This document shows positions 1 to 64,000 of a DNA stretch of 64,000 nucleotides, in pieces (position 1 is the stretch's first letter; each line of letters opens with the position of its first letter). Made by a program: the position numbers and the translations under genes. The DNA comes from Halomonas sp. M20 (GTDB taxonomy: Bacteria > Pseudomonadota > Gammaproteobacteria > Pseudomonadales > Halomonadaceae). Location of the stretch: positions 1,054,001 through 1,118,000 of the forward strand of contig NZ_JACNMQ010000001.1 of assembly GCF_020622265.1 (NCBI RefSeq), in the 5' to 3' direction. Below the pieces are notes generated by a model, which was not told where the DNA came from, did not search any database, and saw nothing but the letters and a program-made list of their open reading frames with translations.

Positions 1-700
1 GGTCCCGGGCGATACGCAGCCCGTTACGCACTTCCTGGCGGGCATCGTCGCTCAAGGGTTGCCATTTATCCTGTGAGGAATCCCATACGCCCCCTTCGCG
101 GCCATCCGGGGTCAAGTAATACAACCCGGCTCGGCCTAGGCGCAGGAAGTCGACTTCGCGTTGTTCATCGAGCATGCCCCGCCAGGCGCCCATTTCCCGA
201 CCATAGTTCAACTCGGTGCGCCAGGCGGAGAGCACCCTGTCCAGGCGTTCGGCGTCGTCGAGGTCGGGATCGACCAGCATCTGCTCGAGGTTGGCGACCC
301 GCGCCGATCGTTCCTGGCGCAGGAACGGCATGTCGCGGGCAATCCAGCCATCCAGGCGTTGCACCAGCGTGCGCAGCAGTGGCGGTAGCGATTCGTCGAT
401 TACCTTGGCTGACTCCAGGGCTTCAGAGCGTTGCTCCAGAATGCCGGCCTGATGTGTTACCACCTGTTCGAGCTCGTCGTTGTAGGCCGTTAGCCGGCGC
501 GTGTTACCTTCCAAGCGACGTAACTCGGTCAGCAACTTGTGTGTTTCGTCGTCTGCGGCATCGATCTTCGCCTGCTGCTCCGCCTGGCTGAGTGGAGCTT
601 GTCTGGATGCGTCGCGTGATGTTGCTTCAGCTTGAGCACCGCTACTCAACAACAGCCAAATCACGGCGCTGTAAAAGCCACGCGAGCGAATCATCCTCAC
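1..700 (-). CDS. DUF3450 family protein, 3' end outside window
   Basis: The minus strand is open from about 700 to the window edge, so only the N-terminal ~233 residues are present. The protein starts with a signal-peptide-like stretch (MIRSRGFYSAVIWLLLSSGA then QAEA) followed by a long charged helical, coiled-coil-like region rich in Glu, Arg and Gln. It then has a conserved-looking block around LNYGREMGAWRG and RLGRAGLYYLTPDG. This is the DUF3450 pattern. In many gammaproteobacteria such genes head operons of MotA/TolQ/ExbB-type, ExbD and TonB genes; those partners would lie left of this window. Start choice: a GTG at 700 has GGGAG seven bases upstream; the in-frame ATG at 694 is the alternative. 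A periplasmic location is inferred from the signal peptide. The family call is fairly sure; the exact role is unknown. Confidence 0.75.
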   Translation of the reverse strand, partial: MRMIRSRGFYSAVIWLLLSSGAQAEATSRDASRQAPLSQAEQQAKIDAADDETHKLLTELRRLEGNTRRLTAYNDELEQVVTHQAGILEQRSEALESAKVIDESLPPLLRTLVQRLDGWIARDMPFLRQERSARVANLEQMLVDPDLDDAERLDRVLSAWRTELNYGREMGAWRGMLDEQREVDFLRLGRAGLYYLTPDGREGGVWDSSQDKWQPLSDDARQEVRNGLRIARD

Positions 701-1302
701 GGCGAGTCTCCCGTTAGGTTGTTGGAAATGGGAGTTGACCATGCCACCAATGCAAACAATTATCAATGGCGTCATAAGCCCATATCATTGCCTTGCTGTA
801 GGCCGGTCATGGCGACATCGGTAACGTTGGCCGAGCTGATTGGCCCTGTTCTTGAAAGGGTCAACCTCAAAGGGCTGGGCGAAAAGGCTAAAGGTGCGTC
901 CGGATAAGGCTGTTTACCAGCCGGGACTGATCGTCGATCTAAGCGTGACGTTCTCACCCTTGTGATGCTGCATGATCGAGCAACGGCGGCCAAAGAGGTC
1001 GAGCGGTGAAGCATCGCCTGCCGTAGCGCACCCAGTATCCTTCTCGCTGACGTACAAAACGCGATACGACTCCTGTTCGACACCTGGGAACCTAGGTGAC
1101 CTCGCTGAATACTACGCGTCGAACCGTTCCGTAACTAACCGCCGCGCACGCGTCGTAGGCTTGGAGGTACCTCCACAGGGGTGAAAACGTATCGACCTGG
1201 CTGGGTGAGCAGGAGACTATGTCTAAAGAGAAAACGTCTTTGATGCACGGGTGATTGAGTATCAGGCGAGGTCCAGTTGGAGTGGTAGTCACTGACTGAT
1301 TT
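701..1302. other. 602-bp region with no convincing gene
   Basis: It lies between the DUF3450 gene and the integrase stop codon. Short open frames exist on both strands but none has a ribosome binding site plus recognisable protein. The only structured items seen are a perfect 14-bp palindrome TGGAGGTACCTCCA at 1162-1175 and a small hairpin near 1082-1099 with arms CACCT and AGGTG. It may be decayed mobile DNA at the integron edge, but no known element is recognised. Confidence 0.5.
751..767 (-). promoter_or_regulatory. Possible Fur-box-like half site
   Basis: Upstream of the DUF3450 gene the minus strand reads TGATAATTGTTTGCA. The first seven bases match the Fur consensus half (TGATAAT) exactly; the second half matches only 4 of 7. 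TonB-linked DUF3450 operons are plausible Fur targets, but a site this degenerate can occur by chance. Confidence 0.2.
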
Positions 1303-2262
1303 TTAGCCCAGCGGACTGCGAACCCCGGCGAAGCCTTGCCCTAGGACGTGGGTATAGATTTGGGTGGTTCGCAGGTCTGCGTGACCGAGCAGCTCCTGGA
1401 CCGTACGGATATCGTTACCGCGTTTTAGCAGTTCCGTGGCGAAAGAGTGCCGGAAGGTGTGACAGCCTGCGGGCTTACTGATACCGGCTGCTTTTACGGC
1501 ATTGCGCACAGCTCGCTGCACCGACGTAATATGGCGGTGATGGCGGGCGACATTACCGAGATTATCGGTACTCAACGAAGGTGAGGAGAAGAGCCATTGC
1601 CATTCCAGGGAGTGGCCAGCGTTGGGGTATTTTCGAGATAGCGCATAGGGCAGACTGACAGGGTGTTGATACTCGGGATCTTTTTGTTTCCAAGTTTTAT
1701 AGATGCTATCGGTATGATCCTGTAATGCACTAATGAGTGCTCCCGGCATCAGCGTTGTACGGTCTTTGGCACCTTTGCCATCGCGAACGGTCACAATTTG
1801 CTGGCTAAAATCCAAATCTTTAATGCGAAGCCTGCACGCCTCTGTAACCCGTAGCCCAGAACCGTACATTAGTGAAGCGATCAAGTGATCGGGGTGGCGT
1901 AGCTCACCGATGATGCGCATAGCTTCTTCGTGAGTGAGCACCACCGGCAGTCTTCGTGGCTTTTTTGAGCAGATAACCTCGCCGATCTCCCCGAGAGGTT
2001 TGTCGAGTACCTTGCTGTACAAAAACACTAGCGCATTCAGGGCCTGGGCCTGAGTAGCCGCCGCGACATTCCGGTGAACAGCCAGCCACGTCAGAAACTC
2101 GTTAACCTCTCGTGGCCCCATATCGCGTGGGTGTTTCATCTGCTGAAAGCGAATAAAATAGCGAATCCAGTACCAGTAGGTTTTTTCTGTGCGGATGCTG
2201 TAATGATTGACGCGAATGACAGCATGAACCTGATCGCGTAACCGAAGCGGTTTCCCATGCAT
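1303..2262 (-). CDS. intI: Integron integrase, IntI-type tyrosine recombinase
   Basis: This site-specific recombinase inserts circular cassettes at attI and excises them through folded single-stranded attC sites. The protein has 319 residues, the normal size. All catalytic residues are visible: Arg138 in GSGLRVTEA, Lys166 in GKGAKDR, His268 and Arg271 in CHTFRHSFA, His294 in LLGHADL and the Tyr303 nucleophile in TTQIYTH. The IntI-specific insertion is present around residues 204-226 (LPYALSRKYP through LEWQWLFSS), which separates it from XerC/XerD and phage integrases. The N-terminal SAM-like domain is intact. The ATG is preceded by AGGAA and, further up, by a LexA box, so SOS induction is likely. 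It reads opposite to the cassettes, as is usual. The gene appears intact and probably functional. Confidence 0.95.
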   Translation of the reverse strand: MHGKPLRLRDQVHAVIRVNHYSIRTEKTYWYWIRYFIRFQQMKHPRDMGPREVNEFLTWLAVHRNVAAATQAQALNALVFLYSKVLDKPLGEIGEVICSKKPRRLPVVLTHEEAMRIIGELRHPDHLIASLMYGSGLRVTEACRLRIKDLDFSQQIVTVRDGKGAKDRTTLMPGALISALQDHTDSIYKTWKQKDPEYQHPVSLPYALSRKYPNAGHSLEWQWLFSSPSLSTDNLGNVARHHRHITSVQRAVRNAVKAAGISKPAGCHTFRHSFATELLKRGNDIRTVQELLGHADLRTTQIYTHVLGQGFAGVRSPLG

Positions 2263-2279
2263 GGCTAGATTCCTATGAA

Positions 2280-2299
2280 TACTATATTTTTATACAGTA
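2280..2299 (-). promoter_or_regulatory. LexA (SOS) box upstream of intI
   Basis: Read toward intI the site is TACTGTATAAAAATATAGTA. The gammaproteobacterial LexA consensus is TACTGTATATATATACAGTA, so both TACTGTATA and TAGTA ends match, with one change in the second CTG half. It starts 17 bp upstream of the intI ATG, overlapping the expected promoter. LexA control of integron integrases is established for class 1 and Vibrio integrons. Confidence 0.85.
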
Positions 2300-2404
2300 T
2301 TATTATGTAAGCAAATCACAGAAGTCAAATGATTACGTGGCAGCCAGCAGGATGGTCGGCTAAGCTGTTGTTTTATAGATTTTTAGGTAGGCGTTCTTGG
2401 GAAT

Positions 2405-2473
2405 TAAAAACCGTAATCATGAAGCGGTCAGATTTCCGCAATATCGAAGCGCTCTATCTAATTGCTGTTATAC
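2405..2473 (+). other. attI: attI recombination site (left edge approximate)
   Basis: The junction with the first cassette is GTTATAC at 2467-2473, with the crossover between G2467 and T2468. It is fixed by exact complementarity to the R'' core GTATAAC of the attC at the end of cassette 1. The left limit is set only by the usual attI length of about 60-65 bp and was not recognised from direct repeats. The 205-bp intI-cassette interval should also hold the cassette promoter, but no convincing -35/-10 pair was picked. Confidence 0.6.
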
Positions 2474-2506
2474 GCAAAATCCAGTACATCAATAATTGGG
2501 AACGAG

Positions 2507-3892
2507 ATGTTAGAAAAGGAAAAGATTGTTCTTTTTTTAGGGAATGCAGATAGCGAGGGGGTTACTGCCAAGCTAAAAGCGGTGGGGACACTTTACAAAA
2601 GAAAGATGCTTGAATCGAGCCCTGAAAATTGGCAAAAAATTATAGGTATTTTTAATGAGTACGAGGTCACCTCAGTAGTCGTTAAATTAACCAATTCGTC
2701 CTTTGATATTCTATGCGAAGAGGAATATAAGGGTTTGAGAGAGGATCTATTAGGTCTTATATCGACAAAGCCCAATTTATTTTTGTCTCATGAATCGCTC
2801 CTTACTGGAGAAAAAGGTAATGATTATGGGGAGTGTATTGCAAAATCAAATGACTATGACCCAGAGCTTGAAGAAGACTATCAGTTTTTGAGGTTTCATT
2901 ATGGCGATGTGTTTCAACCTCCAAACTCGGAAATTGTTGGTGAGGTGCTTTCGCTTTTTGAACGCCATGAAATATCAATAATTCCTTATAAAAAGAATGT
3001 TGAGATGACCCTGATAGTATCTTCATTCATAGACAAAAATGAAAGCAACTTAATTTTTAGGATCTATGTTCCCTCAGAAAGAATGTGGGCAAATGAGGCT
3101 GAAAAGTTATTGCAGTTATTTAGAGAGTATCTACACAAAGTATCTGGATTAAATGTTAGGCAAGATCAATATAGAACCAATCAGGGGGTTGTGTACGAAT
3201 TCTTTGGCGGTGATGGTGTAGAACCAAATTCACTCCCGCAAAAATTCGATGAATTTTCCAGCTTCATGGAGTCATGTGTTTCTAATCCAGAAACTGCGCA
3301 GGCACTATTAGAATCGAAAGACCTAAATAAGAGTGAGATATTTAACCTTGTCGAACGGTATAGCAAAGAAGCCAGAAGATTACACATAGACATTAAACAA
3401 GAAAGGGAAAGAAAAATTCTTGCTATTAGGCATGGTTTAGAAAGCGAACTTTCAGAGCATGTGAGAACTGATCATGACTGGGAAGTTATTGGAAGAGTAG
3501 TTGAAGCGAGCGTACCTTCTGCAAATGGTATTTCTTCCGCGCTAACAATTGATAGGAAAATTCAACCAGCGCTAAACAATAGCTTAACGGTTAACATAAA
3601 CCCGCAAGTAATTGAGTCTGTAAATGGCTTAGTTGCGCAACAAATAATAGGTGATCAGCACCTAGGAACTGATGCAAAGAAATTACTGGAACTTATTGAC
3701 CAATATGCTGGAAAAGATAAGGCTATTCTTGCCTCGTCAGTACATGAGCTTTCTGATGAAAGCGCCAAAACTGAAGACCGAATAACAGCAAAGCACAGGC
3801 TGAAAGGATTTCTTGTGTCGGCTGGTAGTAAAATTGGTGATGTGACAACAGGTGTTCTTCAGTCATATATTGAAAATCAAATTGGCCTGTGA
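2507..3892 (+). CDS. Cassette 1: unknown 461-residue protein
   Basis: I do not recognise the family. The frame is intact and fills its cassette. ATG2507 was chosen because the longer in-frame TTG at 2462 lies before the cassette junction. Visible parts: an N-terminal alpha/beta-looking region (residues 1-110; KIVLFLGNA and VTSVVVKL strands), an acidic linker, a second mixed region (about 135-245), a charged helical stretch around 280-330 (YSKEARRLHIDIKQERERK), and a C-terminal helical module (about 375-461) ending in KGFLVSAGSKIGDVTTGVL. No signal peptide or clear membrane segment was seen. Base composition is clearly AT-richer than the chromosomal genes around it, which suggests transfer. 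Large, soluble, multidomain cassette proteins of this sort are often candidate defence genes, but that is inference only. Confidence 0.75.
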   Translation: MLEKEKIVLFLGNADSEGVTAKLKAVGTLYKRKMLESSPENWQKIIGIFNEYEVTSVVVKLTNSSFDILCEEEYKGLREDLLGLISTKPNLFLSHESLLTGEKGNDYGECIAKSNDYDPELEEDYQFLRFHYGDVFQPPNSEIVGEVLSLFERHEISIIPYKKNVEMTLIVSSFIDKNESNLIFRIYVPSERMWANEAEKLLQLFREYLHKVSGLNVRQDQYRTNQGVVYEFFGGDGVEPNSLPQKFDEFSSFMESCVSNPETAQALLESKDLNKSEIFNLVERYSKEARRLHIDIKQERERKILAIRHGLESELSEHVRTDHDWEVIGRVVEASVPSANGISSALTIDRKIQPALNNSLTVNINPQVIESVNGLVAQQIIGDQHLGTDAKKLLELIDQYAGKDKAILASSVHELSDESAKTEDRITAKHRLKGFLVSAGSKIGDVTTGVLQSYIENQIGL

Positions 3893-3897
3893 AGAGC

Positions 3898-3969
3898 GTA
3901 TAACAAGGTGCTGCTACGGAAAATTTGCTCGCTGTTGCTCCCAAATTTCCGCAGAGCACAGCGTTAACC
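3898..3969 (+). other. attC: attC site of cassette 1 (72 bp)
   Basis: R'' is GTATAAC and R' is GTTAACC. Inner arms CGGAAAATTTG and CAAATTTCCG pair with one unpaired A, the extrahelical base typical of attC, and GTGCTGC pairs imperfectly with GCAGAGCAC. The crossover point is between G3963 and T3964. Confidence 0.9.
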
Positions 3970-3984
3970 AGATTGGAGGAGTTC

Positions 3985-4575
3985 ATGCCCAGGAAGAAGA
4001 GTCTCAAAAAGTCAGCTACTGAATTTCGGGAAAAAGTTGTCGAACTTGAGACGTTCACCGACTCTTCCGTATTAGGCCTCTCTGATAAAGAGCAGAGTTG
4101 GTGCTATGACTACGCGATAATCAGGCTCTATCGAGAGTTTGAGCAGCTAATGCTGTTTGCTCTCGTTTGCGCAATTAATAACGACACCAAGACAATTTCT
4201 GACTCTACTGGCGTAGATTTTCCGAAACATCTAACAGACGAAGTTTGCGAATATCTGGTACTCGGAGGCGGGTATTTTGACTTCAAAGGGCGAGATGGGT
4301 TGATCAAAGAGCTAAAAAAATATGTCCCAAGCAATCACTATTTGGTCACCATAATCAAAAAACAAAAGTACAGGGACGCGCTTGAAAAGTTAACGGCGCT
4401 CCGCAACTTTGCTGCGCATGAAAGCATTCAGTCGAAGCGTTCAGCTTTGAATGCAATAAATCAGAAACGTGTCGGCTCATCTGGATCTTGGCTGAAGGTA
4501 CAAGGTCGTTTTACTGAGATTTCAGACAAACTAAAAGACTTGGGCCAAGAAGTTCATGACGCAGCGCCGTACTGA
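3985..4575 (+). CDS. Cassette 2: HEPN-like protein
   Basis: A 196-residue, mostly helical soluble protein starting at ATG3985 behind an excellent GGAGGAG. The motif LRNFAAHES places Arg140 and His145 in an R-x4-H arrangement near the end of a helix. That is the active-site signature of HEPN domains, found in many prokaryotic RNases of toxin-antitoxin, abortive-infection and CRISPR systems. Some HEPN proteins are inactive or act as RNA-binding partners, so nuclease activity is not shown. No nucleotidyltransferase (MNT) antitoxin gene is beside it; the next two cassettes also carry HEPN-like genes. The Lys/Arg-rich N-terminus (PRKKSLKKS) could contact nucleic acid. Function unproven. Confidence 0.65.
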   Translation: MPRKKSLKKSATEFREKVVELETFTDSSVLGLSDKEQSWCYDYAIIRLYREFEQLMLFALVCAINNDTKTISDSTGVDFPKHLTDEVCEYLVLGGGYFDFKGRDGLIKELKKYVPSNHYLVTIIKKQKYRDALEKLTALRNFAAHESIQSKRSALNAINQKRVGSSGSWLKVQGRFTEISDKLKDLGQEVHDAAPY

Positions 4576-4579
4576 ATCC

Positions 4580-4657
4580 GGTTAACAAGTCGCTGTTGTC
4601 GGACAATTTTTCCGCCGCTTTGCGGCTCCAAAATTGCCGCAAAGCTCAGCGTTAAAT
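4580..4657 (+). other. attC: attC site of cassette 2 (78 bp)
   Basis: R'' GGTTAAC is complementary to the cassette 2 start GTTAACC, and R' is GTTAAAT. The inner part contains CCGCCGCTTTGCGGC, and arms around GGACAATTTT and AAAATTGCC pair. The crossover is between G4651 and T4652. Confidence 0.9.
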
Positions 4658-4675
4658 GGTTCCAGAGAAAGCCTG

Positions 4676-5152
4676 ATGCAACCAGATATTCATAAGATCC
4701 AAAAACGAGCCGAGCTGATTGGACATATTTGCTTTCAGTACTCATTCCTTGATTATCTTGTGTCGAACGTCATATGGCACATTTTAAAACTGGATGTCGA
4801 AGCTGGGAAGATTGTCACCGGAAGCTTGGATATTCGTCCGAAACTGGACATGGCAGTTACTTTGGCAAGCCATTACGGTGTTCTTGACGAGATTTCTGCT
4901 CACATCAAAACGATGAAGAATCGAATCGAAGGCAAGAACGGTGCTATCAATAAACGAAACCGATTGATCCACGGAGTTTTCGCATCTGCTCCTGGAGATC
5001 CAGTTGTGGTTGTTGAATCTCACCGCAACAAACGCCACCGGCAACGAATAGCACTCGCCATTGATGAGATTCAAAGCACCCTAAATGAAATCACGCAAGA
5101 AGCTACGGATCTTTCCGAACTAATGGAAAAGCACGGGATCAACGTTCATTGA
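4676..5152 (+). CDS. Cassette 3: HEPN-like protein
   Basis: A 158-residue protein starting at ATG4676 (weak AGAGAAA upstream). Helix-rich, with aromatic N-terminal helices (FQYSFLDYLVSNVIWHIL) and the motif NKRNRLIHGVF, giving Arg94-x4-His99, the HEPN-type R-x4-H signature. The combination of an N-terminal helix pair, a KNRI segment and RNRLIHG followed by a beta hairpin (PVVVVESHR) is common in uncharacterised integron and plasmid proteins. It is not obviously similar in sequence to the HEPN-like proteins of the flanking cassettes outside the motif. RNase or RNA-binding function is inferred from the motif alone. Confidence 0.6.
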   Translation: MQPDIHKIQKRAELIGHICFQYSFLDYLVSNVIWHILKLDVEAGKIVTGSLDIRPKLDMAVTLASHYGVLDEISAHIKTMKNRIEGKNGAINKRNRLIHGVFASAPGDPVVVVESHRNKRHRQRIALAIDEIQSTLNEITQEATDLSELMEKHGINVH

Positions 5153-5162
5153 CACCTGTACC

Positions 5163-5246
5163 ATTTAACCAGTCAATCAAGTTCGTTCCGGCCTGCGGCC
5201 TCCACCGGACGCCCTAGTCGGGCGCCGCTTATCATTGGCGTTAAAC
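5163..5246 (+). other. attC: attC site of cassette 3 (84 bp)
   Basis: R'' ATTTAAC complements the cassette 3 start GTTAAAT, and R' is GTTAAAC. The central region includes the hairpin GGCCTGCGGCC. It is the longest attC of the array. Crossover between G5240 and T5241. Confidence 0.88.
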
Positions 5247-5262
5247 ATAATGGAGAATTGAA

Positions 5263-5973
5263 TTGTATTTTGACTTGGGAAAGTACCATTCTGAACTTTT
5301 GTTCCTGTATTGTAGATACAAGGAGTTACGGGCCTTTTGTTTAGATACTGATGCATTATATGCACACGTAACAGAAAATAAGTATGTCGAAGGCTTTCAG
5401 AATGGTGAGTACTTCAAAAGTACTGATAAGCTTGAGCTAGAGAAATGGCTTACTCCAAAAACTGATACCATAATAACTGCGTTCGATACTTTCGAGCTTC
5501 AAATGCCGGTTATTTTTGCTAGTTACCTTGAAGATGCAATTGTTACATTCTTAACAGCTTACTTTGTAAAATATGAAAACTGTATGGGAGATTACGTTAA
5601 TCCACCGGATCAAGATAACATAAAAGGGTTTGTGAAAATCGGTGATATCTTAAAATATAATACTATTGAAGAGCTGAAAGAATCATTAGCTTCTAGAGCT
5701 GCACATAATGCCGCGTCGGGTAAATCAAAGAAAAAGGTTTTCGCGAGAATTGAAGCGCTCACCAAACATACGATTCAAACAAAAATTAAAGATAAAACTA
5801 TCGCTCTTTACGACAAGCGTAATGAGATTATTCATGAGAACAAAAAGTTTGATCTTGGCATGGACTACATTGAAGAGATATATGATGACTGTATAGCGTC
5901 CATTACAGAGCTTGGAAAAATCTGTGTTGAAAAGAAAGTCCCATTTAACGACCCAAGTGGGTTACTTCGTTGA
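5263..5973 (+). CDS. Cassette 4: HEPN-like protein, TTG start
   Basis: A 236-residue protein. The only suitable start is TTG5263 with GGAGA six bases upstream; the nearby ATG at 5250 runs into a stop after three codons. Helix-rich and soluble, with a lysine-rich middle. The motif DKRNEIIHENKKFD gives Arg186-x4-His191, again the HEPN R-x4-H signature, and resembles the RN-x3-H-E form of MAE_28990/MAE_18760-like HEPN proteins. The gene is conspicuously AT-rich. It is the third HEPN-like cassette in a row. Catalytic activity and targets are unknown. Confidence 0.62.
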   Translation: MYFDLGKYHSELLFLYCRYKELRAFCLDTDALYAHVTENKYVEGFQNGEYFKSTDKLELEKWLTPKTDTIITAFDTFELQMPVIFASYLEDAIVTFLTAYFVKYENCMGDYVNPPDQDNIKGFVKIGDILKYNTIEELKESLASRAAHNAASGKSKKKVFARIEALTKHTIQTKIKDKTIALYDKRNEIIHENKKFDLGMDYIEEIYDDCIASITELGKICVEKKVPFNDPSGLLR

Positions 5974-5977
5974 TCTC

Positions 5978-6055
5978 GTTTAACCAGGCCAGCCAGCATC
6001 GCTCCCTGCGGTCGCTGGGCCTCGTTTCACTTGGCCGCTGCTGGCGGCGTTAGCT
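5978..6055 (+). other. attC: attC site of cassette 4 (78 bp)
   Basis: R'' GTTTAAC complements the cassette start GTTAAAC, and R' is GTTAGCT. Outer arms CCAGCCAGCA and TGCTGGCGG pair imperfectly. Crossover between G6049 and T6050. Confidence 0.9.
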
Positions 6056-6118
6056 GTGATTGCACCATCTACAAAGTGACACTATAGTATCACTATAAGT
6101 CTGATTCACGGTGAACCC

Positions 6119-6376
6119 ATGAAAGTTGAGCTTGTTACGAACCTCAAACGCCAAGCCACAAAGATTCTGGCAGACCTGCACTTGTCTAAAGAGCCGATAC
6201 TGATCACGGAGCATGGTCAGCCATCCGCATACCTTGTCGATGTGGAGGATTACGAGTTCATGCAGCGTCGACTTAAGCTGCTTGAGGGGCTCTCACGGGG
6301 AGAGCGTGCTGTACTTGAGGGAAGAACGTACAGCCAAAGTGGGGCCAGGGAAAAAATGAGTAAATGGCTGAAGTAA
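6119..6376 (+). CDS. Cassette 5: Phd/YefM-type antitoxin
   Basis: An 85-residue protein with an N-terminal Phd/YefM fold: KVELVTNLKRQATKIL then EPILITEHGQPSAYLVDVEDYE, the canonical repressor-antitoxin DNA-binding region. The C-terminal part (GERAVLEGRTYSQ then MSKWLK) is the likely toxin-neutralising tail. It overlaps the toxin gene by 13 bases, so the two are translationally coupled. Known members bind their own promoter with the toxin. The cassette carries its own upstream region of about 65 bp with the stretch CACTATAGTATCACTATA, a good place for an autoregulated promoter and operator, so this cassette may not rely on the integron promoter. TA cassettes are thought to stabilise arrays. 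Confidence 0.88.
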   Translation: MKVELVTNLKRQATKILADLHLSKEPILITEHGQPSAYLVDVEDYEFMQRRLKLLEGLSRGERAVLEGRTYSQSGAREKMSKWLK

Positions 6377-6666
6377 TATGGACGGAGCCCGCCCTTCAAG
6401 AACTGGACGCCATCGCTGAATACATTGCTCTGGATAATCCTGTTGCCGCAAGTCATTTGGTCCAAGAAGTTTTCGATAAGACCGAGCGTTTGGAAGATTT
6501 TCCCCAATCCGGACGGATTCCTCCAGAGCTCCCTAATTCGGTATACAGGGAAGTAGTGGTTCCACCGTGTCGCATTTTTTATCGTGAGGATGAGGGGCGA
6601 GTTCTCGTTCTTTATGTCATGCGTGAGGAGCAGCAGCTTCGTGCCTACATGCTCGAAAACAGCTAA
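6364..6666 (+). CDS. Cassette 5: ParE/RelE-superfamily toxin
   Basis: A 100-residue protein with the ParE/RelE fold sequence: VIWTEPALQELDAIAEYIA, then ASHLVQEVFDKTERLEDFPQSGR, YREVVVPPCRIFYRED and RVLVLYVMREEQQLR. The ALQELDAIAEYIA and FPQSGR motifs favour the ParE branch (gyrase poison) over mRNA-cleaving RelE, though the assignment within the superfamily is uncertain. It is encoded directly after, and overlapping, its antitoxin. Its stop codon lies inside the R'' core of the attC (AGCTAAC), a very compact cassette end. The gene looks intact. Confidence 0.88.
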   Translation: MAEVIWTEPALQELDAIAEYIALDNPVAASHLVQEVFDKTERLEDFPQSGRIPPELPNSVYREVVVPPCRIFYREDEGRVLVLYVMREEQQLRAYMLENS

Positions 6667-6734
6667 CCAGGCGCGTTGCACGGATGCCTTTGCCTTCGCT
6701 ACGTCAAAATTAATGGTGCGCTTCAGCGTTGAGC
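6661..6734 (+). other. attC: attC site of cassette 5 (74 bp)
   Basis: R'' AGCTAAC complements the cassette start GTTAGCT and contains the toxin stop codon; R' is GTTGAGC. This is the last attC with well-formed core sites. The expected R'' partner of the next cassette (GCTCAAC) was not found downstream. Confidence 0.85.
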
Positions 6735-6852
6735 ATCAGATAAGAGCGGTTATGAAGTTGAGCGATTTTAGAGAGCTTTACGTTGCTGTGGAATCGCTTC
6801 TGCGGTAGTCGTTGCTCCCATAGGGTGCCGAGCACCTGGAAGGAGAATTTCA

Positions 6853-8052
6853 ATGATGACTGTCCCATCTGAAACTGAAATCCTCATTGTCGGCGCAGGA
6901 CCAACGGGCTTGACGCTCGCCGCTGAACTGGGCCGCCGTGGTATCGACGCCGTGACAGTCGATAAGGCCGCGGAAGGCGCCAACACCTCGCGCGCCGCGG
7001 TCGTGCACGCACGTACGTTGGAGGTGCTGGAACCCTTGGGCGTCGTATCTCAAATGCTGGAGGAAGGCGTCAAGGTCCCAATTTTCCGTATTCGAGATCG
7101 AGATAAAGTTTTAATCACCGTCGATTTCCGGGAGATCCCCAGCGAATACGCTTTCGCGTTGATGTGCCCCCAGGACCGGACGGAGGCCATCCTTCTCAGC
7201 CGTCTACAAGCGTTGGGAGGCAACATTCTGCGACCGGCGGAAGTAACCGGCGCGGACATAAACGAAAACGGCGCGCATGTGCAGATCAAGGCCTATGATT
7301 CAATCCATGAAATTTCCGCCCGCTGGGTGATCGGCTGTGACGGCATGCACAGCAAGATTCGCGAAGCGGCAGGAATCGACTTCAAGGGTGCAACCTACAA
7401 CGAGGGTTTTGTGCTCGCTGATGTCCACATGGACTGGCCGCTCGATCACGAAGAGGTAAGTCTGTTTTTCTCTCCCGATGGCTTGGTCGTTGTGGCGCCA
7501 CTGCCGCAAAATCGATATCGCATTGTGGCAACGGCGGAGGACGCATCCGAGAAACCATCCGTCCCCTACATGCAGGCGTTGCTTGACGCGCGCGGCCCGA
7601 AGGCGAAGCCTGCCCGAATTCTTGATAGTGTTTGGAGTGGTCATTTCAAGGTGCACCATCGTGTGGCGCAGAACTTGCGTAAGGGGCGGGTGCTCCTGTG
7701 CGGTGATGCCGCCCATGTACATAGCCCGGCAGGTGGCCAGGGGATGAATACCGGCATCCAGGACGCAGTCGCGCTCGCCGAAGTCCTCGCCGACGTTGTT
7801 AGCGGCTCCGACGCAGCGCGGCTCGATACATGGGCCGTCGACCGGCACAAAATTGCGGAACGCGTCGTCGCGTTGACTGACCGCGCGACAAAGGTGGCGA
7901 CTCTGCGTTCATCGGTCGGGCAGAGATTGCGCAATGTTGCAATCAGTTTCGCCGGACACATCCCGTCATTCACTCAAAACCTGGGCCGGACTATCGCCGA
8001 ACTCGAAAATCGCTCTAAAGATAAAAAAACAAGGAAAGGGAGTAATCCATGA
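6853..8052 (+). CDS. FAD-dependent class A monooxygenase
   Basis: A flavoprotein of the PheA/TetX/UbiH-like group, expected to hydroxylate an aromatic or polyketide-like compound with NAD(P)H and O2; the substrate is unknown. Of 399 residues, the N-terminal dinucleotide-binding motif is VGAGPTGLTLAAELGRRG (residues ~10-27). The DG motif is GCDGMHSKIRE (~160) and the second FAD motif is GDAAHVHSPAGGQGMNTGIQD (split as GDAAHVHSP and GGQGMNTG, ~285-305). The ATG has AAGGAG well placed. It overlaps the VOC gene by four bases (ATGA), so the two form a unit. Composition is GC-richer than cassettes 1-5. An 18-codon ORF starting MKLSDFRELY at 6752-6808 precedes it and may be a leader or debris. A detoxification or antibiotic-modification role is inference. 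Confidence 0.85.
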   Translation: MMTVPSETEILIVGAGPTGLTLAAELGRRGIDAVTVDKAAEGANTSRAAVVHARTLEVLEPLGVVSQMLEEGVKVPIFRIRDRDKVLITVDFREIPSEYAFALMCPQDRTEAILLSRLQALGGNILRPAEVTGADINENGAHVQIKAYDSIHEISARWVIGCDGMHSKIREAAGIDFKGATYNEGFVLADVHMDWPLDHEEVSLFFSPDGLVVVAPLPQNRYRIVATAEDASEKPSVPYMQALLDARGPKAKPARILDSVWSGHFKVHHRVAQNLRKGRVLLCGDAAHVHSPAGGQGMNTGIQDAVALAEVLADVVSGSDAARLDTWAVDRHKIAERVVALTDRATKVATLRSSVGQRLRNVAISFAGHIPSFTQNLGRTIAELENRSKDKKTRKGSNP

Positions 8053-8468
8053 AAGCTCGAATCACAGTCATTACCCTCGGCGTGGACGACCTAGAAAGGT
8101 CGCTACAGTTCTATCGCGACTTGGAGTTGGAGACTGAAGGCATTATTGGAAAAGAGTTCGAGTATGGAGCTGTAGCATTTTTCAAACTCCAGGCTGGGCT
8201 GAATCTCGCAATTTGGCCTCGCAAAAGCATCGCTCATGATTCTGGTCTAAGTGCAGGGCCACCCGCACCTACCGAGCTAAGCATCGGGCACAATGTCTTG
8301 TCCAAAGCAGAAGTGGATGAGGTTATGGAGCAAGCCAAAAGCGCCGGAGCTGTAATCGTAAAGGCGGCGCACGACACTTTCTGGGGCGGGTACGCCGGCT
8401 ATTTTCAAGACCCCGATCAGCACCTGTCGGAGGTCGTATGGAACCCAGCGTTGTTGGCCGAGGTTTGA
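8049..8468 (+). CDS. VOC-superfamily (glyoxalase/bleomycin-resistance fold) protein
   Basis: A 139-residue protein with two beta-alpha-beta-beta-beta modules: ITVITLGVDDLERSLQFYRDL at the N-terminus and GYFQDPDQHLSEVVWNP at the C-terminus. The latter has the D-P-D-x-H-x-x-E metal-ligand-like end typical of glyoxalase/dioxygenase-fold proteins. Members are lyases, dioxygenases or drug-sequestering proteins and are common integron cargo; the ligand cannot be told from sequence. It is coupled to the monooxygenase by an ATGA overlap, suggesting a two-step or oxidise-and-capture unit. The frame continues without another stop for 45 codons past its TGA (see next entry). Confidence 0.85.
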   Translation: MKARITVITLGVDDLERSLQFYRDLELETEGIIGKEFEYGAVAFFKLQAGLNLAIWPRKSIAHDSGLSAGPPAPTELSIGHNVLSKAEVDEVMEQAKSAGAVIVKAAHDTFWGGYAGYFQDPDQHLSEVVWNPALLAEV

Positions 8469-8606
8469 GGCATAACTCAGGCGTTAGGCGTCACGGCGAA
8501 CACCTACGTGGAGCAGGGTTTATCTCACGTCGGTGATGATCGCTTTCTGGCATTTCGGCTGGTGGAGGAGATGCTGTCCTTGGTCATCGAGACTGCCGAC
8601 GCCTGA
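8469..8606 (+). pseudogene. Remnant coding frame and collapsed attC-like core
   Basis: Directly after the VOC stop, in the same frame, there is open sequence to TGA8606. It reads like the C-terminal end of a real protein (TYVEQGLSHVGDDRFLAF then RLVEEMLSLVIETADA), but it has no start and its family is unrecognised. At 8470-8489 a 20-bp element reads GCATAACTCAGGCGTTAGGC. It has an R''-like GCATAAC and an R'-like GTTAGGC, almost complementary but separated by only six bases, as if an attC had lost its centre. Both suggest cassette decay. Confidence 0.4.
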
Positions 8607-8634
8607 GCGTCATGTTTTTTGAAGAGTTTTTCGC

Positions 8635-9123
8635 ATGAATATTAGAGAAGCACATAGAGAAGACTGGGAATCTATCTGGCCAATCTTCCATGAAATAGTC
8701 AAAGCTGGCGAAACCTATGCTTATGATCCTGCCACAACGATCGATCAGGCAGAGAAAATCTGGCTAGATGCTCCGCGTAAAACGTTTGTATTCGAAGAGA
8801 ATGGGGAGGTTCTTGGCACATATTACGTGAAAACAAATCAAGCCGGGCCGGGCAGTCATGTCTGCAACTGTGGGTATATGGTCGCTTCGAAAGCAAGAGG
8901 GCGGGGTCTTGCAACTACCATGTGCGAGCATTCGCAAAAAGTTGCATCAGAGCTTGGTTACAAGGCTATGCAATTCAATTTTGTAGCCTCAAGTAATGAA
9001 GGAGGCGTTCGTTTGTGGAGTAAGCTCGGATTCGAAATCGTTGGCAGGCTCCCAACGGCTTTTAATCATCCAGTCAAAGGGCTTGTAGATGCACTGGTCA
9101 TGTATAAGTGGCTGCAAACATAA
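8635..9123 (+). CDS. GNAT-family N-acetyltransferase
   Basis: A 162-residue acetyl-CoA-dependent transferase. N-terminus MNIREAHREDWESIWPIF is the usual GNAT start. The acetyl-CoA pyrophosphate-binding loop appears as SKARGRGLATTMCEHS (residues ~83-98), matching the Q/R-x-x-G-x-G/A pattern. The later NEGGVRLWSKLGFEIVGRLP is the conserved C-terminal strand-helix. Close relatives are frequent integron cassettes; targets (small molecule or protein) are unknown. A GTCATGT at 8609-8615 before the gene and ACATAAC just after it are one base short of complementary cassette cores, so this could be a decayed cassette. A full attC stem could not be drawn. Confidence 0.85.
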   Translation: MNIREAHREDWESIWPIFHEIVKAGETYAYDPATTIDQAEKIWLDAPRKTFVFEENGEVLGTYYVKTNQAGPGSHVCNCGYMVASKARGRGLATTMCEHSQKVASELGYKAMQFNFVASSNEGGVRLWSKLGFEIVGRLPTAFNHPVKGLVDALVMYKWLQT

Positions 9124-9200
9124 CAATCTCATGCTGCCACCCTACGGGCTGGAACGGCTCACACTTCGCTTCATCCGCCCCAAAAGCGGCCGTCAGCGCC

Positions 9201-9302
9201 TCAGGGACGACGGTTGTCGTCCACGTCGTCAGCAAGCCAGGCCTTGATTTTGATCCGATCCAGCAGAGTTTCGGGCAAATGGAGTGAGAAAGTCCAAACA
9301 AC
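9201..9302 (-). pseudogene. Remnant of a ribbon-helix-helix (CopG/BrnA-like) antitoxin gene
   Basis: The minus strand encodes a short frame without start, reading TFSLHLPETLLDRIKIKA followed by WLADDVDDNRRP and a stop. The first half matches the conserved N-terminal strand and helix of CopG-type antitoxins (S-L-x-L-P-E-x-L-L-D-x-I-K). KAWLADDV is the usual C-terminal segment of the same family, but the central turn and second helix are missing, consistent with an internal deletion. A perfect 7-bp hairpin (GGACGAC/GTCGTCC) lies at 9205-9222. Confidence 0.35.
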
Positions 9303-9311
9303 ATCCGTATG

Positions 9312-9342
9312 AAAAAAGCGCGCCCCCCAAGGGTCACGCTTT
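9312..9342 (-). terminator. Probable rho-independent terminator of rhlE
   Basis: Read on the minus strand: AAAGCG, then CCC-TTG-GGG inside, then CGCTTT followed by a T run. It lies 37 bp downstream of the rhlE stop. The stem has internal mismatches. Confidence 0.55.
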
Positions 9343-9378
9343 CCATTTCAACCCGGACAATCGCTACCGCGATGACTA

Positions 9379-10704
9379 TCAGGCCTGACGGCTGCGCTGC
9401 GGACGCCGACGGCGGGCCGTCTTGTTCTCATTATTGCCGCGGTTCTCGCCGTTACGCGGGTTGTTAGCGTTGCGATTTTTTGCGCCGTTGTTACCTCCAT
9501 TGCCACCGTTGCCGCGATTATTGTTGCGACCACCGCGACGACCATTCTCGATGGGCTCGGGCTTGGCATTGGGGTCAGGCTCGAAACCGGGTTCGATATG
9601 CTTGGGCAGGTCGCGCTTGATCAGACGCTCGATGCCCCGCAGCAGGCCGTGCTCATCGACACATACCAGTGAAACCGCCTGGCCTTCGCTGCCGGCACGT
9701 CCGGTGCGACCAATGCGATGAACGTAATCTTCCGCCACATTGGGCAGTTCGAAATTGACCACGTGGGGCAATTCGCTGATATCCAGGCCGCGGGCTGCGA
9801 TATCCGTCGCCACCAGCACCTGGAGGCTGCCATCCTTGAAGGCCGCCAGGGCGCGAGTACGGGCCGATTGGCTCTTGTTGCCATGAATCGCCATGGATGG
9901 AATGTCCTGCTTGCCAAGCTGTTCCGCAAGGCGGTTGGCGCCGTGCTTGGTGCGGGTGAAGACCAGCACCTGATACCACTGATGCTGCTTGATCAGATGC
10001 GCCAGCAGGTCCCGCTTCTTCTCACGATCGACACGATAGATGGCTTGGTCGATGCTTTCCGCGGCGGTGTTGCGCCGGGCGACCTCGATGAAGGTGGGGC
10101 TGTCCAGTAGGCCGTTGGCCAACTGCTGAATCTCGTTGGAAAAGGTGGCGGAGAACAGCAGGTTTTGACGCTTGGCGGGCAGCAGGCGCAGCAGCTTCTT
10201 GATGTCATGGATGAAGCCCATGTCGAGCATGCGGTCGGCTTCGTCGAGCACCAGGGTTTCGACCTTGGAAAGATCCACATGGCGCTGCTGGTGCAGGTCG
10301 AGCAATCGTCCCGGGGTGGCAACGAGGACATCAAGCCCGGGACGAATGGCATCTACCTGGGGCTGCTGGCCCACACCGCCGAAGATTACGTGGGAGCGTA
10401 GCTTCAAGTGACGACCGTAATCGGCGACGTTCTCGCCGACCTGAGCCGCCAGTTCGCGAGTCGGGGTCAATACCAAGGCGCGAATCTGACGCGGTTGCGG
10501 GCGGGGGCCATCCGCCAGGCGTTGCAGCAGCGGCAAGGTAAAACCAGCGGTCTTGCCGGTACCGGTCTGGGCGCTGGCCAGTAGATCACCGCCCTTGAGC
10601 ACGGCGGGAATGGCCTTGAGCTGGATCGGGGTAGGGGTGGTATAGCCTTGCTCTTCGACCGCACGTAACAGTTCGGCACGCAGGCCGAGTTCGGAAAAGC
10701 TCAT
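9379..10704 (-). CDS. rhlE: DEAD-box ATP-dependent RNA helicase, RhlE group
   Basis: A 441-residue RNA helicase that unwinds or remodels RNA duplexes, with roles in ribosome maturation or RNA turnover. Motifs in order: Q-motif region (FSELGL, then [14 protein letters not shown]), Walker [29 protein letters not shown] ([13 protein letters not shown]), SAT (LFSATF), then the helicase C domain with [14 protein letters not shown] and HRIGRTGR. The C-terminal tail of about 65 residues is low-complexity, built of Asn/Gly/Arg repeats, typical of RhlE RNA-binding tails. The start SFSELGL and the MGFIHDI box fit RhlE better than DbpA or SrmB. It stands alone, with a 318-bp gap to the next gene upstream; such helicase leaders are often regulatory, but nothing specific was recognised. 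Confidence 0.92.
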
Positions 10705-11022
10705 GCAAACTCCGGGTCAAACGCACCTGCCGCTCACCATTCAAAAGGCGTGCGTCCCGGGCCAATGCGTAAAATAGATAGGAAACAAGATGATTGCGCG
10801 GCGAAGGGACGAAAAAGCCGCGTGAGTAAGATAACAGAAAACGCGAATGAGCGCATCCGGCTGACGTCGCCAGTGTTTGAGGGTTGGCCGAGGTGCCGAT
10901 GCGCTCCCTATCATCCTCCTATAAGAAAAATGCATGCTGGCGATAACACTATGCCTCTACTGGCCATCTTGGTGATGCGTTAGAAATGTTGTATGAGACA
11001 CCACCAAAGAGAGAACGTGGAA

Positions 11023-12183
11023 ATGCAAGTGATGTCGCTGATACTCAACGAGTCACCGCTCACCCTGAATCGGGTCACGCGCTCCGGACTTGAGCCGGTC
11101 AGTCCACTATGGCTGCGCGAACGTACCCAGGACCCGGATCAGTTGGATGGATTGACCTGCCAGCGGCTCTTCGACTCGCACAGGATCGATCCGGGCCTGT
11201 CGCTGACCGCGGCACGCCCCGTGGACGAGACGCGCGCCGAGCTCTCGTTCAGCGATGGCCATGTCGAGGTCTACGATCTGGCGGCTCTGGCTCGGGAGAT
11301 TGAAGGTGATACTCCCTTTCCCGACACTATCGCCTGGGACAGCAGTATTGATCAGGCTGCCCAGCGTTTCGACTGGCTGCAGATGGGGGACAACCAGGCT
11401 TTCCAGCAGGCGTTGACCGCCTACCTACAGCGCGGCTACATCATTCTTGAGGGGGTGCCGACCGATCCCGAGCGCATCCTCGAGGTCGGCAGCCATTTCG
11501 GCTATGTGAAGGAAACCAACTTCGGGCGTTACTTCGAGGTCTATTCCCGTCCTGCCGGCAATGACCTTGCCTATCGCAGCGTGGCGTTGGGCCCGCATAC
11601 CGATAATCCCTATCGAAGCCCGGTACCCGGTATTCAGATGTTGCATTGTCTGATCAACGAAACCAGCGGTGGCCTGTCAACGCTGGCGGACAGCCTCAAG
11701 GTGCTCGAGGCGCTGCGCCACGAGATGCCCGAAGGCTACGAGCTGCTGCGTACCACGCCGGTCCGCTTTCGCTTTATCGATGCTGGCACGGAACTGACCA
11801 CCCGTCGCAGCATGATTCGTACCGACGCCGACGGTACTCCCGTCGGCGTCCACTACAGTCCTCGTCTCGACCAGCTGCCGCACCTGTCGCCGGAAGCCAC
11901 GCGGCTGTTCCATCGGACCCGTCAGCGCCTGGGTGAATTGTTCGCGGACCCTGTCCATGAAATCCGCTTTCAGCTCAACGCGGGTGAGTTGATGCTTTTT
12001 GACAACAGCCGTGTCCTGCATGGTCGGACAGCTTTCGATACTGGAGAGGGGCGTCGTCATCTACAGGGGTGCTATCTGGACAGCGATGGGCCACGGGAGC
12101 GCTATGCCACTACCCTGATCAAGGCGCGCAAACTGGCCAGCGAAGGTACATGGACCAAACAAGCGGAGGAAAGTAACGGATGA
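11023..12183 (+). CDS. tmpA: TmpA-like Fe(II)/2-oxoglutarate oxygenase (TMAEP hydroxylase)
   Basis: A 386-residue member of the gamma-butyrobetaine dioxygenase/TauD superfamily. The N-terminal small domain contains LWLRERTQDPDQLDGLTCQRLFD-type sequence (seen as LWLRERTQDP and LTCQRLFD). The catalytic domain has the iron ligands H-x-D in LGPHTDNPY (residue ~198) and the distal His in VLHGRTAF (~333), with a 2-oxoglutarate-binding Arg shortly after (GEGRRHLQG). The next gene, overlapping by 4 bases, is an HD oxygenase of the PhnZ/TmpB type. That pairing is the signature of the characterised TmpA-TmpB pathway, in which TmpA hydroxylates 2-(trimethylamino)ethylphosphonate at C1. ATG11023 was chosen over ATG10993 for its GAGAGAACGTGGAA upstream. 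The alternative, a carnitine-pathway betaine hydroxylase, is less likely given the partner. Confidence 0.8.
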   Translation: MQVMSLILNESPLTLNRVTRSGLEPVSPLWLRERTQDPDQLDGLTCQRLFDSHRIDPGLSLTAARPVDETRAELSFSDGHVEVYDLAALAREIEGDTPFPDTIAWDSSIDQAAQRFDWLQMGDNQAFQQALTAYLQRGYIILEGVPTDPERILEVGSHFGYVKETNFGRYFEVYSRPAGNDLAYRSVALGPHTDNPYRSPVPGIQMLHCLINETSGGLSTLADSLKVLEALRHEMPEGYELLRTTPVRFRFIDAGTELTTRRSMIRTDADGTPVGVHYSPRLDQLPHLSPEATRLFHRTRQRLGELFADPVHEIRFQLNAGELMLFDNSRVLHGRTAFDTGEGRRHLQGCYLDSDGPRERYATTLIKARKLASEGTWTKQAEESNG

Positions 12184-12779
12184 AGCAAGTGACATTCACT
12201 CAGATGAAGGACGGCACCGCCGAGGATTACCAGTTCCTGGAGCGTCTCGAGGATCAGTTCAATGCCGGGCTGGTCGACCGCCTGATGCAGGCCTTGCGCA
12301 ATCTCGAACATGGTCTGAGCGGCTATCAGGTCAGTCGTCTGGAACACTCACTGCAGTCGGCGGCGCGTGCCGAGGCAGACGGCGGTGATGATGACCTGGT
12401 GGTTGCCGCACTGTTGCATGATCTGGGAGATGAACTGGCGCCCTACAACCACTCTCAGCTGGCTGCCGCCATCATTCGGCCCTACGTGCGTGCCGAGGTC
12501 AGTTGGGTGGTGCATCATCATGGGTTGTTCCAGAAAGTCTACTATGCGCATTTCTTTGGTGAAGACCCGAACGAACGCGAGCGCTACCGTGACCACCCCT
12601 GGTATCAGAAGTGCGTCGATTTTTGTGAGCGCTACGATCAGGCCGCCTTCGATCCGGATTATCCGACGCCACCGCTTGAGCACTTCGAACCGGCTCTGCG
12701 CAGAGTGTTCTCGCGCACTCCTTTCGATCCCGAAGTGGTCGGTGAGGAGCCTGAAGGCAGCGTTGCTGGCCTGGCCTGA
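12180..12779 (+). CDS. tmpB: TmpB/PhnZ-like HD-domain phosphonate oxygenase
   Basis: A 199-residue mixed-valent di-iron oxygenase of the HD superfamily. Characterised TmpB cleaves the C-P bond of (R)-1-hydroxy-2-(trimethylamino)ethylphosphonate to give glycine betaine and phosphate. HD-domain ligands are visible: His in SRLEHSLQSA, the HD pair in VAALLHDLGDEL, His in VVHHHGLFQK, and a later Asp in CERYDQAAFDPDYPTPP-like sequence (CERYDQAAFD). The segment HHHGLFQKVYYAHFFG with ERYRDHPWYQKCVDF is characteristic of this branch rather than of phosphohydrolases. It is translationally coupled to tmpA (ATGA). Glycine betaine as product would serve a halophile both as osmoprotectant and as C/N source; this physiological point is inference. 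Confidence 0.8.
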   Translation: MKQVTFTQMKDGTAEDYQFLERLEDQFNAGLVDRLMQALRNLEHGLSGYQVSRLEHSLQSAARAEADGGDDDLVVAALLHDLGDELAPYNHSQLAAAIIRPYVRAEVSWVVHHHGLFQKVYYAHFFGEDPNERERYRDHPWYQKCVDFCERYDQAAFDPDYPTPPLEHFEPALRRVFSRTPFDPEVVGEEPEGSVAGLA

Positions 12780-12900
12780 CGTCAGAAGCGTGTCGGGCGA
12801 TTGATGTCGCCTGGCCATTGGCGTATAAAAACCGTCAATAGAAGCGGCTCTTGTGTTCCCGGGCCTCAGCCGCCGGGCCGGACCAGTGACGAGGATCTGC

Positions 12901-13863
12901 GTGCCTGCCCAACAAGATACAGCCTTATCGCCCTTTGATCTGGAGGCGCCTCCGTCGCTGCGTGGTCTGATCGCATTCGAAGCCACAGTCAGGCTCGGTT
13001 CGATGACGGCTGCCGCACGCGAACTGCACACGACTCAACCCACCATCTCCCAGCGTATTCGTGCGCTGGAGGAGAGCCTGGGTTGTCCACTGTTCGACCG
13101 CCAGGGCGGTCGCTTATTGCTCAATGCCAGCGGTGAGTCCTTCTATGGGGAGTTGGCGCCGGGACTGTCGCGCCTCTGCGGGGCCATTGGAGTCATCCGT
13201 CGCCGAGCCCGAAAGGCCTCTCCCGTCGTCAGTATCGCCGCCGGCGCCGGCTTTACCCATATGTGGTTGCGCCCGCGCCTGGAACGCCTTGAACAGACCT
13301 TTCCCGACCATTCCTTTCGACTGTTGCCCATTGACCGGGATGAAGCCCCGGAAATGCAGAAGGCCGATATCGCGCTGCGCTTCGGTCCGCCCCATCAAGG
13401 CGATCTTGCCGACACCCTAGTGGTCCCGGAGAAAGCGTTTCCTGTCTGCAGCCCCGAATATGCTCGCCGACATGGTCTGGGCACCAGGCTTGACGCAAAG
13501 GCACTAAAGCGCATTACCCTGCTACATCTGGATGTGCGTGACCCGCGTTGGCTGGATTGGGCCAACTGGTGTCGGCTCGCCGACCTGCCGCTCCCTCCTC
13601 TCGAACAAGCTTTTCCCTACAACAACTTTCCTCTGCTGCTCAATGCTGTCATCAATCATCAGGGCGTTGCGCTGGGTTGGAGCCATGTGATTCAGGACAT
13701 GCTCGACAGCGGCCAACTTGTCGCTTTGGAGCCGCAGGTGACACGCAAGAGCCACGGCTATCGATTGAGTGTGCGGTATCCCCACAGTGCAGTAATCGCT
13801 CCCATCGTCGACTGGTTGGCTCGAGAATTCGCGGGACAGACCCGCGACACGATTCGAATGTGA
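12901..13863 (+). CDS. LysR-type regulator (GcvA-like), likely regulator of tmpAB
   Basis: A 320-residue LysR-type regulator. The helix-turn-helix is LIAFEATVRLGSMTAAAREL then HTTQPTISQRIRALEESLG (residues ~20-65). The rest is a substrate-binding-like sensor, with VPEKAFPVCSPEYARRHG and GVALGWSHVIQDML typical of the GcvA subgroup. GTG12901 has GAGGATCTGC just upstream; an in-frame GTG at 12853 would add 16 unconserved residues. It lies 121 bp after tmpB on the same strand, so a role in controlling tmpAB is likely, with the inducer unknown. Its last codons and stop lie inside the left copy of the 39-bp direct repeat, so its C-terminus may have been altered when the adjacent module arrived. Confidence 0.85.
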   Translation: MPAQQDTALSPFDLEAPPSLRGLIAFEATVRLGSMTAAARELHTTQPTISQRIRALEESLGCPLFDRQGGRLLLNASGESFYGELAPGLSRLCGAIGVIRRRARKASPVVSIAAGAGFTHMWLRPRLERLEQTFPDHSFRLLPIDRDEAPEMQKADIALRFGPPHQGDLADTLVVPEKAFPVCSPEYARRHGLGTRLDAKALKRITLLHLDVRDPRWLDWANWCRLADLPLPPLEQAFPYNNFPLLLNAVINHQGVALGWSHVIQDMLDSGQLVALEPQVTRKSHGYRLSVRYPHSAVIAPIVDWLAREFAGQTRDTIRM

Positions 13864-13877
13864 ACGATTCAGATCAT
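13839..13877 (+). repeat. Left 39-bp imperfect direct repeat
   Basis: Begins GACCCGCGACACGATTCG and ends TTCAGATCAT. It matches 20939-20977 at 35 of 39 positions. It overlaps the last codons and the stop of lysR. A second pair of related blocks (AATAGCTTC and AGAGTAC) lies to its right here but to the left of the other copy. Confidence 0.8.
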
Positions 13878-14182
13878 CCAATTGCTCTAAGAGAGTACGC
13901 GCCTCGCTTTCAATAGCTTCTAAAGCAACTGGGTCAAATGTTGTGCTGGATCGGGCGATCCGGCAACAAAGGGCAGGCAGTGCACGTAGCGCAAATTGAC
14001 AGTGCACTCTATGCCAAACGCTTACCACACATACTGCCTATTGTGTGGGTATCGGTGCTTTTTCCGATCGGATAAAAACCAATAAATGGTAGGTCCACAT
14101 GAGAACGCATTTATCGGGTGTGTTCTAGCGAGTTGTCCATGTGACTAAAAGTAGAAGTAAAACAATAATAAAGGAGAATAAA
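13864..14182. other. 319-bp intergenic region
   Basis: After the repeat, the first ~165 bp read on the minus strand as an open frame with protein-like wording (TTFDPVALEAIESEARTLLE then QLDDLNRS). It enters the lysR gene antisense, so it is at most a gene fragment. The right part (14030-14180) is AT-rich and should contain the permease promoter; AAGGAG at 14171-14176 is its ribosome binding site. No clear operator was seen. Confidence 0.45.
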
Positions 14183-15532
14183 ATGAAAGATAGTAATCAA
14201 AATGAAGTGTCAGACCTCGATTTTTCCGAACGCCCTGTGCCAGCAGAAGGGCGAATGCCACGAGTTAACCTGATGATGGCCTGGTGGGCCGTCTGTAGTG
14301 CAATATTCTATATGGTGGTTGCCGCCGCCATGGCGCGTGCCTACGGCACTGCCAATGCATTGGCAGGTATTGCTTTAACCGTTGTTGTCTATGGCATTAT
14401 TAACGGTGTTATTAGTCGCTACTCCATGAAAACGGGATTAACTGTCGCACTTTTCTCCAAGGTGCTGTTTGGCCATGTCGGCGCCATTGTCGCCACGCTG
14501 ATTTTCTTCGCGACGGCGCTTTACTATGCCGTTTTTGAAGGCTATGTGATGGCATTGGTTCTTTCGGAGTGGAGTGGCAACCTGTCCATGGCGATGGCCA
14601 CGGCCATAGTGGTGATCTTTGGCGTCGCATTGATCTTTGGCAGTGTGCAGCATTGGCTGGACAAGTTTAACGGCGTGCTTCTGCCGGTGTATGTGATCGG
14701 GATGCTGATCGCGGTGGGGATGGCAGTTGCCGAGTTTGGCTACCCTTCGGGCTGGTTGACGCGTGTGCCTGAAGGTGGTGCGTCACCCTGGGGCTGGTTA
14801 CATACCTTTGCCTACTATATGGGGGTTTGGGTATTGATGATGTTTACCTTCGACTACGCCCGGTTTGGCCGTGAAAAGGATGCTACTTTTCATGCTCGCA
14901 TCACCTTCGGCATACCGTTCTATGCCATGACCTTTCTGTTCAGCGCTGTCGTAGGCATCTTGTTGGATTCCATGATTCCGACCGATGGTCTGTCGGAAGC
15001 TTCCATCGTGCTGGGCCTTCTCGAGTTGATGGGTGTGGGTGGCCTGCTGTTGGTTTGGGTGACTCAAAGCCGCATCAATACGGCCAATTTCTATCTTGCC
15101 ACCATCAACTTCGAGTCGTTCATCCGCAAGGTGACGGGGGTGAAGTTGTCCAAGATAGTGGCCGGCTGTGTGATTGGCGTGTTCGCTTATGTGCTAATGA
15201 TGGCCGATGTGTTCTTTTACATCCTGCAGGCGCTGGCTTACCAGGGCGTCTTTGTCGTAGCTTGGGTTGGTGTTGCACTTGCCCATATTCTATCCAGGAC
15301 TTATCAGGACCGCTTCAATGGCCATGTCGAGTTGGATAATACCTATATTCCTGCCTTCAATCCCTGTGGCCTAATTGCATGGTGTGGTGCCGCATTGACG
15401 GGCATCGTGATTATGAACATTTCCTCGATTTCTGGGTTCTCGGCACCTGCCACTTTCCTGAGTGCTTATGTGGTTTATGAGATTGGCCTCAGGGTTGCCA
15501 AGGACGAGTGGTATATCGCCAGCCTTAAATAA
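14183..15532 (+). CDS. NCS1-family permease (cytosine/purine/allantoin/hydantoin type)
   Basis: A 449-residue integral membrane transporter with about 12 hydrophobic segments, starting after a short polar N-terminus (MKDSNQNEVSDLDFSERPVP). The start at ATG14183 has a strong AAGGAG. Sequence such as RMPRVNLMMAWWAVCSAIFYMVVAAAMA-type TM1 (RMPRVNLMMAWWAVCSAI), the QSRINTANFYLATINFESF block in TM8 and FNPCGLIAWCGA near the end fit the NCS1/CodB superfamily. It is followed by hyuA and hyuB, so the substrate is most likely a hydantoin, creatinine- or allantoin-like ring compound; substrate assignment is contextual. It probably belongs to one regulon with hyuAB and the downstream AraC regulator, with a structured 241-bp gap before hyuA. 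Confidence 0.85.
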   Translation: MKDSNQNEVSDLDFSERPVPAEGRMPRVNLMMAWWAVCSAIFYMVVAAAMARAYGTANALAGIALTVVVYGIINGVISRYSMKTGLTVALFSKVLFGHVGAIVATLIFFATALYYAVFEGYVMALVLSEWSGNLSMAMATAIVVIFGVALIFGSVQHWLDKFNGVLLPVYVIGMLIAVGMAVAEFGYPSGWLTRVPEGGASPWGWLHTFAYYMGVWVLMMFTFDYARFGREKDATFHARITFGIPFYAMTFLFSAVVGILLDSMIPTDGLSEASIVLGLLELMGVGGLLLVWVTQSRINTANFYLATINFESFIRKVTGVKLSKIVAGCVIGVFAYVLMMADVFFYILQALAYQGVFVVAWVGVALAHILSRTYQDRFNGHVELDNTYIPAFNPCGLIAWCGAALTGIVIMNISSISGFSAPATFLSAYVVYEIGLRVAKDEWYIASLK

Positions 15533-15565
15533 AGGCACCTGACTAAACTGGATGTAGTGGTAGCT

Positions 15566-15649
15566 TAGCGTGGGTAACAAGTAGGTAAATCGGTATCCAT
15601 GCCAACTTTTACTTTATGGATAAAAGGTAAAAAGTTGTCGCCCACGCTA
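15566..15649. promoter_or_regulatory. Long inverted repeat between permease and hyuA
   Basis: Outer arms TAGCGTGGG (15566-15574) and CCCACGCTA (15641-15649) are perfectly complementary. Inside, CAACTTTTAC and GTAAAAAGTTG pair with one bulge. The transcript could fold into a long stem between the permease stop and the hyuA ribosome binding site. It could attenuate, stabilise or terminate, but there is no immediate T run after the outer arm. Confidence 0.55.
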
Positions 15650-15773
15650 TGTGTATTAAAAACACAATTATAAAAGATGAGTAAAGGGCGGGAGAAGTAC
15701 CGTTATTTCAACCACCATGCCGATTCCGCGAGAGTGGGTAAAACCGCAGTAAAAACAATATAGAGGAATGATT

Positions 15774-17819
15774 ATGCCTGATCTTAGAGTCGCCGTTGAT
15801 GCCGGCGGAACCTTCACAGATGTTTGTATTTACAACTCATCCACTCAGGATTTCCGCGTCACCAAGGTGCCTTCAACACCCAACAACCCAATGCAAGCCG
15901 TGCTGAATGGCGTCAAGCGTGGAGAAATTGAGCTAGCGGATGTCGAACTTTTTTTCCACGGCACCACCGTCGCTACCAATGCGCTGATTACGCGTCGCTT
16001 TCCCAAGGCGGCGCTGGTCACCACGAAAGGCTTCCGCGATGTGATCGAAATCCGCGATGGCACCAAGGATAACCTCTGGGATGCCTACGCGGATGTCAGC
16101 GGCCCCTATATTCGTCGCCGTGATCGTTTCGAAGTGACGGAGCGCGTGGATTATGCCGGTCATATAGTGACACCCCTTGACGAGCAGGAGGCCCGAGAGC
16201 TTGCGCGCAAGCTGAAGCGTCGGGGAGCCACGACGATCGCGGTGTGCTTCATAAACTCCTATGCCAACGTGCATAACGAGCAGCGCATGCGTGAAATCCT
16301 CGAGGAGGAGATTCCGGGCGCCAATGTATCGACTTCATCGGAAATCCTGCCGGAAATCTTCGAGCATGACCGGTTCAATACAGCGGTGGCCAATACGGTG
16401 CTCGGGCCCCTGGTGTCGGACTACGTCAAGCAGCTCGACGATGAGCTGAGTGCGGGGGGCTATGCCAACGATCTGCTGCTCCTGCATTCCGGTGGGGGCT
16501 CGATGACTCCCGCCATGGCCAAGCACTTCCCCGTGCGCCTGGCGGCGTCCGGTATCGCGGCGGGGGCGATTGCGGCCAAGCATATTGCCGAGCAGTGCGG
16601 CTATAAGAATGCAGTGGGTCTGGATATGGGGGGTACGTCCACCGATATATCTCTGATCCACGATGGCGAGCTGCGTGTGACGAAGCAGTGGGGCGTGGAA
16701 TACGGTCATCCCATTGTTTTCCCGAGCATTGAAGTATTGACCATTGGTGCCGGTGGTGGCTCCCTTGCCCATATTGATATTGCCGGTGCGTTGCGCAACG
16801 GGCCGCAATCGGCGGGTGCGGATCCGGGGCCGGCATGTTACGAACGAGGAGGCACCGAACCGACTAATACCGATGCGAATCTGGCGCTCAACCGTTTGGG
16901 AACCAGTTTGGCAGGCGGCGCACTGACCTTGAACAGGGAAAAATCCATCCAGGCGATTGACGAAAAGGTGGGGCAGGGTCTGGCGTTAAGCACAGCGGAA
17001 GCCGCGCAAGCCATCCTCAAGGTGGCTAACGCCAACATGGCCGATGCCGTGCGGCTGGTGTCGATCCGCCGCGGGCTCGATCCACGGGATTTCGCCCTGA
17101 TTGCCTTCGGTGGCGCGGGGGCGTTGCACGGCGCAGAAGTGGCCAGGGAGCTTGGCATTCCGGCGGTCATTGTGCCGCCCAGCCCGGGGGTGACCTCGGC
17201 AATGGGTTGCCTGCTTGTCGATATTCAGCATGATTTATCGATGATGTACACCGCCGGTGCCGCGGATGCCGACATCGATGACCTCAACGGTCAATTCCGC
17301 TCCCTGGAAGATGAAGCCGCCGACCGACTTCGTCACGAAGGTGTTGCCGACGAAGATGTGGTGCTTCAGCGTGGCATATCGATGCGCTACCAGGGCCAGT
17401 GGCGCTCCCTGCAGGTGTCGATGGGTAGCGGTGATGAGCCACTGAAAGAGGCGATTGAGCTGTTCCACCAGGAGCATGAGAGGCAGTTCTCCTTCCGTCA
17501 GGATACTCAGCCTGTGGAAATCTATCAGCTGCATCTACGCGCCGTAGGCAAAACCCCCAAGCCCACGTTTGCGCCGTATGAAAGGGCGGCGAATCTGCTG
17601 GCAGAGCCTCATGCTCGTCGCGACGTTTTCTTTGACGATAAATGGCACGACACGCCGATCTTCGACCGGGATACCTTGCCGGTCGGCTTCGAACTGACGG
17701 GGCCAGCCATCATCGATCAGCTCGATTCAACCACCGTGGTACCGCCAGGTGCGGTGGCCTCTATCGATGAGTGGAAGAATATCAGAATTCAGATTGCTCA
17801 AGCTGGAGAGGAGGCATGA
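15774..17819 (+). CDS. hyuA: HyuA-type N-methylhydantoinase/oxoprolinase, subunit A
   Basis: A 681-residue ATP-dependent amidohydrolase subunit of the HyuA/oxoprolinase family, which opens hydantoin or related lactam rings together with HyuB. The N-terminal phosphate-binding motif is VAVDAGGTFTDVCIYN. Further ASKHA-like motifs are FFHGTTVATNALITRR, GLDMGGTSTDISL and GAGGGSLAHID, and the FGGAGALHGAEVARELGI stretch follows near residue 447. ATG15774 is preferred because GAGGA sits at proper distance; ATG15768 touches the Shine-Dalgarno. Its stop overlaps the hyuB start (ATGA), so the subunits are coupled. It is longer than the HyuA core but within the family range. The substrate is not resolved: N-methylhydantoin, hydantoins and 5-oxoproline are all possible. 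Confidence 0.9.
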   Translation: MPDLRVAVDAGGTFTDVCIYNSSTQDFRVTKVPSTPNNPMQAVLNGVKRGEIELADVELFFHGTTVATNALITRRFPKAALVTTKGFRDVIEIRDGTKDNLWDAYADVSGPYIRRRDRFEVTERVDYAGHIVTPLDEQEARELARKLKRRGATTIAVCFINSYANVHNEQRMREILEEEIPGANVSTSSEILPEIFEHDRFNTAVANTVLGPLVSDYVKQLDDELSAGGYANDLLLLHSGGGSMTPAMAKHFPVRLAASGIAAGAIAAKHIAEQCGYKNAVGLDMGGTSTDISLIHDGELRVTKQWGVEYGHPIVFPSIEVLTIGAGGGSLAHIDIAGALRNGPQSAGADPGPACYERGGTEPTNTDANLALNRLGTSLAGGALTLNREKSIQAIDEKVGQGLALSTAEAAQAILKVANANMADAVRLVSIRRGLDPRDFALIAFGGAGALHGAEVARELGIPAVIVPPSPGVTSAMGCLLVDIQHDLSMMYTAGAADADIDDLNGQFRSLEDEAADRLRHEGVADEDVVLQRGISMRYQGQWRSLQVSMGSGDEPLKEAIELFHQEHERQFSFRQDTQPVEIYQLHLRAVGKTPKPTFAPYERAANLLAEPHARRDVFFDDKWHDTPIFDRDTLPVGFELTGPAIIDQLDSTTVVPPGAVASIDEWKNIRIQIAQAGEEA

Positions 17820-19788
17820 AAATGGGACATGACAAAAAAGACGGCACGCTCGATCCGGTCACCTTCGAAGTCTTGAAGAATGCCTTCGCCACCAGCGTGG
17901 ATCTGATGAGCGAGCAGATACTGCGTACCTGCTATTCGTTCGTCATCTACTCCCGTGATTTCTCTTCTGCGTTGTGTGATGCGCAGGGAAACACGGTGAT
18001 GCAGGGCAGCGGTGATATTGCGGTGCATGTCGGTACCCTGCATTTTCAGTGTAAAGCCGTATTGGAGGAGTTTCAGGGAGATATTCAGCCGGGCGACGTG
18101 TTTGCCATCAATGATCCGTACCGGGGAGGCACGCACCTGAACGACGTCAGCTTCATTCGCCCCATCTTTGTCGATAATGACATCATCGGCTTTGCGCAGA
18201 ACAAAGGCCACTGGGCCGATATTGGCGGCAATGTACCCGGCTCTTTCGATGTAAATGCCAGCACCCATTTCAGTGAAGGGCTGCGCATCACGCCGGTCCG
18301 TGTCTGGCGTTCGGGTGTCTTCCTGCATGATGTCGCACAGCTGCTGGTTTCCAACACGCGGGCACCCAGCCAGGCCATGGGTGACCTGAAGGCTCAGGCT
18401 GAGGCAACGGCAGTCTGTGAGCGTGAAGTTCTGCGGTTGGTCGACAAGTATTCGAAAGAGACCGTTGTGGCGGCCATGCAGGAAACGCAGGATTATGTCG
18501 AGCGGATTGTGCTGAAGAGCCTGGCCGGCATGCCGCAAGGGGAATGGGAAACCGTCGATTACCTCGATGCCGACCCTGCCCTGGGCGAGGGCATGGTGCC
18601 CATTCGCATCAAGCTCAAGCTGGATGGCAACGGCATTCACTACGACCTCTCGGGCTCGGCATCGGCTGTCTCCACCTTCCTCAACTCAGGATACGGCACC
18701 ACCCATTCGGCCATCTATGCCGGCACCAAGACGTTCTTCCCTGACGTGCCACTGAACTCCGGTTTTTATCGCGCCGTGACGGCGAATATCGGCGAAGAGG
18801 GCAGCGTGGTGAACGCCGGATGGCCCCACGCGGTAACCGGTTTCTGCTCCGGCCCTTACGAGAAGATCATGAACGGCATCTTCGAGCTCTGGAGCGGCAT
18901 CATGCCGGAGCGCGCCATGGCCTGCGCCTTCAACCTGGAGTACCTGTTGATCGGCGGCAACGATGGGCGCACCGAGAACACGACCTATTTCATGTGGTAT
19001 GACTGGATGGCCGGTGGCTGGGGGGGCGCCAGACTAAGGATGGCTCGTCGGCGACTTCTCCTGTGTTTGGCACCGGCCTGGCAGTTCAGCCGGTGGAGGG
19101 TCAGGAGCGTTTGAACCCCGTGCTGACGATGAGCCACGAGATCAGCATGGATTCCGGCGGCCCGGGACGCTTCCGTGGAGGGTGCGGTGTCGAGAAAGGC
19201 GGGGTACTCACCCAGGTCGACAAGACCGTGATGAGCTACTGCTGCGATCGTGGTCGTTCGGTCACCTGGGGCGTCAACGGCGGGTTACCCTCCGTGCCCC
19301 ATGGTGTGTGGATCAACAAGGGTACTTCGGATGAAAAGTATCTGGGTGCCACTTTCTCGAATGTTCCTGTACGCTCGGGTGATACCTTTACCCGTCCTTC
19401 GGCCGGTGGTGGCGGCTTCGGTGATCCGCTTGAGCGTAGTGCGGAAGCCGTGCTGGAAGACGTGATTGATGGCTATGTCTCGGTCGGTCGTGCCGAGCGT
19501 GACTATGGCGTCGTCATCAAAATGAATGATCCGGACCTGGATGATTACGAAATAGACAGCGAGCGCACCGCGAAGGCCCGTGAGTGGATCCGCGCTCATC
19601 GTCGTGAGTGGCTGGAAACGGCGCCCGAAGATATCGCCACGCAGTACCGTGACGGCAAGCTGGACGTGCTGGATGTCATTCGCCGCTACGGGGTGGTGCT
19701 TGACTGGGGAACGGGGGATCTGTTGAAAAAGTCCACCGAGCAATACCGTGAATCCATGCGCAAGCGCTCATCGGATTACTGGTCATGA
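17816..19788 (+). pseudogene. hyuB: HyuB-type N-methylhydantoinase subunit B, frameshifted
   Basis: This is the partner subunit of HyuA, here split into two frames. The first (17816-19114) follows the family from LDPVTFEVLKNAFATSVDLM through INDPYRGGTHLNDVSF and SGYGTTHSAIYAG to MAGGWGG. It then runs into unrelated residues and a stop. The second frame, open across the same point (an internal start would be at 19063), carries the expected continuation: RQTKDGSSATSPVFGTGLAV, SGGPGRFRGGCGVEKGG, FTRPSAGGGGFGDPLER. The break is at the G tract 19020-19026: seven G are present and eight would restore GGWGGRQTKDG. So one G is missing relative to the intact frame. It may be a true inactivating mutation, slippage-based switching or a sequencing error. 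The rest of the gene shows no decay, which argues for a recent or artefactual change. Confidence 0.88.
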
Positions 19789-19883
19789 TGGTTCGGTTAA
19801 TCTGATCGCGATGTCCCCTGGAAACACTATGTTTTTCAGGGGGCTCGCTACCAGCATGATGCGATGCGAGTGAGGAAAACAAC

Positions 19884-20849
19884 ATGAACAATATCGACTC
19901 GATGTTAACGTCAAGCTCACAGGACCGCTGGACCCAACTTGTATCCCAGACATATTTTCCGCTGACGTTGAGTTATGGTAATCATCAAGCTAGATTTCAG
20001 GGCTCTTTGAAAGTATGGAAGACAGAGGGCAGTGACTATTCCTTGTCTCGCCTGTGCTCTGATAAGGCTCAGTATTCACGCAGTCATGCGCAGATTGCTC
20101 AGGATGATCACGCCTCTTTTCTGGTCACGATTCCCCTTCGAACCAATGTTTTTTTCTCTCAGCATGGCAAGAGCCTGAACTGTCCACCAGGGCACTTTAT
20201 CGTTGAGCAGGGTGATGCTCCGTACCGTTTTGGTTATGAAGCACCGAACGATATGTGGGTCTTCAAGATTCCGGGTCAATCGATGAAAAGCCGCATTCGC
20301 CGCCCAGAGCGTTACTCTCAGCACTGCTTTTCTGCGGGCAAGGGAGTTGGTTGCGCTTTTGTCGAGTTTCTAATGATCTGCTCGCAGCGTGTCCATGAGT
20401 GCAGTATTGATGATCAGAATCGTCTGTTCGAGCAAGCACTTAGCATGCTTTCTTTGGTGCTTGAGCAGGATGAACGAGTGCTAAACAGCGACCAGTCGCA
20501 TATGAAAACCGCTCACTTGATGCGTGTCGAGCGTTATATTTCTGCCAATCTTGGTGATCCCGGCCTGACACCTGGCCGAATCGCCGAGTTCTGCGGTATT
20601 TCTTTGCGCTATCTTCATAAACTATTTTCCGGGTCTGGGTATACGGTATGCGAGTGGGTGCGTATGCAGCGACTGGAGGCCGCGCATCGCGATCTCGAGG
20701 CTTCACCGGATGGCATTAATATTGGGGAAATCGTCTATCGCTGGGGATTTTCGGATCAGGCCCAGTTCTGTCGTGTGTTTCGGCAGCAGTTCGGTTATTC
20801 CGCGAGTGAACTGCGCAACAGCTCAGCGTGGCAGCCAAAGTTCCACTGA
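19884..20849 (+). CDS. AraC-family transcriptional regulator
   Basis: A 321-residue regulator. The N-terminal ~200 residues form an AraC-binding-like (cupin) domain with LVTIPLRTNVFFSQHG and GHFIVEQGDAPYRFGYE. The C-terminal domain carries two HTH motifs: LTPGRIAEFCGISLRYLHKL and IGEIVYRWGFSDQAQFCRVF, followed by QFGYSASELR. The N-domain resembles the FeaR/NahR-associated AraC-binding-like group. It follows hyuB by 95 bp on the same strand and probably controls the permease-hyuAB genes; the inducer would then be the ring substrate. GAGGAAAACAAC precedes ATG19884. It is the last gene of the repeat-bounded module. Confidence 0.87.
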   Translation: MNNIDSMLTSSSQDRWTQLVSQTYFPLTLSYGNHQARFQGSLKVWKTEGSDYSLSRLCSDKAQYSRSHAQIAQDDHASFLVTIPLRTNVFFSQHGKSLNCPPGHFIVEQGDAPYRFGYEAPNDMWVFKIPGQSMKSRIRRPERYSQHCFSAGKGVGCAFVEFLMICSQRVHECSIDDQNRLFEQALSMLSLVLEQDERVLNSDQSHMKTAHLMRVERYISANLGDPGLTPGRIAEFCGISLRYLHKLFSGSGYTVCEWVRMQRLEAAHRDLEASPDGINIGEIVYRWGFSDQAQFCRVFRQQFGYSASELRNSSAWQPKFH

Positions 20850-20938
20850 CAGCGATAGGTTCTTTTCGTTTGTGGTAGTGAGATTAAATGAGGGTTGGCA
20901 GACTCATGATCAAAGCAGAGTACTATTGAATAGCTTCC

Positions 20939-20977
20939 GACCCGCGACACAATTCCGATGTGAACGGTTCAGATCAT
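20939..20977 (+). repeat. Right 39-bp imperfect direct repeat
   Basis: Second copy of the repeat at 13839-13877, 35/39 identical, in the same orientation, in the gap between araC and pqiC. To its left lie TTGAATAGCTTC (20926-20937) and AAGCAGAGTAC (20913-20923). In the left copy the matching blocks lie to the right. Confidence 0.8.
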
Positions 20978-21004
20978 GCGGCTGCCCTGCGGCTTAGACC
21001 CATT

Positions 21005-21601
21005 CTAACGCTTGGATTTTATTCCTTTTGCGATGTCGCCAGCCACTTGATCCCAGGCGCGGCCTAGCGCCCGCACCAGAGCCGGGTAGCCATCACTCTT
21101 GAGCGCCTGAGTCTCGTTGAAAGGTTCGAGTACCAACAGTTTGCCTGTGTCGTCGTACAGCTGCCAGTGTCCGCTGACTACCGCCAATCCGTCGTAGCGT
21201 CCCTGAAACTGATCGACGTTGACCTGCAGATGCAAGGCGTCTGCACTGTTGCCACTTTCAAGTACGCGCGTGTTCGGCAAGCGGGCGGCCAGACGTTGAC
21301 GCAGGCCGCGATCAAGCTGGCGCTTGAGCGATTCTGCCCACAGATGCGAACTTGCCTCGCGTACGCGAATATCGTCGCTTTGCAGGATGATGCCTTGGCT
21401 CTCCAGATAGCTTGCCAGTTCCAGATTGCCCATGATAAGCGTGCGCTGGGATACGTTACTGCGGGTTTCGCCCTTGGCCGAAACCTTGGTATCGCTACCG
21501 CTCGGCAGAGTATAGCGTTCCGTCGAGACGCCACCGGTGGCGCATCCTGCCAGTGACAAAAAAGAGATCAGCAGCATGAAAGGGAGGTATGGCGTTTTCA
21601 T
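21005..21601 (-). CDS. pqiC: PqiC-like ABC-transport auxiliary lipoprotein
   Basis: A 198-residue outer-membrane lipoprotein. ATG21601 has AAGGAGAAACG directly upstream. The signal peptide ends in the lipobox LAGC (MLLISFLSLAGCATGG), so Cys is about residue 19. The mature part has DUF330/PqiC features: RYTLPSG, IMGNLELASYLESQGIILQS, and the C-terminal WDQVAGDIAKGI. PqiC forms an octameric ring at the outer membrane that receives the PqiB needle in a lipid transport path across the periplasm. It is the third gene of pqiABC; the longer reading from 21658 would overlap pqiB and lacks a signal peptide. Confidence 0.88.
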   Translation of the reverse strand: MKTPYLPFMLLISFLSLAGCATGGVSTERYTLPSGSDTKVSAKGETRSNVSQRTLIMGNLELASYLESQGIILQSDDIRVREASSHLWAESLKRQLDRGLRQRLAARLPNTRVLESGNSADALHLQVNVDQFQGRYDGLAVVSGHWQLYDDTGKLLVLEPFNETQALKSDGYPALVRALGRAWDQVAGDIAKGIKSKR

Positions 21602-21654
21602 CGTTTCTCCTTGTTTGAGATAAGCGCGGGAAAACCGGCAATTGCGTCCTGTCA

Positions 21655-23295
21655 TCATCGTCTTGGCGCCTGGGGTACTGGGTCCGGGCCATCGCTGCGA
21701 TCGAAAATCAGCGCATTGGGCTTCTCGCGAAGGGTTTCGGCGACGGGCTGCAGATCGCGCACGAGTTTCTCCACGCTTTGCAGGGTTCGGGTCAACTCCT
21801 TGTAAACGCTGGAGTCCGGTGATAGGCCCTTGAGAGTCTGGCGCAGTTCCCGCAACGATGCATTGAGATTGGATGGTATTTCCCGGGTCTGGGGATCTTC
21901 CAGCAGGGACTTGAAGGACTCGGTGGCCGAGCGTACTTCTTTCAGTGTTTTCTCGGAGGCGCTCAGATTCTGTTCCAGCTTGCCAAGAACGGGCTCGACT
22001 TCGAGATCGTTGAGCTTGTCGAGCAGATTGGACACCTTCTGTTCGATCTGGGCGAAGCCGCCTGGGGTCGTGGGGAAGACGGTCTTGCCGTCGAAATTTT
22101 CGGCTTCGTAATCTGGCGCCTCTTTCACGAAGTTGAGATCGACGAACAGGGCGCCGGTCAGTAGATTGCCGGCTTTCAGCGTGGCGCGCAGGCCGTAGTT
22201 GAACATACGGTCAAAGCGCTCGCGCCATTCGTCGAGCTTGACAGGCTCTTCCTTAGTACTGAGCCGTTGGGGCTCGATGCGTATCAGCACCGGAATGGCA
22301 AAGCGCTGGCGGGTATCCGGCTGCGGCGCGCTGAAATTCCAGGGCACGGCGGCGACGGTGCCTACGCGCACACCGCGATATTCCACCGGGGAGCCTTTCG
22401 ATAGGCCGCGTACCGTATCTTCAATCAGCAGAACATATTCCAGATAGCGATTGTAGGTGCCTTGGATGGCACTGTCCTCATCGGAAAAAAGTTCGTAGGT
22501 TTCATCGCCGCTGGCTTTTTTACCCATGGGTATATCCTCGGGCACGGCAAAGGTGACCCCGCCGCCGAGTAGGGTTTCAACGGACTCGACGTTGACTCGA
22601 AAACCTTCTGAATTCAAACGCAGATCGACGCCGGAGGCGGACCAGAAACGCGTATTCTCGGTCACCAGGCCATCGTAGGGTGACTCAATGAACAGGCGAT
22701 GATCCATCTGCCGGTTCTCTAGATCGAACTCCGTGTTCTCGACCCGACCGACGGTCAAGCCTTGATAGGTGACCGGATCGCCCACCTGTAGCGCACTGCC
22801 TACCTGACTCACCAGCTGGATACGAATGCCCTTGGCGCCGGGCGGCGCCACGGGTGGGTGTTCAAGAATCTTGAAACGATACTGGAGCACTTCGCTATTG
22901 CCCGGCTGCAGTTGAATATAGGCGCCGGAAAGCACTGTATTCAGCCCGCTGATACCTTCACGACCGATGCGCGGCTTGACCACCCAGAACCGGGTTTCCT
23001 CGTTGAGCATGCTCTCCGCGTCGGTGCTCATGCGCGCGGTGACCAGGGTGTGGGACAGGTCCTCGGAGAGTTGAACGTTTTCGACGCGACCGACCTGAAC
23101 GTTGCGGGTCTTGATCAGCGTCTTGCCGGCCTCGATGCCTTCTGCGTTGGGCATTTCGAGCACCACCTCCGGTCCTCGACTGGCATAGTTATCGTACACC
23201 AGCCATAGCCCGATCAGTATCGCGACCAGCGGTATTATCCAGATCGGCGACAGGCGCGATTTGCGTTGGCGTTGAGCGCGATGCGCGTCAGGCAT
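21655..23295 (-). CDS. pqiB: PqiB, MCE-domain intermembrane lipid transport protein
   Basis: A 546-residue protein with an N-terminal transmembrane anchor (SPIWIIPLVAILIGLWLVYD, residues ~16-35) and three MCE domains. Each is introduced by a recognisable core: GIEAGKTLIKTRNVQVGRVE, QVGDPVTYQGLTVGRVEN and LSKGSPVEYRGVRVGTV. A C-terminal helical coiled coil (~430-530; IEQKVSNLLDKLNDL) forms the needle. Family members stack hexameric MCE rings into a tube crossing the periplasm. It overlaps pqiA by 8 bases and precedes pqiC, an intact three-gene operon. Regulation by stress (SoxRS in E. coli) is not visible here. Confidence 0.93.
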   Translation of the reverse strand: MPDAHRAQRQRKSRLSPIWIIPLVAILIGLWLVYDNYASRGPEVVLEMPNAEGIEAGKTLIKTRNVQVGRVENVQLSEDLSHTLVTARMSTDAESMLNEETRFWVVKPRIGREGISGLNTVLSGAYIQLQPGNSEVLQYRFKILEHPPVAPPGAKGIRIQLVSQVGSALQVGDPVTYQGLTVGRVENTEFDLENRQMDHRLFIESPYDGLVTENTRFWSASGVDLRLNSEGFRVNVESVETLLGGGVTFAVPEDIPMGKKASGDETYELFSDEDSAIQGTYNRYLEYVLLIEDTVRGLSKGSPVEYRGVRVGTVAAVPWNFSAPQPDTRQRFAIPVLIRIEPQRLSTKEEPVKLDEWRERFDRMFNYGLRATLKAGNLLTGALFVDLNFVKEAPDYEAENFDGKTVFPTTPGGFAQIEQKVSNLLDKLNDLEVEPVLGKLEQNLSASEKTLKEVRSATESFKSLLEDPQTREIPSNLNASLRELRQTLKGLSPDSSVYKELTRTLQSVEKLVRDLQPVAETLREKPNALIFDRSDGPDPVPQAPRR

Positions 23296-24619
23296 GGGAC
23301 GGTTCCTCGAGAGCAGGAGATTCTTGCCATAGCAGGCGTGGATCGAAGGTAAAAGCGGCCAGCATGGTCACGATGACCACGCTGGCGAAAGCGAGGGCTG
23401 CAGGGCCGGGCGTGATAGACATCAGCGCACCGGCACGGATCAGCGCTACCAGAATCGAGACGACGAAGATGTCGACCATGGACCAGCGTCCGATGAATTC
23501 CACCACGCGATAGAGACGTGTGCGGACGAAGGAGTGATTGGTGTTACCACGCCGTGCTGCAAGGCACAGCCAGACAAGAGCAATGAGCTTGCCCACAGGT
23601 ACCAGGATGCTGGCAATGAAGATGATGACTGCCACCGGTATGGAGCCGCCATGCCAGAGTTCCACCACGCCACCGATGATGTTGGACGAGTCGCTGTTGC
23701 CCAGATAGGTGGTGGTCATGATCGGATAGACATTGGCGGGTATGTACAACACGGTGGCAGCGAACACCAGCGCCCAGGTGCGCTGCAGGCTGTTCGGAAG
23801 GCGATCGTGCAGAGGTTCGCTGCAGCGTCGACAGCGGCCATGACCGCGAGAATCGAGACGGTTGATCAGGCCGCAAGTGGTGCAGCCTCCCAGACCCTGA
23901 GGCGCGGCGGTGGTGCCGGTTTGGGTATCCGCTGGCGCTAGGGGCTCGGGGGCCAGAGAAAACCAGAGCCAATCGCTGTCGATGGATTGCATGGTCAGTA
24001 ATAGCAACGCTGCATAAAAGCAGAATGCCCAGAAGGAGATGCCTATCGTAATATCCGCCAGGCCCCCCACCTTGATCAACGCGACCAGAGCGCCGATGAC
24101 GAATACGTCCGCCATCATCCAAGGGTGTAGATGCACCAGGCTACGCGCAATCTGGCGGCTGGCGGGCAGCGGGTTACGTTGTAGCAGGCCAATCTGTAGC
24201 CATATCACGCCGCATAGATAGAGCGTGGGCAGTACGATGATAGCCAGTACCACACAGATGGCCACGAGCGAATGATCGAAGCTGATCATGGTGGTGACGG
24301 TTTCGATCAAATCGATACTGTTGCCGATACCGCTGAATTCGAATCTGACGAAATCGAAAGATAGCGCAATGGCCAGAGCCATCAGCGAACTCAAGGCCAG
24401 CGCAAGGCTGCGCTCCGCAGGCCGAAAATGACGCTGCGCCAGAGTGTGGCCGCAGCGAGGGCAGCAGGCCTTGTCCCCGGGAGACAGCGGAGGAAGCGCT
24501 GACACCCAGTCACATTCTGGGCATGCCCGTAGACGGCGCCGCGTGCCATGAGTGGCCTGGTCCTGCTCATGAGTTGAGGGTGTCAGCTCAAAGGCGTCGG
24601 ACGACAAATGATCGTTCAC
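23288..24619 (-). CDS. pqiA: PqiA, paraquat-inducible inner-membrane protein
   Basis: A 443-residue integral membrane protein made of two homologous PqiA units. Each starts with zinc-ribbon-like cysteine pairs: CPECDWV and CPRCGHT near residue 34-60, CTTCGLI and CRRCSEP near 252-275. Four hydrophobic helices follow each pair (e.g. VAICVVLAIIVLPTLYLCGV). It is the inner-membrane component working with the PqiB needle. It heads the operon; 214 bp of intergenic DNA separate it from the divergent exchanger gene. Length and duplication are normal for the family. Confidence 0.92.
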   Translation of the reverse strand: MNDHLSSDAFELTPSTHEQDQATHGTRRRLRACPECDWVSALPPLSPGDKACCPRCGHTLAQRHFRPAERSLALALSSLMALAIALSFDFVRFEFSGIGNSIDLIETVTTMISFDHSLVAICVVLAIIVLPTLYLCGVIWLQIGLLQRNPLPASRQIARSLVHLHPWMMADVFVIGALVALIKVGGLADITIGISFWAFCFYAALLLLTMQSIDSDWLWFSLAPEPLAPADTQTGTTAAPQGLGGCTTCGLINRLDSRGHGRCRRCSEPLHDRLPNSLQRTWALVFAATVLYIPANVYPIMTTTYLGNSDSSNIIGGVVELWHGGSIPVAVIIFIASILVPVGKLIALVWLCLAARRGNTNHSFVRTRLYRVVEFIGRWSMVDIFVVSILVALIRAGALMSITPGPAALAFASVVIVTMLAAFTFDPRLLWQESPALEEPSHA

Positions 24620-24833
24620 CTACAAACGTATCCTAGTATCAAGGTGGTCATCGAATAATGATGGGATGAGTAGTGTAACCTTCATCGTGGCGTGGTTAGA
24701 ACTCTGAAGTCATCGATGCGAAAACACGCACAACAAAGGACGCGAACGACGATGGCTGGTATGAAAGCAATGAGTCGGGCATGATTCCCGAGCCAAAAAC
24801 CGATACTACGTCACTATATAAGAGGATGCCTAC

Positions 24834-25814
24834 GTGCTATTAGCCACCGCCGCGATCGTGGCAGGCTTGATTCTGCTGGTCTGGAGTGCTGACAAATTCG
24901 TTGAGGGCGCCGCTGTCACGGCTCGTCATCTGGGGGTTTCGACCCTGCTCATCGGCATGCTGGTAATTGGTTTTGGTACCTCGGCACCGGAGCTGATGGT
25001 GTCGGCTCTTGCCTCTGGACAGGGTAACCCCGGTCTTGCACTGGGTAATGGCTATGGCTCGAACATTGCCAATATCGGTCTCATTCTGGGGGCTGTGGCG
25101 CTGATCAGTCCATTGTCAGTGCATTCCCAGGTGATTCGACAGGAATTGCCTCTGCTCTGTCTAGTAACACTCATATCCGCCTGGCTGCTGCTCGATGGTG
25201 AGGTATCCCGTCTGGATGCCGCACTGCTGCTGCTGCTGCTGGCGGCAGTACTCGCTTTGAGCATCTGGCGAGCGAATCGTAGCAGTGGCGATGCGTTGGC
25301 AATGGCCGATGGAGAGCCTCCTTCCGCCGAAGCCATGACGCTCAAAACCGGGCTGATCTGGACCTTGGTCGGTCTGGTGTTGCTGATCGCGAGTTCTCGC
25401 CTGCTGGTATGGGGCGCTGTCTACGTGGCCGAGGCCTTCGGGGTCAGTGATCTGATCATTGGCTTGACGGTGGTTGCCATCGGCACTTCTCTGCCGGAGC
25501 TAGCTTCGTCTATCAGCGCCTTGCGCAAGAAAGAGCACGATCTGGTGCTGGGCAATGTCATCGGTTCAAACCTGTTCAATACCCTAGGCGTCGTCGGCCT
25601 GGCCGGGGCGATCATGCCCATCGATGCGGGGAGCGAAGTGCTTTCCCGGGATTGGGTAGTCATGGCGGGCCTGACCCTAGCCATGGCCATTTTTGCCATC
25701 GGCTGGCGCGGGCCGGGGCGTATCAATCGTTTCGAGGGTGGAGCGCTTTTGAGTGTGTATATCGCCTATACGGGGTATCTCGTCTATACAATAGTGCAGA
25801 CCAGCGCGGGTTGA
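24834..25814 (+). CDS. Na+/Ca2+ exchanger, YrbG-type CaCA family
   Basis: A 326-residue membrane protein with two inverted halves. Each contains the conserved alpha-repeat: GFGTSAPELMVSALASGQGN with LALGNGYGSNIANIG, and AIGTSLPELASSISALRKKE with LVLGNVIGSNLFNTLGVVG. The Glu in APEL/LPEL binds cation. About ten hydrophobic segments. The GTG start at 24834 follows AGAGGATGCCTAC. It is a single-gene unit; in E. coli the ortholog is next to kdsD/lptA, but not here. Ca2+ or general cation exchange is inferred from family only. Confidence 0.88.
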   Translation: MLLATAAIVAGLILLVWSADKFVEGAAVTARHLGVSTLLIGMLVIGFGTSAPELMVSALASGQGNPGLALGNGYGSNIANIGLILGAVALISPLSVHSQVIRQELPLLCLVTLISAWLLLDGEVSRLDAALLLLLLAAVLALSIWRANRSSGDALAMADGEPPSAEAMTLKTGLIWTLVGLVLLIASSRLLVWGAVYVAEAFGVSDLIIGLTVVAIGTSLPELASSISALRKKEHDLVLGNVIGSNLFNTLGVVGLAGAIMPIDAGSEVLSRDWVVMAGLTLAMAIFAIGWRGPGRINRFEGGALLSVYIAYTGYLVYTIVQTSAG

Positions 25815-25975
25815 TCTCGTGTCGGACCCTAGCATGATATGATGCTGATAGGGCAGGGAGTGCCTGCGGCAACGGGACACACGGTGACATGGCGCAATCC
25901 GAGATTGCCGCTGTCATACCGTTAGCACGGCCTTTCATGTGCCTTGGTGCCACGAATATTTTTCAAGGAGTCGTC

Positions 25976-27382
25976 ATGGAACTTGATCCGCTGATCATTT
26001 CGCGACTGCAATTTGCTTTCGTGATTTCATTTCATGCCATATTCCCGGCATTTACCATTGGCCTGGCATCTTACCTGGCACTGCTTTACGGGCTGTACGT
26101 CAAGACCCGTAACAAGGCCTGGGAGAAGCTCGCGCAGTTCTGGACCAAGGTCTTTGCCGTGGTATTCGGCATGGGGGTGGTATCCGGCATCGTCATGTCC
26201 TTCCAGTTCGGCACCAACTGGAGCAATTTCGCCCAGGCGACCGCCAACTTCATCGGGCCCATGCTGAGTTACGAGGTGTTGACGGCGTTCTTCCTCGAGG
26301 CAGGGTTTCTAGGCGTATTGTTGTTCGGGCGTGGTCGCGTTTCCCCGGGAATGCATCTGTTCGCCGCCATCATGGTGGCGGTGGGTACCCTCATCTCCAC
26401 CTTCTGGATTCTCTCGACCAACAGTTGGATGCACACGCCTGCCGGTTACGAAATACGAGAGGGTACTTTCTACGTCACCTCCTGGTTCGAGGCGATCTTC
26501 AATCCCTCTTTCCCGTATCGTTTTCTGCACATGGGATTGGCATCCTTCCTGGCCGGCGGTTTCGTGGTGGCCGGTGTCAGCGCCTGGTTCCTGCTCCGCG
26601 GCCATGAAATCGAGGCCAACCGCAAGGCGCTATCCATGTCGCTGTGGCTGCTGCTGATTGCCGCCCCCGCTCAGGCAGTGGTAGGGGATTTCCACGGTCT
26701 CAATACCCTGGAACATCAGCCGGCCAAACTCGCCGCAATCGAGGCTATCTGGGATACCGAATCCTCGGTGCCATTGGCGCTTTTCGCCATTCCGGATCAG
26801 GAAAATCAGACCAACCATTACGAACTCAGCGTTCCCAAACTGGGAAGCCTGATCCTGACCCATGATCCGAGCGGCGAGATCAAGGGACTTAGTGACTGGC
26901 CGCGGGATGAACAGCCGCCGGTGTGGTTCGCCTTCTTCGGTTTTCGCATCATGGTGGGGCTTGGCTTCTTGATGATTGCCTTTGCCATTGCAGGGCTGGT
27001 GCTGCGCAAGAACGGACGCATCTATACCAATCGCTACTTCCTGCAGGGATTACGGTTGATGAGCGTGGCACCCTTTATCGCCTTGTTGGCGGGTTGGATC
27101 GTTACTGAAACCGGACGTGCTCCCTGGCTCGTCTACGGCGTGATGAGCCACGCCGAGGGTCTGACACCGTCCCTGACCGGCGGTATAGCGCTATTTACGC
27201 TGCTCGGGTACATGGCGGTCTATGCGGTGGTGTTTTTCTCCGGTATCTACTACCTCACCCAGGTGATTCGCATGGGTATGGAAAAAGAGGAGAGCGATAC
27301 CGACGAAACTCAAAGCGCCATGCGTCCAATGTCCGCTTCGCATGTTTCTTTCGATGACAGCACTACACAGGCAAGGAGCTGA
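25976..27382 (+). CDS. cydA: Cytochrome bd / cyanide-insensitive quinol oxidase subunit I
   Basis: A 468-residue membrane subunit carrying hemes b558, b595 and d, oxidising quinol and reducing O2. Start ATG25976 has AAGGAG; the upstream extension is not conserved. Visible: heme ligand His in FVISFHAIFPAF, FQFGTNWSNF, the Glu pair in SYEVLTAFFLEAGFLGVLLFG, RFLHMGLASFLAGGF (heme b558 His) and GDFHGLNTLEHQPAKLAAIEA at the start of the Q loop. The Q loop lacks the long E. coli-type insertion, and the chain is about 50 residues shorter than E. coli CydA. It therefore belongs to the CIO (CioA) branch, though CydA is the general name. First gene of cydABDC. Confidence 0.93.
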   Translation: MELDPLIISRLQFAFVISFHAIFPAFTIGLASYLALLYGLYVKTRNKAWEKLAQFWTKVFAVVFGMGVVSGIVMSFQFGTNWSNFAQATANFIGPMLSYEVLTAFFLEAGFLGVLLFGRGRVSPGMHLFAAIMVAVGTLISTFWILSTNSWMHTPAGYEIREGTFYVTSWFEAIFNPSFPYRFLHMGLASFLAGGFVVAGVSAWFLLRGHEIEANRKALSMSLWLLLIAAPAQAVVGDFHGLNTLEHQPAKLAAIEAIWDTESSVPLALFAIPDQENQTNHYELSVPKLGSLILTHDPSGEIKGLSDWPRDEQPPVWFAFFGFRIMVGLGFLMIAFAIAGLVLRKNGRIYTNRYFLQGLRLMSVAPFIALLAGWIVTETGRAPWLVYGVMSHAEGLTPSLTGGIALFTLLGYMAVYAVVFFSGIYYLTQVIRMGMEKEESDTDETQSAMRPMSASHVSFDDSTTQARS

Positions 27383-27385
27383 GGC

Positions 27386-28393
27386 ATGGAAACCTTCGAT
27401 CTATCCGTCGTCTGGGCGATCGTTGTAGCGTTCAGCATCATCATGTATGTGTTGATGGATGGCTTCATCCTCGGCATGGGCGTTCTGTTTCCCTTCGCCC
27501 CGAACGAAGAGACGCGGGATACGATGATGAATACCGGCGCGCCGATCTGGGACGGTAACGAGACCTGGCTGGTGCTCGCCGGTACCAGCTTGCTGGGTGC
27601 CTTTCCGCTGGTCTATTCGATTCTGCTGCCGGCGCTTTATATTGGCGTTTTTCTGATGCTGGCCGGGCTGGTCTTCCGGGGTATCTCGTTCGAGTTTCGC
27701 TTCAAGGCCAAGAGCAAGAGTTCGCGCAAGCGGTGGAATATTGCCTTTGCCGGAGGCTCGATGGTGGTGGCCTTCGCTCAGGGCGCTGTGGTGGGCGCTT
27801 ACATTGAGGGTTTCGAGACTCAGGATCGGGCCTTTACCGGCGGTGCCTTCGATTGGCTGACGCCCTTCAGCGTGATGACCGGCCTGGGTATGATGGCGGG
27901 ATTCGCCTTGTTGGGCGCTACCTGGGTCATTTTGAAGACAGAAGGGCACGTACAGGAGTGGGCTTATCAAATAGCCTCCAAGCTGCTGTGGCTAGTGCTG
28001 GGCGTATTTGCGATCGTGAGTTTGTGGACGCCCTATATCGATGCGAGCGTCGCGGAGCGCTGGTTCGGGCATATACAGGTGATCTGGATACTGCCGGCCC
28101 TTGCCATGGCGAGCGCGGCGGCCCTGTTCTTCTCGCTCAAGCGCGGGCGCGGGAAGCTGCCGTTCTTCGCTACCATGAGTATGTTCATTTTTACCTATCT
28201 TGGCCTCTTAGTGAGCCGTTGGCCCTATGTGGTGCCGCCGGACTACACCTTGTGGGATGCGGCCTCCGCACCGGGTTCGCAGCTTTTTCTGCTGGTCGGT
28301 ACCTTGATCGTCATCCCCGTCATTCTGGGCTATACCAGCTGGGCCTACTGGGTGTTCCGGGGCAAGGTGCGTCCCGGCGAAGGGTATCACTGA
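27386..28393 (+). CDS. cydB: Cytochrome bd / CIO quinol oxidase subunit II
   Basis: A 335-residue, eight- to nine-TM subunit, starting three bases after the cydA stop with GAGGC before the ATG. Family landmarks: YVLMDGFILGMGVLFPF, GAPIWDGNETWLVLAGTSLL and FPLVYSILLPALYIGVF at the N-terminus, FEFRFKAKS, and the C-terminal PPDYTLWDAASAPGSQLFLL. Structural subunit forming a pseudo-symmetric dimer with CydA. No small CydX-like gene was found after it; the next 51 bp lead directly to cydD. Confidence 0.93.
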   Translation: METFDLSVVWAIVVAFSIIMYVLMDGFILGMGVLFPFAPNEETRDTMMNTGAPIWDGNETWLVLAGTSLLGAFPLVYSILLPALYIGVFLMLAGLVFRGISFEFRFKAKSKSSRKRWNIAFAGGSMVVAFAQGAVVGAYIEGFETQDRAFTGGAFDWLTPFSVMTGLGMMAGFALLGATWVILKTEGHVQEWAYQIASKLLWLVLGVFAIVSLWTPYIDASVAERWFGHIQVIWILPALAMASAAALFFSLKRGRGKLPFFATMSMFIFTYLGLLVSRWPYVVPPDYTLWDAASAPGSQLFLLVGTLIVIPVILGYTSWAYWVFRGKVRPGEGYH

Positions 28394-28444
28394 GCCTGTG
28401 TTTCCTCGGAAAACATGCTCGAGGTTGTGCTTTGAAGAGTATCC

Positions 28445-30172
28445 ATGAGGGCAACTCGCAGCGCCGATATCTCGACCCCTCGGGGGTGGCTGAACGCTCA
28501 GGCACAGGACGTCAAAGGCTGGCTGGCGCTGGCCGCTGGGCTGGGCATTCTGGCGGGTCTGATGACCATGCTCCAAATGGGAGCGCTGGCCTGGATCATT
28601 GCTCAGCTGATCGGTACTGAAACGTCTCTGGAACAACTGAGCAGTGCCTTCGTTTTATTGCTGGTGGTGATCGCGGTACGCGCACTGGCCCAGTGGGGCC
28701 AGGAGAGTGCGGGTGTGGAGGCCAGTCTTCGCGTGCGCAGCAAGGTTCGCACACATCTACTTGATCATCTGGCGGCGGTGGGGCCAGTGGGTCTTTCTAG
28801 CCGGCATACCGCCGGGCTCGGGGGGCAGCTGGTCGAGCAGGTCGAGGCGCTGGACGGTTACTACGCCCGCTTTTTGCCGCAAATGCGGCTGGTGCTGGTA
28901 CTGCCGCTGGTGATTCTGGCGCTGGTGCTGTGGCTCGACTGGCTGGCGGCGATATTCCTGCTGCTATCCGCTCCCTTGATTCCACTGTTCATGGCATTGG
29001 TGGGCATGGGGGCCGAACGGCTCAATCAACAGCAGTTTGTCGCCGTGACGCGCTTGGCTGGGCACTTTCTCGATCGCGTGCGCGGTCTGACAACGCTGCA
29101 ACTATTCAATCGCGCCGATGCCAGTATCGATGAAGTGTTTGTCGCGGCGGATGACTATCGCCGACGCAGTATGCGCACCCTGAAGCTCGCATTTCTATCC
29201 TCCGCGGTGCTGGAATTCTTCGCCTCTGTGGCCATCGCGGTGATTGCGATCTATATCGGGTTTGGCCTGTTGGGATACATTCGCTATGGCCCGGCGGAGG
29301 AGCTGACGCTGTTCAGCGGCTTGCTCATCCTGTTGCTGGCCCCGGAATTCTTTCAGCCGCTGCGAACCCTGGCCCAGCACTATCATGATCGAGCCGCTGC
29401 CTTGGGTGCCGCGGATGGTCTGATGAAAATGCTTGAACTGCCGGTGTCCACTCCTGTTTCCACTTCTGTTTTCAATCTGGACCCCACTCAGGAGTTCAGC
29501 GCAAAAAACTCAAGTTCGGGTACTTGCATTCGCCTCTGGGAGGCCTGCGTTTCCTATCCACAGCGGGGGCGGGTGCTGGGACCGATCACGCTATCGATTG
29601 CATCCGGGGAGTGTGTCGCCCTGGTGGGGCCTTCCGGTTCCGGCAAGTCCACACTGCTGCAACTGCTTGCCGGTTTTGTTCAGATCGAGCAGGGGCGCGT
29701 CGAAATCATTCCAAACGCACAGATTGCCTGGATGGATCAACGACCCTGGCTGGTGCAAGGCAGCCTTGCGGAGAATCTGCGCCTGGCAGCGCCCGAGGCC
29801 AGCAATGCGCAGCTAGTAGAGGCGGTGACGCAGGCCGGTCTTGCGGATCTAGTTGCCAACTTACCGGAGGGGTTGAGTACGTATCTGGGGGAGCGCGGCC
29901 TGGGGCTTTCCGGCGGTCAGGGGCAGCGGCTTGCCCTGGCCCGGGTGTTTCTCTCCGAGGCGCCCCTGGTGTTGCTCGACGAGCCCACCGCCAGCCTCGA
30001 TGCAGATAGTGAAGCCCAGGTCGTTATCGCCTTGAGGCGGCTGGTAAACCAAGGCCGAACGGTGGTGATAGCGACTCATCATCCGGCGTTGATGGCCCTG
30101 GCAAATCGAACGTTGCGTTTCGAGGATGGCACTCTTCAGCAGCATGGTACCTTGAGCAATGAAACCCGATAG
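28445..30172 (+). CDS. cydD: CydD, ABC exporter half-subunit for bd oxidase assembly
   Basis: A 575-residue protein with an N-terminal six-TM ABC exporter domain (~20-320) and a C-terminal nucleotide-binding domain: Walker A VGPSGSGKST, ABC signature LSGGQGQRLALARV, Walker B PLVLLDEPTAS and the switch His in VVIATHHP. CydDC exports reduced thiols (cysteine, glutathione) and/or handles heme so that bd oxidase can mature. Overlaps cydC by 14 bases. Its presence beside a CIO-type cydAB is less usual than beside E. coli-type cydAB. Confidence 0.92.
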   Translation: MRATRSADISTPRGWLNAQAQDVKGWLALAAGLGILAGLMTMLQMGALAWIIAQLIGTETSLEQLSSAFVLLLVVIAVRALAQWGQESAGVEASLRVRSKVRTHLLDHLAAVGPVGLSSRHTAGLGGQLVEQVEALDGYYARFLPQMRLVLVLPLVILALVLWLDWLAAIFLLLSAPLIPLFMALVGMGAERLNQQQFVAVTRLAGHFLDRVRGLTTLQLFNRADASIDEVFVAADDYRRRSMRTLKLAFLSSAVLEFFASVAIAVIAIYIGFGLLGYIRYGPAEELTLFSGLLILLLAPEFFQPLRTLAQHYHDRAAALGAADGLMKMLELPVSTPVSTSVFNLDPTQEFSAKNSSSGTCIRLWEACVSYPQRGRVLGPITLSIASGECVALVGPSGSGKSTLLQLLAGFVQIEQGRVEIIPNAQIAWMDQRPWLVQGSLAENLRLAAPEASNAQLVEAVTQAGLADLVANLPEGLSTYLGERGLGLSGGQGQRLALARVFLSEAPLVLLDEPTASLDADSEAQVVIALRRLVNQGRTVVIATHHPALMALANRTLRFEDGTLQQHGTLSNETR

Positions 30173-31919
30173 CGAAGGCTCTTTTCTCAGCGATTTTGCG
30201 CCCTGGCTGCGTCAGCTTCGGCAGCGCCAGGGGCGCTTGTGGCTGGGGGCGCTATTGATGCTGCTGACCCTGGCCGCCGCCATTGGTCTGCTGGCGCTTT
30301 CTGGCTGGTTCATTACCACTACCGCCATTGCCGGATCGCTCTTGGCTGCGGGTGCCGCCGTGAGTATCGATATCTATCGTCCTGGTGGCGGCATTCGCTT
30401 TTTCGCCATTACTCGCACCGCCGCACGCTACGGCGAGCGTCTTTACAACCACGATACGGTACTGCGATTGCTGGCGGATCTCAGGGCCGGGCTGTTTGCG
30501 GTGCTTACCCGGCTTGATGGCCGCAGTCTGGGCCGTCTGCGGGCCGCCGAATGGCTCAATCGACTCACGGCGGATATCGACACCCTGGATAGCCTTTACC
30601 TGCGCTTGCTGGCGCCTCCGCTGGCATCGTTGCTGGCGGTTTGCGGTATCGCCTTGCTGCTGTGGTTTTTCACGCCCTCCATAGCCGCCCCGACGTTGAT
30701 GGCGCTACTGCTTACATGGCTGTGGCTGGTGCTGGGTCAGGCGTGTCTGGGAATGGCAGCAAGCAGGCATCGAGTGGCAGCTCTGGACCGCCTGCGCTCG
30801 TTGACCATCGAGCAGCTGCAAGGGCTGGCGGAGCTACGCTGTTACCGCACCCTGGGCATGCATCGCCAGACCTTATCCGGCCAGGAGCAGGATCTCTATC
30901 GCGATCAACGCCGCCTGGGACGACTGCAGGCATTGGGTAATGCCCTAGTGGGACTTGGAGTGAGCATGACGGCGGCGCTGACGCTCTGGTTGGGGGCCAG
31001 TCTGTATGCCGCGAATACATTGAGCGGGCCGCTATTGGTATTGATGCCGCTAGCGGTGCTGGCCGCCAACGAGGCAATGGCCTTGTTGCCCCCGGCCTTC
31101 ACTCAGCTGGGCGCGACCCGCGCGGCGGCCCAGCGCCTTAATGCTCTTGTGGCTTCTCGTAGCGACATTCAAGAAGTGGAAAACCCCATTATCTTGGCCA
31201 AGGGCGCGCCTAGAGTGGCACTTGAGGGCCTATCGCTTCGTTATCCCAACGCCAGTCGTTTCGAGAATGATCATGAAGCATTCGCTATGGAAAACCCTTT
31301 GGCACCTGCATTGGATGACGTATCGTTTTCCATTGAACCTGGGGAGCGCATAGCGCTGGTGGGTGCCTCGGGATCAGGCAAGTCGAGTGTTGCCCAGCTG
31401 CTGGTACGTCTGATCGATCCGAGTGCTGGGCGAGTGTGTCTGAATGGTCGGGATGCGCGTGAACTATCGATTTCGAGTCTACGCCAGGGTATCGGCTATC
31501 TCACTCAGCACACGGAGCTGTTTCATGCCAGCCTGGCGACGAATCTTCGCATTGGGAATCTTAAAGCTGGTGACGACATGCTCTGGGAGGTGCTCGACGT
31601 GGTCGATTTAAAAGGCTGGGCCCAGGAGCTGCCCTTGGGGTTGGACACCTGGGTAGGCGAGTCCGGGCGTCAACTATCCGGCGGTCAGGCGCGCCGGGTC
31701 GCGCTTGCCCGGGTACTGTTGACTCAGGCCGATATGATGATACTCGACGAGCCCTTCACGGGCCTGGACGAAGCCACGGTACTGCGTATTGCTGAACGCC
31801 TCGATACCTGGCTCGAGGATCGTACGGTGCTCTATCTGAATCACGACAATCGCTATCTGCCCGGGGTGTCGCGAACCTTGTCGTTGCGTTTGGGTCGTAT
31901 CGTTTCCGGGGCAGAGTAG
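30159..31919 (+). CDS. cydC: CydC, ABC exporter half-subunit for bd oxidase assembly
   Basis: A 586-residue ABC exporter half with TM segments in the first ~320 residues (e.g. LLMLLTLAAAIGLLALSGWF, the classical CydC opening with ALSGWFITTTAIAG) and RPGGGIRFFAITRTAARYGERL. NBD motifs: Walker A VGASGSGKSS, signature LSGGQARRVALARV, Walker B MMILDEPFTGLD. It pairs with CydD. Last gene of the cyd operon; 39 bp separate it from the purine deaminase gene on the same strand, with no clear terminator, so read-through is possible. Confidence 0.92.
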   Translation: MKPDSEGSFLSDFAPWLRQLRQRQGRLWLGALLMLLTLAAAIGLLALSGWFITTTAIAGSLLAAGAAVSIDIYRPGGGIRFFAITRTAARYGERLYNHDTVLRLLADLRAGLFAVLTRLDGRSLGRLRAAEWLNRLTADIDTLDSLYLRLLAPPLASLLAVCGIALLLWFFTPSIAAPTLMALLLTWLWLVLGQACLGMAASRHRVAALDRLRSLTIEQLQGLAELRCYRTLGMHRQTLSGQEQDLYRDQRRLGRLQALGNALVGLGVSMTAALTLWLGASLYAANTLSGPLLVLMPLAVLAANEAMALLPPAFTQLGATRAAAQRLNALVASRSDIQEVENPIILAKGAPRVALEGLSLRYPNASRFENDHEAFAMENPLAPALDDVSFSIEPGERIALVGASGSGKSSVAQLLVRLIDPSAGRVCLNGRDARELSISSLRQGIGYLTQHTELFHASLATNLRIGNLKAGDDMLWEVLDVVDLKGWAQELPLGLDTWVGESGRQLSGGQARRVALARVLLTQADMMILDEPFTGLDEATVLRIAERLDTWLEDRTVLYLNHDNRYLPGVSRTLSLRLGRIVSGAE

Positions 31920-31958
31920 AGTGCTGTTTCAGTAACGCAATGATGTTGCAGGAAGAAA

Positions 31959-32975
31959 ATGATGGATACAGGGGGCGGAATGAAAGAGTGGCTCAAAGCC
32001 TTGCCCAAGGCAGAATTGCATCTCCACATCGAGGGCACCTTGGAGCCGGAGCTGATGTTTGCCCTGGCAGAGCGTAACGCTATCGACCTGCCCTATGCCT
32101 CCGTGGAAGAGGTGCGCGCCGCCTACGACTTCAGCGATCTGCAGTCCTTTCTCGATCTTTACTATCAGGGCATGTCGGTGTTGCGCAGCGTGGATGATTT
32201 CTTCGACCTGGCCATGGACTATTTTCGCCGCGCTCACGACGATGGCGTCGTGCATGTGGAGCTTTCCTTCGATCCGCAGGCGCATCTGGCGCGGGGCGTT
32301 GGGCTGGACGTCCAGTTCGAAGGCTTGACTCGGGCCATGCGCCAAGCCGAGCGGGAGTGGGATCTTTCTTCGGCGCTGATCATGAGCTTCCTGCGGGATC
32401 GATCGGCGGCAGAAGCCATGGAGGTGCTCGAGCGGGCCGGGCCCTATCTGGAATTGCTCGATGCGGTAGGGCTGGATAGCGCCGAGCAAGGCAATCCACC
32501 GGGCAAGTTTGCCGAGGTGTTTGCACGCGCCAAATTGCTGGGATTGCCGCGGGTGGCCCATGCGGGTGAGGAGGGGCCGCCAGCCTATATTCGAGAAGCG
32601 CTGGATCTGCTCGAGGTGTGCCGTATCGATCATGGGGTGCGCTGCCTGGAAGATCCCGAACTGGTCGCACGACTTAGGGATGAGCGCATACCGCTGACGG
32701 TCTGCCCGCTATCCAATCTGCATCTCAAGGTAGTCGAGCGCATGGAGGATCATCCCTTGCCGCGTCTGCTCGACGCCGGGCTTCTGGTGACGCTCAACTC
32801 CGACGATCCGGCCTATTTCGGTGGCGGCGTGCTGGACAACTACCTGGCTTGCCATGAAGCCTTTGGCTGGTCGAAGGATACGTTCGTCAGCCTGGCGGAT
32901 AACGCGCTTCAGATTGCCTTTATGGAAAACGACCGCCGCCAGGCATTACGCGAGCGTCTGGCGGCCAGTTTTTAA
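31959..32975 (+). CDS. Adenine/adenosine deaminase family protein
   Basis: A 338-residue zinc amidohydrolase of the adenosine/AMP deaminase superfamily. Metal ligands: H-x-H in KAELHLHIEGTLEPE (residues ~16-18), His in VAHAGEEGPP (catalytic Glu included), HG in CRIDHGVRCLED and Asp in LVTLNSDDPAYFGG. The short VCPLSNLHLKVV segment and overall length fit the bacterial adenine deaminase branch (hydrolysing adenine to hypoxanthine) at least as well as adenosine deaminase. The neighbouring guanine deaminase and xanthine dehydrogenase support a free-base pathway. ATG31959 follows AGGAAGAA; ATG31980 is possible. Confidence 0.88.
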   Translation: MMDTGGGMKEWLKALPKAELHLHIEGTLEPELMFALAERNAIDLPYASVEEVRAAYDFSDLQSFLDLYYQGMSVLRSVDDFFDLAMDYFRRAHDDGVVHVELSFDPQAHLARGVGLDVQFEGLTRAMRQAEREWDLSSALIMSFLRDRSAAEAMEVLERAGPYLELLDAVGLDSAEQGNPPGKFAEVFARAKLLGLPRVAHAGEEGPPAYIREALDLLEVCRIDHGVRCLEDPELVARLRDERIPLTVCPLSNLHLKVVERMEDHPLPRLLDAGLLVTLNSDDPAYFGGGVLDNYLACHEAFGWSKDTFVSLADNALQIAFMENDRRQALRERLAASF

Positions 32976-32979
32976 GGCC

Positions 32980-33348
32980 TTACTCGTCGTGTTGGCGAAT
33001 CACGAAATGCTTGACGGTGGTCTCGATGATTTCCCAGTAGCCGCGAAAGCCATTGGGAATCAGGAAGGCGTCGCCGGTACGAAATGTCTGGACCTTGCCA
33101 TCCTCGCCGATCAGCTTGCAGTGCCCGGAGAGGATGTAGCAGAACTCGTCGCGTTGGGTGAAGGCGTGCCATTTACCTGGCGTGCTGGTCCAGGTGCCGG
33201 CGATCATTGCGCCGTCGGGGCTTTCGAAACGCAGCTTCGTTTCGTGCTGAGGATCGCCCTCGACGACCCTATCGGGTAGATCCGCCAACCGGCGCTCCGA
33301 GGTTTTGAGCGGGGCATCGGCAAAGTTCACGACATCATGTTGCGACAT
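32980..33348 (-). CDS. Cupin-domain protein (EutQ/DUF861-like)
   Basis: A 122-residue single cupin. Motif 1-like GTWTSTPGKWHAFTQRDEFCYILSG-type sequence is seen as GTWTSTPGKWHAFTQRDEF with CYILSGHCKLIGEDG. Motif 2 is FRTGDAFLIPNGFRGYWEI. The DUF861/EutQ-like group includes (S)-ureidoglycine aminohydrolase-related and sensory or isomerase cupins; no specific reaction can be assigned. AGGAGCTTTTTTC precedes the ATG. It converges with the deaminase gene (4 bp between stops) and lies downstream of guaD on the same strand, with 232 bp between containing a large palindrome. A role in purine breakdown is contextual only. Confidence 0.75.
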   Translation of the reverse strand: MSQHDVVNFADAPLKTSERRLADLPDRVVEGDPQHETKLRFESPDGAMIAGTWTSTPGKWHAFTQRDEFCYILSGHCKLIGEDGKVQTFRTGDAFLIPNGFRGYWEIIETTVKHFVIRQHDE

Positions 33349-33434
33349 GAAAAAGCTCCTGATAAGGCGTTATATGAATAAGAGTACTTTTTAAAACTCG
33401 ATAAACAAGGGGGCGTTTCCAGCGGCAAGACGTT

Positions 33435-33497
33435 GCGAGGGCGCTGTAAACCCGTCCCTGGGCGCTACTTTTGCCATCCATGGCAAAAGACCCTCGC
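33435..33497. promoter_or_regulatory. Nested inverted repeats between guaD and the cupin gene
   Basis: A perfect 22-bp palindrome, CTTTTGCCAT-CC-ATGGCAAAAG (33468-33489), lies inside a second pair of arms, GCGAGGG (33435-33441) and CCCTCGC (33491-33497). Position is upstream of the cupin gene and downstream of guaD. It could be an operator or a stem-loop; there is no T run, so an ordinary terminator is unlikely. Confidence 0.6.
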
Positions 33498-33580
33498 TTT
33501 GCCTTGCCACCGGTGCCCGCTATTGCAAAAAGATTTAAAATAAATCCTAAGTGACAATAGTAGGCAATCCAATGAGCTGA

Positions 33581-34900
33581 TCAAAGGCTTGCATCGCGCC
33601 GGTGCTGGCGCTTGCCTCCCGCCCAGGTTTCAAAAATCGTGCGATCGTCTCCCAGCATCATCAATGCAAACAGCAGTTCACCCAGGGTTTTCGTGCGGGC
33701 GGTGCGTCGCGCCAGTAGCGGCGTTGCCTCAGGGTCGAGCACCACGATATCCGCCTCGGCGCCTTCCCGCAGGCATCCGATATGGGCGTCCAGATGCAGT
33801 GCTCGCGCATTGCCCAGGGTCAAATGATAGAAGCCTTGCCAGGCGGTCAATGGCTGACCGAGCAGTTGTCCGACCTGATAGGCAGCCTTGAGAGTACCTA
33901 GGCCACACAGGTCGGTGCCGCCACCGATATCGCTGGCCAGGGAAAACGTGAGTCCCGCGTTGTTACAGGCAAGCCGATCGAACAAACCGCTGCCTAGAAA
34001 CAGGTTCGAGGTAGGGCAGAAGGCGGCATTGGCCCCGGCCTCCGCCAGGCGAGTACGGGCCTCCGGCGTCAGATGAATGCTGTGAGCAAAGGTGCTGCGG
34101 GGACCGACCAGCCCAAAGCGTTCATAGACATTCAGGTAGTCGTGAGCTTCGGGAAACAGTTCCGCGACCCACTCTATCTCGCCACGATTCTCGGACAGAT
34201 GGGTCTGTAGATGCAGATCCGGCGCGCTGCGCAGCAGGCTTCCCGCTGCATCCAGTTGTTGCCGGGTGGAAGTCGGGGCGAAACGCGGCGTCAGGCTGTA
34301 GCCGAGTCGATCCTTGCCATGCCAGTCGGCGATCAGCGCTTCGCTGTCGCGGATGCCACCCAGGGCGGTGTCCGTCAACGCCTCCGGGGCGTTACGGTCC
34401 ATCAATACCTTGCCCGCCAGCATGCGCAGCCCGCGTCGATGAGCGGCGACAAAGAACGATTCCACCGAGACCGGGTGCGAGGTGCAAAATACCTGAGCGG
34501 TGGTGGTGCCGACCCGCATCAGTTCGTCCAGGAATATCTCGGCAACTTGCTCTGCGTGTTCGCGTTCGGCGAAGCGGCACTCCTCGGGGAAGGTGTAGTC
34601 GTTCAGCCAGTCGAGCAGTTGGCGCCCGTAGGAAGCCATGATGTCGAGCTGAACATAGTGCACATGACTGTCGATGAAGCCCGGCATCATCAGCTTGCCG
34701 GTGTAGTCGACCGTTTCGATGCCTGAGGGAAGGTTCGGTGCCATCTGGGTGTAATCGCCGATGGCGCGGATATGGCCGTGATCGAGCCAAATAGCGCCAT
34801 CCTCCAGATACAGTAGGCTGCCGGGTGCCGGTTGATCCTGATCGCCAGGATCCTCGAGAAAGCTGAGCAGCGGGCCACGCAGCACACGAGGGTCAGTCAT
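33581..34900 (-). CDS. guaD: Guanine deaminase
   Basis: A 439-residue zinc amidohydrolase converting guanine to xanthine. Landmarks: MMPGFIDSHVHYVQLDIMAS (metal-binding H-x-H), LLDWLNDYTFPEECRF (guanine-deaminase signature region), HLSENRGEIEWV, FAHSIHLTPE, AAFCPTSNLFLGSGLFD and SLASDIGGGTDLCGLGTLKAAYQVGQ. ATG34900 forms TGATG with the xdhC stop; an in-frame TTG lies just before. Located at the end of the xdhABC operon, supplying xanthine to the dehydrogenase. Confidence 0.94.
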   Translation of the reverse strand: MTDPRVLRGPLLSFLEDPGDQDQPAPGSLLYLEDGAIWLDHGHIRAIGDYTQMAPNLPSGIETVDYTGKLMMPGFIDSHVHYVQLDIMASYGRQLLDWLNDYTFPEECRFAEREHAEQVAEIFLDELMRVGTTTAQVFCTSHPVSVESFFVAAHRRGLRMLAGKVLMDRNAPEALTDTALGGIRDSEALIADWHGKDRLGYSLTPRFAPTSTRQQLDAAGSLLRSAPDLHLQTHLSENRGEIEWVAELFPEAHDYLNVYERFGLVGPRSTFAHSIHLTPEARTRLAEAGANAAFCPTSNLFLGSGLFDRLACNNAGLTFSLASDIGGGTDLCGLGTLKAAYQVGQLLGQPLTAWQGFYHLTLGNARALHLDAHIGCLREGAEADIVVLDPEATPLLARRTARTKTLGELLFALMMLGDDRTIFETWAGGKRQHRRDASL

Positions 34901-35805
34901 CAATCTTCTCCTGCCGGGGTATTCATTCGGTGATCGTGGGTAAATACCTGACGCAGCGCCTGCGGCTCGATCCCGCGTTGATCGGGCCGTTCGATACCGG
35001 GTTTGAAGGTCAGTAGTTCGGCACAGACCGCCAGGGCGATTTCGTAAGGCCGCTTACCCTTGGCCCCGGCGATGCCGATGGGGCAGCGTACCCGGTCCAG
35101 TACGTCCTGTGTATGGCCGGCTTCCCGCAGCGGGCGCTGGAAGCTGGCCCACTTGCTGACCGAGCCGATCAAGCCGATGGTGGCGCAGTCGCCACGCTGG
35201 AGCAGGGCATCGATCAGTTCGCGATCCTCGGCGTGATCGTGAGTCATGATCAGTGCATGAGTGTTCGCCGGTAAACTCCTCACGGCTGATTCCGAATCCT
35301 GGTTGAAACGACACTGCAGCCGTGCCTGATTCTGAGCCCAGTCGGGAAAGGCGTCTTCACGGCTGTCGAACCAGAGCACGCGCCAGGGCAACGGTGCCAT
35401 GAGCTTCGTCAATTCCTGTCCTACGTGGCCGGCGCCGAACAGGGCGATATTCATCTCGGCACTGGAAAAGAGTTCGATCAGTACATGCACGTAGCCGCCG
35501 CAGCACTGACCCGAGCGAGCGCCCAGGGCGAAGGCCTCCAGGCGCGGCCCGCTCTCTTCATGGTTCAACGCCTGGCGCGCAGCCTCGATCACCTGATATT
35601 CGAAAGTGCCGCCGCCGAGGGTGTCGTAGATGCCCTCCGGGGTGATCACCATCTTTGTGCCGGGCTCTCGAGGTACGGAACCTGCCGTGCCGACCACGCT
35701 GGCCAGGGCATGAGGCAGGGCCGCTTCCTGAAGACGATGCAGCGCCTCATGCCAGGTTGCTTCAGTCGAAAGCTCGCGAGAGAGAGGCTCGCTAGACCGA
35801 TTCAT
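34900..35805 (-). CDS. xdhC: XdhC, molybdenum-cofactor insertion chaperone for xanthine dehydrogenase
   Basis: A 301-residue protein. The N-terminal XdhC/CoxI domain has LASVVGTAGSVPREPGTKM and LGGGTFEYQVIEAARQAL, with GARSGQCCGGYVHVLIE; the Cys pair is the Moco ligand region. The C-terminal Rossmann domain has NIALFGAGHVGQELTKL and CPIGIAGAKGKRPYEIALAV. It binds Moco and promotes its sulfuration and insertion into XdhB. GTGGAGGCAAGCG precedes the ATG; it overlaps xdhB by 14 bases. Confidence 0.93.
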   Translation of the reverse strand: MNRSSEPLSRELSTEATWHEALHRLQEAALPHALASVVGTAGSVPREPGTKMVITPEGIYDTLGGGTFEYQVIEAARQALNHEESGPRLEAFALGARSGQCCGGYVHVLIELFSSAEMNIALFGAGHVGQELTKLMAPLPWRVLWFDSREDAFPDWAQNQARLQCRFNQDSESAVRSLPANTHALIMTHDHAEDRELIDALLQRGDCATIGLIGSVSKWASFQRPLREAGHTQDVLDRVRCPIGIAGAKGKRPYEIALAVCAELLTFKPGIERPDQRGIEPQALRQVFTHDHRMNTPAGED

Positions 35806-38260
35806 CGCTTGCCTCCACTGCAGACGTCTCGGATGGGGCGGGGTTGCGCAGCGCTTCCGTCGCCATCAACACCCGCTCCGGCGTGGCCGGCGTGTCCAGG
35901 CGTGGGCAATAGCGGTAATCGACCAGGCTGGCCAGGGCATCGCGCAGCGCCGACCATACCGAGATGCCCAGCATGAGCGGCGGTTCACCCACCGCCTTGG
36001 AGCGATAGATGCTAGCTTGCGAATTCGGATGGCCCTGCAGCAGTTCGACGTTGAATACCGGCGGCAGATCACCGAAGGCGGGGATCTTGTAGGTCGAAGG
36101 GCCATCGCTGATGAGTCGGCCCTTGTCGTTCCACTTGAGTTCCTCGCTGGTCAGCCAGCCCATGCCCTGAATGAAGCCGCCTTCGACCTGGCCCATGTCG
36201 ATGGCCGGATTCAGGGAGTCGCCCACGTCGTGCAGGATGTCCACCCGGGTGATCCGGTACTCCCCGGAGAGGGTATCCACCTCCACCTCGGATACCGCGG
36301 CGCCATGAGCGAAATAATAGAAGGGGCGACCCGAGCCGGTGGCGCGGTCGTAATGGATCAGCGGGGTGGCGTAGAAGCCCTTGGCGGAGAGCGAAATACG
36401 CTCCAGATAGGCGGCTTGAACCAGCTCGCCCCAGGCAATACGGCGCTCGCCCTCGCCGTGGCCGGCGATCAGCTCGCCGTTTTCCAGGCGCATGTCTTCC
36501 CGGTCGAGTTCATAGTGGTTCGCGGCGAAGTCGAATAGCCGCTCCCGCAGCTTGCTTGCCGCATCCCGAGCCGCCATGCCGTTGAGATCCGCGCCACTCG
36601 AAGCAGCCGTCGGGGAGGTGTTGGGCACCTTGTCCGTGCGGGTGGCGCTGATGCGCACCTGTTCGAGATCGAGCCCCAGCTCCCGGGCCGCTACCTGACA
36701 GATCTTGGTATGCAAGCCCTGGCCCATTTCGGTGCCGCCATGATTGATCATCACGCTGCCATCGGTATAGACGTGCAGCAGGGCGCCGGCCTGGTTGAGA
36801 TGCTTGGCGGTGAAGGAGATACCGAACTTCACCGGCGTCAGGGAAAGCCCCTTCTTGATGATCGGGCTCTTGGCATTGTACTCGCTGATGGCGCGGCGGC
36901 GCTGCCAATAGTCGCTGCTCCTTTCCACACGCTCGACGATCTCCGCGATCAGTCCATGCTGATTCACGGTCTGGCCGTAGTGGGTGACGTCCCGACCTGC
37001 ACGATAGAGATTGCGCTTGCGCACCGTCAGCGGATCTTCCCCGACCTGGCGGGCGATATCGTCCATGGCCGCCTCGATGATCATCATGCCCTGGGGGCCC
37101 CCGAAGCCGCGAAAGGCGGTGTTCGAGGCGGTATGCGTACGGGCGCGAATGCCGGTCACCCGGGCATCACCCAGAGAGTAGGCGTTGTCCGCATGGAACA
37201 TGGCGCGGTCGACGATGGCCTCGGAGAGATCCGGTGAGTAGCCGCAGTCGCCGATGACGATAATATCGCCGCCCTGGATTACGCCTTGGTCATCGAATCC
37301 CAAGCGATAGCGATTATGAAAAGGATGACGCTTGCCGGTGGCGCGAGTGTCTTCGGCCCGGGGCAAACGCAATCGCGCCGCGCGACCGGTACGCCTTGCA
37401 ATCAGGGCCGCAATGCAGGCCCAGGGCGAGGCCTGGGTCTCCTTGCCGCCGAAGCCGCCGCCCATGCGCCGGGTTTCCACGACCACCGCATGGAAGGGCA
37501 CGTCAAGCACCTCGGCGACCAGTTTCTGGGTCTCGCTGGGATGCTGGTTGGAGGTGTAGACCACCACGCCCTCGTCTTCGCTCGGGGTGACCAGGCAGGC
37601 CTGACCTTCGAGATAGAAGTGCTCCTGACCGCCGACGAACTGCTCGGCTTCGAGTACATGAGGTGCATCTTCCAACGCCTGCTGCCAATCCCCGCGCTGC
37701 TGCACATGGGTAGGGCGCACGACGTCGTTTGCTTCGGCGGCAGCCACCGCATCGAGACTCGCCGAATGTTCATCGATCTCGATCACCGCTTCCTTCACTG
37801 CCAGGCGCGCGGCCTTGTAACTGGTAGCAGCGACGGCGAACAGGGTCTGGCCGACGTAACTGATCTCGTCATCCACGAATAATGGATCGCCGGGAAACAC
37901 CGGGCCGACGTCCGTATGACCGGGCACATCCACGACGGTGATCACGTCCACCACTCCCGGGGCGCGCTTGACCTTTTCCAGATCCAGCCGGGTCAGTCGT
38001 CCATGAGCCACCGGTGACAGGCCGAGCGCGATATGCAGGGCATCGGCGGGGGCCGGCATATCGTCGATATAGGCGGCGCGGCCAGTCACGTGCTTGATGG
38101 CGCTTTCGTGGGCATAGGCATGAGTACGGGCATGCCGGCTGCTGTGCTCGTGAGCGGCATCCATCGTATCCCGAGCCAGAGGACCGTCGCCCTTGTTGTG
38201 GTTTTTCTGTTCGCGACGCGCCTTGGCGGAGTCCAATGAAACATCAGTGAGCGTACGCAT
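35792..38260 (-). CDS. xdhB: Xanthine dehydrogenase, molybdopterin-binding large subunit
   Basis: An 822-residue subunit hydroxylating hypoxanthine and xanthine at the Mo centre. Seen: AYIDDMPAPADALHIALGLS at the N-terminus, GQEHFYLEGQACLV, RRMGGGFGGKETQASPWACI, ARTHTASNTAFRGFGGPQGM (substrate-pocket region), INHGGTEMGQGLHTKICQVA and the C-terminal AVGEPPLMLGISVWSALRDA (with the catalytic Glu in GEPP). ATG38260 with GGAGGTGTGTCTCG is chosen; the longer frame from 38296 would start inside xdhA. It overlaps the end of xdhA by 17 bases. Two-subunit XdhAB layout is the common proteobacterial form. Confidence 0.95.
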   Translation of the reverse strand: MRTLTDVSLDSAKARREQKNHNKGDGPLARDTMDAAHEHSSRHARTHAYAHESAIKHVTGRAAYIDDMPAPADALHIALGLSPVAHGRLTRLDLEKVKRAPGVVDVITVVDVPGHTDVGPVFPGDPLFVDDEISYVGQTLFAVAATSYKAARLAVKEAVIEIDEHSASLDAVAAAEANDVVRPTHVQQRGDWQQALEDAPHVLEAEQFVGGQEHFYLEGQACLVTPSEDEGVVVYTSNQHPSETQKLVAEVLDVPFHAVVVETRRMGGGFGGKETQASPWACIAALIARRTGRAARLRLPRAEDTRATGKRHPFHNRYRLGFDDQGVIQGGDIIVIGDCGYSPDLSEAIVDRAMFHADNAYSLGDARVTGIRARTHTASNTAFRGFGGPQGMMIIEAAMDDIARQVGEDPLTVRKRNLYRAGRDVTHYGQTVNQHGLIAEIVERVERSSDYWQRRRAISEYNAKSPIIKKGLSLTPVKFGISFTAKHLNQAGALLHVYTDGSVMINHGGTEMGQGLHTKICQVAARELGLDLEQVRISATRTDKVPNTSPTAASSGADLNGMAARDAASKLRERLFDFAANHYELDREDMRLENGELIAGHGEGERRIAWGELVQAAYLERISLSAKGFYATPLIHYDRATGSGRPFYYFAHGAAVSEVEVDTLSGEYRITRVDILHDVGDSLNPAIDMGQVEGGFIQGMGWLTSEELKWNDKGRLISDGPSTYKIPAFGDLPPVFNVELLQGHPNSQASIYRSKAVGEPPLMLGISVWSALRDALASLVDYRYCPRLDTPATPERVLMATEALRNPAPSETSAVEASDESV

Positions 38261-39731
38261 CGAGACACACCTCCGCGTTAGTGTTGAAGTCGGCATCCAA
38301 GGACAGCCGCAGGCGTTCGAGCAAATTGCTTGCAGCCACTAGACGATATTCACTGGAACCCCGAACATCGCTCAAGGGCTGGAACTCGTTGCGTAAGGCG
38401 GATCTCGCGGCGCCGAAAGCCGCTTCCGTAGGCGCTTGGCCTTCCAGGGCAGCCTCGGCACCGGGGGCCCGTCTGGGAATGGCGGCCATTCCTCCGAAGG
38501 CGAGGTGGACATCGCGCATTACGCCATTTTCCATACGCCAGGCGAACGCGCCGAGTACTACGGAGATGTCGTCTTCCCGGCGCTTGGAGAGCTTCCACAC
38601 CTTGAGGTGCTGATCGGTCTCGGGACGTGGCAAGAAGATCGCGCGAATGAATTCTCCTTCCTCTGCGTTCAAGGCCGTCTTGCGATAGTCGAGAAAGAAG
38701 TCGGCAACAGGCATTTCGCGCGCGCCGTTCGGCCCATCCAGCATCAACCTGGCATCGAGCGCCAGCAGCACCGGCGGGCAGTCGCCGATGGGGGAGGCGT
38801 TGGCAATGTTACCCCCCAGGGTTGCGCGATTACGAATCTGGCTGGAAGCGAAGCGGTGCATGAGATGCCCAAAGGCCGCGAAATGCTCCGCTAACAAGGG
38901 CTCGAGTCGGCTGTAGGTGACCGCCGCACCGACCCACCAGCCTTCGGGTGTCTCATCGATGATGTTGAGTTCGACGACCCGGCGGAGATCGATGAGGTCA
39001 TCCAGGGGCTTGAGCTGCTGGGTAACTTCCAGCCACAGGTCCGTGGCACCCGCTACGAGCCGCGCCTCTGGACGCTGACGACGCAGCTCTCGAAGGGTCG
39101 CGATATCTTTGGGTGAATCGAAACGACCAGGCGACTCGTTTATCCGGGAGCTGGTGCCTTTTTTCGTCGCATCGCTATAAAGCGACTGGACATTACTCGC
39201 CAGATCTGGATCGTCGGCCCAGATTGGGTGGGTATCCGGATGGTCCTGCATGGTCAGGGCGGCATCGCGAATCGGGCGATAACCGGTGCAGCGACATAGA
39301 TTGCCACCCAGCGCTGCTTCCAGGCGTTGTTGGGTCAGCGGCGCGGGTTGTGTTTGCTGGGAGTGGTGCAGGGTGAACAGCGACATGACGATGCCAGGCG
39401 TGCAGAAACCGCACTGGCTGGCGTGGCAATCGACCATGGCGGCCTGGGCCGGGTGCAGTGCATCGCCTCGGGCCAGACCTTCAACGGTCACAAGGTGGCA
39501 GTCTTTGATTTGATGCGCCGGTATGATGCAGGCGTTGGCGTTGTGATAGGAAAGGCCGCCCTGATCGTTGGGCTGGCCAATGCTGACGGTGCAGGCGCCA
39601 CAATCACCCGAGGCGCAGCCCTCCTTGGTGCCATTCTTGCCCAACTGAAGGCGCAAGAGTTCCAGTACGCTGGTATCGGGGGGAATATCGGCGCATTGCT
39701 GGCGCTGACCATTCAAATAGAAGTCGATCAT
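38244..39731 (-). CDS. xdhA: Xanthine dehydrogenase, Fe-S/FAD small subunit
   Basis: A 495-residue electron-transfer subunit. The plant-type 2Fe-2S domain has GCASGDCGACTVSIG, the second helical 2Fe-2S domain SQCGFCTPGIVMSLF and GNLCRCTGYRPI. The FAD domain follows (LVAGATDLWLEVTQQLKPL; ATLGGNIANASPIGD) and the CO-dehydrogenase flavoprotein C-terminal domain ends the chain. The start MIDFYLNGQ at 39731 fits the family; an upstream ATG at 39782 would add 17 unconserved residues. First gene of xdhA-xdhB-xdhC-guaD, divergent from a TetR regulator, with a RutR-like operator about 70 bp upstream of this start. Confidence 0.94.
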   Translation of the reverse strand: MIDFYLNGQRQQCADIPPDTSVLELLRLQLGKNGTKEGCASGDCGACTVSIGQPNDQGGLSYHNANACIIPAHQIKDCHLVTVEGLARGDALHPAQAAMVDCHASQCGFCTPGIVMSLFTLHHSQQTQPAPLTQQRLEAALGGNLCRCTGYRPIRDAALTMQDHPDTHPIWADDPDLASNVQSLYSDATKKGTSSRINESPGRFDSPKDIATLRELRRQRPEARLVAGATDLWLEVTQQLKPLDDLIDLRRVVELNIIDETPEGWWVGAAVTYSRLEPLLAEHFAAFGHLMHRFASSQIRNRATLGGNIANASPIGDCPPVLLALDARLMLDGPNGAREMPVADFFLDYRKTALNAEEGEFIRAIFLPRPETDQHLKVWKLSKRREDDISVVLGAFAWRMENGVMRDVHLAFGGMAAIPRRAPGAEAALEGQAPTEAAFGAARSALRNEFQPLSDVRGSSEYRLVAASNLLERLRLSLDADFNTNAEVCLDAYAH

Positions 39732-39796
39732 CAGGAGAACGCTCGTTGTTTTTGAAAAGGGAGTCGCTGTTATCGATTCCATGATTTAGGATAACC

Positions 39797-39810
39797 TGAC
39801 CAAATGGTCA
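39797..39810. promoter_or_regulatory. RutR-type operator between xdhA and the TetR regulator
   Basis: The 14-bp perfect palindrome TGACCAAATGGTCA matches the E. coli RutR consensus TTGACCANNTGGTCAA at every specified inner position. It sits between the divergent xdhA and tetR genes, where it could control both. Confidence 0.8.
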
Positions 39811-39863
39811 AGATGTGTTTAGCGTGGCGCAAAGCCCGAACAAGTGCAAGACCGACAAGAGTA

Positions 39864-40550
39864 ATGACGATGACGATTCTGACCCCGACGGAGGCGACCC
39901 AAACGAGGCAGCGTAACGAGCAGAGGATTTTCGAAGCGGCGGAGTGCATTTTTGCCAGCCACGGCTACCGTGGCGCCAGCGTTCAAGCCATTGCCGAGGA
40001 GGCAGGGCTACCCAAGTCCAACGTGCTGTATTACGTGGGCAGCAAGCGTCGGCTTTATGTCGCCTTGCTGGAACGCATGATGGCGCGCTGGAACGCCATG
40101 CTCGACGATATAAGCGTGGAAGATGATCCAGCTGAAGTTCTGGAAGCCTTCATTCACAGCAAGATGGAGCTCACCCGCACCCATCCACAAGGCTCACGGC
40201 TGTTTGCCGCAGAGATACTCCAAGGCGCGCCTTTTCTTCAGGACTATTTGCGCGGCGAGCTACGAGAATGGGTCCAGGTCAGGGCCGAGGTGTTCAGGCA
40301 ATGGGCCGATCAGGGCTTGATGGACCCGGTTGATCCGGTATGGCTAATCTTTCTTATCTGGTCGTCGACTCAGCACTACGCGGACTTCGAAGCGCAGATA
40401 TTGGGAATAACCGATAGAGAGGCGCTAAATGAAGCGGATTATGGTCGCATCACGGCATTCTTGTGCCGCGTCATTCTTCAGGGCTGCGGGGTTACCCGCC
40501 GCCCTGAAGCTGCCTTGATCGAGCGAGAGGGGGTTAAAGCTTCCAGGTAA
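39864..40550 (+). CDS. TetR-family regulator, RutR-like
   Basis: A 228-residue TetR regulator. HTH region: IFEAAECIFASHGYRGASVQ then AIAEEAGLPKSNVLYYVGSKRRLY (residues ~20-62). The LPKSNVLYYVGSK recognition helix is typical of RutR/YcdC-type proteins. The C-terminal domain holds RTHPQGSRLFAAEILQGAP and VWLIFLIWSSTQHYADFEAQI, the latter also characteristic of the RutR C-terminal family. E. coli RutR binds uracil and thymine and controls pyrimidine and purine catabolism genes. Here the RutR-like palindrome at 39797-39810 and the divergent xdh operon point to control of purine oxidation. The start could be ATG39864 or the upstream ATG39804, which would leave the palindrome overlapping the coding start. 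Confidence 0.85.
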   Translation: MTMTILTPTEATQTRQRNEQRIFEAAECIFASHGYRGASVQAIAEEAGLPKSNVLYYVGSKRRLYVALLERMMARWNAMLDDISVEDDPAEVLEAFIHSKMELTRTHPQGSRLFAAEILQGAPFLQDYLRGELREWVQVRAEVFRQWADQGLMDPVDPVWLIFLIWSSTQHYADFEAQILGITDREALNEADYGRITAFLCRVILQGCGVTRRPEAALIEREGVKASR

Positions 40551-40932
40551 CGATCAGCTGCGGATTATCCTCGTCCGCCCCCTTGATGCCGAACTTGTTG
40601 CGCCAGACCTGATATTCCACGCCTGCATAGAGACGATCCTCGGCGCCCCAGAAATTGCCCACATCCAGCAACAGCTGGGGTGCGGCATTGATATTGTAAT
40701 CGGTTTCCCCTTCGGAGCCGGCGTAATCGAAATGGCCCTTGAAGAACCACTTTGTCTCGGCAATATCGAATTTCGATCCCCATACCAAGGTGGTTTGCCA
40801 GGTGTCACCGGGCTTGTCCAGATCATCTCGGGCATAGACGTTGAACTGGAAGTAGTCCATGAGGGGCACGGCGAGATCGAAGCCTACGCCGTACAGGCGG
40901 CAATACTGCCATTTGTCGAATACGCATGGTTT
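40534..40932 (-). pseudogene. 5'-truncated Tsx-like nucleoside channel porin
   Basis: The minus frame is open from 40932 with no suitable start, just after a TGA at 40933-40935. It encodes the C-terminal ~132 residues of an outer-membrane beta-barrel: YGVGFDLAVPLMDYFQFNVY, TWQTTLVWGSKFDIAETKWF and a C-terminal strand ending QLIVTWKL. This matches the end of Tsx/OmpK-family nucleoside-specific channels, normally about 250-290 residues, so the N-terminal half and signal peptide are missing. A GntR gene starts about 40 bp from the broken end. A porin for nucleosides would fit the purine locus, so this is probably a lost component. It is convergent with, and slightly overlaps, the end of tetR. 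Confidence 0.75.
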
Positions 40933-40974
40933 TCATCGATGACACATGCGATGGTGACTTGATGGCTACTGGAG

Positions 40975-41727
40975 ATGATAAAAAACGTGAACGAGGATTG
41001 GACAAAACACATAGTGGTAGAAGGGGCGGGCAAGCTGCGCAATGCTGATCAGCATATCGTCGACATGATTCGCCAGGCGGTTCTGACCCAGCGCCTGCCG
41101 CCGGGCACGCGTCTACCAGAGGTCTCGCTGGGGGAGATATTCGGCGTCAGCCGTTCAGTGGTCAGAAAGGCGCTGACACGTTTGGCCGCGGATCACATCA
41201 TCGTGCAGCACCCCAATCAGGTGGCGCGAATCGCGGCACCTGACATTGTTGAAACCCGAGAAATATTTGCCGCCCGACGGCTGGTGGAAGGCGAGATCGC
41301 ATCGCTGATGGCTGGCAAGTTGACACAGGCGCAGCGTCAGAAGCTGGCCGAGATCATCGATGAAGAACAGCTAGCTCATCGGCAAGGTAATGAAGCCAAG
41401 CGGGTAGAGTGTTCCCTGGCAGTACACCGCTATCTGGCGGATCAGTCGCCCAACCGTGTACTCGGCATCATGTTGACGGATTTGATTCTACGCACGTCTA
41501 TTGTCATTGCCCTCTACAAGCGAGCGGGGATGCAGGCTTGCTACCTGGATCACGATCATGCGAATTTACTGCTGTTGCTGGAACAGGGGCCTGCGGATGA
41601 AGCCTGTGAGCGGATGCGAGCGCACTTGAGTGCGCTGGAAGCGTTGCTTGACCTTAGAGCCCAGGAAGCGCATATCGATCTGGCTTCAATTCTTGGGGTG
41701 CCCAACAATGCAAGTACATCGATCTAA
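40975..41727 (+). CDS. GntR-family (FCD) transcriptional regulator
   Basis: A 250-residue FadR-subfamily regulator. The winged HTH is IVDMIRQAVLTQRLPPGTRL then PEVSLGEIFGVSRSVVRKAL (residues ~28-65). The FCD sensor domain follows, with EIFAARRLVEGEIASLMA, ECSLAVHRYLADQ and YLDHDHANLLLLLEQG (metal-ligand-like His/Asp). The ATG at 40975 is directly behind GGAG; GTG40987 may be the true start. It ends in a strong terminator 91 bp downstream. In similar purine loci such regulators respond to urate or allantoin intermediates, but no target is evident here. Its start abuts the broken porin gene. Confidence 0.87.
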   Translation: MIKNVNEDWTKHIVVEGAGKLRNADQHIVDMIRQAVLTQRLPPGTRLPEVSLGEIFGVSRSVVRKALTRLAADHIIVQHPNQVARIAAPDIVETREIFAARRLVEGEIASLMAGKLTQAQRQKLAEIIDEEQLAHRQGNEAKRVECSLAVHRYLADQSPNRVLGIMLTDLILRTSIVIALYKRAGMQACYLDHDHANLLLLLEQGPADEACERMRAHLSALEALLDLRAQEAHIDLASILGVPNNASTSI

Positions 41728-41817
41728 GAAAAACATTGTACAAGTATTGTATCGATTTGATTTATGCTCTACCTTGTAGGTGTTCGATGATTTTCCCGTT
41801 TGAACATCTCACTGTTT

Positions 41818-41854
41818 AACCGGTCTCACTCCCCCCGAGACCGGTTCTTTTTTT
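41818..41854 (+). terminator. Rho-independent terminator after gntR
   Basis: Perfect 10-bp stem AACCGGTCTC / GAGACCGGTT with a 9-base loop, followed by CTTTTTTTTT. Very strong. Confidence 0.93.
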
Positions 41855-42007
41855 TATACAACAAACAAGACACATAACATATGGTTGTGATGTTTTCGAA
41901 GAGCCCGTCATGGCAATGCCCAGCATCGACAACACACTATTGGTTTACGTTAGCGTCCAGGGCAAGATGCTTGACACAATCGCTTTATTTAGTTGAGGAC
42001 ATGTGAC

Positions 42008-42559
42008 ATGCACTGGCTGAAAATAATGGTATCAAGCAGTCTAGTGATGTTGACCGGTTGTGCCAGCATGATGTCTTCGTCGGTGAGCGAGGCAACGCTG
42101 GAGCGCCATCTGACAAGAGCTGTCGCGAATTTCGATCGGGAGCAGTTGCGCGCGGGCTCGCCGTTATCCCTGACGCTCGACTCCTCGAATGTCACTGTCG
42201 GCCCACAGGGTCGCGATACCGTTCTACTGGACGTGGCCGGGCAGGCTACCTTCAGCTTTCTGGCATCACACCTGCCTGCGGACATCGAGTTGAGCCTGGA
42301 AGGGACCCCATACTTCGATGCCCAGGAAGGCGCCATCTACATTCGCCGCTTGCAATTGCTGGATAGCCACGTCAATGCGCCCTGGTTGCCTATCGATTTG
42401 GCCCCCTTCACTCAAATGGCCGCGCGACTCGTGGCACAGCGTCTGGAAAGTGTGCCGGTCTATCGATTCGAAGAGGCAGGTTGGGGCGCGCGTACGCTAT
42501 CAAAACATATGACGCTGCGGACTGAGCCCGGGCGTCTGGTATTCGAGCCAGCACGATAG
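42008..42559 (+). CDS. DUF1439 (YceB-like) lipoprotein
   Basis: A 183-residue protein with signal peptide and lipobox MLTGC (Cys ~18), so an anchored periplasmic or outer-membrane lipoprotein. The body matches the YceB/DUF1439 tubular lipid-binding-like pattern: two-strand repeats with LSLTLDSSNVTVGP, ADIELSLEGTPYFDAQEGAI and YIRRLQLLDSHV, ending in a Pro/Arg-rich tail. ATG42008 has TTGAGGAC upstream. Function is unknown; the related E. coli YceB is also uncharacterised. Single-gene unit, with a terminator-like hairpin 160 bp downstream. Confidence 0.8.
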   Translation: MHWLKIMVSSSLVMLTGCASMMSSSVSEATLERHLTRAVANFDREQLRAGSPLSLTLDSSNVTVGPQGRDTVLLDVAGQATFSFLASHLPADIELSLEGTPYFDAQEGAIYIRRLQLLDSHVNAPWLPIDLAPFTQMAARLVAQRLESVPVYRFEEAGWGARTLSKHMTLRTEPGRLVFEPAR

Positions 42560-42720
42560 TTAATTGGCTTCAGCTGTATTAGCAGAAAATGTTTATAACG
42601 ACGATAAACAGCCGGTATCGCCGCTTGTTTGGGCAATTGATTTAAATATCATAGGGTTAGAATGACTACGTTACATCAAGAGTGCTCGCGCGCTGGCTGG
42701 CTAGCATAGTGAACCAGCAA

Positions 42721-42760
42721 AACCACCATTCGACATCATTCTGTCAATGGTGGTTTTTTT
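42721..42760. terminator. Bidirectional terminator between DUF1439 and L,D-transpeptidase genes
   Basis: Stem AACCACCAT / ATGGTGGTT (9 bp) with a 17-base loop and TTTTTTT on the plus side. On the minus side a shorter GGTTTTG follows. The two genes converge here, so it can serve both. Confidence 0.85.
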
Positions 42761-42776
42761 ATAGCATGGGTCTTGT

Positions 42777-43436
42777 TTATCCTCTGATCACTACCTTCGT
42801 ACCCACATCAAGCCACTTGTTTAGAGCAAGTATTTCGGCGTTGGTCACGGCGACACAGCCAGCGGTCCAGTCGCGCTTCCGGTGAATCCACAGCGGGCTG
42901 CGCCCCAGACCGTGAATGCCGATATAGCCGCCAAGAGGAGTGTCCGCCGGCGCAATGCCATGACGCTTCCGGTAGCTCAAGTAGTATCGATAATCCTTGT
43001 CCGACAGGATGCCTTCTTTCCACGCATCCTGAGCGATCTGAGGCGTGGGATAGTCGATGCCGAAGAAGAGGCGAAACTTGCTGTTTCTATTGACGCGCCG
43101 AATGGTGAATATACCCGTCGGTGTCTGCTTGCTGCCCTGCAGTCGCACTGCCTGAGAACCTGCGGCACCATACGCAAGATAGGGAATGCTCTCGAGACGG
43201 ATGCCGCCTTGATACACCACAAGTTCGCGCTTGAGCAGGTCGATGTGTACCCAGGGTTCATTCGCTCCGACGCCATCCGGGCGTGCCGGTGCGTCGAGAA
43301 AGTCCCATAGCGTTTCCAGGGACGACAGCGTCGCGTCTTTCATCGCCACGTCTGGGGCGGCGACCGCTGCAAGCGATATTCCGGGTACCCAATAGAGAAG
43401 GCCGACCAGAAGTGCATGGGTGAGCCATTTCGTCAT
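42777..43436 (-). CDS. L,D-transpeptidase (YkuD domain), periplasmic
   Basis: A 219-residue protein with a signal peptide (TKWLTHALLVGLLYWVPGIS). The YkuD domain starts at WVHIDLLKRELVVYQGG and carries the catalytic motif: His in GYIGIHGLGRSPLWIHRKRD (written as IGIHGLG and WIHRKRD), then TAGCVAVTN with the Cys nucleophile. This H-x(14-17)-S/T-x-G-C-x-x-x-x-N arrangement is diagnostic. It crosslinks peptidoglycan or attaches proteins to it. The YYLSYRKRHGIAPADTPLGG region resembles the short YafK/ErfK-like group. ATG43436 was chosen by the signal peptide. Confidence 0.9.
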   Translation of the reverse strand: MTKWLTHALLVGLLYWVPGISLAAVAAPDVAMKDATLSSLETLWDFLDAPARPDGVGANEPWVHIDLLKRELVVYQGGIRLESIPYLAYGAAGSQAVRLQGSKQTPTGIFTIRRVNRNSKFRLFFGIDYPTPQIAQDAWKEGILSDKDYRYYLSYRKRHGIAPADTPLGGYIGIHGLGRSPLWIHRKRDWTAGCVAVTNAEILALNKWLDVGTKVVIRG

Positions 43437-43574
43437 GGTTAATTTCCGACAAGAGTGTGATGGTGCTAGTCTGTCGAAAACTCGAAATTCCAAAGGGCAA
43501 GAAAGAGAAGCTTTTTATACGCAATTGCCGTCTATCGGCCTGATCGCTGTGGCATTCGAAAGTGCTGGACAAGG

Positions 43575-47481
<3,907 letters not shown>

Positions 47482-47726
47482 TAATCAAGCACTCCAGGAT
47501 TCATGTAAACTTACAACCTTGATTCTGTTCTTTTGTGGAAACGTACAAAATACACAAAAATAGTAGCGTCCAATCTCTACAAAAAGATACCTAAGACGGG
47601 CGAGAGTTCCAATTTTCGGCCATCGACATTGTGTCGGGCCCAAGGGTCCAACGTGACCTTGGTTTACGCTGGCGTGCCATTGTAGCAGCCTGTTATGCGA
47701 TAAATAGTCTCTTGGTGAGGATTAGC

Positions 47727-49028
47727 ATGTCCCATGAACCTATTCTGAAACGGCTTTTGACATTTCTGAAGCATTCTCCCACGCCCTGGCACGCTACCCG
47801 GAACATGCTCGAGCGCCTCGAGCAGGCCGGTTTTCGCCGTCTGCACGAAAGCGAGGCCTGGAATGTCAAGGCTGGCGAGCGCGTCGTGGTGACGCGAGAC
47901 GACTCCTCCATTATCGCGGTGCAATTGCCTGAAGAGCCTCTTTCGGCGCTGCGGATGATAGGCGCGCATACGGATAGCCCGGGGCTGCGGCTCAAACCCA
48001 ACGCCGCCATCAATACCAGCGATTGGCTGCAATTGGGTGTGGAGGTTTATGGTGGCGCGCTGCTGGCTCCATGGTTCGATCGTGACCTGGCTCTGGCGGG
48101 TCGCGTTCAAGTGCGTGATGACGAAGGGCGGCTGAAAAGCCTGTTGCTCGATACGGAGCGCGCCGTTGCCATGATACCCAGCCTGGCCATCCATCTTGAT
48201 CGCGACGTGAATAGTGGGCGTCCCATCAACCCACAGACACAGATGGCTCCCGTACTGTGTCAGGGCAGCGGTAAACCCGAAGCTCTCGAGACCTTGCTGC
48301 AAACATGGCTGAAAAAGCAGCACGCGCTGGATCAGTCAAGCATTCTCGGTTTCGAGCTATGCCTCTACGACACCCAGCCACCGGCGCTTGTGGGTATAAA
48401 TGACGAACTCATTGCCAGCGCCCGCCTGGACAATCTGTTGTCCTGTTTCATCGGCATGGAGGCCCTGCTTGAAAGCGATGGGGCTCAGGGCGCCGTGCTG
48501 GTGGCAAACGATCATGAAGAGGTGGGTAGCGCCAGTGCCATTGGCGCCCAGGGGCCTTTCCTGCAGGATGTACTGCGTCGCCTCGTCGAACAGTTAGGCG
48601 ATAACAGCGAACAGGGGTGGAGCCGTCTGATTCAATCCTCTTGCATGATTTCCTGCGACAATGCCCACGGGTTGCATCCCAACTTCAGCGACAAGCACGA
48701 TGCCGCTCATGGTCCCTTGCTCAACGGCGGGCCGGTGATCAAGGTCAATGCCAATCAGCGCTATGCCACTACCAGTGTCACTGCGGCGCTCTTTCGCGAT
48801 ATATGCCGCAATGCCCAGGTGCCCACCCAGACGTTCGTTACCCGGGCCGACATGGCTTGCGGCAGTACTATCGGCCCCATTACCGCCACGGAGCTGGGAG
48901 TGCCGACTCTGGACGTAGGGGTTGCCCAGTGGGCCATGCACTCGATTCGCGAAACCGCGGGCAGTCAGGACGTCGTTCATCTTATTCATGCTCTGACGAC
49001 CTTCCTTGATCGCCGGACGCTATTTTAA
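47727..49028 (+). CDS. apeB: M18-family aminopeptidase (ApeB-like)
   Basis: A 433-residue dinuclear zinc aminopeptidase with preference for acidic or small N-terminal residues in the family. Metal ligands: His and Asp in IGAHTDSPGLRLKP, Asp in SARLDNLLSC, the Glu pair in VANDHEEVGSASAIGAQGP and His near the end. HSPTPWHATRNMLERLEQAG is the usual M18 start; DNAHGLHPNFSDKHD is a hallmark. ATG47727 with TGGTGAGG is chosen; the frame's upstream extension has no family similarity. Monocistronic. Confidence 0.94.
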   Translation: MSHEPILKRLLTFLKHSPTPWHATRNMLERLEQAGFRRLHESEAWNVKAGERVVVTRDDSSIIAVQLPEEPLSALRMIGAHTDSPGLRLKPNAAINTSDWLQLGVEVYGGALLAPWFDRDLALAGRVQVRDDEGRLKSLLLDTERAVAMIPSLAIHLDRDVNSGRPINPQTQMAPVLCQGSGKPEALETLLQTWLKKQHALDQSSILGFELCLYDTQPPALVGINDELIASARLDNLLSCFIGMEALLESDGAQGAVLVANDHEEVGSASAIGAQGPFLQDVLRRLVEQLGDNSEQGWSRLIQSSCMISCDNAHGLHPNFSDKHDAAHGPLLNGGPVIKVNANQRYATTSVTAALFRDICRNAQVPTQTFVTRADMACGSTIGPITATELGVPTLDVGVAQWAMHSIRETAGSQDVVHLIHALTTFLDRRTLF

Positions 49029-49050
49029 TTCATGCTTGAACAGCGCCAAT

Positions 49051-49088
49051 AAAAAAAGCGCCCGAAAACGTACGTTTTCAGGCGCTTC
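49051..49088. terminator. Terminator between apeB and rne
   Basis: Stem GCGCC-GAAAAC / GTTTTC-GGCGC with one mismatch and a GTAC loop. On the minus strand it is followed by seven T (end of rne transcript). On the plus strand it is followed only by TTCTG, so it is mainly the rne terminator. Confidence 0.85.
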
Positions 49089-49147
49089 TGATACGGAATT
49101 GCCGCACATATGAAACAGGGTGTGCGGCTATTTACGCCGGCGTTGCA

Positions 49148-52100
49148 TCAGTGATTGTCGTTTGCGTGGCCTTGCTGATTGCGGCGCTTTTCCCGCGGAT
49201 CGTTATGGGCACGACGACGGCGTGCAGACCGATCGCTGTCTGACATCGATTTTTCGGTCGTATCAGTGGTCTCGGCGTCGCTTGTCGCCGTATCCATTGC
49301 ACCGTTGGCCGGCCCTGTAGCGGTTTCTTCAGCTGCAACCTCATCTTGGCCGCTGTCGGCAATCTGCGTTACCGGGTGATCCTCCGGCGCCGCCTGTGTC
49401 TCGCTGAAATCAGGTGAGGCGGGTGCAAAGGCGTCCGCCTCCGTCCTGTCGTCGGCTTGCGATGTATCGGCATCGCTTGCGGGCGCCGATGCCTCTGGGA
49501 TGGCAGCAGGAGTATCGGAAGCTGCATCCGCCGCACTGAGCCGCGTTTCCACATCCTGCTGAGAGGTGGCGTCAGCCGTGTTTTCCAGTTCGGCGGTGGT
49601 GGCCGATGACGTTTGAGTATCCGTCTGTGGCGCGCTCACTGCCTTACTTTCAGTCTTACTCTCGGGCTCGCTCGTTGCTGCGCTCTCGGCTGCACCCGCT
49701 GCTGTGCTCTCGGCTGCGCTCTCGGTTGCACCCTTTTCTGCCTGCATCGCTGACTGCTTACGCGATCTGGTATTGCGTGCATTCGAGGCCTGCTGGCCAC
49801 GAGCGAATGCAGCACGCTCCGCAGTGGGGGCAACTTTGGGTGCATCCTGCTCGACTTCTTCGGAACGTGCATTCTGTGCCGGTTCAATCGATTCAGCGGA
49901 AGTCGTGTTTTCTTCCGTTATTTCCTCAACCTTTTCTTCCGCTATGGCTGTCGGCTGAGTTGGCTCTTCCGAGGCAGTGGCTGACTGAGGTGAGTCAGTA
50001 TTCTCGTTTGCCTCTTGCTGCAGACGTTCCTGCTCGGTCACTGCCTTGGGGTTCAGTGCATGCTTGCGGCTGCGCTGGCGGGGATTATTGCGAGTGCGCT
50101 TGGGGGCGCCATCGCTACCGCTGTCGGACTTGCTCTCATCCTTCTTTTCGTCCCGGGTTTTCTTCTGCTGTGGCTCTTTCTCCAGCGGCTTGTCGCTACT
50201 TTGATCGGGCTGAGCCTGGGGCTTGTTGTCGCGCTGGTCATCACGACCTTTGCGATTGTCGCGGCGTGGCTTGTTCTCTGGCTTGTCGTCCTTGTCAGCT
50301 TTCTGAGCGCCGCGCGCGTTATTCGCTGCGCCGTCGTTTTGACGAGATTTACCCCGGGAGGAAGCCTTGTCTTCCTGCCTGTTAGAGCGATTGTCTCGCG
50401 TGTTCCGACTGTCAGTATCCTGACGTTCACCCCGGGGCGTCTTGCGCTCATCGCGCTGTTCGTCATCCGTTGCGCTGCGACGCCGGCGCTGGTTCGTGTT
50501 GCGATTGGTACGTTCGTTGCGCTGTTCCTGGTCGCTGTTACGGTTTCCTTGACGATTATTGCCGGAAGCGCCTGCTTGATCGTTGGTCTTGACCGGGGGA
50601 GCGGTCTCCTCGGTGCCGCCGACCAGCTTGTTCAACCCTTTGAAAAGACGACTCAGCAATCCCGCAGACGAGGCGCTTGAAGCATTGTCGGCCTGTACGG
50701 GCTCGGGCTGGCGCTGAAGGGAGTCCGGCGCCGGCGCCGTGTGAGCGACGCCTTTGACCGCCGCTTCGGTACGCTGTACCGGCTTATCGAAAGAAGGGTC
50801 GGGCTCTTGACCAATCTCGGTATCCGTGGAAAGTTCGAAACTGGATTTGTCCTCGTCATCTTCTCCCACGTGATCGTCCCGCAGGCGCTGAACGTCGTAG
50901 TGCGGGGTAGACATCTCGGGGCTGGGGAGCAATACCACGCGAACGTCCTGACGCCGCTCGATATCTGCGAGAATGGCCCGTTTTTCGTTGAGCAGGTAGG
51001 TGGCTACCGATACCGGCAGAATGGCGCGAATCTGCGCGCTGCGCTCTTTCATCGCCTCTTCTTCGATAAGGCGCATGATGGACAGCGAAATCGAGCGAAC
51101 GTCTCGGATGGTGCCCTGACCGTCGCAGCGCGGGCATACCACGCCGCTGGTCTCACCCAGGGAAGGGCGCAAGCGCTGACGCGACATCTCCATCAGCCCG
51201 AAACGCGAGATGCGGCCGACCTGTACCCGGGCGCGATCGATCTTGAGCGCATCGCGCACGCGATTTTCGACTTCACGTTGATTGCGTGCCGGTGACATAT
51301 CGATGAAGTCGATGACCACCAGGCCACCGATATCCCGCAGGCGCAGTTGCCGGGCGATTTCGTCCGCCGCTTCGAGATTGGTCTGCAGCGCGGTCTCTTC
51401 GATATCGCTGCCCCGGGTCGCTCGGGCGGAGTTGATGTCGATGGAGACCAGCGCCTCGGTATGATCGATCACTACCGAGCCGCCGGAAGGCAGCTTGACC
51501 TCGCGCTGATAAGCGGTCTCGATCTGGCTTTCGATCTGAAAGCGGGAAAACAGCGGTACGTCGTCCGCGTAGAGCTTGATCTTCTGCTGATAGGAGGGCA
51601 TTACCTGGCGGATGAACCCCAGCGCTTCCTGATGGACCTCGGGGCTGTCGACCAGCACTTCGCCGATGTCCTGACGCAGGTAGTCGCGCATGGCGCGGAT
51701 GATGACGTTGGATTCGCGATAGATGAGAAATGGCGCCGAACGTTTGGTCGCTTCAGCGGTGATCGCCTCCCATACCTGGGCGAGATAATCCAGATCCCAC
51801 TGCAGCTCTTCGGTGCTGCGCCCGATACCTGCCGTGCGGACGATGACGCCCATCTTGTCCGGCAGGGTGAGTTGCCCCATGGCTTCCTTGAGCTGAGTGC
51901 GTTCCTCGCCCTCAATACGACGGGATATGCCGCCGGCTCGGGGGTTGTTGGGCATCAGCACCAGAAAGCGACCGGCCAGACTGACGAAGGTGGTCAGAGC
52001 CGCGCCCTTGTTGCCACGCTCTTCCTTGTCGACCTGGACGATGACCTCCTGGCCTTCCTTGATCACTTCCTTGATGTTGGGACGCCCGGAAGGCTCCTTT

Positions 52101-52336
52101 GAAAAGTACTCCCGGGAAATCTCCTTAAGGGGCAGAAAGCCATGGCGCTCGGCACCGAAATCGACGAAAGCAGCCTCCAGGGAGGGCTCCACGCGAGTGA
52201 TCTTGCCGCGATAGATATTGGCTTTCTTCTGTTCACGAGCCCCGGATTCGATATCCAGATCGTAGAGTCGCTGTCCATCGACCAGTGCAACACGCAGCTC
52301 CTCGGGCTGGGTCGCATTGATGAGCATTCGTTTCAT
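49148..52336 (-). CDS. rne: Ribonuclease E
   Basis: A 1062-residue essential endoribonuclease and degradosome scaffold. The N-terminal catalytic half has [20 protein letters not shown], the S1 domain ([34 protein letters not shown]), DNase-like domain residues in [18 protein letters not shown] and [14 protein letters not shown] (catalytic Asp pair), and the zinc-link CPRCDGQGT. From ~500 on the chain is disordered and low-complexity, with Arg/Asn/Gln-rich RNA-binding stretches and a long Ala/Glu/Thr-rich acidic tail. It ends in an Arg-rich segment ([10 protein letters not shown]). This organisation is normal for gammaproteobacterial RNase E. A leader of about 600 nt suggests autoregulation as in E. 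coli. Confidence 0.96.
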
Positions 52337-52942
52337 GTTGTCTCGCTGTTAAAGGCGCGCCGGACGGCGGCTTTTGGAGAGACGCTGCTTAGATGCCTGA
52401 TAAATGAAGCCGAATGCTCGACATCGACCGAAGACAGCCATTTGGTGCGATATGGCATTTTCGACAAGCGGCGAAACTGGCTTCATTCATTCGTCGATTC
52501 TGTCAGCGATTCCTTGGTGTCGGTGGCGACGAACCGCTTCCTGCATTGTGTTGTGCTCAGCTCATGTCGTGAATGTGCAATCAACACTCATCGGCAGAAG
52601 AGTGCTACAAGATCATGTTGAGTACGCGACAGTGGCAAGACATGTTTCGGTGGGATACTGTTGATGACTTCCCTTCCGGCCTTACAGACACCGTCAGACA
52701 CCTGGCATTGTTCGGTTCGCCACCGCCGGCCTCCGGCGCGGTATTGATAAATCCCGTCTGGTTATGGCAATCCCATGTATGGGTCGTCCAGAACTCGGGC
52801 GTGGCGTAACATCGGTACTACAGTGGCAGCAGGGTTCAAACCCTGATTGCCGTAATCATGACTCTGTTCTGCAAACCCTCTCCTGTATGTTCATTGTACA
52901 GGCACTGTAATGGGTTTTTACATTTCACCAGAGTGAGCGTGG
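52337..52942 (-). ncRNA. Long rne 5' leader, probable autoregulatory UTR
   Basis: About 600 bp between the predicted rne promoter and its start codon contain no convincing gene. Several inverted repeats are visible, including GGCA-CAGGG / CCCTG-TGCC at 52825-52851 and GCCGGCCTCCGGC near 52726-52738. RNase E of other gammaproteobacteria has a long structured leader through which it controls its own mRNA. That this is the same device is inferred from position and length. Confidence 0.5.
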
Positions 52943-52971
52943 AATATAACAGTTAAGCCTCTTGACAGCAA
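52943..52971 (-). promoter_or_regulatory. Predicted sigma-70 promoter of rne
   Basis: On the minus strand, TTGCTG (-35, 3/6) and TATATT (-10, 5/6) with a 17-base spacer. It overlaps back-to-back with the predicted rluC promoter. Confidence 0.5.
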
Positions 52972-53001
52972 TTGACGCGAAGGGTGCTGCACTGGGATAA
53001 G
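52972..53001 (+). promoter_or_regulatory. Predicted sigma-70 promoter of rluC
   Basis: TTGACG (-35, 5/6), 18-base spacer, GATAAG (-10, 4/6), placed 35 bp before the rluC start. Confidence 0.5.
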
Positions 53002-53036
53002 ATGCGCGTTTTGCCAAGTGGATGCGAGGACGGAAA

Positions 53037-53978
53037 ATGGCCGAGGGTCGCGAAGTGCAATGGGCGGAAATTGGTGAGGCCCAGGCCGGACAGCGCATCG
53101 ATAATTTCTTGCGGACGCGTCTTAAGGGCGCGCCCAAGGCATTGATCTATCGTATCCTGCGCAAGGGTGAAGTGCGGGTGAACAAGAAGCGGGTCAAGGT
53201 CGACTACCGACTGGTATCCGGCGACCTCGTGCGTATACCGCCGTTGCGCCTGGCCCCTGAGGTGGCGGTGCGCGATGTCAGCGACAACTTGCGTAATCTG
53301 CTTGCCGGCAGCGTGCTGGTCGAAGGCCCGGACTGGCTCGTGATCAACAAGCCATCGGGCCTCGCTGTGCACGGTGGCAGCGGTGTCAAGATTGGCTTGA
53401 TTGAAGCGCTGCGTCAGGTACGCGAGGATCTCGACTTTCTCGAGCTGGTTCATCGCCTGGATCGCGACACCTCGGGCTGTCTGCTGCTGGCCAAGTCGCG
53501 TCCGGCATTGTTGACCCTCAATGACGCACTCAAGCAGCGCCAGATGGACAAGCAATATCTGGCGCTCGTTCAGGGCCGCTGGCCGGCACGACGAGATTAT
53601 GTCAGTGCCCGGCTCGATCGTTTCGATGCGGGGAATGGGGAGCGTCGGGTAAGAGTCGATCCTCAGGGAAAGGTCTCGCGGACCCGCTTTGCGGTGCGTG
53701 AGACCTTTGCCAATGCCACCCTGGTCGAGGCAGAGCCCATTACCGGTCGCACCCATCAGATACGTGTGCACGCCGCACATGCGGGGCATGCACTGCTCGG
53801 CGATGACAAGTACGGCACGCGAGAAGGGCAGCGCCTGGCGGCAGGGCTAAGGCTCGATCGGTTATTCCTGCATGCAGCAGCGCTGACTTTCCCCGAGCCC
53901 ACCAGCGGACGGCCGGTACACATAAAAGCGCCGCTTGGATCGGCGCTGGAGGCCGTGCTGACGCGCGCGCGAGGTTGA
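53037..53978 (+). CDS. rluC: 23S rRNA pseudouridine synthase RluC
   Basis: A 313-residue RluA-family synthase; E. coli RluC modifies U955, U2504 and U2580 of 23S rRNA. The N-terminal S4 domain reads GQRIDNFLRTRLKGAPKALI then YRILRKGEVRVNKKRVKVDY. The catalytic motif is ELVHRLDRDTSGCLLLAK (Asp in RLDRD is the nucleophile). GRTHQIRVHAAHAGHALLGD follows near residue 235. Divergent from rne, the same arrangement as in E. coli, which supports RluC over RluD. ATG53037 is preceded by GAGGACGGAAA. Confidence 0.94.
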   Translation: MAEGREVQWAEIGEAQAGQRIDNFLRTRLKGAPKALIYRILRKGEVRVNKKRVKVDYRLVSGDLVRIPPLRLAPEVAVRDVSDNLRNLLAGSVLVEGPDWLVINKPSGLAVHGGSGVKIGLIEALRQVREDLDFLELVHRLDRDTSGCLLLAKSRPALLTLNDALKQRQMDKQYLALVQGRWPARRDYVSARLDRFDAGNGERRVRVDPQGKVSRTRFAVRETFANATLVEAEPITGRTHQIRVHAAHAGHALLGDDKYGTREGQRLAAGLRLDRLFLHAAALTFPEPTSGRPVHIKAPLGSALEAVLTRARG

Positions 53979-54013
53979 GTACGCTTAAATTCATGAACGT
54001 TGCAGGAGAAAGA

Positions 54014-54664
54014 ATGCGCTACCGGCTGGTGATTTTCGATTGGGACGGCACCTTGATGGATTCGGAGGCGCGTATCGTTGCCTGCATGCAAGCAGCGGCA
54101 CAAGATGTCGGCTGGGGTGCGCTTGGCGCCGAACGTGTGCGGGATATCATTGGCCTGGGGCTTCCCGAGGCGATAGAGCGCATGTGTCCGGGTATGCCTG
54201 AGGATCAGGCCGAAGCATTGCGAGTGCGCTATAGTCACCACTTTGTGAATGCCGATCAGATGCCGATGCCGTTTTTTGAAGGTGTCGAGGCAGGTATTCT
54301 GCGTCTACGCGACGATCAGGACATCCGCCTGGCAGTCGCAACCGGCAAGAGCCGGCGTGGGCTGGATCGTGCATTTGAATCCACGGGTAGCACCGACTGG
54401 TTTCATGCCAGCCGTACCGCGGACGAGACTCTATCCAAGCCGCACCCACAAATGCTCGAAGAGCTGTTGTCCGAAACGGGCATCGAGGCTAAAGAAGCCC
54501 TGATGGTGGGCGATACCGAATACGATATGGAAATGGCGCGTGCCCTGGGCATGGATCGTCTGGCGGTTACCTATGGCGTTCACACTCCGGAGCGCCTTGC
54601 CAGGAGTCAACCTGTTTTCACCGCCAGCGCGTTTCCCGAACTGATTGACTGGCTACACGATTGA
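54014..54664 (+). CDS. HAD-superfamily phosphatase, Gph-like
   Basis: A 216-residue HAD hydrolase. Motif I VIFDWDGTLMDSEARI (two catalytic Asp), motif II in LAVATGKSRRGLDRAF, motif III Lys in LSKPHPQMLEELL and motif IV MVGDTEYDMEMARALGM. The C1 cap helical region lies between. Adjacent to rluC, as commonly found for this group in Pseudomonas and Halomonas; likely a phosphoglycolate- or nucleotide-type phosphatase, substrate not provable. AGGAGA precedes ATG54014, and sppA follows after 25 bp. Confidence 0.88.
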   Translation: MRYRLVIFDWDGTLMDSEARIVACMQAAAQDVGWGALGAERVRDIIGLGLPEAIERMCPGMPEDQAEALRVRYSHHFVNADQMPMPFFEGVEAGILRLRDDQDIRLAVATGKSRRGLDRAFESTGSTDWFHASRTADETLSKPHPQMLEELLSETGIEAKEALMVGDTEYDMEMARALGMDRLAVTYGVHTPERLARSQPVFTASAFPELIDWLHD

Positions 54665-54689
54665 TCGACGGACTTGACGAGATTGAACC

Positions 54690-55769
54690 ATGAGCGATGA
54701 CAAGCGCTATGACGAGTGGACCGACGGCCCCGAGCTGGATCGCGACGATCCCCGTCGCGGTGAAGCTGACGATAAGGCCCCGGAGCCGAGAGGAAGCGAG
54801 GATGCCGCCACGCTGCGGGAGCGTCAGCGTCTGGCGCAGTTGGAGATGATGGATCGCTGGGTTGGCGGCGTGCTCGTCGAGCAGCGTCGTTCCCGACGCT
54901 GGAAGCTGTTCTTTCGCTTCCTGTTTGCAGCGCTGTTGCTGGGCTTGCTGGCCACCAGCATTTATAGCCTGTTCTTTGCCGGCATGACGCCAACGCCCAT
55001 GGGGCCCCACCTGGGGGTAGTACGCGTCGAGGGGGTGATCGATAGCGAAGGCGAAGCGAATGCCGAGCGTATCACCGAAGGCCTGCAAGACGCCTGGGAG
55101 AATGAGGAGACTCAGGCAGTGGTGTTGCAGATCAATAGCCCCGGCGGAAGTCCGGTGCAGTCTCAGCGCATCTTCAATGAGATTCGTCGTCTAGGTCAGG
55201 CGGGGGACAAGCCGATTCTGGCCGTCATCGAGGATATCGGTGCCAGCGGCGCTTATTATATCGCCGCTGGCGCGGACGATATCTATGCCGCACCGGCAAG
55301 CCTGGTAGGCTCCATTGGCGTCATCTACTCCGGGTTCGGACTTCAAGAAGCCATCGAAGGACTGGGCATCGAGCGACGCGTGTTCACCGCCGGCGAGAAC
55401 AAGGCATTTCTCGATCCGTTCAGTGAGATCGCGCCGGATCAGCGCGAGTTCTGGCAGCAGGTGCTGAATACGACCCATCAACAGTTCATCGATGACGTCA
55501 AGACGGGGCGCGGCAATCGCCTGAGTGACGATCCCAAGCTGTTCACTGGGTTGATATGGACCGGCGAGCAAGCAACCGATCTTGGCCTTGTCGATGGCTT
55601 GAAAAGCCTCGATCAGCTGGCTCGGGAGCGACTGGGTGAGGTGCGTACCCGGGATTACACGCCGGCACTAGACCCCTTCGAGCGCTTGTCGCGTCAGTTC
55701 GGGCGCGTTGCCGCCGAGTGGGCGGGGTTGCCTCGGGCGAATTCGCCACTGCGCTATGAGCTGCCCTGA
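54690..55769 (+). CDS. sppA: Signal peptide peptidase SppA-type S49 protease
   Basis: A 359-residue short-form SppA. An acidic cytoplasmic N-terminus (~70 residues) is followed by one TM helix (FRFLFAALLLGLLATSIYSL). The S49 domain has VVLQINSPGGSPVQSQRIFN, the Ser in DIGASGAYYIAAGADDIYA and SLVGSIGVIYSGFG. The general-base Lys lies downstream in GENKAFLDPFSE. It cleaves remnant signal peptides in the inner membrane. The gene is in a run rluC-HAD-sppA, likely one operon, and its end overlaps the convergent maf gene by 16 bp. Confidence 0.93.
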   Translation: MSDDKRYDEWTDGPELDRDDPRRGEADDKAPEPRGSEDAATLRERQRLAQLEMMDRWVGGVLVEQRRSRRWKLFFRFLFAALLLGLLATSIYSLFFAGMTPTPMGPHLGVVRVEGVIDSEGEANAERITEGLQDAWENEETQAVVLQINSPGGSPVQSQRIFNEIRRLGQAGDKPILAVIEDIGASGAYYIAAGADDIYAAPASLVGSIGVIYSGFGLQEAIEGLGIERRVFTAGENKAFLDPFSEIAPDQREFWQQVLNTTHQQFIDDVKTGRGNRLSDDPKLFTGLIWTGEQATDLGLVDGLKSLDQLARERLGEVRTRDYTPALDPFERLSRQFGRVAAEWAGLPRANSPLRYELP

Positions 55770-56371
55770 TCCGGGAGCGAGTCGAGCAGCGGGTCCAGGC
55801 CCGCTTCACGCAGCAGGGCGCATAGGCGGATCAATGGCAGGCCTATGAGGGTGTTGGGATCATCGCCTTCGAGACGCTCGAACAGTGTGATGCCCAAGCC
55901 TTCCATGCGAAAGCTGCCGGCGCTGTCGAAAGGTTGCTCGCGATCGACATAACGTTCGATCTCGGCAGCGCTCAAATCCCGGAATATCACGTCGTAACGT
56001 TCGTGGCAGACGCGCTGGCAGTTCCGGGCGGTATCGATCAAGGCCAAGCCGGTGAGAAAACGCACCCTTTGTCCTGAAAAGCGTGACAGCGTGGCGCAGG
56101 CGGTTGCAGCGTTACCTGGCTTGCCTAGAACGTCACCGTCGAACACCGCCACCTGATCCGAGCCAATGATCAAATGGTTAGGATAGGCATCTGCCAGCTG
56201 CAAGGCCTTGCCCAGCGCCAGGCGATGTACCAGCGTTTCGGGAGACTCTTCCGGTCTGCGCGTTTCATCGATATCCGGGCTGGCCCAGGTAAAGGGTATG
56301 CCGAGTCGTTCTAGAAGCTGGCGACGCCAGCGTGAACCGGAGGCAAGAATCAAGCGTGGTCGGTCATTCAT
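55754..56371 (-). CDS. yceF: Maf-family nucleotide pyrophosphatase, YceF subgroup
   Basis: A 205-residue Maf/ITPase-fold enzyme; the YceF group hydrolyses m7GTP and similar modified NTPs. Landmarks: RLILASGSRWRRQLLERLGI (nucleotide-binding S-x-S-x-x-R), DIDETRRPEESPETLVHRLA, LIIGSDQVAVFDGDVLGKPG and YVDREQPFDSAGSFRMEGLG (catalytic Asp/Glu region). The PFDSAGSFRMEGLGI ending fits YceF rather than the dTTP-type YhdE. Divergent from yceD. Confidence 0.92.
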   Translation of the reverse strand: MNDRPRLILASGSRWRRQLLERLGIPFTWASPDIDETRRPEESPETLVHRLALGKALQLADAYPNHLIIGSDQVAVFDGDVLGKPGNAATACATLSRFSGQRVRFLTGLALIDTARNCQRVCHERYDVIFRDLSAAEIERYVDREQPFDSAGSFRMEGLGITLFERLEGDDPNTLIGLPLIRLCALLREAGLDPLLDSLPDQGSS

Positions 56372-56491
56372 TATTGTCGTGTCCTGAAATGATCATGGTA
56401 AATGCAGTGTGCCGGTCCCGTCTGATACTTGTATAGCCTTGGCAATAGCTGCTTTGACACGCATGGGGGGAATCCCTATCATTGCGCGCTT

Positions 56492-57019
56492 ATGTCAACC
56501 ACTAGACTTCCCATAAAGGTCGAACCTTACCGTTTGGCCGCCGGCGACGAACACCTCGAGGGGGCAATGTCTCTCGATGACATGGTGCGTTTACGCGAAG
56601 AAGCCGGCAAGCAGCAAGGCGACGCCGATGTTCGCCTGGAATTCGGCCAGGATGCCCAAGGGCGTCACTTCATCGAAGGCTGGGTGAAAGCAACGTTGGA
56701 TCTGGCATGCAAGCGTTGTCTCGAGCCCATGCCGATCGCCATCGAAAGCCATTTTCTGCTGGGGATGGTAAGCGATGACGCCATGGCGGCGAATTTGCCG
56801 AACGCCTACGAGCCGGTAGTGGTAGAAAACGAACAGCTCAACCTGCAGTTGATGCTCGAGGATGAGTTGATCCTCAGTTTGCCGCAGGTGGTCTATCACG
56901 ACGAAGCGGATTGCGCCGTTTCGCCGGATCAGCTGAGTAGCGGTGTCTTGCCCGAAACCTCGGGACAGCCGGCTGCTAGCCCCTTCGAGGTGCTCCGTAC
57001 CTTGAAGAACAAACATTGA
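56492..57019 (+). CDS. yceD: YceD/DUF177, 23S rRNA accumulation protein
   Basis: A 175-residue small protein found immediately before rpmF in almost all gammaproteobacteria. Visible: WVKATLDLACKRCLEPMPIA (C-x-x-C), an acidic middle, EDELILSLPQVVYHDEADC and PFEVLRTLKN at the C-terminus, the standard DUF177 end. It is needed for normal 23S rRNA accumulation in some bacteria and plants. ATG56492 fits the family N-terminus (TTRLPIKVEPYRLA); the ribosome binding site is weak. Confidence 0.92.
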   Translation: MSTTRLPIKVEPYRLAAGDEHLEGAMSLDDMVRLREEAGKQQGDADVRLEFGQDAQGRHFIEGWVKATLDLACKRCLEPMPIAIESHFLLGMVSDDAMAANLPNAYEPVVVENEQLNLQLMLEDELILSLPQVVYHDEADCAVSPDQLSSGVLPETSGQPAASPFEVLRTLKNKH

Positions 57020-57050
57020 TTCGAATCGATATACTCTGGAGTGATCTCTC

Positions 57051-57221
57051 ATGGCAGTTCAAAAGAACCGTAAAACTCGTTCCAAGCGTGGCATGCGTCG
57101 TAGTCATGATGCGCTTTCTTCTCCCGCGTTGTCTCAGGACAAGGAAACCGGCACGACCCATCGCCGCCATCATATGGCCCCGGACGGTTTTTATCGTGGC
57201 CGCAAGGTCATCGACGTTTAA
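57051..57221 (+). CDS. rpmF: 50S ribosomal protein L32
   Basis: A 56-residue protein. It begins [20 protein letters not shown] and ends [16 protein letters not shown], a full-length L32. It contains no cysteines, so it is the zinc-free form. CTGGAG lies nine bases before the ATG. Positioned between yceD and plsX as usual, linking ribosome and fatty-acid gene expression. Confidence 0.96.
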
Positions 57222-57256
57222 ATAAGTAATATCGCAGGCGTCACCCGGAGCTGGGC

Positions 57257-58345
57257 GTGCATATTGCCATCGATGCCATGGGCGGGGACCTCGGTCCCCG
57301 CGCTACCGTTCAGGGTACAAGCGAGGCTCTGAGCGCTCATCCAGAGCTTCAGGTGCGTCTGTATGGCCCGCAGGCAGTGCTGCAAGACGAACTGTCGCGC
57401 TTGCCGAAGCGTCTACAGGCGGTCAGGGCGCGTTTGAACGTGGTTCATGCGCCGGATATCGTTTCGCAGGACATGAAGCTCACCCGTGTTTTACGCGCGC
57501 CGCCTACCAGTAGTCTGGCGATGATGCTCGACGATCTGGCCTCTGGTCAGGCGGATGCGGGGGTAAGTGCCGGCAATACTGCAGCGCTCATGGCCTTGTC
57601 GCGACGCGCGCTAGGCACTGTCGCCGGCATACCGCGCCCGGCAATAAGTACGGCAATACCCACGCGAAACGGTGGGCGTTGTTACATGCTCGACATGGGC
57701 GCCAACATCGAGGCATCTGCTTCGCGTTTGGTTGAGTTTGCCTTGATGGGCGATGTCATGGCGCGCCGCGTTGATGACTTGTCCCATCCACGGGTGGCCC
57801 TGCTGAATGTGGGCGTTGAGGCAACCAAGGGCACAGCCAGCGTTCGTGCCGCCGATGCGATGCTCAGAGAGCTGCCGGGCATCAACTATGTCGGGTTTGT
57901 CGAGGGCGACGGCCTGTTCAGTGGTGCAGTGGACGTGGTGGTCTGCGACGGATTCGTGGGTAACGTCGTGCTCAAGGCCAGCGAAGGCCTGGCGCGAATG
58001 CTGATCGGACGGATGCAGGCGACGTTTCATGCCCATTGGGGGAGCCGTCTGGTGGGCTTGCTGGCACGACCTGCATTGCAGCGTCTGCGTAGTCAGCTCG
58101 ATCCGGTACGTTACAATGGTGCGAGTCTATTGGGATTGTCGGGTATCGTCGTCAAAAGTCATGGGCGTGCCAGCGCATTGGGTTTTACCTCTGCCATATT
58201 CCGATCCATGCAGGAGGTTCGTATCAATTTGCCGGTGCATCTTGAGCGAGAATTGGGCCAGCGCGCTATTCTGGCGAAAGAGGCGGGTATTTCCTGCTGT
58301 TTTGACGGCGAATCGGGTTCGAGAACCGATGACCCTAATATCTGA
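57257..58345 (+). CDS. plsX: PlsX, phosphate acyltransferase
   Basis: A 362-residue enzyme converting acyl-ACP to acyl-phosphate for phospholipid synthesis. Seen: [72 protein letters not shown] and [23 protein letters not shown]57257 is used as start with CGGAG upstream. Followed after 11 bp by fabD; fabH, which lies here in E. coli, is absent from the cluster. Confidence 0.95.
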
Positions 58346-58356
58346 AAGGTGACTAT

Positions 58357-59310
58357 ATGACCCAAACCCTGGCCTTGGTGTTTCCGGGACAGGGCTCACA
58401 GCATGTAGGCATGCTGCGTGAGCTGGCGGAACGTTATAGTGTGGTGCGCACGACCTTCGAAGAGGCGGCGGATGCGCTTGGCTATAATCTCTGGCAAGTG
58501 GTGCAGGAAGGTCCAGAAGAAGCCCTTAATGCCACTGCATGCACTCAACCGGCGCTGCTCACGTCGAGTGTCGCCATCTGGCGTGTCTGGCAGGAAATGG
58601 AAGGACCGCGACCAGTGGCCATGGCAGGGCATAGCCTGGGTGAATATAGCGCGCTGGTATGCGCTGGCGCGTTGAGCTTCGCCGAAGGCGTGCGTCTGGT
58701 AAAGCTGCGTGGCGATGCCATGCAATCGGCGGTGCCAGCGGGCGAAGGCGCCATGGCGGCTATCCTGGGCCTTGACGATGCGGCAGTGGAGCTTGCCTGT
58801 CGCGATGCTGCCCAAGGTGAGGTAGTCGCGCCGGTCAACTACAATGCGCCGGGTCAGATCGTTATTGCCGGCACCAAGGCAGCGGTAGAGCGTGCCATTG
58901 GCTGCTGCCAGGAGTCTGGCGCCAAGCGTGCCATTCCGCTTCCGGTCTCGGTTCCCTCGCATTGCGCATTGATGGAACCGGCGGCAGAACAGCTGGCCAA
59001 GGCAATGGAGACTGTTGAAATTAAGTCACCACGCTATAAAGTGTTTCAAAACGTCGATGCCCGGATGCCGGAAGATGTCCAAACCTTACGAGCACGACTC
59101 GTCGAACAGCTCTATCGCCCGGTACGCTGGACCGATTGCGTCGAAGCCTTGGTGGGTCAGGGTGCGCAGATTTTCGTCGAGTGCGGCCCAGGCAAGGTGC
59201 TTACAGGACTCAACAAGCGTATTGCGCGAAGCGCCAGGGGAATGGCAGCCAACGATCCCGACAGCCTTGCCGCCGCTCTCGAACTTGCTCACGACAACAC
59301 CAGTCAATAA
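58357..59310 (+). CDS. fabD: Malonyl-CoA:ACP transacylase
   Basis: A 317-residue acyltransferase loading malonyl onto ACP. Motifs: LVFPGQGSQHVGML, the nucleophile Ser in AMAGHSLGEYSALVCAG (residue ~92), Arg in LRGDAMQSAVPAGEGAMAAI, His in VSVPSHCALMEPAAEQ and the C-terminal FVECGPGKVLTGLNKRI. AAAGGTG is placed before the ATG. Core member of the fab operon. Confidence 0.96.
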   Translation: MTQTLALVFPGQGSQHVGMLRELAERYSVVRTTFEEAADALGYNLWQVVQEGPEEALNATACTQPALLTSSVAIWRVWQEMEGPRPVAMAGHSLGEYSALVCAGALSFAEGVRLVKLRGDAMQSAVPAGEGAMAAILGLDDAAVELACRDAAQGEVVAPVNYNAPGQIVIAGTKAAVERAIGCCQESGAKRAIPLPVSVPSHCALMEPAAEQLAKAMETVEIKSPRYKVFQNVDARMPEDVQTLRARLVEQLYRPVRWTDCVEALVGQGAQIFVECGPGKVLTGLNKRIARSARGMAANDPDSLAAALELAHDNTSQ

Positions 59311-59331
59311 TACCAACAACCGGGAAACGCC

Positions 59332-60081
59332 ATGACGACAAATAGCGAACCCAGAATTGTGCTGATCACCGGCGCCAGCCGCGGCATCGGCCGAGCCATC
59401 GCCCATGAGCTTGGCCGTCAGGGGCATGTCGTGGTCGGTACCGCGACCAGCGAGCAGGGTGCCCAGAATATCGATGCCGATCTAAAAGCGCAGGGTATCG
59501 AGGGTGCAGGGCACATGCTCGATGTCACCGATCAGATCAGCGTCGATGGTGTGATCGCGGCAATCGCCGAGCGCTTCGGTGCACCGACCATTCTTGTCAA
59601 CAATGCCGGTATCACACGCGATAACTTGTTGATGCGCATGAAAGAAGACGAGTGGGATTCAGTGATTGATACCAATCTCAAATCCGTCTATCGTGTCACC
59701 AAGGCCTGTATTCGCGGAATGACCAAGGCACGTTTCGGACGTATCATCTGCATCAGTTCGGTCGTCGCTTCGATGGGCAATCTGGGCCAAGTCAACTATG
59801 CTGCTGCCAAGGCCGGCATGGAAGGCTTCACTCGGGCATTGGCTCGTGAAGTTGCTTCTCGTAGTATTACGGTCAATGCGGTGGCTCCCGGTTTCATTGC
59901 AACGGATATGACGGAAAAGCTGCCCGAGGATCAAAAAGCGTCATTGTTGGGCCAGATTCCACTGGCTCGCCTGGGTAAACCCGAAGAAATCGCTGCTGCC
60001 GTCGCTTTTCTGGCCAGTGATGCGGCGGGTTACATTACCGGAGAGACATTGCAGGTCAACGGTGGCATGAATATGCATTAG
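59332..60081 (+). CDS. fabG: 3-oxoacyl-ACP reductase
   Basis: A 249-residue NADPH-dependent SDR enzyme. Cofactor motif [27 protein letters not shown], catalytic Ser in [20 protein letters not shown] with Tyr and Lys of [10 protein letters not shown] (Y-x3-K), and the C-terminal [17 protein letters not shown] typical of FabG. It lies 21 bp after fabD in the same operon. Confidence 0.96.
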
Positions 60082-60179
60082 GCTGTCGGATAGTGTCTCG
60101 GTTGCGTCAATCAGAGGCCATCTATAAACTACCCGGCAGTTTTTGCCGGCAGATATGTACCATTAGGAGTAGTAACGTA

Positions 60180-60413
60180 ATGAGCACCATCGAAGAGCGT
60201 GTGAAGAAAGTCGTGGCCGAGCGCCTGAACGTCAAGGAAGATGATATCCAGAACACCTCCTCCTTTACCGAAGACCTCGGTGCCGACTCCCTGGATACCG
60301 TCGAATTGGTGATGGCGCTTGAAGAGGAATTCGATACTGAAATTCCCGACGAGGAAGCCGAAAAGATTACGACCGTACAGGAAGCGATCGACTACGTCGT
60401 TGCTCATCAATAA
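60180..60413 (+). CDS. acpP: Acyl carrier protein
   Basis: A 77-residue acidic protein, nearly identical in pattern to E. coli Acp[19 protein letters not shown], and the phosphopantetheine Ser in [30 protein letters not shown] precedes the ATG. A hairpin with arms CCGGCA (60133-60138) and TGCCGG (60144-60149) lies in the fabG-acpP gap and may act as a processing or stabilising element for this highly expressed gene. Confidence 0.97.
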
Positions 60414-60449
60414 GATGGCGTAAGCGTGACCCAAGTCGCTAATTCTGCG

Positions 60450-60484
60450 AAAGCCGTTCTGGAAACAGAGCGGCTTTTGTTTTA
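60450..60484 (+). terminator. Terminator after acpP
   Basis: Stem AAAGCCG-T-TCTG / CAGA-G-CGGCTTT with a GAAA tetraloop, then TGTTTT. It could end most transcripts at acpP, with fabF restarted from its own promoter. Confidence 0.85.
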
Positions 60485-60517
60485 AGTAGCATTGGCCCAT
60501 AGCCGTCATGCTTCGGT

Positions 60518-60523
60518 TATAAT
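60518..60523 (+). promoter_or_regulatory. Perfect -10 hexamer before fabF
   Basis: TATAAT, 60 bp upstream of the fabF start and just after the acpP terminator. No good -35 is present at 17 bases (GCCCAT), so the promoter may be weak or activator-dependent. Confidence 0.5.
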
Positions 60524-60583
60524 GCCCGCCAAAGCGATGTGGCATGCACATGCACACTATTTTGGACGTTTGGAGGAAAGCTG

Positions 60584-61822
60584 ATGCCTCGTAGAAGGGT
60601 CGTGGTGACCGGGCTGGGTCTGGTGACGCCGGTCGGGAACACCGTAAAGGAGAGCTGGACCAATATTCTGTCAGGCAGAAGCGGCATCGCCTCCATCGAG
60701 AACTTCGATACCAGTGGCTTCAATACGCGCTTTGGCGGTTCGATCAAGGATTTTGACATCGATCCTTATCTGAATCCCAAGGATGCGCGCAAAATGGATC
60801 TTTTCATCCAATACGGTATTGCCGCTGGCGGTCAGGCGATTGCCGATGCGGGGCTTGAATGCAGCGAGCACAATGCGCATCGTATTGGTGTTGCCATCGG
60901 TTCCGGTATTGGTGGCCTGCCCATGATCGAGCACAATCACAACGCTCTGCACAAGGGCGGTGCACGCCGCATCTCGCCTTTCTTCGTGCCGGGTTCGATC
61001 ATCAACATGATCGCCGGTAATCTGGCAATTCAGCATGGTTTCCAGGGTCCCAACATTGCTATCACCACGGCGTGTACCAGCGGTACGCACAATATTGGCT
61101 ATGGTGCGCGTACCATCGCCTATGGTGATGCGGACGCAATGATCTGTGGTGGTTCCGAGATGGCGACTACCCCCTTGGGGCTGGGCGGGTTTTCCGCGGC
61201 CCGGGCGCTATCCACGCGCAACGACGCCCCTGAAGAGGCAAGCCGCCCCTGGGACCGGGATCGGGACGGGTTCGTGCTATCCGACGGCGCAGGTGTACTG
61301 GTTCTGGAAGAGTACGAGCATGCCAAGAAACGCGGTGCTCCCATCTATGCCGAGATCAAGGGGTTCGGCATGAGCGATGATGCTCATCATATGACCGCGC
61401 CACCCGAAAATGGTCGAGGGGCGGCGATGGCAATGCGCAATGCCATTCGCGATGCGGCAATTGATCCTTCCCAGATCGGGTATATCAACGCTCATGGTAC
61501 GTCCACCCAAACTGGTGATCTGGCGGAAAGCCGTGCTATCGAGGAAGTGATGGGGTCGGCGGCCTCTTCCGTGGCAGTCAGCTCCACCAAGTCGATGATC
61601 GGCCACCTGCTGGGAGCGGCCGGTGCGGTCGAGGCGATTTTCAGTATTCTCGCGCTGCGCGACCAGGTCGCACCGCCCACCATCAATCTGGACAATCCTC
61701 AAGAAGGGTGCGTGCTCGACTATGTACCGCACACCGCTCGGCAGATTGCCCTCGACTACGCTCTATCCAACTCGTTTGGGTTTGGTGGCACCAATGGTTC
61801 GCTGATCTTCGGGCGCCTCTGA
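60584..61822 (+). CDS. fabF: 3-oxoacyl-ACP synthase II
   Basis: A 412-residue condensing enzyme. Catalytic Cys in [17 protein letters not shown] (residue ~163), His in [15 protein letters not shown] (~303) and His in [17 protein letters not shown] (~340); C-terminal [20 protein letters not shown]60584 has GGAGG at optimal distance; the longer frame is not conserved. It elongates fatty acids, including the temperature-sensitive C16:1 to C18:1 step in E. coli. Confidence 0.96.
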
Positions 61823-61828
61823 TTTATC

Positions 61829-62656
61829 ATGAGCGTTGACTGGGGCGATGTCTCGGGCGATACCGGCGTTCCAATCGATGATCGCGGCTTTGTCTACGGA
61901 GATGGCTTGTTCGAAACCGTCCTGATCCGAGACAGCCAGCCGGTGTTGTGGCAGGAGCATCTGGCACGTCTTGCGCAAGGTTGCGAGCGGTTGGCCATGG
62001 TCGCGCCTGAACGGCATGCGCTCGATGCCTTGCCGGCCGAAGCTGGTCCCGGGCTGCATGTGCTCAAGATCGTTGTCACTCGGGGTAGTGGCGGTCGCGG
62101 GTACCTTCCTCCTGTTAGCCCTTTGCCACGAATGCGCTGGCAACTATCACCCTTTGCACCGCGAGAAGATCGCTGGCGTGAAGGCGTGACGGTGCGGCTA
62201 TGCGCGCTGCAACTTGGGTGGCAGCCTCGTTTGGCCGGACTCAAGCATCTCAATCGTCTCGAGAATGTGCTTGCTCGCCAGGAGTGGTGTGACGACCGTA
62301 TTGCCGAAGGTCTGCTCTGCGATAGCGATGGCGCTCTGGTGGAAGCCACCTGCATGAACCTGTTCTGGCTACGCGATGGCTGTCTGGAAACACCGCAACT
62401 CGATCGCTGTGGTGTTGCCGGTACCTTGCGAGCGGCGCTGCTAGCGAAACGTCCGCTGAAAGAAGTGTCTTGTCCAGTCGAGGTGTTGAATACAGTCGAT
62501 GCACTGTGGATCGGCAATTCGGTTCAAGGCATATGGCCGGTGACCTGTCTTGAAGACGCATCGGGCTCGTCCGTCATGCGATGGGCAATAAATGACCTCC
62601 ATCGCACCTTCCAGTCGGCAGCACATGAGTTGCTCGGTTATCCCTCAACGCTTTAG
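61829..62656 (+). CDS. pabC: Aminodeoxychorismate lyase
   Basis: A 275-residue fold-type IV PLP enzyme making p-aminobenzoate for folate. N-terminal DDRGFVYGDGLFETVLIRD, the PLP Lys in LAGLKHLNRLENVLARQE (Lys ~140), EATCMNLFWLRDG and GVAGTLRAALLA for phosphate binding. Six bp after fabF and followed by mltG at 15 bp, as in E. coli. A branched-chain or D-amino-acid transaminase is excluded by context and by the short motifs. Confidence 0.93.
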   Translation: MSVDWGDVSGDTGVPIDDRGFVYGDGLFETVLIRDSQPVLWQEHLARLAQGCERLAMVAPERHALDALPAEAGPGLHVLKIVVTRGSGGRGYLPPVSPLPRMRWQLSPFAPREDRWREGVTVRLCALQLGWQPRLAGLKHLNRLENVLARQEWCDDRIAEGLLCDSDGALVEATCMNLFWLRDGCLETPQLDRCGVAGTLRAALLAKRPLKEVSCPVEVLNTVDALWIGNSVQGIWPVTCLEDASGSSVMRWAINDLHRTFQSAAHELLGYPSTL

Positions 62657-62670
62657 AGGATGAATGTTTA

Positions 62671-63672
62671 ATGCGCCTGTTCAAGGCATTGTTGATCGTT
62701 GTGGTGATAGGGGCGGCACTGAGCTTCGCCGGCTTCACCTACTGGCAATCGAGGCTGACGTCGCCTATTGCCATCGATGAGCCCACGCTCTATGAAGTGC
62801 CTCGCGGGGCCAGTTTCAATGCGGTGGTCGGCGATCTCGCCAACCGCGATATCCTTGCCGATGATTGGTCATTGCGATTGCTGGCCAAAGTATCGCCGGA
62901 TAGCGTGCCGCAGCTTCGTGCCGGGGAGTTCATGCTCAAACCAGGCATGAGCGCCCAGGAAGCCATTACTCTGCTGGGCAGCGACAAAGTCGTGTCCTAT
63001 CCATTGACGATCCCGGAAGGATGGACGTTTGATCAGATGCGCAAGCTGCTGGCTGCCGCGCCCAAGCTGTCCCAGCGTAGCGAGCAGATGAGCGATGCCG
63101 AGATCATGGCCGAGTTGAATCACCCGGATCAGCGTCCGGAAGGGCGCTTCTTTCCGGATACCTATCGCTATCACAAGGGCAGCAGCGACCTGGATATATT
63201 GCGCCAGGCTCATGCACGCATGGCGTCGGAGCTGGAGGCAGCCTGGGAAGGGCGAGATGAGGATTTGCCTCTGAATAGCGCTTATGAAGCCTTGATCATG
63301 GCCTCTTTGATCGAGCGCGAGACCGGTGCCGATGGCGAGCGTGGCGAGATAGGCGGCGTGTTCAAGCGCCGGCTGGAGAAGGGCATGCGTCTGCAGACCG
63401 ATCCCACGGTGATCTATGGCATGGGCGATGACTATGAGGGCAATATCACCCGTGCGGACCTGCGCCGTGCTACCCCCTACAATACCTACGTGATTTCCGG
63501 TCTTCCTCCCACGCCGATCGCCATGCCTGGCCGTGCGGCCCTTGATGCGGCGGTGCATCCCGCCGAAGGCAATACGCTCTATTTCGTTGCCAAGGGAGAT
63601 GGCACCCATCACTTTTCGCGAAATTTGAAAGAGCACAACGCCGCAGTGCGCCGCTATATTCTCAACCGATGA
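62671..63672 (+). CDS. mltG: MltG, endolytic murein transglycosylase
   Basis: A 333-residue inner-membrane protein: one N-terminal TM helix (LFKALLIVVVIGAALSFAGF), LysM-like region, and the YceG catalytic domain with ALIMASLIERETGADGERGE (catalytic Glu), GGVFKRRLEKGMRLQTDPTV, ISGLPPTPIAMPGRAALDAA and YFVAKGDGTHHFSRNLKEHN. It cleaves nascent glycan strands and sets their length. In the operon between pabC and tmk. Confidence 0.95.
   Translation: MRLFKALLIVVVIGAALSFAGFTYWQSRLTSPIAIDEPTLYEVPRGASFNAVVGDLANRDILADDWSLRLLAKVSPDSVPQLRAGEFMLKPGMSAQEAITLLGSDKVVSYPLTIPEGWTFDQMRKLLAAAPKLSQRSEQMSDAEIMAELNHPDQRPEGRFFPDTYRYHKGSSDLDILRQAHARMASELEAAWEGRDEDLPLNSAYEALIMASLIERETGADGERGEIGGVFKRRLEKGMRLQTDPTVIYGMGDDYEGNITRADLRRATPYNTYVISGLPPTPIAMPGRAALDAAVHPAEGNTLYFVAKGDGTHHFSRNLKEHNAAVRRYILNR

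Positions 63673-64000
<328 letters not shown>

Follow-up and report, generated by a model that had tools for sequence, protein, structure and literature searches.

Do three neighbouring integron cassettes in Halomonas sp. M20 each encode a different HEPN protein, and, if so, do these proteins make up one new system or a collection of genes acquired one at a time? We addressed both questions by computational analysis of the window (the whole stretch of 64,000 nucleotides), starting with the borders of the cassettes.

A short chromosomal integron

The window contains a short chromosomal integron with five cassettes, and not a superintegron. The integrase gene adjoins the array, and its product scores well above the cut-off of the integron integrase model. 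Among the plasmid matches listed for this integrase, the best are 49-51% identical and several are annotated as intI1. The features of the integron are as follows.

1303..2262, minus strand: intI, integron integrase, 319 aa (TIGR02249, 402.7 bits against a cut-off of 265)
2467..2473, plus strand: attI/cassette-1 junction, GTTATAC, the reverse complement of R'' of cassette 1's attC
2507..3892, plus strand: cassette 1 gene (C1), 461 aa, without known family (Pfam, NCBIfam and PADLOC hits at chance level only)
3898..3969, plus strand: attC of cassette 1 (R'' 3898, R' 3963; bottom-strand fold against shuffles, z -2.58)
3985..4575, plus strand: cassette 2 gene (C2), 196 aa, HEPN-like by motif conservation and profile match, RNFAAH at residues 140-145
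4580..4657, plus strand: attC of cassette 2 (R'' 4580, R' 4651; fold z -4.46)
4676..5152, plus strand: cassette 3 gene (C3), 158 aa, HEPN-like by motif conservation and profile match, RNRLIH at residues 94-99
5163..5246, plus strand: attC of cassette 3 (R'' 5163, R' 5240; fold z only -1.35, equalled by 19 of 200 shuffles)
5263..5973, plus strand: cassette 4 gene (C4), 236 aa, TTG start, RiboL-PSP-HEPN-like, linked to PF18735 via relatives, RNEIIH at residues 186-191
5978..6055, plus strand: attC of cassette 4 (R'' 5978, R' 6049; fold z -2.19)
6119..6376, plus strand: cassette 5, Phd/YefM antitoxin (PF02604, 54.2 bits against 29.8)
6364..6666, plus strand: cassette 5, ParE toxin (PF05016, 71 bits against 23)

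The core 7-mer at the 5' end of each cassette is the reverse complement of R'' of that cassette's own attC (5/5 cassettes). The cores of cassettes 1 to 5 lie at 2467 (GTTATAC), 3963 (GTTAACC), 4651 (GTTAAAT), 5240 (GTTAAAC) and 6049 (GTTAGCT), and the R'' sites at 3898, 4580, 5163, 5978 and 6661, respectively. Because each core pairs in this way, the span that the first-pass annotation had given for its three cassettes, 3964-6049, is exactly cassettes 2 to 4. Three of the four attC sites that were folded beat most shuffles, and that of cassette 3 does so less clearly.

Cassettes 2, 3 and 4 each have one main ORF, which occupies the cassette, and the GC contents of C2, C3 and C4 are 44, 44 and 36%. 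The distance from the start of the core to the start codon is 22-25 nt in these three cassettes, and transcription would therefore come from upstream. A promoter scan of 2240-6130 returned 6 sites, compared with 8.9 in shuffled sequence, no more than chance would give, and we set it aside as uninformative.

A conserved RN-x3-H motif in cassettes 2 to 4

The ORFs of cassettes 2, 3 and 4 do contain RNFAAH, RNRLIH and RNEIIH, respectively, as had been claimed. The HEPN RNases and their motif, R-x4-6-H with N, D or H following the arginine, are described in the survey of Anantharaman et al. 2013 (PMC3710099). We dropped R-x4-H by itself as evidence for HEPN, since it occurs in 31 of 56 window ORFs (a mechanically picked, non-overlapping set of at least 100 aa each). 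RN-x3-H is rarer; it occurs in six of the 56, and three of these are C2, C3 and C4. At the density found in the other 53 ORFs, the probability that all three cassettes would carry it is about 3e-5, which is a post-hoc estimate.

The motif is conserved among relatives, with R-x4-6-H and a permitted residue after the arginine in every row of each alignment. In the C2 alignment (eight rows representing seven distinct proteins; relatives 44-59% identical), R140, N141 and H145 are invariant in 8/8 rows, together with the pair F52-E53. In C3, R94, N95, H99 and G100 are invariant in 4/4 rows, at identities down to 25%. The R, N and H of C4 are kept in 2/2 rows (26% identity), and a broken relative of C4 has RNKIVH in its C-terminal piece. 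The HEPN fold is a bundle of four helices in which the motif closes the third. The HEPN superfamily also has a conserved acidic residue in helix 2, upstream of the motif, often within Ex3[KR]. Ex3[KR] is absent at the corresponding F-E or L-D pair of C2, C3 and C4.

Comparison with HEPN families

C4 matches the RiboL-PSP-HEPN family (PF18735) with 17.5 bits (E 0.0039), short of the 28.4 bits that Pfam sets as its gathering cut-off, and a genome-wide PF18735 search (E up to 0.001) did not have C4 among the places listed. However, two C4 relatives, at L004 and (as a piece) at L024, exceed this cut-off, with 29.0 and 38.1 bits, and the C4 motif lines up with that of the family profile. C2 and C3 themselves had no HEPN hit in the Pfam scan, and they align with PF18735 profile-to-profile only. 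Below threshold, one C2 or C3 relative each matched HEPN_Apea (E 0.012) and DUF4209 (E 0.018); we rejected HEPN_Apea as the family of C2, as the hit came from a single relative. HEPN_Apea itself (PF18739) occurred in just one of 120 genomes. Most PF18735 places in the 120 genomes are short ORFs: 15 of the 17 listed are 168-272 aa long, and the remaining two have 108 and 355 aa.

The profile-to-profile comparison used a RiboL-PSP-HEPN set from 14 of 18 PF18735 places, leaving out L024 (a broken gene) and L027, L028 and L029 (below the cut-off); just 8 of its 14 rows have R[NDHQ]-x3-H. When the C3 alignment had four rows and the first row defined the match columns, hhalign probabilities were 66.5% for C4, 23.3% for C2 and 20.8% for C3, and no column shuffle of 60 reached any of these. 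An initial run, in which the C3 alignment had two rows and the columns followed a different rule, had given 54.0, 3.9 and 1.1%. Block shuffles reached the observed score in 0/90 (C2), 2/90 (C3) and 2/90 (C4) cases, and with the six motif columns masked in 11/90, 33/90 and 9/90, so that none of the three then outscores them convincingly.

For C4, the claim that all three proteins are HEPN-like is borne out by the relatives that exceed the Pfam cut-off, and for C2 and C3 the profile matches are carried mostly by the motif. It is possible that only C4 is a HEPN protein and that RN-x3-H in C2, C3 or both belongs to a different helical fold, in which it is conserved. The loss of signal on masking fits this, as do the Pfam results for C2 and C3, and a false positive that rests on the motif was seen directly: among single-sequence queries (n=107), a zinc-peptidase-like protein with RHEIAH ranked second and C3 fell outside the top 20. 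However, R, N and H are invariant down to 44% identity in C2 and 25% in C3. In each of the two proteins independently, the acidic helix motif (FE or LD) lines up with the RiboL-PSP-HEPN profile along with RN-x3-H, and even with the motif masked the best alignments of C2, C3 and C4 all end on a common stretch of the template, up to column 63. We regard a different fold for C2 or C3 as a minority possibility. As a HEPN protein, C4 is well supported through its relatives and C2 moderately so, with less support for C3 than for C2. C2 and C3 may each represent a HEPN family that has no name yet.

The three proteins had been described as otherwise dissimilar, and this is borne out by phmmer searches, in which each returned its own relatives only. 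At a laxer limit C3 also hits L013 (genome G297), which we rejected as a relative because the match lies in a histidine-kinase-like protein, judging from the sequence read by eye. Direct homology among C2, C3 and C4 was likewise rejected, with pairwise profile probabilities of at most 1.1% (C4-C2, 0.4%; C4-C3, 1.1%; C2-C3, 0.4%). The C4-C3 score, which falls on the motif, exceeds all 60 shuffles, whereas the C4-C2 and C2-C3 scores do not. Sequence searches of the PDB with C2, C3 and C4 gave chance-level hits only. For C1-C4, the PADLOC-DB 2.0 models gave no match up to E 10, and the best E in PHROGs was 0.046.

Relatives in prophages and beside defence genes

C1, C2 and C3 have relatives that are prophage cargo, some of them beside defence genes, and C4 has one in another integron. 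A 64% identical relative of C1 lies in a P2-like prophage contig. One C2 relative (L008) is downstream of an HmaC ATPase (DUF499; 1543 bits), another (L009) starts 11 nt downstream of a BrxH/HmaA-like SNF2 helicase gene, a third (L010) starts 59 nt downstream of a phage integrase gene, and a fourth (L006) adjoins a gene that the PADLOC PDC-M68A and SAVED/effector-endonuclease models match. Three more (L005, L011 and L012, of which L011 and L012 encode the same protein) lie amid phage genes, where no defence gene was noticed. The C3 relative L007 is on a contig with filamentous-phage-like genes, ahead of a DUF2971/PDC-S31 gene. The C4 relative L004 is a cassette of another integron, upstream of genes for a GIY-YIG protein and a C5 methylase. 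Searches in phages gave no match for C2 and C3, and C4 had no relative among viral contigs. Searches in plasmids gave no match for C1, C3 and C4, and the C3 profile and C4 found no relative among the genome contigs.

A probable collection of separate effectors

We think that C2, C3 and C4 are probably separately acquired, stand-alone HEPN RNases that act as anti-phage or stress-dormancy effectors, and we give this reading a probability of about 0.6, judging from sequence and context. Each would be a small, likely homodimeric, metal-independent RNase with an active site formed by the arginine and histidine of RN-x3-H. Stored beside C1, with its P2-prophage relative, and the Phd/ParE pair of cassette 5, they would be part of a small, low-expression store of such effectors, transcribed from upstream by Pc read-through or from promoters in neighbouring cassettes. 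Upon infection, the RNases would cleave RNA of the host or the phage and prevent the burst. The earlier proposal of parallel RNase defence modules fits in that several relatives adjoin defence genes or are prophage cargo; its RNase part is a prediction.

The same proteins could instead be stress or array-stabilising toxins, that is, dormancy RNases or toxin-antitoxin-like genes with no anti-phage function. The Phd/ParE pair next door counts for this reading, and a dormancy RNase role has been proposed for integron HEPN proteins (Anantharaman et al. 2013, PMC3710099). However, in each of the three cassettes a single ORF takes up the space and no antitoxin is recognisable, and several relatives of C2-C4 are in prophages adjoining defence genes. 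The Pfam scan found no adjacent antitoxin or nucleotidyltransferase gene for cassettes 2 to 4 of the type II toxin-antitoxin (MNT/HEPN) kind. We consider the toxin reading rather unlikely. A further reading makes each of C2-C4 the helical, substrate-binding half of a two-part nucleotidyltransferase. This role was proposed for the cassette protein Vpc_cass2 (PMC3548836; PDB 3JRT), which Anantharaman et al. place among the HEPN proteins (PMC3710099). Among the seven integron proteins, the Pfam scan matched no nucleotidyltransferase family, and C2-C4 keep the catalytic-type RN-x3-H, which, according to the 2013 survey, nucleotidyltransferase-fused HEPN proteins tend to lose (PMC3710099), so we find this most improbable.

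A cooperating, tripartite HEPN system had been suggested as well. C2, C3 and C4 follow one another in one orientation, promoter-like sites are no more frequent there than by chance, and HEPN domains usually work as dimers according to the literature. However, in the 36 loci that were fetched, each about 2-20 kb long, relatives of two different cassettes never occur together, which leaves cooperation unsupported, and the separate attC sites and the deviating GC of C4 are as for separate origins. One complex of three subunits is thus highly improbable. Nor did clustering prove as unexpected as first thought, given published defence-rich integrons (PMC12409362) and the family named 'Integron cassette HEPN' by Anantharaman et al. 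2013 (PMC3710099). Most likely, the integron is an ordinary though well-stocked mobile collection of anti-phage genes and not one new three-part system.

Known systems and significance

That HEPN proteins occur in cassettes and that integrons serve as defence stores is already published. Like the Integron cassette HEPN protein Vpc_cass2, each of C2, C3 and C4 is a single-gene cassette that keeps the HEPN motif. However, they have no sequence match to it: 3JRT was absent from the PDB matches up to E 10 of C2, C3, C4 and the profiles A1, A2 and A3. In Vibrio cholerae, 16 of 179 cassettes are reported to be defence cassettes, and integrons are described as reservoirs of small defence genes (PMC12409362). 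The defence cassettes reported from integrons, both chromosomal and mobile (Darracq et al. 2025; Kieffer et al. 2025, as described in PMC12409362), are small, as are C2-C4, which are likely anti-phage too, whereas the array here has five cassettes and is no superintegron. Standalone HEPN proteins reportedly serve as backup effectors of BREX and similar systems, DUF499/Hma systems among them. The C2 relative behind the HmaC DUF499 ATPase resembles such a Hma/DUF499 (Type-1 BR) effector in its position; in contrast, the array in the window has no ATPase, methylase or helicase partner. Among HEPN abortive-infection proteins (AbiV, AbiU2, AbiD/F), AbiF and AbiD are linked distantly to RiboL-PSP-HEPN (2013 survey, Table 1), and AbiV is described as lacking the canonical histidine. 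A piece of a C4 relative has a weak AbiU2 hit (E 0.016), whereas no Abi-family sequence match is significant.

In the boldest interpretation, C2 and C3 would found two undescribed families of mobile solo anti-phage HEPN RNases common to prophages and integrons. With C4 they would make up a functional unit assembled by the integron, whose members act in layers or regulate each other, with different triggers or RNA targets and possibly as mixed dimers. We consider this very unlikely. If the preferred reading of separate effectors is true, the integron, though very small, carries three distinct solo HEPN RNases, a compact natural set in which one could study how minimal RNase effectors without partners stay silent until infection, and ask whether distinct HEPN cassettes cover distinct phages. 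The two unnamed protein families, C2 and C3, are tied to prophage cargo sites, and C2 also to Hma/BREX-like neighbourhoods; both are ready candidates for anti-phage tests.

Three adjacent integron cassettes share an RN-x3-H motif

The window lies in a genome of 3.89 Mb (15 contigs) and contains an integron integrase gene followed by five cassettes in series on the plus strand. The genes that concern us are:

1303-2262, minus strand: integron integrase gene (TIGR02249 score 402.7 bits, cut-off 265)
2507-3892, plus strand: C1, gene of cassette 1 (461 aa, no known family)
3985-4575, plus strand: C2, gene of cassette 2 (196 aa, RNFAAH)
4676-5152, plus strand: C3, gene of cassette 3 (158 aa, RNRLIH)
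5263-5973, plus strand: C4, gene of cassette 4 (236 aa, RNEIIH)

The integrase is 49-51% identical to the best plasmid matches listed, several of which are annotated intI1. In all five cassettes the initial 7-mer and the R'' core site in the cassette's own attC are reverse complements, as would be expected if the cassette was formerly circular. The span 3964-6049, described in the first-pass annotation as three consecutive cassettes, coincides exactly with cassettes 2 to 4. The attC bottom strand folds clearly better than shuffled sequences in three of four cases (z of -2.58, -4.46 and -2.19); for cassette 3, z is -1.35 and 19 of 200 shuffles are equally good. The GC content of the cassette genes is 36-50%, versus 58% in window positions 9000-64000, in line with a foreign origin. 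The attC of cassette 5 (6661-6734) apparently ends in GTTGAGC. An extra attC-like stretch (8466-8490), 3' of monooxygenase-like and VOC-like genes (named by eye), is possibly the remnant of a decayed sixth cassette; a 5' core matching it was looked for and not found.

The motifs reported for C2, C3 and C4 are present, and RN-x3-H exceeds chance. As a background we used 56 non-overlapping window ORFs of at least 100 aa, picked mechanically. R-x4-H by itself is uninformative as evidence for HEPN, being found in 31 of these ORFs. RN-x3-H is found in six, three of which are C2, C3 and C4, and the chance of its presence in all three is ~3e-5 by a post-hoc estimate. Conservation of the motif is a stronger argument than this estimate. 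R140, N141 and H145 are invariant in all eight rows of the C2 family (relatives 44-59% identical; two rows are one protein). R94, N95, H99 and G100 are invariant in all four rows of the C3 family (identities of 60, 27 and 25%), where only 15 columns are invariant, these included. The sole intact relative of C4 (26% identity) retains R, N and H, and RNKIVH is present in the C-terminal part of a broken one. A 2013 survey, in the part consulted, defines the HEPN signature as R-x4-6-H in which the residue following R is polar (N, D or H; PMC3710099).

Assignment to HEPN families

C4 matches RiboL-PSP-HEPN (PF18735) with an E-value of 0.0039 but a score short of the cut-off, and two of its relatives exceed the 28.4-bit cut-off (29.0 in locus L004, 38.1 for the piece in L024). 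C2 and C3 have no above-chance match in Pfam, NCBIfam or PADLOC. PF18735 matches occur in 16 of 120 genomes, that of Halomonas sp. M20 not among them; our RiboL-PSP-HEPN alignment holds 14 of the 18 places found across the 120, and R[NDHQ]-x3-H is present in eight of those 14 rows. Profile comparison with this alignment gave 66.5% for C4 (27 columns), 23.3% for C2 (116) and 20.8% for C3 (71), and none of 60 column-shuffled targets matched any of these scores. An initial comparison, for which the C3 alignment had two rows, yielded 54.0% (C4), 3.9% (C2) and 1.1% (C3). In C2 and C3, RN-x3-H is in register with the profile, and so is an acidic FE or LD helix motif. When 107 proteins were each used singly as queries, C4 ranked first and C2 third; C3 was absent from the top 20. 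Rank 2 was a protein that, read by eye, looks like a zinc peptidase with RHEIAH.

The motif contributes much of this signal. Block shuffles reached the unmasked score in 0 (C2), 2 (C3) and 2 (C4) of 90 trials, and the score remaining after masking in 11, 33 and 9 of 90. The proposal that all three cassettes encode HEPN-like proteins is thus partly supported: the case is good for C4, C2 is likely a HEPN protein, and C3 plausibly is one. C2 and C3 look like candidate unnamed HEPN families and deserve a direct test as such.

The family name "Integron cassette HEPN" (PDB 3JRT) dates from 2013, when this family was proposed to induce dormancy (PMC3710099, in part), and a nucleotidyltransferase partner was suggested in the structure paper (PMC3548836, in part). 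No sequence match to the family was found for C2, C3 or C4.

Probably independent modules and a possible mode of action

The three proteins had also been suggested to cooperate. Relatives of two cassettes occur together in none of the 36 loci compared (L004-L039, stretches of about 2-20 kb that partly overlap), and a cooperating three-part HEPN system has no support. Three consecutive cassettes of the solo HEPN kind appear to be an enrichment, yet one expected in kind for an integron that gathers small defence genes. According to the consulted part of a review, 16 or more of 179 cassettes from V. cholerae provide phage defence, as do nine of the 57 tested from V. parahaemolyticus (PMC12409362). 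We found no published report of adjacent HEPN cassettes in a search of paper listings and abstract openings that covered few subscription papers.

C2, C3 and C4 are each hardly larger than one HEPN-sized domain. HEPN RNases are typically dimeric and cut RNA without metal through the R and H of the motif (PMC3710099 and PMC13092281, both in part). The start codons lie 22 (C2), 25 (C3) and 23 nt (C4) from the core start, so little space is left for a cassette's own promoter, and scanning for promoters was uninformative. We suspect that read-through would provide low expression, that infection or stress could trigger RNA cutting by the HEPN-like proteins, and that this cutting would halt phage production.

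Relatives of the cassette proteins

Relatives of C2 occur on two Streptomyces plasmids and five viral contigs, and in none of the order's 243 other genomes or the phylum's 328 others. HEPN proteins that stand alone are reported to serve BREX and related DUF499 (Hma) systems as backup suicide effectors (PMC12839542, in part), and genes of such types adjoin two C2 relatives. In L008 (1-3698), the C2-type gene is 3' of an HmaC (DUF499) ATPase gene (1543 bits) and adjoins an endolysin gene. In L009 (1-3364), it starts 11 nt past the end of a BrxH/HmaA-type SNF2 helicase gene (10 nt between), close to a tail gene. The C2-type proteins of these prophage contigs are possibly HEPN partners of Hma/DUF499 systems. 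Elsewhere, the C2-type gene starts 59 nt from the end of a phage integrase gene (L010) or adjoins a gene with matches to PADLOC PDC-M68A and to SAVED/effector-endonuclease models (L006); in L005, L011 and L012 it lies amid phage genes, among which no defence gene was noticed.

C3 has one viral relative (L007, 60% identity), on a contig with PHROGs attachment and minor head proteins that we read as filamentous phage-like; a DUF2971 gene (PADLOC candidate PDC-S31) follows the C3-type gene (L007:5001-6444). No C3 relative was found in the order's 243 other genomes, and two of the phylum's 328 others have distant ones. One adjoins an IS1595-type transposase gene (L036:1198-2944), and L035 perhaps has a remnant (read by eye, no family hit), suggesting that these C3-type genes are transposon passengers.

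One of the 243 genomes (G026) has a C4 relative, which is also an integron cassette and, read from the sequence, follows the same core/R'' rule. The integrase of that integron (400.4 bits) is 51.8% identical to the one in the window; an IS110-like transposase gene (read by eye) lies between integrase and cassette (L034:7103-8122), and GIY-YIG and C5-methylase genes lie downstream of the C4-type gene. In genome G465, the C4-type gene is interrupted by a transposase gene (L024:1456-3353), and the surrounding 19.5 kb has no integrase match. Lastly, C1 may encode a defence protein of unknown type; the only relative found (64% identical) is in a P2-like prophage contig, close to portal, terminase and scaffold genes.
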